DNA from: Desulfobacterales bacterium CG2_30_60_27
GTDB taxonomy: Bacteria; Desulfobacterota; Desulfobulbia; Desulfobulbales; CG2-30-60-27
DNA: 38,936 bases
Direction of reading: 5' to 3'
Assembly (NCBI GenBank): GCA_001873115.1
Contig: MNYK01000098.1
Location: forward strand, 1 to 38,936
Shown: positions 1 to 38,936 of the stretch, one piece after another
How the letters are laid out: each line of letters opens with the position of its first letter
Numbering within the stretch: the first letter of the stretch is position 1
The notes under the pieces: generated by a model
Seen by the model: only the letters and a program-made list of their open reading frames with translations
Told to the model about the DNA's origin: nothing
Databases searched by the model: none
Translations under genes and position numbers: made by a program

Positions 1-51
1 ATGCTTTTCGCGGGTTCGTCCGCGACCGGGCGCAGGATGCGCGGGAGGTCG

Positions 52-149
52 CGGACGCCTCGGAGGCGGGCAGGACGCCCGCCCCCGCATGAGCGAAAAG
101 TATTTTCAGGCCGGGAACGCTTGACTGCCGACACAAGCTGGATAGTTAC
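52..149 (+). repeat. Copy 1 of a dispersed intergenic repeat, right part ending ...TTGACTGCCGACACAAGCTGGATAGTTAC
   Basis: Near-identical to 25673-25769 (CGGACGCCTCGGAGGCGGGCAGGACGCCCGCC...GGGAACGCTTGACTGCCGACACAAGCTGGATAGTTAC); contains hairpin GGCGGGC-AGGAC-GCCCGCC. Confidence 0.85.
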
Positions 150-181
150 CTCTAACTTTTAGATTTTTTTGGGGGGTTTTC

Positions 182-703
182 ATGATTGATCCCGAGCTGC
201 GCTACTGCCCGCAATGCGGCGATGAATATCGCGCCGATATCAGCCATTGCGCTGTCTGCCGCGTGGCCCTCATAAGTGGTCGGCAGCGCCTGCAACAAGA
301 GGAAGAGCATCGGGCCATACTGGAAAATCGCTCGGTTGACATCCGGGAGGGCGAAGAGCTCGTGGTCGTCTATCGCGGCCCCCTGGCGGACATCAAGACG
401 CTCCAGGAGGTGCTTGCCGCTCGGCGGATCGGCTTCCAGGTATCCGGCGACGAGAACTCCTGCGCCAAGAAGGGGTGTAGCCCGGCAATGCTCTATCTCC
501 AAGTGCGGCGGCAGGAGGCGGCCGAGGCCATGCAACTGCTCGATGCGGCCTACCGGAAGGCCACCGGTCTCGATGGCTCGGCCCTGGAGCATACGGACGC
601 GGTCTTTGACCAGAGCCGACAGGAGGCGACCTGTCCAGCCTGCGGTCACTGCTTCTCGACCAATCTCACGACCTGCCCGGACTGCGGCCTCTGTTTCGGC
701 TGA
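182..703 (+). CDS. Zinc-ribbon / DUF2007-like protein with N- and C-terminal CxxC pairs
   Basis: ORF 173 aa; CPQCGDEY...CAVC and CPACGHCF...CPDCGLCF; central region resembles DUF2007. Confidence 0.7.
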   Translation: MIDPELRYCPQCGDEYRADISHCAVCRVALISGRQRLQQEEEHRAILENRSVDIREGEELVVVYRGPLADIKTLQEVLAARRIGFQVSGDENSCAKKGCSPAMLYLQVRRQEAAEAMQLLDAAYRKATGLDGSALEHTDAVFDQSRQEATCPACGHCFSTNLTTCPDCGLCFG

Positions 704-725
704 ACCGGCCGTTCGTGGCCGGTTC
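702..725. terminator. Hairpin GAACCGGCC-GTTCGT-GGCCGGTTC overlapping the stop codon of the 182-703 ORF
   Basis: 9-bp perfect inverted repeat; no strong T-tract immediately after. Confidence 0.4.
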
Positions 726-898
726 AGCCTGGTATGCCATTTTTTCGGGCCTGGGGACATTTTAAAGTGGCGGGCGTGGGGCAGGAAAAGTATATTTGCC
801 TGCCTTGACGGCGTTTTATCAATGGCCACGGCTCAATAAAATCTGCCCGGCGACCTTGCGCTGGCCGGGGATGTTGTCTTGCAGCACCATGGAGGAGT

Positions 899-4489
<3,591 letters not shown>

Positions 4490-4579
4490 AAGAGAGGTGA
4501 AAGCTGAAAGGTGAAAGCTCAAGGCTGAACGATAGAAAGCGAGACAGGAATATATGCACGGACTAGGTGGGCGCACTGC

Positions 4580-5431
4580 ATGGATGACCTGGAGAACCAG
4601 AACCTGGAGATCAAGTTGCTGCTGGAGGCCATTTTCCAGAAGTACGGCTATGACTTCAGAAATTATTCCATGGCCCACCTGAAGCGCCGGATCAGCCGGC
4701 GGCAACTGCTCGACGGCTTTGCCTCGATCTCCGAGATGACCAACCGGGTCATCTGCGATGCTGATTTTTTCGACCGCCTGCTGCTCGACCTGTCGATCAA
4801 TGTCACGGAGATGTTTCGGGACCCCACCTTTTTCAAGGCCATTCGCCATCAGGTCGTAACCTTTCTCAAGACCTATCCCTTTATCAAGGTGTGGGTGGCG
4901 GGTTGTGCCAGTGGCGAGGAGGTTTACTCCCTGGCTATCCTCTTGCAGGAGGAGGGGATCTATGACCGGGCCCAGATTTATGCCACTGATTTCAACCAGG
5001 TCGTGTTGGAAAAGGCCAGGAAAGGGATTTACGCCATTGACCGGATCAAGGCCTACACGGAAAATTATCAGAAGTCCGGGGGGCAGCGGTCGTTTGCCGA
5101 TTATTACAGCGCCAGGTATGATGCCGTGCTCATGGCCGCAGCCTTGCGGGAACGGGTGGTGTTCGCGGACCACAATTTGGTGACCGACGGGGTCTTCGGG
5201 CAGATGCACATGATTGTCTGCCGTAATGTTATCATCTATTTCGACCGACAATTGCAGAAAAAGGTGGTATGCCTTTTCATGGAAAGCCTCATCGACGGCG
5301 GCTTCCTCTGCATGGGCCAGAAGGAAAGCCTGTCTTTTTCCGAATATTTTGACCAGCTCGTGCTCATTAATGAAAAGGAAAAGATATTTCAGAAAAGATA
5401 TCCGCCGGGCGACCGGAGTCAGAACGAGTGA
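4580..5431 (+). CDS. cheR: CheR-type protein-glutamate O-methyltransferase
   Basis: NVTEMFRDPTFF, VWVAGCASGEEVYSLAI, IVCRNVIIYFD motifs. Confidence 0.93.
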   Translation: MDDLENQNLEIKLLLEAIFQKYGYDFRNYSMAHLKRRISRRQLLDGFASISEMTNRVICDADFFDRLLLDLSINVTEMFRDPTFFKAIRHQVVTFLKTYPFIKVWVAGCASGEEVYSLAILLQEEGIYDRAQIYATDFNQVVLEKARKGIYAIDRIKAYTENYQKSGGQRSFADYYSARYDAVLMAAALRERVVFADHNLVTDGVFGQMHMIVCRNVIIYFDRQLQKKVVCLFMESLIDGGFLCMGQKESLSFSEYFDQLVLINEKEKIFQKRYPPGDRSQNE

Positions 5432-6057
5432 GCGACAGCGTGCCGTCGGCAGGCCCGCTGCCGCGGCATGGTGCGGGTACCATGCGCTATGAAGCTATGG
5501 TAATGGGGGCTTCGGCCGGCGGCCTGGAGGCCTTGCAGACTATTCTCTCGGCCCTGCCGGCGCATTTCGCCATCCCGGTGCTGATTGTGCAGCACCTGAG
5601 CCCGCAGTCCGAGAATCTTCTGGCCGAGGTGCTCAACCGGCAGTGCCGCATCGTGGTGCAGGAGGCCGAGGAAAAGGAGACGCCCCGGGCCGGCATGGCC
5701 TATATCGCCCCGCCTGATTACCATCTCATGGTGGAGGCGGATCGCACCCTGTCGCTCTCCCGTGAGGAACGGGTGAATTTTTCGCGGCCCTCGATCGATG
5801 TGCTGTTCGAGACCGCGGCCGAGGCCTACGGCGACAAGCTCATCGGCGTCGTGCTGACCGGCGCCAATGCCGACGGCAGCCAGGGGCTGCGGGTCATCAA
5901 GAAATTCGGCGGCACCTGTGTGGTTCAGGATCCTCGTACCGCCGTGGCGGCCCGCATGCCGCAGGCCGCCATCGAGAGTACCAGAGTCGATTACGTCGTG
6001 CCGCTTGTGGAAATCGCCCCCCTGATTGTGGGGCTGCTGGAGGGAAAACATGGTTGA
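5428..6057 (+). CDS. cheB: CheB-type protein-glutamate methylesterase (no receiver domain)
   Basis: MGASAGGLEALQTILSALP, VLIVQHLSP, GVVLTGANADGSQG; overlaps the cheR stop. Confidence 0.92.
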   Translation: MSDSVPSAGPLPRHGAGTMRYEAMVMGASAGGLEALQTILSALPAHFAIPVLIVQHLSPQSENLLAEVLNRQCRIVVQEAEEKETPRAGMAYIAPPDYHLMVEADRTLSLSREERVNFSRPSIDVLFETAAEAYGDKLIGVVLTGANADGSQGLRVIKKFGGTCVVQDPRTAVAARMPQAAIESTRVDYVVPLVEIAPLIVGLLEGKHG

Positions 6058-6679
6058 ATCAATCAAGATTCTCGTGGTGGACGATCGGCCGGAAAATCTG
6101 CTCGCCATGGAGGCCCTGCTGGAACAACCAGGCATCGGCATCATCACCGCGGCCTCTGGCCAGGAAGCCTTGCGGCTTATGCTGGAGCACGATTTCGCCC
6201 TGGTGCTGCTCGATGTGCAGATGCCGGAGATGGACGGTTTTGAAACCGCCGCCTTCATGCGGGGCAGTGAGCGGACCAGACGGGTGCCCATTATCTTCGT
6301 CACCGCCATCAGCACGGAGCAGCGGCATGTGTTCAAGGGGTATGAGGCTGGCGCGGTGGATTATCTCACCAAGCCCATTGAGTCGGAGATTCTGCAGAGC
6401 AAGGTCAAAGTCTTCTGCGAGTTGCACCGGCAGGACCAGGTTATCCGGCGGCAACTGCTGGAAATTGAGGAAAAGAACCGGCTCCTGGAGAAACAGCTAG
6501 GCGAGATCAAGACTTTGAGGGGTTTTATCCCCATCTGCAGCGCCTGCAAGAAGATTCGCAACGACCAGGGCTACTGGGAGGCCATCGAGGTCTATATCCG
6601 CAATCATTCCGAGGCCGAGTTCAGCCACGGTCTCTGCCCGGAATGTATCGAGACGCTTTACAAGAAGTATGATAAGTAG
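6050..6679 (+). CDS. Response regulator with C-terminal Cys-rich (CSACKKIR...CPEC) domain
   Basis: REC motifs ILVVDDRPEN, LVLLDVQMPEMDGFE, LTKPIE; ATG at 6050 overlaps the cheB stop; C-terminal CSACKKIRNDQGYW...CPECIETLY. Confidence 0.9.
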   Translation: MVESIKILVVDDRPENLLAMEALLEQPGIGIITAASGQEALRLMLEHDFALVLLDVQMPEMDGFETAAFMRGSERTRRVPIIFVTAISTEQRHVFKGYEAGAVDYLTKPIESEILQSKVKVFCELHRQDQVIRRQLLEIEEKNRLLEKQLGEIKTLRGFIPICSACKKIRNDQGYWEAIEVYIRNHSEAEFSHGLCPECIETLYKKYDK

Positions 6680-6685
6680 AAACAA

Positions 6686-6736
6686 AGTGGCAAAGGGGCA
6701 AAGGGATTGCCGGAATAACTTTGCCCCTTTGCCACT
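6686..6736. terminator. 18-bp perfect inverted repeat between convergent genes, candidate bidirectional terminator
   Basis: AGTGGCAAAGGGGCAAAG ... CTTTGCCCCTTTGCCACT. Confidence 0.6.
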
Positions 6737-6752
6737 CTGTCCCTCTGCCCAT

Positions 6753-7505
6753 TCACTCCAGCAACCGTTTAAGCAGCGTATCGGTCGCCTCCGCCATGAG
6801 GTCGGCCACCCGGTCGATGGCCTGGCCGTCCCTCTCGTTCTTGCGCAGGGCCGGGTTGTCCGGGAAGAAGGCCAAGGGCTCCTCGCCCAGTCCCTCGGTG
6901 AGAAAACGCCGGTCCTCGTCGTCCACCACCAGGTTGCCGACAAAGGACACCTTCTTCAGCCGCACATCCTGGGCAAGTTTTTTGATCCTGAGGGCGGTGC
7001 GCAGGCTGGATTTTGAGGGGATCACCACCACCAGCAGTTGGTCCACGCCGGCCACCGTGCCTCGTCCCAGGTGTTCGACGCCGGCCTCCATGTCGAGGAG
7101 CACGAACTGACTGGGCGCGAGCAACAGTTTGGTAAGCAGCCTTTTAAGCACCGTGTTCTCGGCGCAGGCACAGCCGCCTTCCCCTTCTTGAATGGCGCCC
7201 AGTACCATGAGCCGGATACCGTCCTTTTCCACCATGTAGCGGGCCAGCAGGTCGTCGACCCGGGGATTGATGTTGTAAAAGGGCGAGCCGGGCGTCTTGC
7301 CGGAACGCTCGACCAGCATATTCTTCATCTCCGCGATGGGGACGATGGCGCCCACATCATGCACGCCGATGGTCTGGGCCATGTGCGGGCTGGGGTCGGC
7401 ATCAACGATCAGCACCTCCTTGCCGGCCTCCTTGAGTTTGTGGGCCAGCAGGGCCATGATGGTGGTCTTGCCGACGCCGCCTTTGCCGCTGATCGCAATC
7501 TTCAT
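6753..7505 (-). CDS. CooC-like / MinD-family ATPase
   Basis: MKIAISGKGGVGKTTIMALLAHKL deviant Walker A; GGCACAENTVLKRLL Cys motif typical of CooC. Confidence 0.85.
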   Translation of the reverse strand: MKIAISGKGGVGKTTIMALLAHKLKEAGKEVLIVDADPSPHMAQTIGVHDVGAIVPIAEMKNMLVERSGKTPGSPFYNINPRVDDLLARYMVEKDGIRLMVLGAIQEGEGGCACAENTVLKRLLTKLLLAPSQFVLLDMEAGVEHLGRGTVAGVDQLLVVVIPSKSSLRTALRIKKLAQDVRLKKVSFVGNLVVDDEDRRFLTEGLGEEPLAFFPDNPALRKNERDGQAIDRVADLMAEATDTLLKRLLE

Positions 7506-7701
7506 GGTCTGCTTCCCGTGGTGTGTTTTTAATTTTGATGCAACTTCGCCGGGATTCTGGTAGAAAAATGCCTTTCGATCCCAAGTGTTGTCGGAATCGT
7601 AGGGTGCGCCGTGCTTAGCTATACCTTTTGGGTTGTCATGCGACTATCAAATGTTGCAGTAACTCTAAACACGATTGGCGGAACTGGAAAGCGAAATATG
7701 C

Positions 7702-7819
7702 TTAGGCAGACAGGCTGTAGTCTTTTAGACTGTTGGAAAGCAGGATGAGTGCTCTTGCGAGGCCCAGCGTCCCTGCATTTTCCGGGTATGACCCAGAGAA
7801 CTAACAGCCTGCGGCCTAA
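7702..7819. repeat. Intergenic element with imperfect ~20-bp terminal inverted repeats
   Basis: TTAGGCAGACAGGCTGTAGT (7702-7721) vs reverse complement of 7800-7819 = TTAGGCCGCAGGCTGTTAGT. Confidence 0.5.
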
Positions 7820-7836
7820 ACTCCTGATGTGTCATC

Positions 7837-8475
7837 ATGATCGCCATCATCGACTATAAGGCCGGTAACCTCACCAGCGTGGCGCGGGCCGTGGCCCATC
7901 TGGGCCATGCGGTAGAGATCACCCACGACCTGGCCAGTATCGACCAGGCGGAGAGGATTATTTTTCCCGGGGTCGGCGCCGCCGGTACCGCCATGGCCAA
8001 CCTGCGTGAACTTGGTCTTGACCAGGCCTTGGGACAGGCCTTGCGCCAGGGCAAACCCATCCTGGGTATCTGCCTGGGCACCCAGATCATCTTCTCAGCC
8101 AGCGAGGAGGATGGCGGCACGCCCTGCCTGGGGCTCTTGCCCGGCCGGGTGCGGAAGTTTCCCTCCCCGTTGCTGGCCGACGGCCAGCGCCTGAAGATCC
8201 CTCACATGGGCTGGAACCGCGTCGATTTTCGCGGCGCGCACCCGGTGTTCGCTGGCCTGGACCCGGCCTTTGCATACTACTTTGTGCACTCCTACTATCC
8301 GGAGGTGGAGGCGGGCGCCGAGGAGATCATCGTCGGCACCACGGTGTATGGTTTTCCATTTACCTCGGCGGTGGCCCGGGACAACTTGGTCGCCGTGCAG
8401 TTTCATCCGGAGAAGAGCGGCCCCGGGGGCCTCAGGATTCTGGAGAACTTCTGCGCCTGGAGGCCCTCATGCTGA
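7837..8475 (+). CDS. hisH: Imidazole glycerol phosphate synthase subunit HisH
   Basis: [35 protein letters not shown]. Confidence 0.96.
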
Positions 8476-9248
8476 GCAAGCGCATCATCCCCTGTCTTGA
8501 CGTGCGGGAGGGCAAAACCACCAAGGGGGTGAAATTCAAGAACAACGTTGACATCGGTGATCCGGTGGCCATGGCGCGTTTTTATTACGAGCAGGGCGCC
8601 GACGAGCTGGTGTTCTATGATATCACCGCCTCCAGTGACAAGCGCGCCATCATGATCGATGTGGTGCGCCGCACCGCTGAGGCGATCTTCATCCCTTTTT
8701 CCGTGGGCGGCGGTATCCGCACCGTGGACGACATGCGGGCCGTGCTGCTGGCCGGGGCCGAGAAGGTGAGCGTCAACAGCGCGGCGGTGAAAAATCCGGA
8801 GATCATCCGGCAGGGGGCCGAGGCCTTCGGCGGCCAATGCATCGTCCTGGGCATGGACGTCAAACAGGTCGAGGTCTCCGAGCGCATTCCCTCGGGGTAT
8901 GAGGTCGTCATCAACGGCGGTCGCACCTTCATGGGGATCGACGCCCTGTGGTGGGCCCAGGAGGGCCAGCGGCTGGGCGCTGGCGAGATCTGCCTGAACT
9001 CCATTGACGCCGACGGCACCAAGCAGGGCTATGAGATGCGGCTCACCTCCCTGATCTCGGCCAATGTCTCCATCCCGGTGATCGCCTCGGGCGGGGCCGG
9101 CACCCCGGAACATATCCGCGCCGTGCTTGCCGAGGCCAGCGCCGATGCGGCGCTCATCGCCTCCATGACCCATTTCGGCGAATACACGGTCGGTGGCATC
9201 AAGGACTATCTCCACGAGCACGGCATCCCTGCCAGGATGGCCTGGTGA
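8469..9248 (+). CDS. hisF: Imidazole glycerol phosphate synthase subunit HisF
   Basis: [23 protein letters not shown]; overlaps hisH. Confidence 0.97.
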
Positions 9249-10414
9249 TGGTCACCCTGGGTATCGAGAGGCTGGTGAGCGCGCCGCCGGCCTGGCTTAG
9301 GGGACAGAGGCTGGGGCTTCTGTGCAGCCAGGCCTCCACCGACCGGCAATTCCGGCACAGCCGTGACTTGATCCAGCAGGCCTTTCCCGGCCAGCTCACC
9401 TGTCTGCTGGCGCCGCAGCACGGTTTTTTTGCCGAAAAGCAGGACAACATGGTGGAGTCGGCGCACGGGGTTGACCCGGTCACCGGCCTGCCGGTCTTCA
9501 GTCTTTACGGCGTCACCCGCCGGCCCGACCGCGCCATGCTGGACCTTTTCGACGTGCTCCTGGTGGATCTGGTGGATGTCGGCACCCGGGTGTACACCTT
9601 CTTCTCAACCCTGGGCTACTGTCTGGAAGAGGCGGCCAGGCTGGGCAAGCAGGTGGTGGTGTTGGACCGCCCCAACCCCATTGGTGGCGTCGCGGTGGAG
9701 GGCAATATGCTGGTTGGGGCATGCGCCTCCTTTGTCGGGTTGTACCCTTTGCCCATGCGCCATGGCCTGACCTTTGGCGAACTGGCCCGCTTTGCCAACG
9801 AGGAGTTCGCCCTGGGCGCCGATCTCACCGTGGTGCCGATGGCCGGCTGGCAGCGGCCCATGTTGTTTGCCGATACCGGTCTGCCCTGGATCTTCCCATC
9901 GCCCAATATGCCCACTCCCGGCACCGCCCTGGTCTACCCCGGCCAGGTGGTCTGGGAGGGCACCAACCTCTCGGAAGGCCGCGGTACCACCTTGCCATTC
10001 GAGCTGTTCGGCGCCCCCTTTGTGGAGCCGGCGGCACTGCTCGCCGCCCTGGCCGATCTACCCTTGCCCGGTTGTGTGCTCAGGCCCCTGACCTTCGAGC
10101 CCTTGGCCCAGAAATGGGCGGGACAAGCCTGCCGGGGCTTCCAACTGCATGTGACCGACCCGGCCAGCTTCCTGCCCTACCGCACCACCCTCGCCCTGCT
10201 CCAGGCGATCATGCGGCTCTATCCCGAGGATTTTCAGTATAAACCGCCACCCTACGAGTATGAGTACCAGCGCTTACCGCTGGATCTGCTCATCGGCGAC
10301 AGCCAACTGCGCCAGTCCCTGGCAGCCGGCGATGACCTTCTCCAACTGGAACGGCGGTGGCAGCCGGGCCTGGCCGCGTTCGCCGAATTACGGCGTCAAT
10401 ATTTCCTGTACTAG
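9248..10414 (+). CDS. DUF1343 / NamZ-like exo-beta-N-acetylmuramidase
   Basis: LLAPQHGFFAEKQDNM, DLVDVGTRVYTFFSTL, LDRPNPIGG, SPNMPTPGTALVYPGQVVWEGTNLSEGRGTTLPFELFGAPF. Confidence 0.9.
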   Translation: MVTLGIERLVSAPPAWLRGQRLGLLCSQASTDRQFRHSRDLIQQAFPGQLTCLLAPQHGFFAEKQDNMVESAHGVDPVTGLPVFSLYGVTRRPDRAMLDLFDVLLVDLVDVGTRVYTFFSTLGYCLEEAARLGKQVVVLDRPNPIGGVAVEGNMLVGACASFVGLYPLPMRHGLTFGELARFANEEFALGADLTVVPMAGWQRPMLFADTGLPWIFPSPNMPTPGTALVYPGQVVWEGTNLSEGRGTTLPFELFGAPFVEPAALLAALADLPLPGCVLRPLTFEPLAQKWAGQACRGFQLHVTDPASFLPYRTTLALLQAIMRLYPEDFQYKPPPYEYEYQRLPLDLLIGDSQLRQSLAAGDDLLQLERRWQPGLAAFAELRRQYFLY

Positions 10415-12381
10415 TCCTGACCCCGGCCCTGCCTTTTGGGTACTTCCAGGTCATTGCCTGAGGTTATAGGCCGTACCGGCACCAAACCGCGTACCGAGTT
10501 CCCCACGTAGAGGCCGTCTGCCGTCGTCAGGTCGGCCGGGGTGAGAACCGCCTCCCGCACCAGATCGGGGAAGGTGGTGAGCAGGTGGTGGCGGAAGACG
10601 CCATTCAAGAGGCCGCAGGCCACCGGCGGGGTCAGCAGGGTATCGCCTCTTTGCACAAAGACGTTGGTGAAACTGCCCTCGGTGAGCTCACCCTGCCGGT
10701 TGGTGAACAGGACCTCGAAAAAGCCCTGGCCCGCCGCCATCTTTTTTTCCTCGTCATAGAGCTGCCGCTGGGTGGTTTTGTGAAACAGGTAAAGCGATCC
10801 GCGGTCGGTCGGGGTGGCCGCCAACCTTACCGGCAGCGGTTCGCCGGTCGGTCCCGGGAAGGGCGGCGGGCCGGTCATGGTCGGCAGGGCACAGGGCGAC
10901 GAGGTGATTTCCAGGCTGCCGTCCTTGGCCAGGAGCAGGCGCACCCGGCGGGCCGGCTTGGTGGACCTGGCGGACCGGTCTGACTTGTCCGCACTGTCCG
11001 ACAGGTCGGACAGTGCGGACAGCACCTGGTCACGATGCATGGCAAAACCGAGCAGGCGGGCCGAGGCCGTCAGCCTTGCCAGATGCGCGTCCAGCAACCA
11101 GTAACCCGCCGCGGGCCGCCAAAGCATGGTCTCGATGAGCTGGAACTCCGGGCGCGGCGAGGTCAGGAATTTGCCCTTGAGCAGGCATTCCTCCCACTCC
11201 GCCATAGGGTCGGAATCGGCGACCACCCCGGAGCCGATGCCCATTTCGCCCTGCCCGTTCTTAAGCACCACGGTGCGGATGGGCACGCTGAAGACGCCAT
11301 CGCCGGCCGGGGTAAAAAAGCCGATGCCGCCGGTGTAGACGCCGCGCGGGGCGCTCTCCAGCTCCCGAATGATCTCCATGGTGCGGATCTTCGGGGCGCC
11401 GGTCACCGAGCCGCAGGGGAAGAGGGCGCGGGAAAATTCCTCCAGACCCAGCATGGGGCGCAGGCGGCTTTGGATGGTTGAGGTCATCTGGTGTACGGTC
11501 TCGTAAGTTTCCACGGTGAACAGGTCGGTGACCGCTATCGAGCCGCTGCGGCTTAGGCGCCCCAGATCGTTGCGCAGCAGGTCGACAATCATGATATTCT
11601 CACTGCGGTTCTTGGGGTCGTTCCGGAGTCGGCTGGCCAGGGCGGTGTCCTCGGACGTGGTCCGGCCCCGCACCATGGTGCCCTTCATCGGCCGCACCGT
11701 GCAGCGGTCGCCCTGGCGTCGGAAGAAGAGTTCAGGTGAGCAGGAAAGGATGCGCTGTCCGTTGCCGCTCAGCAAGGCGCCGTAGGACACCGACTGGCTG
11801 CGGCGTAACGCTGTGTAAAGGGCCGTGGCGGCGCCGTGAAAATCAAAGAGATACTTCAGGGTGTAGTTGACCTGGTAGGTATCGCCATTTTCGATGTAGG
11901 CCTTGATGCGGGCGATGCTGGCCAGATAACGTTCGCGGGTTTCGTTAAGCCGCGGGTTGGTCACGGCATAATCGCTCGCCTCCCTGGCCGGGGCCAGGGG
12001 CCAGGGACCGGCGCCGGTGAATGTCCCGGTGGCGTGGTCGAAGATGTGGGGGGTGGGAAAGACGCCGAAATCGGCCAGCACCGTGTCCGGGGCCATGGCG
12101 GAGCGCCGGGCCAGGGAGGGCTCCAGCATCTCGCCAAACTCGTAGGCAAACCAGCCGGCCAGATAATGGCCTTGGTCGAGGGCGGACCGGGCCTTGCTGA
12201 AAAACTCGGCAGGCTTATCGGCCGCGGTGCAGAGCAGGCGGTCCACCGGCTGCCGGAAGAGCCAGGAACGATGTTCATCGGCCGTGATCCGGGTGGTCTC
12301 TAGAAAGACAAAGTCGTCCTCATGGGCCAGGTAGGCCAGCAGGCGGTCGAGTTCATTCTTGGGCAATGGGGCGGAGGTCAT
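10411..12381 (-). CDS. pabB: Aminodeoxychorismate synthase component I fused to a PabC-like class IV aminotransferase/lyase domain
   Basis: Chorismate-binding motifs (GDTYQVNYTLK, FSRALFPCGSVTGAPKIRTMEII, YTGGIGFF) plus C-terminal QGFFEVLFTNRQGELTEGSFTNVFV...ACGLLNGVFR. Confidence 0.92.
   Translation of the reverse strand: MTSAPLPKNELDRLLAYLAHEDDFVFLETTRITADEHRSWLFRQPVDRLLCTAADKPAEFFSKARSALDQGHYLAGWFAYEFGEMLEPSLARRSAMAPDTVLADFGVFPTPHIFDHATGTFTGAGPWPLAPAREASDYAVTNPRLNETRERYLASIARIKAYIENGDTYQVNYTLKYLFDFHGAATALYTALRRSQSVSYGALLSGNGQRILSCSPELFFRRQGDRCTVRPMKGTMVRGRTTSEDTALASRLRNDPKNRSENIMIVDLLRNDLGRLSRSGSIAVTDLFTVETYETVHQMTSTIQSRLRPMLGLEEFSRALFPCGSVTGAPKIRTMEIIRELESAPRGVYTGGIGFFTPAGDGVFSVPIRTVVLKNGQGEMGIGSGVVADSDPMAEWEECLLKGKFLTSPRPEFQLIETMLWRPAAGYWLLDAHLARLTASARLLGFAMHRDQVLSALSDLSDSADKSDRSARSTKPARRVRLLLAKDGSLEITSSPCALPTMTGPPPFPGPTGEPLPVRLAATPTDRGSLYLFHKTTQRQLYDEEKKMAAGQGFFEVLFTNRQGELTEGSFTNVFVQRGDTLLTPPVACGLLNGVFRHHLLTTFPDLVREAVLTPADLTTADGLYVGNSVRGLVPVRPITSGNDLEVPKRQGRGQD
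10987..11020. repeat. Perfect 16+16 bp palindrome (2-nt centre) within the pabB/pabC interdomain linker
   Basis: GTCCGCACTGTCCGAC-AG-GTCGGACAGTGCGGAC; translates as part of SALSDLSDSADKSDRSARST. Confidence 0.9.
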
Positions 12382-12520
12382 GGCGGTTGAGCATGGAATC
12401 TATCCTGAAGGCTGGTCGTGTCAATCTATTTCAATGCCCCACCCTCCTTGCATGAGCCGGCGGAATCGGCTATAAGGATTCGACTTCGCTTATCCCTGTG
12501 CAACTGGAGAACACAAGTCC

Positions 12521-13210
12521 ATGCTGATCGCTGATTGGATGGCCAAGGATATACAGACCGTGGATGAAGACGCTTCCCTTATGCGGGTCACCAGGATCAT
12601 GAAGGAAAAACACATCCGCCGGCTGCCGGTGATGGCCCGGGGGCAGGTGACCGGCATTATCACCGACCGGGACGTCAAGGATGCCTCGCCGTCCAAGACT
12701 ACCTCCCAGGATATCCACGAACTTTACTATTTCCTCTCGGAGATGCGGGTGAAGGACGTCATGACCCCGGATCCCCTGTTTCTCTACGGCGATGATTCCT
12801 TGGAAAAGGCGGCCCTGGTCATGCTGGAAAACACCATCTCCGGCGTGGTGGTCAAGGACCGGCAGGGCGGGCTGATTGGGCTTTTGAGTGAAACCGACGT
12901 GCTGCGTGGCTTCATTCACGCCACCGGCATCCGGGACAACACCATCCAGTATGTCTTTGACCTGCCCGACCAGCCGGGCTCGGTGACCGCGGTGACCGGC
13001 CTGCTGCGGGACTTTCACATGCGGATCATCAGCATCCTGACCTCTTTTCTGGACGCGCCGACCGGCATGAAGCGGGTGGCCATCCGGGTGACCGGCCCGG
13101 AGGGCCAGTCACCAGACGCGTTGTCCTCGGCCTTGGCCGCCCGGTTTACCTTGGTGCACAAGGCCCAGGACGAGCTGGCCAATCTGCCGAAAAAAACTGC
13201 CAAGGCCTGA
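12521..13210 (+). CDS. CBS-domain pair plus ACT-like domain protein
   Basis: MLIADWMAKDIQTVDEDASLMRVTRIMKEKHIRRLPV...; second CBS VMTPDPLFLYGDDSLEKAA; FDLPDQPGSVTAVTGLLRDFHMRIISILT ACT-like. Confidence 0.88.
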   Translation: MLIADWMAKDIQTVDEDASLMRVTRIMKEKHIRRLPVMARGQVTGIITDRDVKDASPSKTTSQDIHELYYFLSEMRVKDVMTPDPLFLYGDDSLEKAALVMLENTISGVVVKDRQGGLIGLLSETDVLRGFIHATGIRDNTIQYVFDLPDQPGSVTAVTGLLRDFHMRIISILTSFLDAPTGMKRVAIRVTGPEGQSPDALSSALAARFTLVHKAQDELANLPKKTAKA

Positions 13211-13213
13211 TCA

Positions 13214-15277
13214 CTATTGGTCCGCCTCCCCGTTCTTATCCTCGGGGACGGTCTGACGGAAGGCCTCCAGGGAGACATTGCCAGTCGTCTCCTCGGTCGG
13301 TTCGCCGGTTTCCAGATTCATGGGCTGGATGCTAATGCCTGCCGGTGCCACGAACTCCTCTTTTGGCAGGGCCGTTTCCGCCTGCCCCATGAAATATCGC
13401 CAGACCGGCGCCGCGGCCCGGCCGCCGGTTTCCAGGCGGCCCAGGGATTTTTTCCGGTCAAACCCCATCCACACGCCGGTCACCAGGTTGGGCGTGTAGC
13501 CCACGAACCAGGCATCCATGTTGCTGTCGGTGGTGCCGGTCTTGCCGGCGGCCGCGCTTTGCAGGCCCTGGGCCTGGCGGCCGGTGCCCTCCAGGATGAC
13601 CTTTTCCATGAGATGGGTGACTTGGAAGGCGGCCTGGGGTGAGAGGGCCTGGGTCTGGTTTGGCTGGTTTTCTTCCAGGACATGGTCCTGGGCATCGGTG
13701 ATGGAGTCGATGAACATTGGGGCGATGGCCTTGCCGCCATTGGCGAAACCGGCGTATGCCCCGGTCAGTTCAAGCAGGGAGACCTCGGAGGTGCCCAGGG
13801 CCAGGGAAAGGGTCGGGGTCAGCGGTGACGCGATCCCCAGGCGGCGGGCCAGGGCCACCACCGGCTTGATTCCGACCTGTTGCAACATTTTGATGGTGAC
13901 GATGTTGCGAGAGTGGATCAGCCCGTCACGCAGGGTGGTGGGGCCGTAATGCTCGCCGCTGTAATTTTCCGGCTGCCAGACCTCGCCGGCCTTGGCGCCA
14001 GGCAGGGTCAGTGGTTCGTCCAGGAGGATGGTGCCCGGCGTCATGCCTTGCTCCAAGGCGATTGCGTAAATGAAGGGCTTAAAGGCCGAGCCGGGCTGGC
14101 GCCTGGCCTGCACGGCCCGGTCGAACTGGCTTCCGGAAAAATCAACGCCACCCATGAGGGCGCGGATCTTGCCGCTCCGCGGTTCCAGGGCCACCAGGGC
14201 GGCCTGGGGCAAACCGGTTGACTGGTCGTCCTGGTGCCTTGCCTGCCAGGCCGCAATCCCGTAGCGCATGGCCTGCACGGCCACGGCCTGCATCTCCTGG
14301 TCCAGGGAGGTACGGATGACGAGGCCGCCGGTGGCCAGGAGATCGGCGCCATACTTGTTCTGTACCAGGTTACGTATCTGCTGTAGAAAGTACTGGTGTT
14401 CCGGTTTCCTCGCCAGGGGAGGGCCCCAGAGCAGGGGCTGATTGAAGGCCTTGCGGGCCGCGGTCGGGGTGATATAACCGTCTTCCGCCATGCGGTTTAA
14501 GACATAGGCCTGCCGTTTTTTGGCCAGGTCGAAATGCCTGAAGGGTGCGTATCGGCTGGGTGCCTGCGGCAGGCCGGCCAGCATGGCCATCTCGCCCAGG
14601 GAAAGTTCCCGGGCCGATCGGCCGAAATAGGTGCGGGCCGCGGCCTCGACCCCGTATGCCCCTTCGCCGAAATAGATCTGATTCAGGTAGATGGCCAGGA
14701 TCTCTTTCTTGTCGAAGGCCCGGTCGATGCGATAGGCGAGAATGGCCTCCTTGACCTTGCGGGAATAGGTCTTTTCCGGGGTGAGCAGAAGCGAACGAGC
14801 CACCTGCTGAGTGATGGTGCTGCCGCCTTGGTGGGTATGGTTGCCAGAGGTAAGGTTGTTGACCAGGGCCCGCAGCACCGACCAGGCATCCACGCCGCCG
14901 TGCTGGAAGAAGCGGGCGTCCTCCGCCGCCAGAAAGGCCTTGGGCAGCAGCTCGGGCAGGTCGGCCAGGGTAACCAGATAGCGATTTTCCTGAAAGATCC
15001 GGTCCACCACCGCGCCTTTGCGGTCCAGGACCAGGGTGGTCAGGGGCGGCCGGTAGTCGGACAGGGTGCGAATGCTGGGGATCTGCAGGGAGATGAAGAG
15101 GGCGAGGACCGCGGCGATGCTGGAGGTGAGCAGCCCGCCTATGACCAGGATCAGCACGATAAGCTGGTTCTGGCTCCATATTCTGGGGGGACGGCTGGGC
15201 CGTCTGGCCGGGGTGTCACCGGCCTGGTTATGAGTTTGGCGCGTCACCGTGCAGTGCTGGTCGATAAGTAAGGACAA
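13214..15277 (-). CDS. mrcA: Penicillin-binding protein 1A family (transglycosylase/transpeptidase)
   Basis: AEDARFFQHGGVD, GGSTITQQVARSLLL, RRQPGSAFKPFIYA, AAGKTGTTDSNMDAWFVGYTP. Confidence 0.95.
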   Translation of the reverse strand: MSLLIDQHCTVTRQTHNQAGDTPARRPSRPPRIWSQNQLIVLILVIGGLLTSSIAAVLALFISLQIPSIRTLSDYRPPLTTLVLDRKGAVVDRIFQENRYLVTLADLPELLPKAFLAAEDARFFQHGGVDAWSVLRALVNNLTSGNHTHQGGSTITQQVARSLLLTPEKTYSRKVKEAILAYRIDRAFDKKEILAIYLNQIYFGEGAYGVEAAARTYFGRSARELSLGEMAMLAGLPQAPSRYAPFRHFDLAKKRQAYVLNRMAEDGYITPTAARKAFNQPLLWGPPLARKPEHQYFLQQIRNLVQNKYGADLLATGGLVIRTSLDQEMQAVAVQAMRYGIAAWQARHQDDQSTGLPQAALVALEPRSGKIRALMGGVDFSGSQFDRAVQARRQPGSAFKPFIYAIALEQGMTPGTILLDEPLTLPGAKAGEVWQPENYSGEHYGPTTLRDGLIHSRNIVTIKMLQQVGIKPVVALARRLGIASPLTPTLSLALGTSEVSLLELTGAYAGFANGGKAIAPMFIDSITDAQDHVLEENQPNQTQALSPQAAFQVTHLMEKVILEGTGRQAQGLQSAAAGKTGTTDSNMDAWFVGYTPNLVTGVWMGFDRKKSLGRLETGGRAAAPVWRYFMGQAETALPKEEFVAPAGISIQPMNLETGEPTEETTGNVSLEAFRQTVPEDKNGEADQ

Positions 15278-15280
15278 AAA

Positions 15281-15312
15281 CGAAAGGGCTGCTCAGGAGA
15301 GCAGCCCTTTCG
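15281..15312 (-). terminator. Rho-independent terminator downstream of the cytochrome c gene
   Basis: CGAAAGGGCTGCT-CAGGAG-AGCAGCCCTTTCG; the minus-strand copy is followed by TTTTTGTCC. Confidence 0.85.
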
Positions 15313-15349
15313 TAGTTTATCCAGTAATCGCCGGACAAGTCTGGCGTGC

Positions 15350-15751
15350 TTACTTCTTGGGATGGCAGCCATCACACTTGGTGGTCGGGCCATTCTTGCC
15401 GTTGAAACCGGCTTTATGGCAGCCCTTGCAACGCTCGTGGCCGATCAGCATGAAACTGTTGAGCTTGGCGTTGGCCATCTTGTCGTTGTGGCAGGTTTCG
15501 CACTTGGCCGGGGCCTGGCCCTCGGGCAGAGGGGCTTGCTTGCCATCGGCGCCCGCAATGTGATGGCACTGGGCGCACTTGATCCCCATGTCTTGATGCT
15601 TTTTGTGCGGGAAGACCGCAGGCTTCTTGGCCGCGGCCGTTTGGAGGGTGATCGTCTCGGGACCATTGCCAGCGGCCATGGCGGCGCCGGTAAAGGCAAA
15701 GGTCATCATGCAGGACAGTGCAGCAGCGAAAAACACAGATTTTTTCAACAT
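15350..15751 (-). CDS. Tetraheme class III cytochrome c (cytochrome c3 family), periplasmic
   Basis: Signal peptide MLKKSVFFAAALSCMMTFAFTGAAMA; CAQCH, CETCH, CKGCH, CDGCH; start set at internal Met of the 167-aa ORF. Confidence 0.93.
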   Translation of the reverse strand: MLKKSVFFAAALSCMMTFAFTGAAMAAGNGPETITLQTAAAKKPAVFPHKKHQDMGIKCAQCHHIAGADGKQAPLPEGQAPAKCETCHNDKMANAKLNSFMLIGHERCKGCHKAGFNGKNGPTTKCDGCHPKK

Positions 15752-15874
15752 ACCTTTCTCCCTTTTGCAGATTACGAAATAAACACGATCAGTCCCAGGA
15801 AGGGACATTCCACAAATTGATGCTTTTATAGCCCCCCTGCCAGCCAATGTCAAGCAGGAAGAACAGGCTGAAAA

Positions 15875-16732
15875 TCATCTGCCGCCGTAACTGTGCAGGC
15901 CGGAGAGCAGAAAGTTTACCCCATAGTAAGTGAAGACCACCGACAGCAGACCGATGATCGCCAGCCAGGCGATGCGTTTACCGCCCCAGCCTTTGGTAAA
16001 GCGGGCGTGCAGGGTGGCGCCGTAGATGAACCAGGTGATGATGCTCCAGGTCTCCTTGGGATCCCAGCTCCAGTAAGTGCCCCAGGCCGAATTGGCCCAG
16101 ATGGCGCCGGTGATGATGCCGGCCGACAGCCAGAGGAAACCGAAGAGGATGGTCTTGTGGGTGAGGTCGTCGATCTGTCTGAGAGCGGGCAGAGACTCCA
16201 GCAGCCCGCCGGTTGCCCGGCCGCCGACTTTTTCCTGGGAGCGTGCTTTCATCAGATACATGATGCCCAGGCCACAGGCCACGGCAAAGGCGGCGTAGCC
16301 GATGAAGCAGGCGATGACATGGGCGATGAGCCAGTTGGACTGCAGGGCCGGGATCAGCGGGGTGATCTCCCGGCTGAACTCCGTGGCATAGGAGCCGTAA
16401 GCCATGCCCAGGAAGGCGAAGGGCATTACAAAGGCACCAATCATCCGGTTTTTGAATCTGAATTCGATGAACAGGTAAAGGACGATGATGCTCCAGGCGA
16501 AAAAAATCAAAGATTCGTACATGTTGGAGAGCGGCGCATGGCCGATGCCCATGCGGTAGGACTCCATCCAGCGCAGGATGATGCCGGCGGTCTCGGTCAG
16601 CAGTCCGACGATGGTCAGCGCCGTGGCCGCCACCCCCAGGCCTTGTACCCGAAAGATGAACAGCCCGATATAGAGGGCCGAGGCGGCCAGGAGGATGAAG
16701 GTGGTTATGCCAAGGAGTTGTGAGCTGTCCAT
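15875..16732 (-). CDS. ccsA: Cytochrome c biogenesis protein CcsA/CcsB (ResC) family
   Basis: Multi-TM protein; WAYKEG-type motif region WGTYWSWDPKETWSIITWFIY; start set at MDSSQLLG. Confidence 0.93.
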   Translation of the reverse strand: MDSSQLLGITTFILLAASALYIGLFIFRVQGLGVAATALTIVGLLTETAGIILRWMESYRMGIGHAPLSNMYESLIFFAWSIIVLYLFIEFRFKNRMIGAFVMPFAFLGMAYGSYATEFSREITPLIPALQSNWLIAHVIACFIGYAAFAVACGLGIMYLMKARSQEKVGGRATGGLLESLPALRQIDDLTHKTILFGFLWLSAGIITGAIWANSAWGTYWSWDPKETWSIITWFIYGATLHARFTKGWGGKRIAWLAIIGLLSVVFTYYGVNFLLSGLHSYGGR

Positions 16733-16736
16733 GATA

Positions 16737-18083
16737 TCACCCTTGTGACGTGAACTGTGCGTGGTTGGCGAAACGGGCGATGAGGGCGTTGAAGTCCTTT
16801 TCAAAGCCGAGTTTGTTCTTGTTGGCGCCGCCGCAGACCAGCACTTTGGTCCGGTCGTGCTCCGTGGTCACCAGTATCCAAATGCGGCGGTGGGAAAGAA
16901 AGAAGGCCACCGTGATGCCGGTAAGCATGAGGCCGCAACCGATATAGACCCACCAGACGCCAGGGTCCTTGGCCACCTGGAGGCCGGTGGCGAAATGCTG
17001 GGTAAGGGTGAAGTCGTAGGTCGCGCCGGGTCGTTCGATCTTGGCGGTGGCCCCTAAATCCATCCAGAACTCCGAGGGCGTTTCAGGGCCGTCGGTGAAC
17101 CAGATCTTAAAACGGTAGCCGGTTTTGTTGGCGGTCTCTTCAAAATAGACCACACCGAAGCGCACCCCCTCGCCGGGCCATGAAACCTCGGTGCGTGGTT
17201 TCATGGGCAGGCCGGTGGAAACTCCGGTACGGGTGTTTTTGAGTTGGGCGAAGAGCTGGCCTTCAATGGGCTGGTAACTGGCCTGATAAAAGGTCAGCCC
17301 TTGGAAGGACAGGGGATCGTTGACCACGATGGATTTCCTGAGCAGCTCGGTTTTGTCCTTCAGGATGGTAAGCTCGGAGCGGAATTCCTTGGGTGATCCG
17401 GTGTCGTAGAGGGTCAGGGTGAACTGCTCGCAGCGCAGGTCGAAGCCCAGGGGAATTGTCCGGTTGCCGCCGGTTTCATAGACGTGGTCGGTGGTCGCGC
17501 CGGCCGGCAGCATGACAAAGGCCTTGAAGCCGTAAAGCGTGCCGATGATGGCGCCGATAAAGATAATCAGGATGCTGGTGTGCACGGCGTAGACGCCGAA
17601 TCTGGTCCACGCCCCCTTCTGGGTGAAAAGCAGGGTCTCGGTGTTGGTGGACTTTTCCCGAATCCGACGGCTGGTCTTGGCGAGCAAGGCGCGGGCCGCG
17701 GCCGCCGCCTCGCCGACCGGACCGTTGAAGACAAAGGTGCGGCCGGGAGTCATCTTGTTAAGCCTGGTGGCAGGGGTCTCCAGGTTGTCCTGCATCACGG
17801 TCTGCCAGACGTGGGGCAGGCGTTTCAGGGTGCAGACCACGAGGTTGATCGAGAGCAAAGCGAGCAGGCTCAGGAACCACCAGGAGTGATACATGTCGGT
17901 GATGTTCAGGGCATGGAAGATCGTACTCCATTTCTCGCCATAAAATTGGATGTATTTGTCTGGCGTCTCGTTCTGGGGGATTACCGTGCCAATGATGGAG
18001 GTGACGGCCAGGATGAACAGGACAAAGAGGGCCAGGCTCACCGAGGCAAAAAAGGCGATGATGGGGTTGTCTTTCTGTTTCAT
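16737..18083 (-). CDS. resB: ResB-like cytochrome c biogenesis protein
   Basis: FFASVSLALFVLFILAVTSIIGTVIPQ, FQGLTFYQASYQP, immediately upstream of ccsA. Confidence 0.92.
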   Translation of the reverse strand: MKQKDNPIIAFFASVSLALFVLFILAVTSIIGTVIPQNETPDKYIQFYGEKWSTIFHALNITDMYHSWWFLSLLALLSINLVVCTLKRLPHVWQTVMQDNLETPATRLNKMTPGRTFVFNGPVGEAAAAARALLAKTSRRIREKSTNTETLLFTQKGAWTRFGVYAVHTSILIIFIGAIIGTLYGFKAFVMLPAGATTDHVYETGGNRTIPLGFDLRCEQFTLTLYDTGSPKEFRSELTILKDKTELLRKSIVVNDPLSFQGLTFYQASYQPIEGQLFAQLKNTRTGVSTGLPMKPRTEVSWPGEGVRFGVVYFEETANKTGYRFKIWFTDGPETPSEFWMDLGATAKIERPGATYDFTLTQHFATGLQVAKDPGVWWVYIGCGLMLTGITVAFFLSHRRIWILVTTEHDRTKVLVCGGANKNKLGFEKDFNALIARFANHAQFTSQG

Positions 18084-18244
18084 GCCAATGGGTACGTTCG
18101 GGTGATGGGAAACCTTGGAAAAGCGGGGCGACCCAGGGAAAATACGAATGCAAGCGATACCATCCTTTGTGGTACAAAGTCAATTAAAAATGGTGATCCG
18201 GCGCGGGTCACGGCCTGGACCAGGAGATTTCGGTAATAAAATGC

Positions 18245-18273
18245 TTGCCCCGGGCCAAGAGAAAAGGTATAAA
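18245..18273 (+). promoter_or_regulatory. Candidate sigma70 promoter for rpmB (TTGCCC-N17-TATAAA)
   Basis: Spacing read directly; ~45 bp upstream of the rpmB start. Confidence 0.55.
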
Positions 18274-18317
18274 AGCGGATTCTTTTAGTTTCGCAGCCAG
18301 AAAGGAGAACTGTCATC

Positions 18318-18527
18318 ATGGCCAAAGTGTGCGATATATGTGGCAAGGGGCCGGTAACCGGCAATAACGTCAGCCATGCCCACAATAAGAACCGCCGCCG
18401 GTGGTTGCCTAATCTGCAGAAGGTGAGAATGGCCGGGTCTGGCGGCAATGGCATGTCGGTGCGGGTTTGCACCCGCTGCATTCGCTCCGGCGCCGTGATC
18501 AAGCCTGCGGTCAAGGGTGTTTCCTGA
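18318..18527 (+). CDS. rpmB: 50S ribosomal protein L28
   Basis: [37 protein letters not shown]. Confidence 0.97.
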
Positions 18528-18619
18528 GCGGGTGCCGTCTAGTAGCATGGAAGATTATGCGCTTCGCATTGATATGGCCGGGTCAGGTGGTTTTGTGCCG
18601 TAACTCGACGTGATATTGC

Positions 18620-18670
18620 AGGGTGCGCCGTGCGCCCCAATTATGCTTGCTGGTGCGCACGGCGCACCCT
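18620..18670. repeat. Intergenic inverted repeat AGGGTGCGCCGTGCGC ... GCGCACGGCGCACCCT; an arm-like half copy occurs at 7601-7614
   Basis: 16-bp perfect inverted repeat with 19-nt loop. Confidence 0.85.
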
Positions 18671-18810
18671 ACTGAGTGGCAAACACATGAGCCGGGGATG
18701 AGGGCACACATCGAGATAAGCCGCTCCTTCCTGAAACGACTTTATCCGCTACTATAAGCGTTATAAGGCACTACGGGGGGTGGCTCCGCCCCATCCCGTC
18801 CGGACCTCCG

Positions 18811-20991
18811 TTACTTCCTCTCTACCGTAATCACCTCTTCCAACTGCCGCAGTTGTTGCAGAAGGCTGTTGAGGTGTTTCAGATCCTCCACCTCCACGTC
18901 CATGGTCAGCTTGGCCAGATGTTCTTCCGTGGAGGTGGCCTCCAAGTGAATGATATTGGCGTCGTTGGTGCTGATCGCCTTGGAAACCGAGGCGATCAAC
19001 CCCTTCTTGTCGTTGGCGGTGATGTGGATCTGCGACCGGTGCACGGCACGCGTCGCGCTGGTCCAGTTGACCTCGACATGGCGCCGGGGGTCGGTGGCCA
19101 GGAAGTTGGGGCAATTAACCTTGTGGATGGAGATGCCCCGGCCGGCGGTGATGAACCCCATGATGTCATCGCCTGGTACCGGCATGCAACACCGGCTGAT
19201 CTTCACCAGGATATCGCCGATGCCGTCGATGGTGATGCCCCCGTCCTTCGCCGGTTTTTGGGGTGCGGCCGGTTTTGCCGGCTCCCCCGTCAGCTTCTCT
19301 TCCTCCCTGGGCTCCTCGGGGCGCAGGGCCTCGATTATGGCCTGGGTGGTGATCTTGCCGTAGGCCGCCTTCCTTAAGAGTTCCTCCAGCGTGCTGCAAC
19401 CAAGCGTCTTCAAAGTTTCCTGAAAATGCCCGGACCGGCTCTCCTTTTTCAGGCTGATGCCGTGCTTGCGAAGTTCGCGCTCGACCAGTTCGCGGCCCAG
19501 TTCCAGGCTGCGTTCCTTTTCCTCGCGGTTCAGCCAGTTACGGATGTGGCTGCGGGCCCGGCTGGTTTTGATGATGGAAAGCCAGGCGCGGCTTGGTTGC
19601 TGCTTGGCCGAGGTGATGATTTCCACCAGGTCGCCATTCTGGAGCGCATGACGCAGGGGGACGATGCGGCCGTTGACCTTGGCGCCGACGCAGTGGTCTC
19701 CCACCTTGCTGTGAATGCTGTAAGCGAAATCCAGGGGCGTGGCGTCCAGGGGCAGTTCCTTTACCTCGCCGCCCGGGGTGAGCACATACACCTGGGCGCT
19801 GCGCACCTCGGTCTTGACCGCCTCGAGAAATTCCCGCGGATCCTTTAGATCCTTGAGTTCCTGGATGAGCTGCTTTAGCCACTGGAAGAGGTGGGCGTCC
19901 TTCTGGCTAACGGCCCGGCCTTCCTTGTAGGCCCAATGAGCGGCGATGCCCTCCTTGGCCACCTGGTCCATCTCCTCGGTACGGATCTGGATCTCCATGA
20001 ATTCGCCGTCCGGCCCCACCACCGAGGTGTGGAGCGACTGGTACATGTTGGACTTGGGCGTGCTGATAAAATCCTTGAACCGGCCGCTCACCGGCGCCCA
20101 CAGGGAGTGGACCAGGCCCAGCACCTCGTAGCACTCGCCCATGGTTTGAACGATGATGCGGAAGGCCACCTTGTCGTAGACCTTTTCCAGGGGGATCTTC
20201 TGGGCGAGGAGTTTTCGGTGGATGGAGTAAAGATGCTTGGGCCGGCCGAGAATATGAAAATCATGCAGCCCGTGGGCCGTGAGCTTTTCGGAGAGCAGCT
20301 TTTTGATCCGGTCCACATAGATCTGGCGCTCGGCCACCGAGGTCTTGATTTTGGTGGCCAGTTCCCGGTATTCCGTCGGGTTGATGAAGGAAAAGGCCAG
20401 ATCCTCCAGCTCCCGCTTGAGCCAGTCGATACCCAGGCGGCTGGCCAGGGGGGCATAGAGGTCCATGGTTTCCCGGGAAACCTCGGCCTGGCGGTGGGCG
20501 GGCAGATACTGCAGGGTCTGCATGTCGTGCCGCCGGTCGGCCAGTTTTACCAGCAGCACCCGGATATCGGCGCTCATGGCCAGAAACATCTTGCGGACGT
20601 TTTCCGCCTGCAGGGCCATGCGACTGTTGAAGGTGACGTTGGTGATCTTGGTGTTGCCGTTGATAATGGCGACCACGTCGGCGCCGAAGAGCTCCTCCAT
20701 TTCCTCCTTGGAGGAGGAGCCGGCCGAATGTTCCTTCAGGGTGCCGTGCAGCAGGCCGGCGGTGATGGTGGGCAGGTCGAGCCGCATGGTGGCCAGGGTG
20801 AGCCCCACGGCCAGCAGATGCGACATATAGGAGTGGCCGGAGATGCGCTTCTTGTCGGCATGCACCTTTTTGGCATAGGCATACGCCTTGTCAAGCACGG
20901 TGAGGTCCTCGCCGGGCATATACTCATGCACCCGGTCGATGATCTGCTGCAAGGTGACGTGGTGGGCGTCCGGCAAGGTGTCGGGGAGCAT
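18811..20991 (-). CDS. relA: Bifunctional (p)ppGpp synthetase/hydrolase RelA/SpoT
   Basis: HD region, RelA/SpoT synthetase region, TGS (VYVLTPGGEVKELPLDATPLDFAYSIHSKVGDHCVGAKVNGRIVPL), ACT; start set at MLPDTLPDAHH. Confidence 0.95.
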   Translation of the reverse strand: MLPDTLPDAHHVTLQQIIDRVHEYMPGEDLTVLDKAYAYAKKVHADKKRISGHSYMSHLLAVGLTLATMRLDLPTITAGLLHGTLKEHSAGSSSKEEMEELFGADVVAIINGNTKITNVTFNSRMALQAENVRKMFLAMSADIRVLLVKLADRRHDMQTLQYLPAHRQAEVSRETMDLYAPLASRLGIDWLKRELEDLAFSFINPTEYRELATKIKTSVAERQIYVDRIKKLLSEKLTAHGLHDFHILGRPKHLYSIHRKLLAQKIPLEKVYDKVAFRIIVQTMGECYEVLGLVHSLWAPVSGRFKDFISTPKSNMYQSLHTSVVGPDGEFMEIQIRTEEMDQVAKEGIAAHWAYKEGRAVSQKDAHLFQWLKQLIQELKDLKDPREFLEAVKTEVRSAQVYVLTPGGEVKELPLDATPLDFAYSIHSKVGDHCVGAKVNGRIVPLRHALQNGDLVEIITSAKQQPSRAWLSIIKTSRARSHIRNWLNREEKERSLELGRELVERELRKHGISLKKESRSGHFQETLKTLGCSTLEELLRKAAYGKITTQAIIEALRPEEPREEEKLTGEPAKPAAPQKPAKDGGITIDGIGDILVKISRCCMPVPGDDIMGFITAGRGISIHKVNCPNFLATDPRRHVEVNWTSATRAVHRSQIHITANDKKGLIASVSKAISTNDANIIHLEATSTEEHLAKLTMDVEVEDLKHLNSLLQQLRQLEEVITVERK

Positions 20992-21001
20992 GGGCCAGTC
21001 C

Positions 21002-22729
21002 TTAGCCCTTGGTGGCGCCGGCCATGAGACGGTCGAGCATGGCCGCCAGGGCGTCGGCTGCCCCGGCCATGGGCAGGGCCTCGGTCGCGCCGCTGCCGCG
21101 GTGTTTGATTTCCACCTCGCCCGCCTCAATAAAGCGCTTGCCCACCATGACCCGCAGGGGGATGCCGATGAGGTCCGCGTCCTTGAACTTTATGCCGGGC
21201 CGTTCGTTGCGGTCGTCGTAGAGGGTCTCGATGCCGCGCTTCATTAATTCCTCGTAAAGGGTATCCGCTGCCTTGGTCACTTCGGCATCCTTCACCGAGA
21301 GGGAGAGCAGGATCACCTGGAAGGGCGCGATCGGCAGCGGGAAGATGATGCCGTTGTCGTCGTGGTTTTGTTCGATGGCCGCCGCTATGCAGCGGGACAC
21401 GCCAATCCCGTAGCAGCCCATGACAAATGGTTGCCTTTTGCCCTGGTCGTCCAAAAAGGTGGCCTGCAGGGCCTCGCTGTAACTGGTGCCCAGCTTGAAG
21501 ATGTGACCTACCTCGATGCCGCGGGGCAGTTCGAGCCGGCCGTGGCAATGCGGGCAAGGGTCGGCGGCGGTGGCCATGCGGAGGTCGCCCGCAAGGGCGA
21601 CAGGGAAATCCCGCCCCTGGTTCACATTTTTAAGATGAACGCCATCCTGGTTGGCGCCGGTCACCATGTTCGCCATGGCCATGACTTGGTGGTCGGCCAC
21701 CACCGGCATGGTGAGACCCATGGGCCCAAGTGAGCCGGGGGCCAGGCCGCAGACCTTGCGTACCGTATCCTCGCTGGCCAGCTCGACATCCACGGCGCCC
21801 ATAAGGTTCTTGAGCTTCACGGGCTGCACCTCGTGATCGCCGCGCACCAAGGCGGCCACCGGTTTGCCGTCGGCCAGGTAGATCATGGTCTTAACGAGTT
21901 GGTCCGGGGTGATGCCCAGAAAGGTGGTGACCTCGTCAACCGTCTTTTTACCCGGGGTGGCGATCCTCTCCAGTTCCAGCGGCGCCGGCTTTGCAGCGGT
22001 AAGTGCAGGGGCCGGGCAGGCGGCCTTTTCCATGTTGGCGGCATAGTCGCAGGCCGTGCAGACCACAATGGTGTCCTCGCCGGTGGCGGCCAGCACCATG
22101 AATTCGTGGGAAAAGTTGCCGCCGATGGTGCCGGTGTCGGCCTCCACGGCCCGGCAGGAGAGGCCGCAGCGGGCAAAGATGCGGCTGTAGGTCTCCTTCA
22201 TTTTATTATAGGTGACCCCGGCCGCCGCCTCGCTGGCGTCAAAGGAGTAGCCGTCCTTCATGACGAACTCGCGGCCCCGCATGAGGCCGAAGCGCGGTCT
22301 GATCTCATCCCTGAACTTGGTCTGGATCTGGTAGAGGTTCAGGGGCAGATCCTTGTAGGAGTGGACGTTCATGCGCACCAGGTCGGTAATCACCTCTTCG
22401 TGGGTGGGCCCCAGGCAACTCTCGCGCTGGTGGCGGTCCACGAAGCGCAGCAGTTCGGGTCCGTACTTTTCCCAGCGCCCCGATTCCTTCCACAGGTCGG
22501 CGGGCTGCACCATGGGCAGCAGCAACTCTTGGGCGCCGGCCCGGTTCATCTCCTGGCGGACAATTGCTTCGATCTTGCGCAGGGTCCGAAGCCCCAGCGG
22601 CAGGTAAGCGTAGACCCCGGCGGTGAGCTTGCGGATAAAGCCGGCCCGCAGCAGGAGTTGGTGGCTGGCGATTTCGGCCTCGGCCGGCGTCTCCTTCAGG
22701 GTGGGGAGAAGCAGTTGTGAGTAGCGCAT
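21002..22729 (-). CDS. proS: Prolyl-tRNA synthetase
   Basis: MRYSQLLLPTLKETPAEAEIASHQLLLRAGFIRKLTAGVYAYLPLGLRTL; YbaK-like insertion domain; GCYGIGVSRCIAAAIEQ. Confidence 0.97.
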   Translation of the reverse strand: MRYSQLLLPTLKETPAEAEIASHQLLLRAGFIRKLTAGVYAYLPLGLRTLRKIEAIVRQEMNRAGAQELLLPMVQPADLWKESGRWEKYGPELLRFVDRHQRESCLGPTHEEVITDLVRMNVHSYKDLPLNLYQIQTKFRDEIRPRFGLMRGREFVMKDGYSFDASEAAAGVTYNKMKETYSRIFARCGLSCRAVEADTGTIGGNFSHEFMVLAATGEDTIVVCTACDYAANMEKAACPAPALTAAKPAPLELERIATPGKKTVDEVTTFLGITPDQLVKTMIYLADGKPVAALVRGDHEVQPVKLKNLMGAVDVELASEDTVRKVCGLAPGSLGPMGLTMPVVADHQVMAMANMVTGANQDGVHLKNVNQGRDFPVALAGDLRMATAADPCPHCHGRLELPRGIEVGHIFKLGTSYSEALQATFLDDQGKRQPFVMGCYGIGVSRCIAAAIEQNHDDNGIIFPLPIAPFQVILLSLSVKDAEVTKAADTLYEELMKRGIETLYDDRNERPGIKFKDADLIGIPLRVMVGKRFIEAGEVEIKHRGSGATEALPMAGAADALAAMLDRLMAGATKG

Positions 22730-22758
22730 GGTGAGTTCCTTTTTAGCTGAAAGCGGAT

Positions 22759-22900
22759 TGAGCTGAAAGGTGAAAGCTCAAAGCTGAAAGTCTATGGTAC
22801 TTGGACGTTTAGGTTTACGGGCAAAATATACGCAAGAACCGTAAAATGGTCTTTTTTTACCTTGAGCTTTGAGCTTTCAGCTTTGAGCTTTCAGCTTTGT
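22759..22900. repeat. Inverted arrays of AGCTGAAAG/AGCTCAAAG-type short repeats flanking the proS-ispG gap
   Basis: AGCTGAAAGGTGAAAGCTCAAAGCTGAAAG near 22760 and its inverse CCTTGAGCTTTGAGCTTTCAGCTTTGAGCTTTCAGCTTTG near 22860; a related array lies near 4496-4530. Confidence 0.8.
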
Positions 22901-23942
22901 CTAACTCCTCCAAAAAAACTTCCATCAGCTCCGCTTCCGGCACCTTCTTGAACACCTTGCCGTGCTTGAAGATGATGCCCACCCCGTGGCCGCCGGCCAC
23001 GCCTATGTCGGCCTCGCGGGCCTCGCCCGGGCCGTTCACCACGCAGCCCATCACCGCCACCTTGAGCTGGGTGGTCATGGTCTGGATGTGGCGTTCCACG
23101 GCCTCGGCCAGGGGGAAGAGGTTGATCTGGCAGCGGCCGCAGGTGGGGCAGGAGATGAGTTCCGGACCACGTTCGCGGATGTGCAGGGCGCGCAGGAGTT
23201 CGTAGGCCACCCGGATCTCCTCGACAGGGTCGCGGGTGAGCGAGATGCGCAGGGTGTCGCCGATGCCGTCGGCCAGAAGGAGGCCAAGGGCCACGGATGA
23301 CTTCACCGTGCCGGCGATGAGCCCCCCGGCCTCAGTGACCCCGAGATGCAGCGGGTAGTCGCATTGCCCGGCCAGCAGCCGGTAGGCCGCCACGGTGGTC
23401 ATGGCGTCGGAGCTTTTAATGGAGACCTTGATCTGGTCAAAGCCCATCTCCTCCAGCAGCCGGACGTTGCGCAGGCCGCTCTCCACCAGGGCGGCCGGGG
23501 TGGGGTGGCCATGTTTTTTGAGAATGTCCTTTTCCACCGACCCGGAGTTTACCCCCACCCGGATGGGCACGTGGTGGAGTTTTGCCGCGTTCACCACCCG
23601 GGAAAGCTTTTCCGGGCCGCCGATATTGCCGGGGTTGATGCGGATGGCCCTGGCGCCGTGCTCGATACAGGCTACGGCCAGTCGGTGATCAAAATGGATG
23701 TCGGCAATGAGCGGGATACTGATGCGCTCCTGAATGGCCGGCAGGGCCGCGGCCGCCTCCAGGTCCAGAACCGCGACCCGGATGATCTCGCAGCCCGCCG
23801 CCTCCAGCCTTTTGATCTGGGCCACGGTGGCCGCGACATCCCGGGTGTCGGTATTGGTCATGGACTGCACCGCCACCGGCGCGTCGCCGCCCACCGGCAC
23901 GTTGCCAACCATGATCTGCCGCGTCTTTTTCCTTATAATCAT
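22857..23942 (-). CDS. ispG: (E)-4-hydroxy-3-methylbut-2-enyl-diphosphate synthase
   Basis: VQSMTNTDTRDVAATVAQIKRLEAAGCEIIRVAV, ADIHFDHRLA, VMGCVVNGPGEAREADIG; start set at MIIRKKTRQI. Confidence 0.96.
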   Translation of the reverse strand: MIIRKKTRQIMVGNVPVGGDAPVAVQSMTNTDTRDVAATVAQIKRLEAAGCEIIRVAVLDLEAAAALPAIQERISIPLIADIHFDHRLAVACIEHGARAIRINPGNIGGPEKLSRVVNAAKLHHVPIRVGVNSGSVEKDILKKHGHPTPAALVESGLRNVRLLEEMGFDQIKVSIKSSDAMTTVAAYRLLAGQCDYPLHLGVTEAGGLIAGTVKSSVALGLLLADGIGDTLRISLTRDPVEEIRVAYELLRALHIRERGPELISCPTCGRCQINLFPLAEAVERHIQTMTTQLKVAVMGCVVNGPGEAREADIGVAGGHGVGIIFKHGKVFKKVPEAELMEVFLEELDKAESSKLKAQSSR

Positions 23943-24167
23943 GGGGCCAGAGTATACCCGCTCAAGGGCTTTGCCGCACCCCCATTTTTGGCGAGTATGT
24001 TGATGGATCTGTTCGCGTCGGTTCGGTTGGAGATAGCGCCAAGGTTGGTTAAGGTACTGGACAGAGCTGTGGGGAAGCAAGTCAGTCAGAGCAGGATTGC
24101 TGTTCGAAAATATATTAAGCTGCTACTTTTAGTTAAGCATGGATGTTCCCTCAACTGGCATGCCGGT

Positions 24168-25625
24168 TCAATGTTTTTGGCGACGGGTGATATGGTCCAG
24201 GATCAGGCTGGTCTGGAGGGCAAAATACTCAAAATTTTCGAAGCTCTGCTGATCGAGGGGCCGGCCGCTGGGCATCCGGTCGGCATAGAAGAGGCCGAAG
24301 CTCTTGTCGCCCAACATGACCGGCATGACGAAAAAGGCGGATCTGCCCAATTTTCTGACAATTTCGCGATCGATGTCCAGGAAGGGCTGACCGGGCTTGC
24401 CAACCCAGATCCCCTGTTTGGTGTTCAACGCCTCTTGAAGAATGTTTGGTTTTTTTGCGGTAAGCGGGAAACAGAACACCTCCAGCATATGCTGGGATTG
24501 GACCCCAAGCGCGAATTTAGCCCGGATCTCCCGGTGGCCGTCGCCCACCAGGGCGAAAAGTGCCCGGTCCATGCCGATCCCGCGGTAAATGCCTTCCAGG
24601 GCCATTTGCAGAAGGAGGTTGAAGTCCGGTCGCTCATGACCAATGGCCGTCATGTCGCGCAGGATATTGAGTTGGAGGGTCGGGTCGTAGCGGGGGATTG
24701 CCGCTTCGGCTTCGGCGACAGCGGGTTCGGGTTCCCCGCCCAGTTCAATGGTCTCCTCGGGTGGTCTGATGAGGCCGTGTCCGGCCCCGAAGTGTCGGCA
24801 GATACGGCGGGCGGCGTGGGCGTTTGCCTGGGTGGCCTCCACCACCTCTACACCTTCCATCCCGGTCAGCGTGGCCAGTTTTTTTTGCACCGCCCGCACT
24901 GCGTCATGTTGCCAGCCGTTTTCCGTGACCTCGGCGAGTTCATGGCAGAGGGAGATGAGTCGGCCGCGGGGATTTTTCGCCGTGTCATTCTCCAGGCTGT
25001 CCAGCAGGGTTTCCCCAAGACGCCATTCCTGCGCCAGCCCGCGGGTGAGTTGCTTGAGCTGGAACCCGAGCACCGCCACTTCGGCCTTCGCCTTCGGCAT
25101 GCCGCGCCGCAATGCCTCGGCAAGTTTTCGGCCCTCCTCCTCTGCCAGGCTCCAGAAGGCCAGTTCGCCCACATGAAAAAGCAGGGCCGCCACGAAAATT
25201 TCCTCCTGGCCGTCCTCTGCGGTCTGCCTGGCAAAATTTCTTGCCTGGGTGGCGGCGTGGATGGACCGGGCCAATTCCAGGTTGAGTCGCTCGCGGTTGG
25301 CCCCCTTGACCATGGCGTCCACCAGGGCAACGGTCAGGCTGAGGTTCCGCACCTGCTCGAAGCCCATGAGGGCGATAGACCGGCTGATAGTACTGATGGC
25401 ATACCCGTGGGGATTATAATGTACGGCGTTGGCCAGTTTGAGCACCCGGACGGTCATGGAGGCATCCTGCAGGATGACCTTGGCCAGTTCGGAGAAGGAA
25501 CTGTCCAGTTTATCGGACACATTCATGATTCCTTGCACCGTCCTGCCGAATACCGGCAGGTCATGGCCTTTCAGTTTTTCGATCCAGCCGTTCAGGCTGA
25601 TGGCCGGCTTTTCCTGATCTTTCAT
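24168..25625 (-). CDS. HDOD-domain protein with C-terminal GAF-like domain
   Basis: LDSSFSELAKVILQDASMTVRVLKLANAVHYNPHG...SRSIALMGFEQVRNLSL (HDOD); C-terminal GAF-like region; start set at MKDQEKPAIS. Confidence 0.85.
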   Translation of the reverse strand: MKDQEKPAISLNGWIEKLKGHDLPVFGRTVQGIMNVSDKLDSSFSELAKVILQDASMTVRVLKLANAVHYNPHGYAISTISRSIALMGFEQVRNLSLTVALVDAMVKGANRERLNLELARSIHAATQARNFARQTAEDGQEEIFVAALLFHVGELAFWSLAEEEGRKLAEALRRGMPKAKAEVAVLGFQLKQLTRGLAQEWRLGETLLDSLENDTAKNPRGRLISLCHELAEVTENGWQHDAVRAVQKKLATLTGMEGVEVVEATQANAHAARRICRHFGAGHGLIRPPEETIELGGEPEPAVAEAEAAIPRYDPTLQLNILRDMTAIGHERPDFNLLLQMALEGIYRGIGMDRALFALVGDGHREIRAKFALGVQSQHMLEVFCFPLTAKKPNILQEALNTKQGIWVGKPGQPFLDIDREIVRKLGRSAFFVMPVMLGDKSFGLFYADRMPSGRPLDQQSFENFEYFALQTSLILDHITRRQKH

Positions 25626-25633
25626 GTGATTCC

Positions 25634-25771
25634 TTGTAACTATCCAGCGGAACCGCGGCACAGGTGAGTTCCCGGACGCCTCGGAGGCGGGCAGGACGCC
25701 CGCCGAGCATGAGCGCAAGACATTGCCAGCCCGGGAACGCTTGACTGCCGACACAAGCTGGATAGTTACAA
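25634..25771. mobile_element. MITE-like 138-bp element (copy 2 of the repeat at 52-149) with 15-bp perfect terminal inverted repeats
   Basis: TTGTAACTATCCAGC ... GCTGGATAGTTACAA. Confidence 0.7.
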
Positions 25772-26041
25772 TTCCTTTTATATGGTGAACCCACGATAAC
25801 GCCCTGATACTGCACGGACAATAGCATAAGTTGACCAACTCGGAATCTGTTTTCAGCGGAATCGCTGGGAAAACGGCGGCGGTATGGGGCAGGGTCGGCC
25901 AGTCAGCATGGTCATAACTTCCAGAAATTATTACATATCATCGCAGGCCTGCTTGAACAACTGTCATAATGCAGGGGATAGCCAAACGCTCTTCCCCCGT
26001 TAGCTGAATATGACCCCGCAACGTCCCCTTTTACGAGGACA

Positions 26042-26079
26042 AAAAAAACCGGGCAGCCTTGCGGCATACCCGGTTTTTG
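26042..26079 (-). terminator. Rho-independent terminator downstream of degP
   Basis: Minus strand: GCAAAAACCGGGTATGCCGCAAGGCTGCCCGGTTTTTTTTG. Confidence 0.85.
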
Positions 26080-26097
26080 CTTCCTGGGCAGGGCCCT

Positions 26098-27555
26098 TTA
26101 TTCCTGCCGTTTCACCACCACGAACGAGGTGTGATCGCCGCGCTTGATGAGGAGCAGCATCTGCTTTTCATTTTTAGTTTTTTTGAGAATGGCCTGGAAG
26201 TCATTAAGATTGACCACCTTGACGCGATTCATCTCCAGCAGCAGGTCACCCTGGCGCAGGCCGGCCGTGGCCGCCGCGGAATCGGGGTCCACGTTGGCGA
26301 TGATCAGCCCCGCGGCGCCTTTGATGTTCATGGACTGGGCCAGTTCCGGGGTCAATTCCTGCACCGTGAGTCCCATATCCTTCTCCGTGGAGCTTCCCGG
26401 TGTGTCACCGGTCGCGGTCTGCTCCTCTTCCAGTTTGGCAATCACCACGGTAACGGTTTTTTTCTTGCCCTGGCGTATGAGTCCGACCTCCGCCTTGGTG
26501 CCGATCGTGGTCTGAGCGACCATGGACGGCAGGGCGTTCATCTGGGAGATTTCCATGCCCTGGAAGGTAACGATGATGTCACCCGCCTTGATGCCGGCCT
26601 TGTCCGCCGGGCTGCCCGGGCTCACCTCGCCGACCAGGCCGCCCATGGGCCGCTCCAGCCCGAACTGGTCGGCCAGTTCCTGGGTCACCTGCTGGATCAT
26701 GACGCCTAGCCAGCCGCGTTCCACCTTGCCGTGTTCCTTGAGCTGGTCGATGACGTTTTTGGCCATGCTGATCGGGATGGCGAAGCCGATGCCGATGTTG
26801 CCGCCGCCGCGGCTGTAGATGGCGGTATTGATGCCGACCATTTTGCCGTTTACGTCGAAGAGCGGCCCGCCGGAATTGCCCGGGTTGATCGAGGCGTCGG
26901 TCTGGATGAAGTTTTCATAGGGCGTACCCCCCAGGTGCCGGCCCTTGCCGCTGACGATGCCGGCGGTCACGGTCTGCTCGAAGCCGAAGGGGTTGCCGAT
27001 GGCGAGCACCCAGTCACCCACCCGCAGTTTATCCGAGTCGCCGAAGACCACGGGGGGCAGTGTCGCCGTTGGTGTGATCTTCAACAGGGCCAGATCGGTC
27101 TTTGGGTCGCGGCCGATAATGGTGGCCACGTACTCCTTCTGATTCGTGAGGCGGATATTGATCTCCGTGGCGTTCTCCACCATATGGTTGTTGGTGACGA
27201 TGTAACCGTCGGCCGTGATGATAACCCCGGAGCCCAGGCTGGTCCGCTTCATCTCACGCGGCGGCTTCTGCCCCTGATGCCCCGGGATGTCAAAGAAGTG
27301 CCGGAAGGGCTCGGGGATGTTCCGGTTCTGGTCGGAGAAGAATTCCTCGAGCGGGCTGCCGGCCTTCACCGTCTGGGTGGTGTAGATGTTCACCACCGCT
27401 GGTCCCAGTTGTTCGGCCAGGTCGGCGAAGGAGGCGGGCGTGCTGGTCGCGGCCAGGGCCGGCATGGCGACAACTAGGCCGGTCACCATGGTCATCAGGA
27501 GAGAGAGGGTAAAGAGGATGTTTGGCACAAATCGGTGCCGTAAGCTGCAATGCAT
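26098..27555 (-). CDS. degP: DegP/HtrA (Do) family periplasmic serine protease with two PDZ domains
   Basis: GSGVIITADGYIVTNNHMVENA, TDLALLKI, IQTDASINPGNSGGPLFD, GIGFAIP; signal peptide. Confidence 0.95.
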   Translation of the reverse strand: MHCSLRHRFVPNILFTLSLLMTMVTGLVVAMPALAATSTPASFADLAEQLGPAVVNIYTTQTVKAGSPLEEFFSDQNRNIPEPFRHFFDIPGHQGQKPPREMKRTSLGSGVIITADGYIVTNNHMVENATEINIRLTNQKEYVATIIGRDPKTDLALLKITPTATLPPVVFGDSDKLRVGDWVLAIGNPFGFEQTVTAGIVSGKGRHLGGTPYENFIQTDASINPGNSGGPLFDVNGKMVGINTAIYSRGGGNIGIGFAIPISMAKNVIDQLKEHGKVERGWLGVMIQQVTQELADQFGLERPMGGLVGEVSPGSPADKAGIKAGDIIVTFQGMEISQMNALPSMVAQTTIGTKAEVGLIRQGKKKTVTVVIAKLEEEQTATGDTPGSSTEKDMGLTVQELTPELAQSMNIKGAAGLIIANVDPDSAAATAGLRQGDLLLEMNRVKVVNLNDFQAILKKTKNEKQMLLLIKRGDHTSFVVVKRQE

Positions 27556-27787
27556 GGCGTGCTCCTTTAGTTTTTGGGGCCGTGATCAAGTAACGTCGTT
27601 TGTTCGTCTTCGGTTTCGATAGAATAGGGGTTGCCCGGTGTTTGTCAAGACTCATTTGTCGGGCCGGTTCTCTCCTCGCTTAACGTTGAAAGAGGTTGCC
27701 AGCCTGTGGTATGCTTTAACGACGTGGCCCGGGAAAAGGTTCCCCGGGATGAAATGTTTCGTAAGACGTGGAGCAGGGGGCAGGGCG

Positions 27788-28159
27788 ATGCAGGATCTGG
27801 AAGCAGTGGTGCGGGAGCTCGGGCAGACCTTCCGGCTGAAGGGAACCACCGCGGTTGGCGACGTGGTCCTGATTATGGTGGATAATCCCCTCACCATGCT
27901 CTATGGCCTGGTGACCGGGATCGAGCGCGACGCCTCCCGCCTGGACGAATGGTGGCACCTGGCCATGCAGCTCCTTTCCTTCCCGCCGCAGCACGCGGTT
28001 TGGACCTTGCGGACTCCGCAGTTTACCGGCCGGGAGATCTTCACCATGGGCGGTGAGAAACGGTTCGTGAAGGCGTTGGATTTCGGCGGCCAGGATGGGG
28101 TGACGGGCAATACGATTCCGACCGTCGTAAAGAAGCCGACGCTCCGGCGGATAAAATGA
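27788..28159 (+). CDS. Hypothetical protein (~123 aa)
   Basis: ORF MQDLEAVVRELGQTFRLKGTTAVGDVVLIMVDNPLTMLYGLVTGIERDA...; start uncertain, no family recognised. Confidence 0.6.
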   Translation: MQDLEAVVRELGQTFRLKGTTAVGDVVLIMVDNPLTMLYGLVTGIERDASRLDEWWHLAMQLLSFPPQHAVWTLRTPQFTGREIFTMGGEKRFVKALDFGGQDGVTGNTIPTVVKKPTLRRIK

Positions 28160-28205
28160 ACTGTTTGTGGATTCAGGCGGCGGCTGCCAGGTATTCTTTG
28201 CCGCC

Positions 28206-29237
28206 ATGGTTAATATCATGAAATCCCTGCCAAGTGAGCGCAGCATTATTGACGACATCCGTTCCCGCCTGCCCGATGGCGGCGCTGCCGGGCTGGTGCG
28301 GGGCATTGGCGACGACTGCGCGGTGCTGGCGAGAGCCGGGGGCCTGCTGGAGTTGGCGACTACCGACACCCTGGTGGAAGGCGTGCATTTTGATCTGGCC
28401 TGGCACCCGGCCCATCTACTGGGCCGGAAGGCGGTCGCGGTGAACGTCAGCGACATCGCCGCCATGGGCGGCATCCCCCGCTTTGCCTTGCTGGCCCTTG
28501 GGCTGCCCGCCACCCTGGCAAAGGCCTGGTTGGACGATTTGCTGGCCGGTTTTATCGCCGCCCTGGCGGAGTACGGGGTCGTACTGGTGGGTGGCGACAC
28601 GGTGCGGAGCCCGGCCGGCCTTGTACTTTCCGTTACCGTGCTGGGCGAGGTGGCGGCGGACGAGGTGCTCTATCGGCATGGCGCCAGCCCGGGTGACGGG
28701 GTGTGGGTCAGCGGTTGCCTCGGAGCGGCGGCTGCCGGCCTGGAACTCTGCCGCGGCGGGCGAGCGTTGCCGGCCGGCCATCCCTGGGCGCCGTTGGGCC
28801 GCGCCCATCTCGATCCCGTGGCCCAGGTGCGGCTGGGGCGGCTGCTGGCCACCAGCGGGATGGTGCGGGCCATGATGGACCTTTCCGACGGCCTGGCCAC
28901 CGATCTGGCCCATCTCTGCAAGGAGAGCGGCGTCGGCGCGGAGGTGGACGCCGCCTGCCTGCCGCTTGCCGACGAGCTGCGGCAGGCGGCCCGGGAGCTG
29001 GGGCGCGACCCGCTGGACTGGGCCTTGGCTGGCGGCGAGGATTACGGTTTGCTCTTCGCGGCCCCGGCCGATGCGGCCGAGAAGCTGGTCCGTCTGGTGG
29101 CCGAGGCCGGCGGTCCCGTCATCTCCCGGGTCGGTTACTGCACGGCCGGCAGCGGCGTGGTGCTCGTGCATCAGGGCCGCGAGCGGCATATCGCCTATCA
29201 GGGCTATGATCATTTTACCGGCCCGGCCCGGCCCTGA
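28206..29237 (+). CDS. thiL: Thiamine-monophosphate kinase
   Basis: GIGDDCAVL, TDTLVEGVHFDL, GRKAVAVNVSDIAAMGGIPRFALLALGLP, MMDLSDGLATDLAHLC, GGEDYGLLFA. Confidence 0.95.
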   Translation: MVNIMKSLPSERSIIDDIRSRLPDGGAAGLVRGIGDDCAVLARAGGLLELATTDTLVEGVHFDLAWHPAHLLGRKAVAVNVSDIAAMGGIPRFALLALGLPATLAKAWLDDLLAGFIAALAEYGVVLVGGDTVRSPAGLVLSVTVLGEVAADEVLYRHGASPGDGVWVSGCLGAAAAGLELCRGGRALPAGHPWAPLGRAHLDPVAQVRLGRLLATSGMVRAMMDLSDGLATDLAHLCKESGVGAEVDAACLPLADELRQAARELGRDPLDWALAGGEDYGLLFAAPADAAEKLVRLVAEAGGPVISRVGYCTAGSGVVLVHQGRERHIAYQGYDHFTGPARP

Positions 29238-29479
29238 GCCATTTCTTCATGCCCTGCACCGGAAATGGGGCGACAGCGCATTTCTCCTTGTAATTCGTGG
29301 GAATTTCTGTAAATTTACCAGGACAGAGGTGCGCTGGCCATGACCGGCGGGGATAACCCGCGGCAAAACCAGCGGGGCCAACATGCCAAAACGCCTGGGG
29401 GGCGCGGTATGCTGGTCTGAAGCCATACCACATCGGGGACCGACTTGGATAGCCTTTTGCAAGGACGGACGGGGGGACC

Positions 29480-32227
29480 ATGCGAGAAGCAGCCGTGGAT
29501 CAGGTGATCGCCATCGACCACCTGCCTACTTTGCCGGCGGTAGCGATCGAGGCTATCCGCCTCATGGAGGGCGAGCCGGCCAATTTCGACTCCATCGCCG
29601 ATCTTCTCAAGAACGATCAGGTCCTCACCGGGCGGATTCTGCATTACGCCAACTCGGCCTTTGTCGGGATCCAGCGCAAGGTGGCATCTATTAGTCAGGC
29701 CATCGCCCTGCTGGGGTTCAGTACCGTCCGTTCCATCGTCCTGTCCATTTCCATCTTTGATTTTTTTGCCGAGCGCTTCGCGCGGCAGCGGGCCGGGGTG
29801 GTCAATTTCTGGCTGCACTCCATCGGCGTGGCGGTCGCGGCCGAGATTCTGGCCAAGAAACTGGGCTTTGCCGAGCCAGATGAGGCATACGTGGCCGGGC
29901 TTCTCCATGATATGGGCAAGTTCGTCGCCTTTCTTCAGCAGCCCGAGAAATTCGAGCGAGTCTGCCAGGAACTGGAGCTGCAGGCCGGCGTCGGCAGCGA
30001 ACAGAGCCTGCCCTTGGACCTGGAGCGGGGCATCCTTGGCACCACCCACGTCGAACTCGGCAAGCGTGTTGCCGAGCAGTGGGGCTTTCCAGAGTCCTTG
30101 GCCCGTGTCCTCTGGCTCCACCATCAGCCGACGGTGGAGGCCATCCTGCCCGGCAATGAACACCTGCCGGCGCTTATCCGCTTCGCCGATCTGCTCTGCG
30201 TCACTCACAACGTCGGCACCAGTTACTTCCTGGCCGCCACCCCGCACTCCCAGGACCACTTCCATTTTGCCCTGGAGAACATGGTCCTCCTCAACCGGTT
30301 TTCGGCCGCCGACATCGAGGCGGTCATGGACGAGGTGCATGGCCGCGTCCAGGAGGTGGCCAGCGTACTGGGTATCTGGGACGAGGAGACCTATCGGAAA
30401 CTGGTGGGGGCGGCTAACATTACCCTGGGCAGCATGAGCATGAAGGCCGAGGCGAGCATGGTCGAACTGGTCGGGACCAACCGTGCCCTGGCCGCCACCT
30501 GCGACATGGTCCGGCAGCTCCACGCCGGCCTGCCGCTTGCCGAAGCGGCCCGCATCGTCATCACCGCCGCCCGCCGCGCCTTCAATGTCAACCGCTGCCT
30601 GTGCATGTTCCGCCATGAGGCGGTCCAGGCCTTTGTGGGACAGCTCGCCGAGGACGACGGCTTTCATGAAATCCAGGTGCCCCTCCATCTGGCGGAGTTG
30701 CGGCGCTACGCCCGGCAGGCCGAGGTGTCCGATATCGAGTCCGAGGCCATGCAGTGCCTGGAACGTACCGCCGGCGGGCTGGGTAAGGGGGCCGACCTGG
30801 AGGCCGGGGTGCGCACCATGGTTTCCGGGTCCAAGTTCCTCGCCGCCTTCTTCATGGCCGACACTAGCGGCAGGCGAGGCAGGGATCCCATTCTTGGCGA
30901 GTTGATTCTCGATTTCCAGGATGCCGTAGACTTGCGATCAGAGGGGATGGCCGTGCTGTCCAGGAATTTTGAATCCCTGGTCCTGGCGGCCGGCAACGCC
31001 ATCGAGCGCCTCCTCCTGTTCGAGGATTTGACTGGCCAGGCCGCCGAAATGGCCGAGAACTCGCGCAAGATGGAGGAGAATCAGCGCCAGCTTTTTCATG
31101 CCCACCGGCTGGCCACGGTGGGCCGTCTGGCCGCCGGCGCGGCCCATGAGATCAACAACCCGCTCACCATCATTTCCCTTAATACCCAGATCCTGTCCCG
31201 CACCCTGCGGAAGATGGAGAATGTCGACGACCTCAACAGCCGGCTGAAGGTCATTACCGACCAGGAGGAGCGCATCTCCAAGATCATCCAGGAACTTATG
31301 GGCTTCGCACGGCCGGCGGAACCGAAGTTCTGTCAGGTTGGCTTGGCGGAGATCGTCGGCAAGGTTGTCAAGGTCATCGGCGACCGGGTTCCCATGGCCA
31401 GGATTCGCCTGGACAACCGCATCGCCGTTGACCTGCCGCTGGTCATGGTCGACCCGCTGCAGATGGAGCAGGTCTTCATGAACCTCCTGATCAACGCCAA
31501 CCATGCCATGCCGGACGGTGGCACCATCACCCTGGAGGCGGCGCCGCGTAACGGCTTTCTGGAGGTGCGGGTCGCCGACACCGGCCAGGGCATCGACCCC
31601 AGGAACCTGCCCAAGATCTTCGACCCTTTTTTCACCACCAAGAAAGAGGGCGAGGGCACCGGGCTCGGCCTGGCGGTCTGCCATTCCATTGTCGAGCACA
31701 ATGGCGGCGCCATGCGGGTGACCAGCGAACTCGGCAAGGGCACGACCTTTTATGTCGTTCTGCCGGTGGACAAGGGCAGCCGTCTGCGGGCCATGAAGGA
31801 GGACCTCAAGCAGCAGGACGTGGTTGAGGTGCCTGAGCGCCGGAGCAAGGAGAGATACCGCATCCTGGTCATCGACGACGAGCGTATCCTGAATGACATG
31901 CTGCAGGACGGTCTGCGGGGTGCCGGCTTCGAGGTGGATGGCGCCTACGACGGTGTTGAGGGCATCGGGCAGTTGCGCTTCAAGCAGTATCATGTTGTGC
32001 TGCTCGACATCCGCATGCCGCGCAAGGACGGCCTTGAGGTGCTGCGTTTCATCAAGGAGGAGTTTCCCGACATCCAGGTGATTATCGTCACCGGGTTGGC
32101 CTCCAAGCAGGAGATCAAGGACACGGTCAAGAAGGGGGCCTTTGCCTGCCTTAAGAAACCCTTTATGTTCGAGAAGGTGCTGGAAACTATCAACAACGCC
32201 CTTGCAGCTCGGCACGGCGACCAATGA
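29480..32227 (+). CDS. HDOD - histidine kinase - receiver fusion protein
   Basis: HDOD region LPTLPAVAIEAIRLMEG...ASISQAIALLGFSTVRSIVLS; HisKA AAGAAHEINNPLTIIS; GEGTGLGLAVCHSIVEHNGG; REC ILVIDDERILND. Confidence 0.92.
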   Translation: MREAAVDQVIAIDHLPTLPAVAIEAIRLMEGEPANFDSIADLLKNDQVLTGRILHYANSAFVGIQRKVASISQAIALLGFSTVRSIVLSISIFDFFAERFARQRAGVVNFWLHSIGVAVAAEILAKKLGFAEPDEAYVAGLLHDMGKFVAFLQQPEKFERVCQELELQAGVGSEQSLPLDLERGILGTTHVELGKRVAEQWGFPESLARVLWLHHQPTVEAILPGNEHLPALIRFADLLCVTHNVGTSYFLAATPHSQDHFHFALENMVLLNRFSAADIEAVMDEVHGRVQEVASVLGIWDEETYRKLVGAANITLGSMSMKAEASMVELVGTNRALAATCDMVRQLHAGLPLAEAARIVITAARRAFNVNRCLCMFRHEAVQAFVGQLAEDDGFHEIQVPLHLAELRRYARQAEVSDIESEAMQCLERTAGGLGKGADLEAGVRTMVSGSKFLAAFFMADTSGRRGRDPILGELILDFQDAVDLRSEGMAVLSRNFESLVLAAGNAIERLLLFEDLTGQAAEMAENSRKMEENQRQLFHAHRLATVGRLAAGAAHEINNPLTIISLNTQILSRTLRKMENVDDLNSRLKVITDQEERISKIIQELMGFARPAEPKFCQVGLAEIVGKVVKVIGDRVPMARIRLDNRIAVDLPLVMVDPLQMEQVFMNLLINANHAMPDGGTITLEAAPRNGFLEVRVADTGQGIDPRNLPKIFDPFFTTKKEGEGTGLGLAVCHSIVEHNGGAMRVTSELGKGTTFYVVLPVDKGSRLRAMKEDLKQQDVVEVPERRSKERYRILVIDDERILNDMLQDGLRGAGFEVDGAYDGVEGIGQLRFKQYHVVLLDIRMPRKDGLEVLRFIKEEFPDIQVIIVTGLASKQEIKDTVKKGAFACLKKPFMFEKVLETINNALAARHGDQ

Positions 32228-33294
32228 GCAGGGAGAAGAACGGCATGGCCATGGCCGGGGAGCACGACAGGCTGCTGTCCATCGAGGAAATTTCCCGGGA
32301 GACCGGTTTGGAGGAGAGCGTCTTGCGCTTCTACGAGTCGGAATATGGCGCCGAACTGCCCGACAAGATCCTGCGCGGCGATGTCCTCTCCTTTCCGGCG
32401 GTCGCAGTGGATGCCTTTCGGCAGCTTCACGCCCGGCGGACGGCGGCCAGCGGTGCCACGCCCAAGGTGGCGGCCGCTGGTTCCTTTGCCCGGGTCATCG
32501 CCGTTACCTCGGGCAAGGGCGGGGTCGGCAAGACCAACCTGGCCTTGAATCTGGCCATTGAACTGCAGCGGCTCGGCAAGCTGTGCCTGGTGCTGGACGC
32601 CGACATGGGCATGGCCAACGTCCACCTGCTGGCCGGCGTTAATCCCAGCTTAAGTCTCATGGCCGTGCTCAATGACCAGGTGGCCATGGCCGATATCATC
32701 GTCGAGGGGCCGGCGGGCATCGGCCTCATTCCGGGCGGCAGCGGTCTCGTCGCCCTGGCCGACTCCAGCCGGTCCGAGCGGTTGAAGCTGGTCCGCGCCC
32801 TGCAGCAGGTGGAACTGGCGGCCGAGATCATTCTGGTGGATACCGGCGCCGGCATGGGCGCCGGGGTGCGCGACTTTCTGGTGGCGGCCGATGACGTCCT
32901 CTTCGTGCTCACGCCGGACATCACCTCCCTGGCCGATTCCTACGGGCTGCTCAAGGCGCTCCACCAGGAGCGCGATTTTGCCGGTCGGCCCGTCTACTCG
33001 GTGATCAACATGGTCCACAGTCTGACCGAGGCGGCTGACGTGGCTCAGCGTTTCGCCGACTGCGCCCGACGGTTTCTAGGCCAGGAGGTCGAGAACCTCG
33101 GCTATATTATGAAAGACGCCACCGTGGGAGGCGCCACGGTGCGGCGCACACCGTACTGCATATTCCGGCCCCAGGCGCGGGTGAGCGTCAACACCCGCAA
33201 CGTGGCCAGGGCCATTCTCAAACGCGAGCAGCCCGAGATCCGTCTCTCCTCATCCTTTGGCAGGTTTTTGGAGCGGTTGCAGGGCAAATTATAA
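32224..33294 (+). CDS. MinD/FlhG-like P-loop ATPase with N-terminal MerR-like HTH
   Basis: N-terminus LLSIEEISRETGLEESVLRFYESEYG; VIAVTSGKGGVGKTNLALNLAIEL, VLDADMGMANVHLLAG; ATGA overlap with upstream gene. Confidence 0.88.
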   Translation: MSREKNGMAMAGEHDRLLSIEEISRETGLEESVLRFYESEYGAELPDKILRGDVLSFPAVAVDAFRQLHARRTAASGATPKVAAAGSFARVIAVTSGKGGVGKTNLALNLAIELQRLGKLCLVLDADMGMANVHLLAGVNPSLSLMAVLNDQVAMADIIVEGPAGIGLIPGGSGLVALADSSRSERLKLVRALQQVELAAEIILVDTGAGMGAGVRDFLVAADDVLFVLTPDITSLADSYGLLKALHQERDFAGRPVYSVINMVHSLTEAADVAQRFADCARRFLGQEVENLGYIMKDATVGGATVRRTPYCIFRPQARVSVNTRNVARAILKREQPEIRLSSSFGRFLERLQGKL

Positions 33295-33315
33295 ATCTAA
33301 GGAGGGTACGAGTAT

Positions 33316-34143
33316 ATGACAGCGAATACCTGGATTGAGCGCTTCGGGTTGCGGCAGAACCCGTTCAAGGACACCCTGGACACCTCGCTTTTTTTCAGAA
33401 CCAGGCAGCACGAAGAGGCCCTTATCCGCTTGCGCATCGGCCTGGAGGATGGCCACGCCATTATTCTGCTGACCGGGCCCTCGGGCACCGGTAAGACCAT
33501 CGCCACCCAGGTGGTGCTTCGGGCCATGGACCGCAGCCGCTATGCGCCGGTCTTTGTCTTCGCTTACCCGGGCATGACCAGGGGCACCATGCTGGGCGCG
33601 ATTCTTAAGGAGTTGGGGGTGGTGGACATCCCGCCCTTCGCCGCCCAGCGTTTGACCATGCTGCAGGAAAAGGCCATGACCCTGCATGCCGGCGGCTGGC
33701 GGCTGGTGATTTTTTTGGACGAGGCCCATTTTCTCAAGGCCGACGTTCTGCACGTGCTGCGCACCCTGTCCAATTTTGAGACTGAACAGGAGAAACTGGT
33801 CACCGTGCTCCTGGTGGCCGAAGATTCGTTGCTGCGGCGGCTCAAGGCCCCACCGTACGCCTCGTTGCTCAGCCGCATCACCTTTGCCGTTACCCTGGAA
33901 GCGCTTTCCCGAGCCGAGACCGAACAGTACATCAAGTACCGGTTGCTAAAAAGCGGCGCCCAGCCCAACCTGCTGACCCCGGATGCCTATGCCGCGGCCC
34001 ACGACCACAGCGGCGGCGTGCCCCGCGCGGTCAACCGCCTGCTCTACAACAGCTTTATCGAGGCCATGGGCCAGGACACCACGGTCATCACCTCCGAGGT
34101 GCTGACGCGCGCCGAACAACGCATGGCGGTGCTGCGTGGGTAA
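33316..34143 (+). CDS. ExeA/GspA-like AAA+ ATPase
   Basis: FGLRQNPFKDTLDTSLFFRTRQHEEAL, LLTGPSGTGKT, LVIFLDEAHFL. Confidence 0.88.
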   Translation: MTANTWIERFGLRQNPFKDTLDTSLFFRTRQHEEALIRLRIGLEDGHAIILLTGPSGTGKTIATQVVLRAMDRSRYAPVFVFAYPGMTRGTMLGAILKELGVVDIPPFAAQRLTMLQEKAMTLHAGGWRLVIFLDEAHFLKADVLHVLRTLSNFETEQEKLVTVLLVAEDSLLRRLKAPPYASLLSRITFAVTLEALSRAETEQYIKYRLLKSGAQPNLLTPDAYAAAHDHSGGVPRAVNRLLYNSFIEAMGQDTTVITSEVLTRAEQRMAVLRG

Positions 34144-34337
34144 GATCAGCCGGCTGCGTCTGCATGTGGCGCCAGCACCGCGGGACTGGCGGACTGAAGG
34201 CATCCGGCCCGAGGAGTTGGACTTGTTGTGCTGCGGCGCAGGTTCGCGGCAAGAGTTGTTAGGCGTTGCGCAAGGAAGGTCCAACCCCAGGCCCGCCAAG
34301 CGGGGGAAGCGACGCGTAGGCTGAATCAGGTGGTCAC

Positions 34338-34377
34338 TTCAGCAAATCAAACGGCGATAACCTTGAGATGCGCCTGC
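34338..34377. repeat. 40-bp exact direct repeat, copy 1: remnant of a higA 3' end (minus strand ...SRQAHLKVIAV*)
   Basis: TTCAGCAAATCAAACGGCGATAACCTTGAGATGCGCCTGC identical to 37881-37920. Confidence 0.95.
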
Positions 34378-34458
34378 CTGCTGAGGGGTAAAAACTTTGA
34401 AACTCAAGAGCGATATATGCTCGCAAACGTCCTGCCGCGTTATTGAATCAGTTAATAG

Positions 34459-35634
34459 TTAAGGTTTGACCCTCTTTCCCTGCTCTATGCGGCATCTGAG
34501 GCTAAAGTTCTTGGACATGGCGGCATATCGATCGTTCAGAAGGCCACTGGAGTGGCACGAGGCTCAATCAAGCAAGGGTTGAAGGAGCTCTTCCCTTCAC
34601 AGCGAACGGAAGCAGCAGGAGATGATGCCAGCCGGAGGATACGCCGCAAAGGAGGGGGCAGAAAGGCATCCGTTAAAGACAATGCGGAATTGCTCGCCGC
34701 ATTGGAAAGCCTGGTCGAGCCGGTCACGCGCGGCGACCCCGAATCTCCGTTGCGTTGGACCTGCAAGAGTTTACGACATCTGGAAGCCGAGTTGCGGTCG
34801 GAGGGGTATGTCGTCAGCCATACTTCGATAGGCGATCTGCTGAAGAAGTTGGGCTATAGCCTTCAGGGTAACCGCAAGACACTGGAGGGAGGTGATCACC
34901 CTGATCGTAATGCCCAGTTTGAGTTTATTAATACCCGAGCGGAAAATGCCATGCGTAATGGGCAGCCGGTAATTTCAGTTGACACCAAGAAAAAAGAGTT
35001 GGTCGGGCAATACAAAAACGGTGGAAAAGAGTTACGGCCAAAGGGGGAACCTGAACAAGTCAACGTGTATGACTTTGTTGATAAGGATTTGGGTCGAGCA
35101 AACCCTTATGGTGTTTACGATATAAGCAATAATTTTGGCTGGGTCAGCGTCGGCACCGATCACGACACGGCAAGTTTTGCGGTAGCCACAATACGCCGCT
35201 GGTGGTTTGGAATGGGCAAGGAACTCTATTCTGACGCCAAAGAGTTGTTAATCACGGCTGATGGCGGTGGTAGCAATGGTTCCTGTGTACGATTGTGGAA
35301 ACTTGAATTGCAAAAATTGGCCAATGAACTTGACATTCCTATTCGAGTCAGTCATTTCCCCCCGGGAACAAGCAAGTGGAACAAGATTGAACATCGACTG
35401 TTTTCTTACATCAGCATGAACTGGCGAGGGAAACCACTGGTTAGACATGAAGCGATTGTCAATTTGATTGCGGCCACCACAACCAGAAAAGGCTTGAAAG
35501 TGAAAGCAGAGCTTGACTCCAGTCATTATCCTACGGGCATCAAAGTCACAGATAAAGAACTCAAAACAATACGTATTTTACGTGAAGATTTTCATGGCGA
35601 ATGGAATTATTCAATCGTTCCAATCGAAAGCTAA
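34459..35634 (+). pseudogene. ISAzo13-type transposase, N-terminally truncated (homology begins near LLYAASEAKVLGHGGISIVQKATGV)
   Basis: Frame open from 34459 after an in-frame TAG at 34456; ISAzo13-like body RWTCKSLRHLEAEL..., VISVDTKKKELVGQYKNGGKE, ITADGGGSNGSCVRLWK, SHFPPGTSKWNKIEHRLFS. Confidence 0.8.
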
Positions 35635-35666
35635 GTGTCCATGTTATTATTTTACGGATCCTAAGC

Positions 35667-35673
35667 GTTGGGC
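35667..35673 (+). other. Possible attC R' core (GTTGGGC) marking the 5' boundary of the R-M cassette
   Basis: CTAAGCGTTGGGC between the transposase stop and the methyltransferase; matches GTTRRRY but no intact partner R'' seen. Confidence 0.45.
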
Positions 35674-35723
35674 CGCTAGAAAATAAACTTCACAATATCG
35701 CCCAATAGGGTATATTCCTGCCT

Positions 35724-36596
35724 ATGAAACGAGAAAAAATCATACGGCCAAAGCCATTCAAGATCGACAGCCCTGTTATTTTTGAAGGGGATTCCTTGCA
35801 TATTTTAACAAGGATTCCATCTGAATCCGTTCAGTGCGTCGTGACATCTCCGCCATACTGGGGGTTGCGCGATTATGGCGTAGTTGGCCAGATTGGTCTT
35901 GAGACATCTCTGCACCAATTTATCAACAAATTGGTTGCGATTTTTTCTGAAGTTAAACGTGTATTAAAGCCGGATGGTATCTTGTGGTTAAACATCGGGG
36001 ACGGATACACGAGTGGCAACAGGGGATACCGCGCACCTGATAAAAAAAATCCTGCCAGAGCCATGTCAATTCGCCCTGATACACCAGAAGGATTAAAGCC
36101 AAAAGATTTACTTGGTATCCCATGGCGTCTGGCTTTTGCGCTACAAGATGACGGCTGGTATCTTCGCAGCGATATAGTATGGAATAAACCAAATGCTATG
36201 CCGGAAAGTGTAAAAGATCGTCCCATAAGATCACATGAATATTTGTTTATGCTAACCAAATCAGAAAAATATTATTACAATCACGAAGTTGTTAAAGAAC
36301 AAGGTGCCAATGGGAAATTGAGAAGTCGGCGCAGTGTGTGGGACATCAATACACAAGCATTCCCAGGGGCTCACTTCGCCACCTTCCCCCCCAGCCTCAT
36401 TGAGCCATGCGTCCTTGCGTCAACGCGCCAAGGAGATTTTGTGTTAGACCCATTTTTTGGTTCTGGTACTGTAGGCGTTGTTTGCCAAATTCACGACAGG
36501 CCATATGTCGGCATAGAATTACATTCAGAGTACGTTGCCATGGCAGCGGAGCGTCTCAGAGTGCTACACGACAACATCATACGGATAGCCATATAA
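35724..36596 (+). CDS. Beta-class DNA methyltransferase (TSPPYW; probably N4-cytosine, type II R-M)
   Basis: VTSPPYWGLRDYG motif IV near the N-terminus and LDPFFGSGTVGVVC motif I near the C-terminus. Confidence 0.92.
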   Translation: MKREKIIRPKPFKIDSPVIFEGDSLHILTRIPSESVQCVVTSPPYWGLRDYGVVGQIGLETSLHQFINKLVAIFSEVKRVLKPDGILWLNIGDGYTSGNRGYRAPDKKNPARAMSIRPDTPEGLKPKDLLGIPWRLAFALQDDGWYLRSDIVWNKPNAMPESVKDRPIRSHEYLFMLTKSEKYYYNHEVVKEQGANGKLRSRRSVWDINTQAFPGAHFATFPPSLIEPCVLASTRQGDFVLDPFFGSGTVGVVCQIHDRPYVGIELHSEYVAMAAERLRVLHDNIIRIAI

Positions 36597-36605
36597 ACGA
36601 CATTC

Positions 36606-37568
36606 ATAAAAATTCCTCCTCCTGAACTTCAAATCGATTTTTCCTACGCTCTCGGTCAAATACGAAACACCTACCTCCAAGAAGCCTTAAGCAAAGCTGT
36701 TGACGCAATTGACATTTCTATCCTTGACCATCAACTTTCCGAACTTGTCCCGGCAGCAAGCTTAAAGGCATTGGCACGGCATGGACTTCGAGGCGAGCTT
36801 GTTTTTTCTGTCCCACATCTTCTTGAAAATTCTCCAAAATTAATTGCGTATTACCGTCTATTGTTGGGGTTTAGCCAAAAAGCATTTTATTCTTCTGACT
36901 TTGGTTTGTCTGGTTTCAAATCAATGGAGGGAAAAGGCTTTTTGTCTGCAAACACAAGGAAGCTATTGCCAGAGTTGTGTAACTCTTTAATTAAAAGTTC
37001 ATGCTTGCTTTTAGATGGTATCGGGACGGATAGAGTTAGCAAACAATTACTTGATGACCTCACATTACTTACGGTTGGCCCACAACTTAGAGGTGGCGCC
37101 AATGTTAGAAAAGGAGTTGTAGGAATAGTTAAAGTATTTGAAGCAATTCATAAAATTGTTAAGCGCGGGGCTACTCTTTCGTCTGAAAGTAAAATAGAGA
37201 CATTAAACGCTGCCGGACGAAAAGTTGTCATAGAATTCGCCCCCGATCCAGATATAGTAATTCGAGAGGAAATATCACCTCAGACATACAGAAATATCAT
37301 TGCAATAGAAGTAAAAGGCGGCACTGATTTCTCTAATATCCATAATAGAATTGGTGAAGCAGAAAAAAGCCATCAAAAAGCCAAGGCAAGAGGCTATGTA
37401 GAATGCTGGACCGTCGTTAACGTTGACCGAATTGATTTGCCAATGGCCCACCAAGAGTCGCCTTCAACCAATCGATTTTATCTTTTAAGCGATTTATCCT
37501 CTGAAAGCGCTGAGTACCAAGATTTCCGAGCAAGGATTATTTCTCTTACGGGAACAAAAGGGAAATAA
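36606..37568 (+). CDS. XcyI-like type II restriction endonuclease; no canonical start codon at the expected N-terminus
   Basis: IKIPPPELQIDFSYALGQIRNTYLQEALSKAVDAIDISILDHQLSELVPAASLKALARHGLRGELVFSVPHLLEN...; PD-(D/E)XK-like DPDIVIREE...IIAIEVKGGTDFSNIHNRIGEAEKSHQKA; the ORF track begins only at TTG 36771. Confidence 0.75.
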   Translation: MKIPPPELQIDFSYALGQIRNTYLQEALSKAVDAIDISILDHQLSELVPAASLKALARHGLRGELVFSVPHLLENSPKLIAYYRLLLGFSQKAFYSSDFGLSGFKSMEGKGFLSANTRKLLPELCNSLIKSSCLLLDGIGTDRVSKQLLDDLTLLTVGPQLRGGANVRKGVVGIVKVFEAIHKIVKRGATLSSESKIETLNAAGRKVVIEFAPDPDIVIREEISPQTYRNIIAIEVKGGTDFSNIHNRIGEAEKSHQKAKARGYVECWTVVNVDRIDLPMAHQESPSTNRFYLLSDLSSESAEYQDFRARIISLTGTKGK

Positions 37569-37569
37569 G

Positions 37570-37624
37570 GCCCAACGAATAAGGTTAGATCACGCGAAGC
37601 CGTGATCTGAACCGTTTGTTGGAC
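37570..37624 (+). other. attC-like integron recombination site directly downstream of the endonuclease stop codon
   Basis: R'' GCCCAAC ... GGTTAGATCACG-cgaagc-CGTGATCTGAACC ... R' GTTGGAC; arms pair with one extrahelical base. Confidence 0.78.
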
Positions 37625-37821
37625 AAGCCCGGTGGTCATATTATAGAAAAGAGCTTTTGAGTCTGAGGTTGCCGAATCAGGTATGTGACCCGTTGCGAGG
37701 CGGGGAGAGGTGGCGGGATGCTCTTTGCTGAAGATTTTGTCTATTCATCGTTCTTTTGTGGCTGTTTTGAGGCGTTTTTCAGGCGCAACTGAGTTGGAAG
37801 TTGTTGGAAGTTGGGGACGGT

Positions 37822-37882
37822 TGGAAGTTGGGGACGTTCTTAACATTTAAAGTTTTACGCTCATGCCCAACCACTTTCATTT
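37822..37882. repeat. 61-bp direct repeat, left copy flanking the TA module
   Basis: TGGAAGTTGGGGACGTTCTTAACATTTAAAGTTTTACGCTCATGCCCAACCACTTTCATTT; 60/61 identical to 38657-38717. Confidence 0.97.
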
Positions 37883-37920
37883 CAGCAAATCAAACGGCGA
37901 TAACCTTGAGATGCGCCTGC
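37881..37920. repeat. 40-bp exact direct repeat, copy 2, covering the 3' end of higA
   Basis: Identical to 34338-34377. Confidence 0.95.
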
Positions 37921-38225
37921 TGCCGTGAGCGGGGCATGGGTTTAATGGTGATCTGCACATCACGGCCAAGCGCATTCAGGAATTGGAGCAGCCGTTCCAT
38001 GGAAAAGCCTGACAGTTTGCCCCGGGTCAAGGCGGATACCTTGGGCTGGTCGATGCCGAGGAGTTCAGCGGCCTGGGTCTGGGTCAGACGGCGGCTGCCG
38101 ATAATGGCGAGGATCTGGCGGGCCAGTTCCGCCTTGGCGAGGCGTTCTTCGGCATCGGGCAGGCCAAGGTCGGCGAAAACATTGCCGCTGCCGTTATATA
38201 CTTCGATCTTTTCTTTCATGCTCAC
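37890..38225 (-). CDS. higA: XRE-family antitoxin (HigA-like)
   Basis: HTH LTQTQAAELLGIDQPKVSALTRGKLSGFSMERLLQFLNALGRDVQITI; adjacent downstream of the toxin gene; start MSMKEKIE or MKEKIE. Confidence 0.88.
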   Translation of the reverse strand: MSMKEKIEVYNGSGNVFADLGLPDAEERLAKAELARQILAIIGSRRLTQTQAAELLGIDQPKVSALTRGKLSGFSMERLLQFLNALGRDVQITIKPMPRSRQQAHLKVIAV

Positions 38226-38590
38226 TAGCCCCTCTTGCCGTGGTGCAGGCCTTCCGCTATTTTCAGGCGGGTTTTGATTTTCTCTATCTCTTCCTTCGGA
38301 GTGGTGATGCCCTGTTTCGATTTTTTCTGGAAAACGTGCAGGACGTAGACGGCATCGCTGAATCTGACGGTATAGACAGCCCGGTACGTATCCGCGCGGT
38401 AATCCTCGACGATTTCCAGTACTCCGGCGCCGGTGAATCCCTTCAGCGGTTTTGCGTCGGGGTGTTTGTCGCCAAGCTGGGCAAGATAGAGGGCAAAGCC
38501 GTAAGTATCCCGTACCTCTTCCGGCATGGACTTCATGTCCTTATGGCTGCTGCCTACCCATGCAAGGGGCTTTAAGGACTTGGCTGGCAA
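38225..38590 (-). CDS. higB: HigB/Gp49-type toxin (RelE-like); likely TTG start at 38590
   Basis: KPLAWVGSSHKDMKSMPEEVRDTYGFALYLAQLGDKHPDAKPLKGFTGAGVLEIVEDYRADTYRAVYTVRF. Confidence 0.88.
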   Translation of the reverse strand: MPAKSLKPLAWVGSSHKDMKSMPEEVRDTYGFALYLAQLGDKHPDAKPLKGFTGAGVLEIVEDYRADTYRAVYTVRFSDAVYVLHVFQKKSKQGITTPKEEIEKIKTRLKIAEGLHHGKRG

Positions 38591-38656
38591 ATTTTTATTA
38601 TGACAATTCTGGCATAATTGCGCAAGGTTTTTCTTCAACAGTGTCGGGAGCAAGGG

Positions 38657-38717
38657 TGGAAGTTGGGGACGTTCTTAACATTTAAAGTTTTACGCTCATG
38701 CCCAACCACTTCCATTT
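38657..38717. repeat. 61-bp direct repeat, right copy flanking the TA module
   Basis: 60/61 identical to 37822-37882. Confidence 0.97.
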
Positions 38718-38770
38718 AGGAGCCGTTACGAAATAACTTGGCCATTTATATTGATTTCGTTACGGCTCCT
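38718..38770. repeat. REP-like hairpin: 17-bp near-perfect inverted repeat
   Basis: AGGAGCCGTTACGAAAT ... ATTTCGTTACGGCTCCT, 16/17 paired. Confidence 0.85.
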
Positions 38771-38821
38771 TATGCCGCTCCAGTCAACTCGTTGGCCATG
38801 TTATTTTTTTACAGCGGCTTA

Positions 38822-38936
38822 CTCCTCAAGAGCGCCGCCGTTCCCATTGCCACCCTCATGAGCCGGTTGCTGACCGGTTACGCGGTTTCGTGCAACCACC
38901 GCCATGGCCGACACGGCCACGTCTTTCAGAATCGCT
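38822..38936 (+). pseudogene. Fragment of a REP-associated tyrosine transposase (Y1_Tnp), lacking its N-terminus; continues past the window edge
   Basis: Frame reads LLKSAAVPIATLMSRLLTGYAVSCNHRHGRHGHVFQNR, matching the conserved RAYT segment following the HUH motif. Confidence 0.75.

Follow-up and report, generated by a model that had tools for sequence, protein, structure and literature searches.

A higBA toxin-antitoxin pair between two copies of the left end of a decayed TIRtron-type RAYT element

Near the end of the window, by which is meant the whole stretch of DNA that was analyzed (38,936 nucleotides from Desulfobacterales bacterium CG2_30_60_27), a higBA toxin-antitoxin (TA) pair lies between two nearly identical repeats. 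The arrangement raises the question of what the repeats are and how the pair came to be enclosed by them. The initial annotation had described higBA as bracketed by 61-bp direct repeats that agree at 60 of 61 positions, and this was confirmed: the copies, at 37822-37882 and 38657-38717, are on the same strand and the pair between them is intact. Their starts are 835 bp apart, an arrangement expected 0 times on the basis of 100 shuffles. The longest ungapped repeat register around them is 64 bp at 97% identity, with nothing longer. The features of the locus, in window coordinates, are the following.

34302-38936: window part of an island of about 5.35 kb absent from the congener's syntenic site; about 715 bp more lie in contig C103
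34334-34377, minus strand: second copy of the higA 3' end, 44 bp, 43 of 44 positions identical to 37877-37920
34391-34413, minus strand: diverged terminal inverted repeat (TIR) of the RAYT family of the 61-mers, directly beside the higA remnant (E 0.0046)
37793-37821, plus strand: nested partial copies of flank and element start, with GTTGGAAGTT at 37793, GTTGGAAGTTGGGGACG at 37803 and the next beginning at 37820
37822-37882, plus strand: left 61-mer, flank TGGAAGTT, TIR and RAYT codons TLMPNHFH, a stump
37830-37856, plus strand: RAYT-family TIR (left end), left copy; inverted partner pattern in L092
37890-38225, minus strand: higA-type antitoxin gene (HTH_37), by profile match
38225-38653, minus strand: higB-type toxin gene (Gp49/RelE superfamily); the true start may be internal
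38657-38717, plus strand: right 61-mer, flank, TIR and RAYT HUH codons
38665-38691, plus strand: RAYT-family TIR (left end), right copy, matching the TIR model
38719-38818, plus strand: 100-bp MITE, bordered by TTA at each side, that interrupts the RAYT frame between H and LLLKS
38819-38936, plus strand: body of the RAYT pseudogene (LLLKSAAVPIATLMSRLLTGYAV...), which extends into C103 as far as an inverted TIR (C103:12488-12510)

The repeats as the left end of a RAYT element

Both genes of the pair are complete. The antitoxin matched HTH_37 over profile positions 1-80 of 80 (1.7e-29) and the toxin matched Gp49 over positions 1-90 of 90 (1.5e-23). With a RelE-superfamily toxin and an HTH antitoxin adjacent and full length, the pair is a predicted higBA type II TA module. 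A search of a plasmid collection gave distant matches only, confined to the TA genes, and Rfam gave no match within 33900-38936 at E values up to 1.

Each 61-mer is made up of 8 bp of local flank, a 27-nt TIR (GGGGACGTTCTTAACATTTAAAGTTTT) and the RAYT codons TLMPNHFH, which carry the HUH motif; the third-frame translation reads SFTLMPNHFH directly after the TIR. The RAYT part is in both cases a deletion-fused gene piece spanning the HUH motif, and in the left 61-mer the left end is truncated and fused to the 3' flank of higA. The TIR was found, alone or in diverged form, at other places in the genome as well as in other genera, and in contig G032:C75 it stands on both sides of a RAYT gene as inverted terminal repeats. 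At the window locus, TIRs are likewise present at both gene ends, at 38665 and, inverted, at C103:12488-12510. On sequence grounds, the left end of a single decayed TIRtron-type RAYT element is present twice, as the two 61-mers; the duplication proposed earlier is upheld, and its source is the RAYT element. The 8-bp flank is common to both copies and is not conserved outside the TIRs at other sites. Since this identical flank is not part of the element, one copy was made from the other locally and not by independent transposition.

Other identities of the 61-mer were considered. That it is a REP hairpin or GTAG REP was rejected, as neither the TIR nor the 61-mer has a stable fold: the 27-nt TIR gave 0 kcal/mol, the 61-mer folded no better than shuffles, and no GTAG tag was present. 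An attC or integron origin was rejected because no RYYYAAC...GTTRRRY pair surrounds higBA.

The RAYT fragment reported beside the right repeat is real. After the MITE, the RAYT body shares 73% identity with an uninterrupted RAYT across 79 aa, and the part in C103 matched NF047646 REP_Tyr_transpos at 4.8e-8, a score under the family cut-off because this part is truncated. The gene is broken by the MITE, by a frame change and by loss of its N-terminal part. Because the cognate RAYT is broken, present mobility is unproven, and we know of no transposase activity in this RAYT family. The REP-like hairpin noted at the same place also exists, but it is not a REP of the RAYT; it belongs to the separate MITE that was inserted, with flanking TTA, into the RAYT gene. 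The MITE family is dispersed in the genome and in the order. Seven copies, the window copy included, were seen in the genome with their first 51 bp identical (L094-L099), and similar copies of about 100 bp occur across the order (L032-L044). Both MITE ends are similar in sequence to the right end of the ISAzo13 element (34552-35634).

TIRtrons (TIRYT) have been described as RAYT genes with terminal inverted repeats that begin with GGGG (Di Nocera et al. 2013, PMC3733652), and most TIRtron-type RAYTs are placed in TnpAREP subclass 2.1 (Quentin et al. 2018, PMC6006769). The element described here resembles them in its RAYT-type Y1 gene, HUH motif, long C-terminal part, TIRs beginning with GGGG and absence of GTAG REPs. 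The Y1 gene with its HUH motif and the inverted TIRs at both gene ends thus assign it, as predicted from these features, to the TIRtron type. Its TIR motif, GGGGACG(T/C), is near but not exactly GGGGWSAS; in GGGGACGT, positions 1-6 fit and position 7 is G, not A. Unlike the published TIRtrons, the window copy is a pseudogene with an interrupting MITE. Furthermore, TA pairs between the ends are not mentioned in the accessible text of either paper, and among open-licence literature, as far as its text was available, no paper was found that links TIRtron-type RAYTs with TA pairs. REPtrons and REPINs, which have GTAG REPs, share with the locus the non-autonomous short ends scattered around a Y1 transposase gene, but here there is no hairpin and the copies are few, not hundreds. 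A TA pair has been reported as integral to the transposition module of Tn3-family transposons (PMC7157771); the window pair is similarly tied to a transposable element, but it is flanked by copies of the end of a Y1 element.

In integron TA cassettes, a TA pair is inserted as a short accessory segment close to an attC-like site. By contrast, no attC-like pair brackets higBA, and the only one in the window (37570-37624) is downstream of restriction-modification (R-M) genes. These genes, an N4/N6 methyltransferase and an XcyI-type restriction endonuclease at 35667-37624, look like an integron cassette themselves, lying between a GTTGGGC core site (35667) and that sole attC-like site, which is 55 nt long and folds well. 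Elsewhere (G000:C29:696-1975; L052, L058, L059), a two-piece integron-integrase-like gene, under the TIGR02249 cut-off, is directly beside a RAYT gene.

The island, its congener and the search for further copies

The repeats belong to an island that is missing from congener G001. Window positions 33932-34301 correspond to positions 1-370 of L129 (86%) and C103rc 1029-1813 to L129 559-1347 (85%), so that the congener has 188 bp in place of about 5.35 kb. The island contains the 44-bp higA tail (the last 10 codons or so plus 13 bp) with the diverged TIR, a site that belonged to the training set of the TIR model, followed by the ISAzo13 element, the R-M pair, the repeats with higBA, the MITE and the RAYT remnant. 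The congener has a higBA at a different locus that is 96.6% identical and has neither repeat; the 61-mer is therefore not an ordinary part of a higBA locus. As the backbones of window and congener are only 85-87% identical, higBA has moved between lineages after the backbone diverged.

A genome-wide search with the 61-mer gave one additional match, at the end of contig C103. It was rejected as an independent third copy, as the C103 end overlaps window positions 38624-38936 with 2 SNPs in 313 bp; synteny with the congener also contradicts a third copy, C103 being the continuation of the window locus. Segments of 49 nt and 29 nt from the repeat had no exact match in genome_contigs. Searches of the genome and, with the repeat core, of 257 relatives revealed no solo 61-mer marking excision, no single-repeat empty allele and no second cargo between 61-mers.

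Related arrangements in other genomes

Equivalent structures with other contents were found. In G032:C107, from another family, repeats of 75/76 bp stand 828 bp apart and consist of a flank (GGATAAAG), the TIR and the RAYT 5' end. They bracket a HigA-like HTH gene and a small putative RelE-like gene, and nested flank copies lie to the left of the left repeat. The putative toxin had no match in Pfam, NCBIfam or PDB sequences, and its proposed identity comes from its size, its HTH neighbor and plasmid relatives that have HTH genes next to them. Two TIRs in G016:C10, spaced 849 bp apart, enclose vapBC, and one of them heads a RAYT gene. Other genes between the same repeats, suggested earlier as a test, were thus found as other TA pairs between equivalent repeats in other genomes, but not between the 61-mers themselves. 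With respect to the TIRs, the TA genes are oriented differently in the window and in G032, and there is no fixed unit. The opposite orientation in G032, G035 and G038 also led to the rejection of a rule by which the TIR would always stand 3' of the TA operon in a single orientation. Separately, in G035:C109 (L173) three like-oriented TIRs, spaced at about 1.17 kb, enclose a 286-aa gene that had no NCBIfam match, together with a ParE-like toxin and its small partner gene.

The association was evaluated at TIR loci that were found by a sequence-only model and excluded from building it. A TA-type gene was within 500 bp at 9 of 19 such loci, one of the nine being a type IV AbiEii fragment, compared with 5.3% of control bases. 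The binomial probability was 1.8e-7 at this base rate and 0.0012 with the rate tripled, and Fisher's test on loci (19 TIR loci vs. 20 control stretches) gave p = 0.012. The control, in which all ORFs were scanned, was 20 stretches (58.6 kb) of the bacterium's own genome, a single and mostly genic source, with TA-type genes in 2 stretches. The enrichment is accordingly a lead, not proof. In several related bacteria, ends of the TIR family lie next to TA genes at a higher than expected frequency, which suggests repeated capture there.

Short nested copies of the local flank with GGGGACG occur directly outside TIRs in the window (37793-37836) and in C94, C100, G032:C75, G035:C109, G016:C31 and G038:C38. 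Among 23 sites outside model training, 8 had an extra GGGACG in the 34 nt upstream of the TIR, compared with 1.8% of background windows (binomial 5e-9, with some of the 23 sites in one cluster and not all independent). The nested copies may be read as products of repeated restart at one flank position.

Possible origins and their significance

The account that seems on balance somewhat probable is that the repeats are copied left ends of the decayed TIRtron RAYT and that higBA was captured by duplicative template switching at the transposase-processed left end. An ancestral RAYT element would have stood at this spot, its left end possibly fragile through nicking by the Y1 transposase, and repair or replication there would have copied the left end. 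At a short stretch of similarity, TCAYTTCAGC, synthesis would have switched to a copy of higBA as template, replicated the pair and then gone back to the flank, giving repeat-higBA-repeat. The short flank and GGGGACG copies to the left would be smaller products of such an event. Captured TA pairs are probably retained because they are addictive.

The possibility was also considered that a plain segmental history produced the locus: higBA and the RAYT left end became neighbors, both segments were duplicated in tandem, and later deletions and insertions (ISAzo13, the R-M cassette) removed most of the first higBA, leaving the 44-bp tail at 34334 and the left 61-mer. A simple tandem duplication followed by deletion would yield a very similar sequence. 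The higA tail (34334-34377, 43/44), next to a further TIR, is consistent with the loss of a first higBA, and TCAYTTCAGC could be a microhomology junction. This history alone, however, leaves unexplained both the nested flank and GGGGACG copies and the G032 structure with its different TA pair, and it is considered unlikely. The order of duplication, deletion and higBA arrival is not fixed by the sequence. A highly improbable alternative is that the repeat pair or the contig end is an artefact of misassembled strain variants. The contig breaks next to the right repeat at the window end, and the 313-bp overlap contains 2 SNPs, but the right junction agrees in both contigs, the congener synteny fits and an unrelated assembly (G032) has an analogous structure.

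The initial annotation had proposed a repeat-TA-repeat cassette that could excise, amplify or be mobilized by a RAYT. In its strict form, the left end and TA pair would have moved as cargo of an active RAYT of the family and inserted beside existing left ends with duplication of the 8-bp flank. The recurrence of TIR-TA-TIR in three genomes (window, G032 and G016), the TA-type genes near 9 of the 19 TIR loci and the movement of higBA between species are consistent with mobilization. Nevertheless, it is judged distinctly improbable, since neither a second identical unit nor an empty single-repeat allele was found in the genome or relatives, TA orientation is not fixed, no common unit boundary exists on the side opposite the TIR, and the RAYT at the locus is itself broken; in the congener, the entire island is missing. 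The cassette is thus unproven. The 61-mers could still recombine to drop higBA, and nothing shows that they do.

A broader and rather doubtful proposal is that TIRtron-type RAYTs repeatedly capture or carry TA pairs, with Y1 processing of the left end, marked by the flank and GGGGACG copies, creating insertions in which TA genes persist as cargo. This would be a previously unreported route of TA spread in the order. RAYTs are widespread Y1 transposases. If their ends gather TA pairs by a recurrent duplicative process, RAYTs would have an effect that is visible in genomes, and TA modules would have a means of spreading. Moreover, the flank and GGGGACG copies, if read correctly, would be a sequence footprint of transposase action that is testable in vitro.
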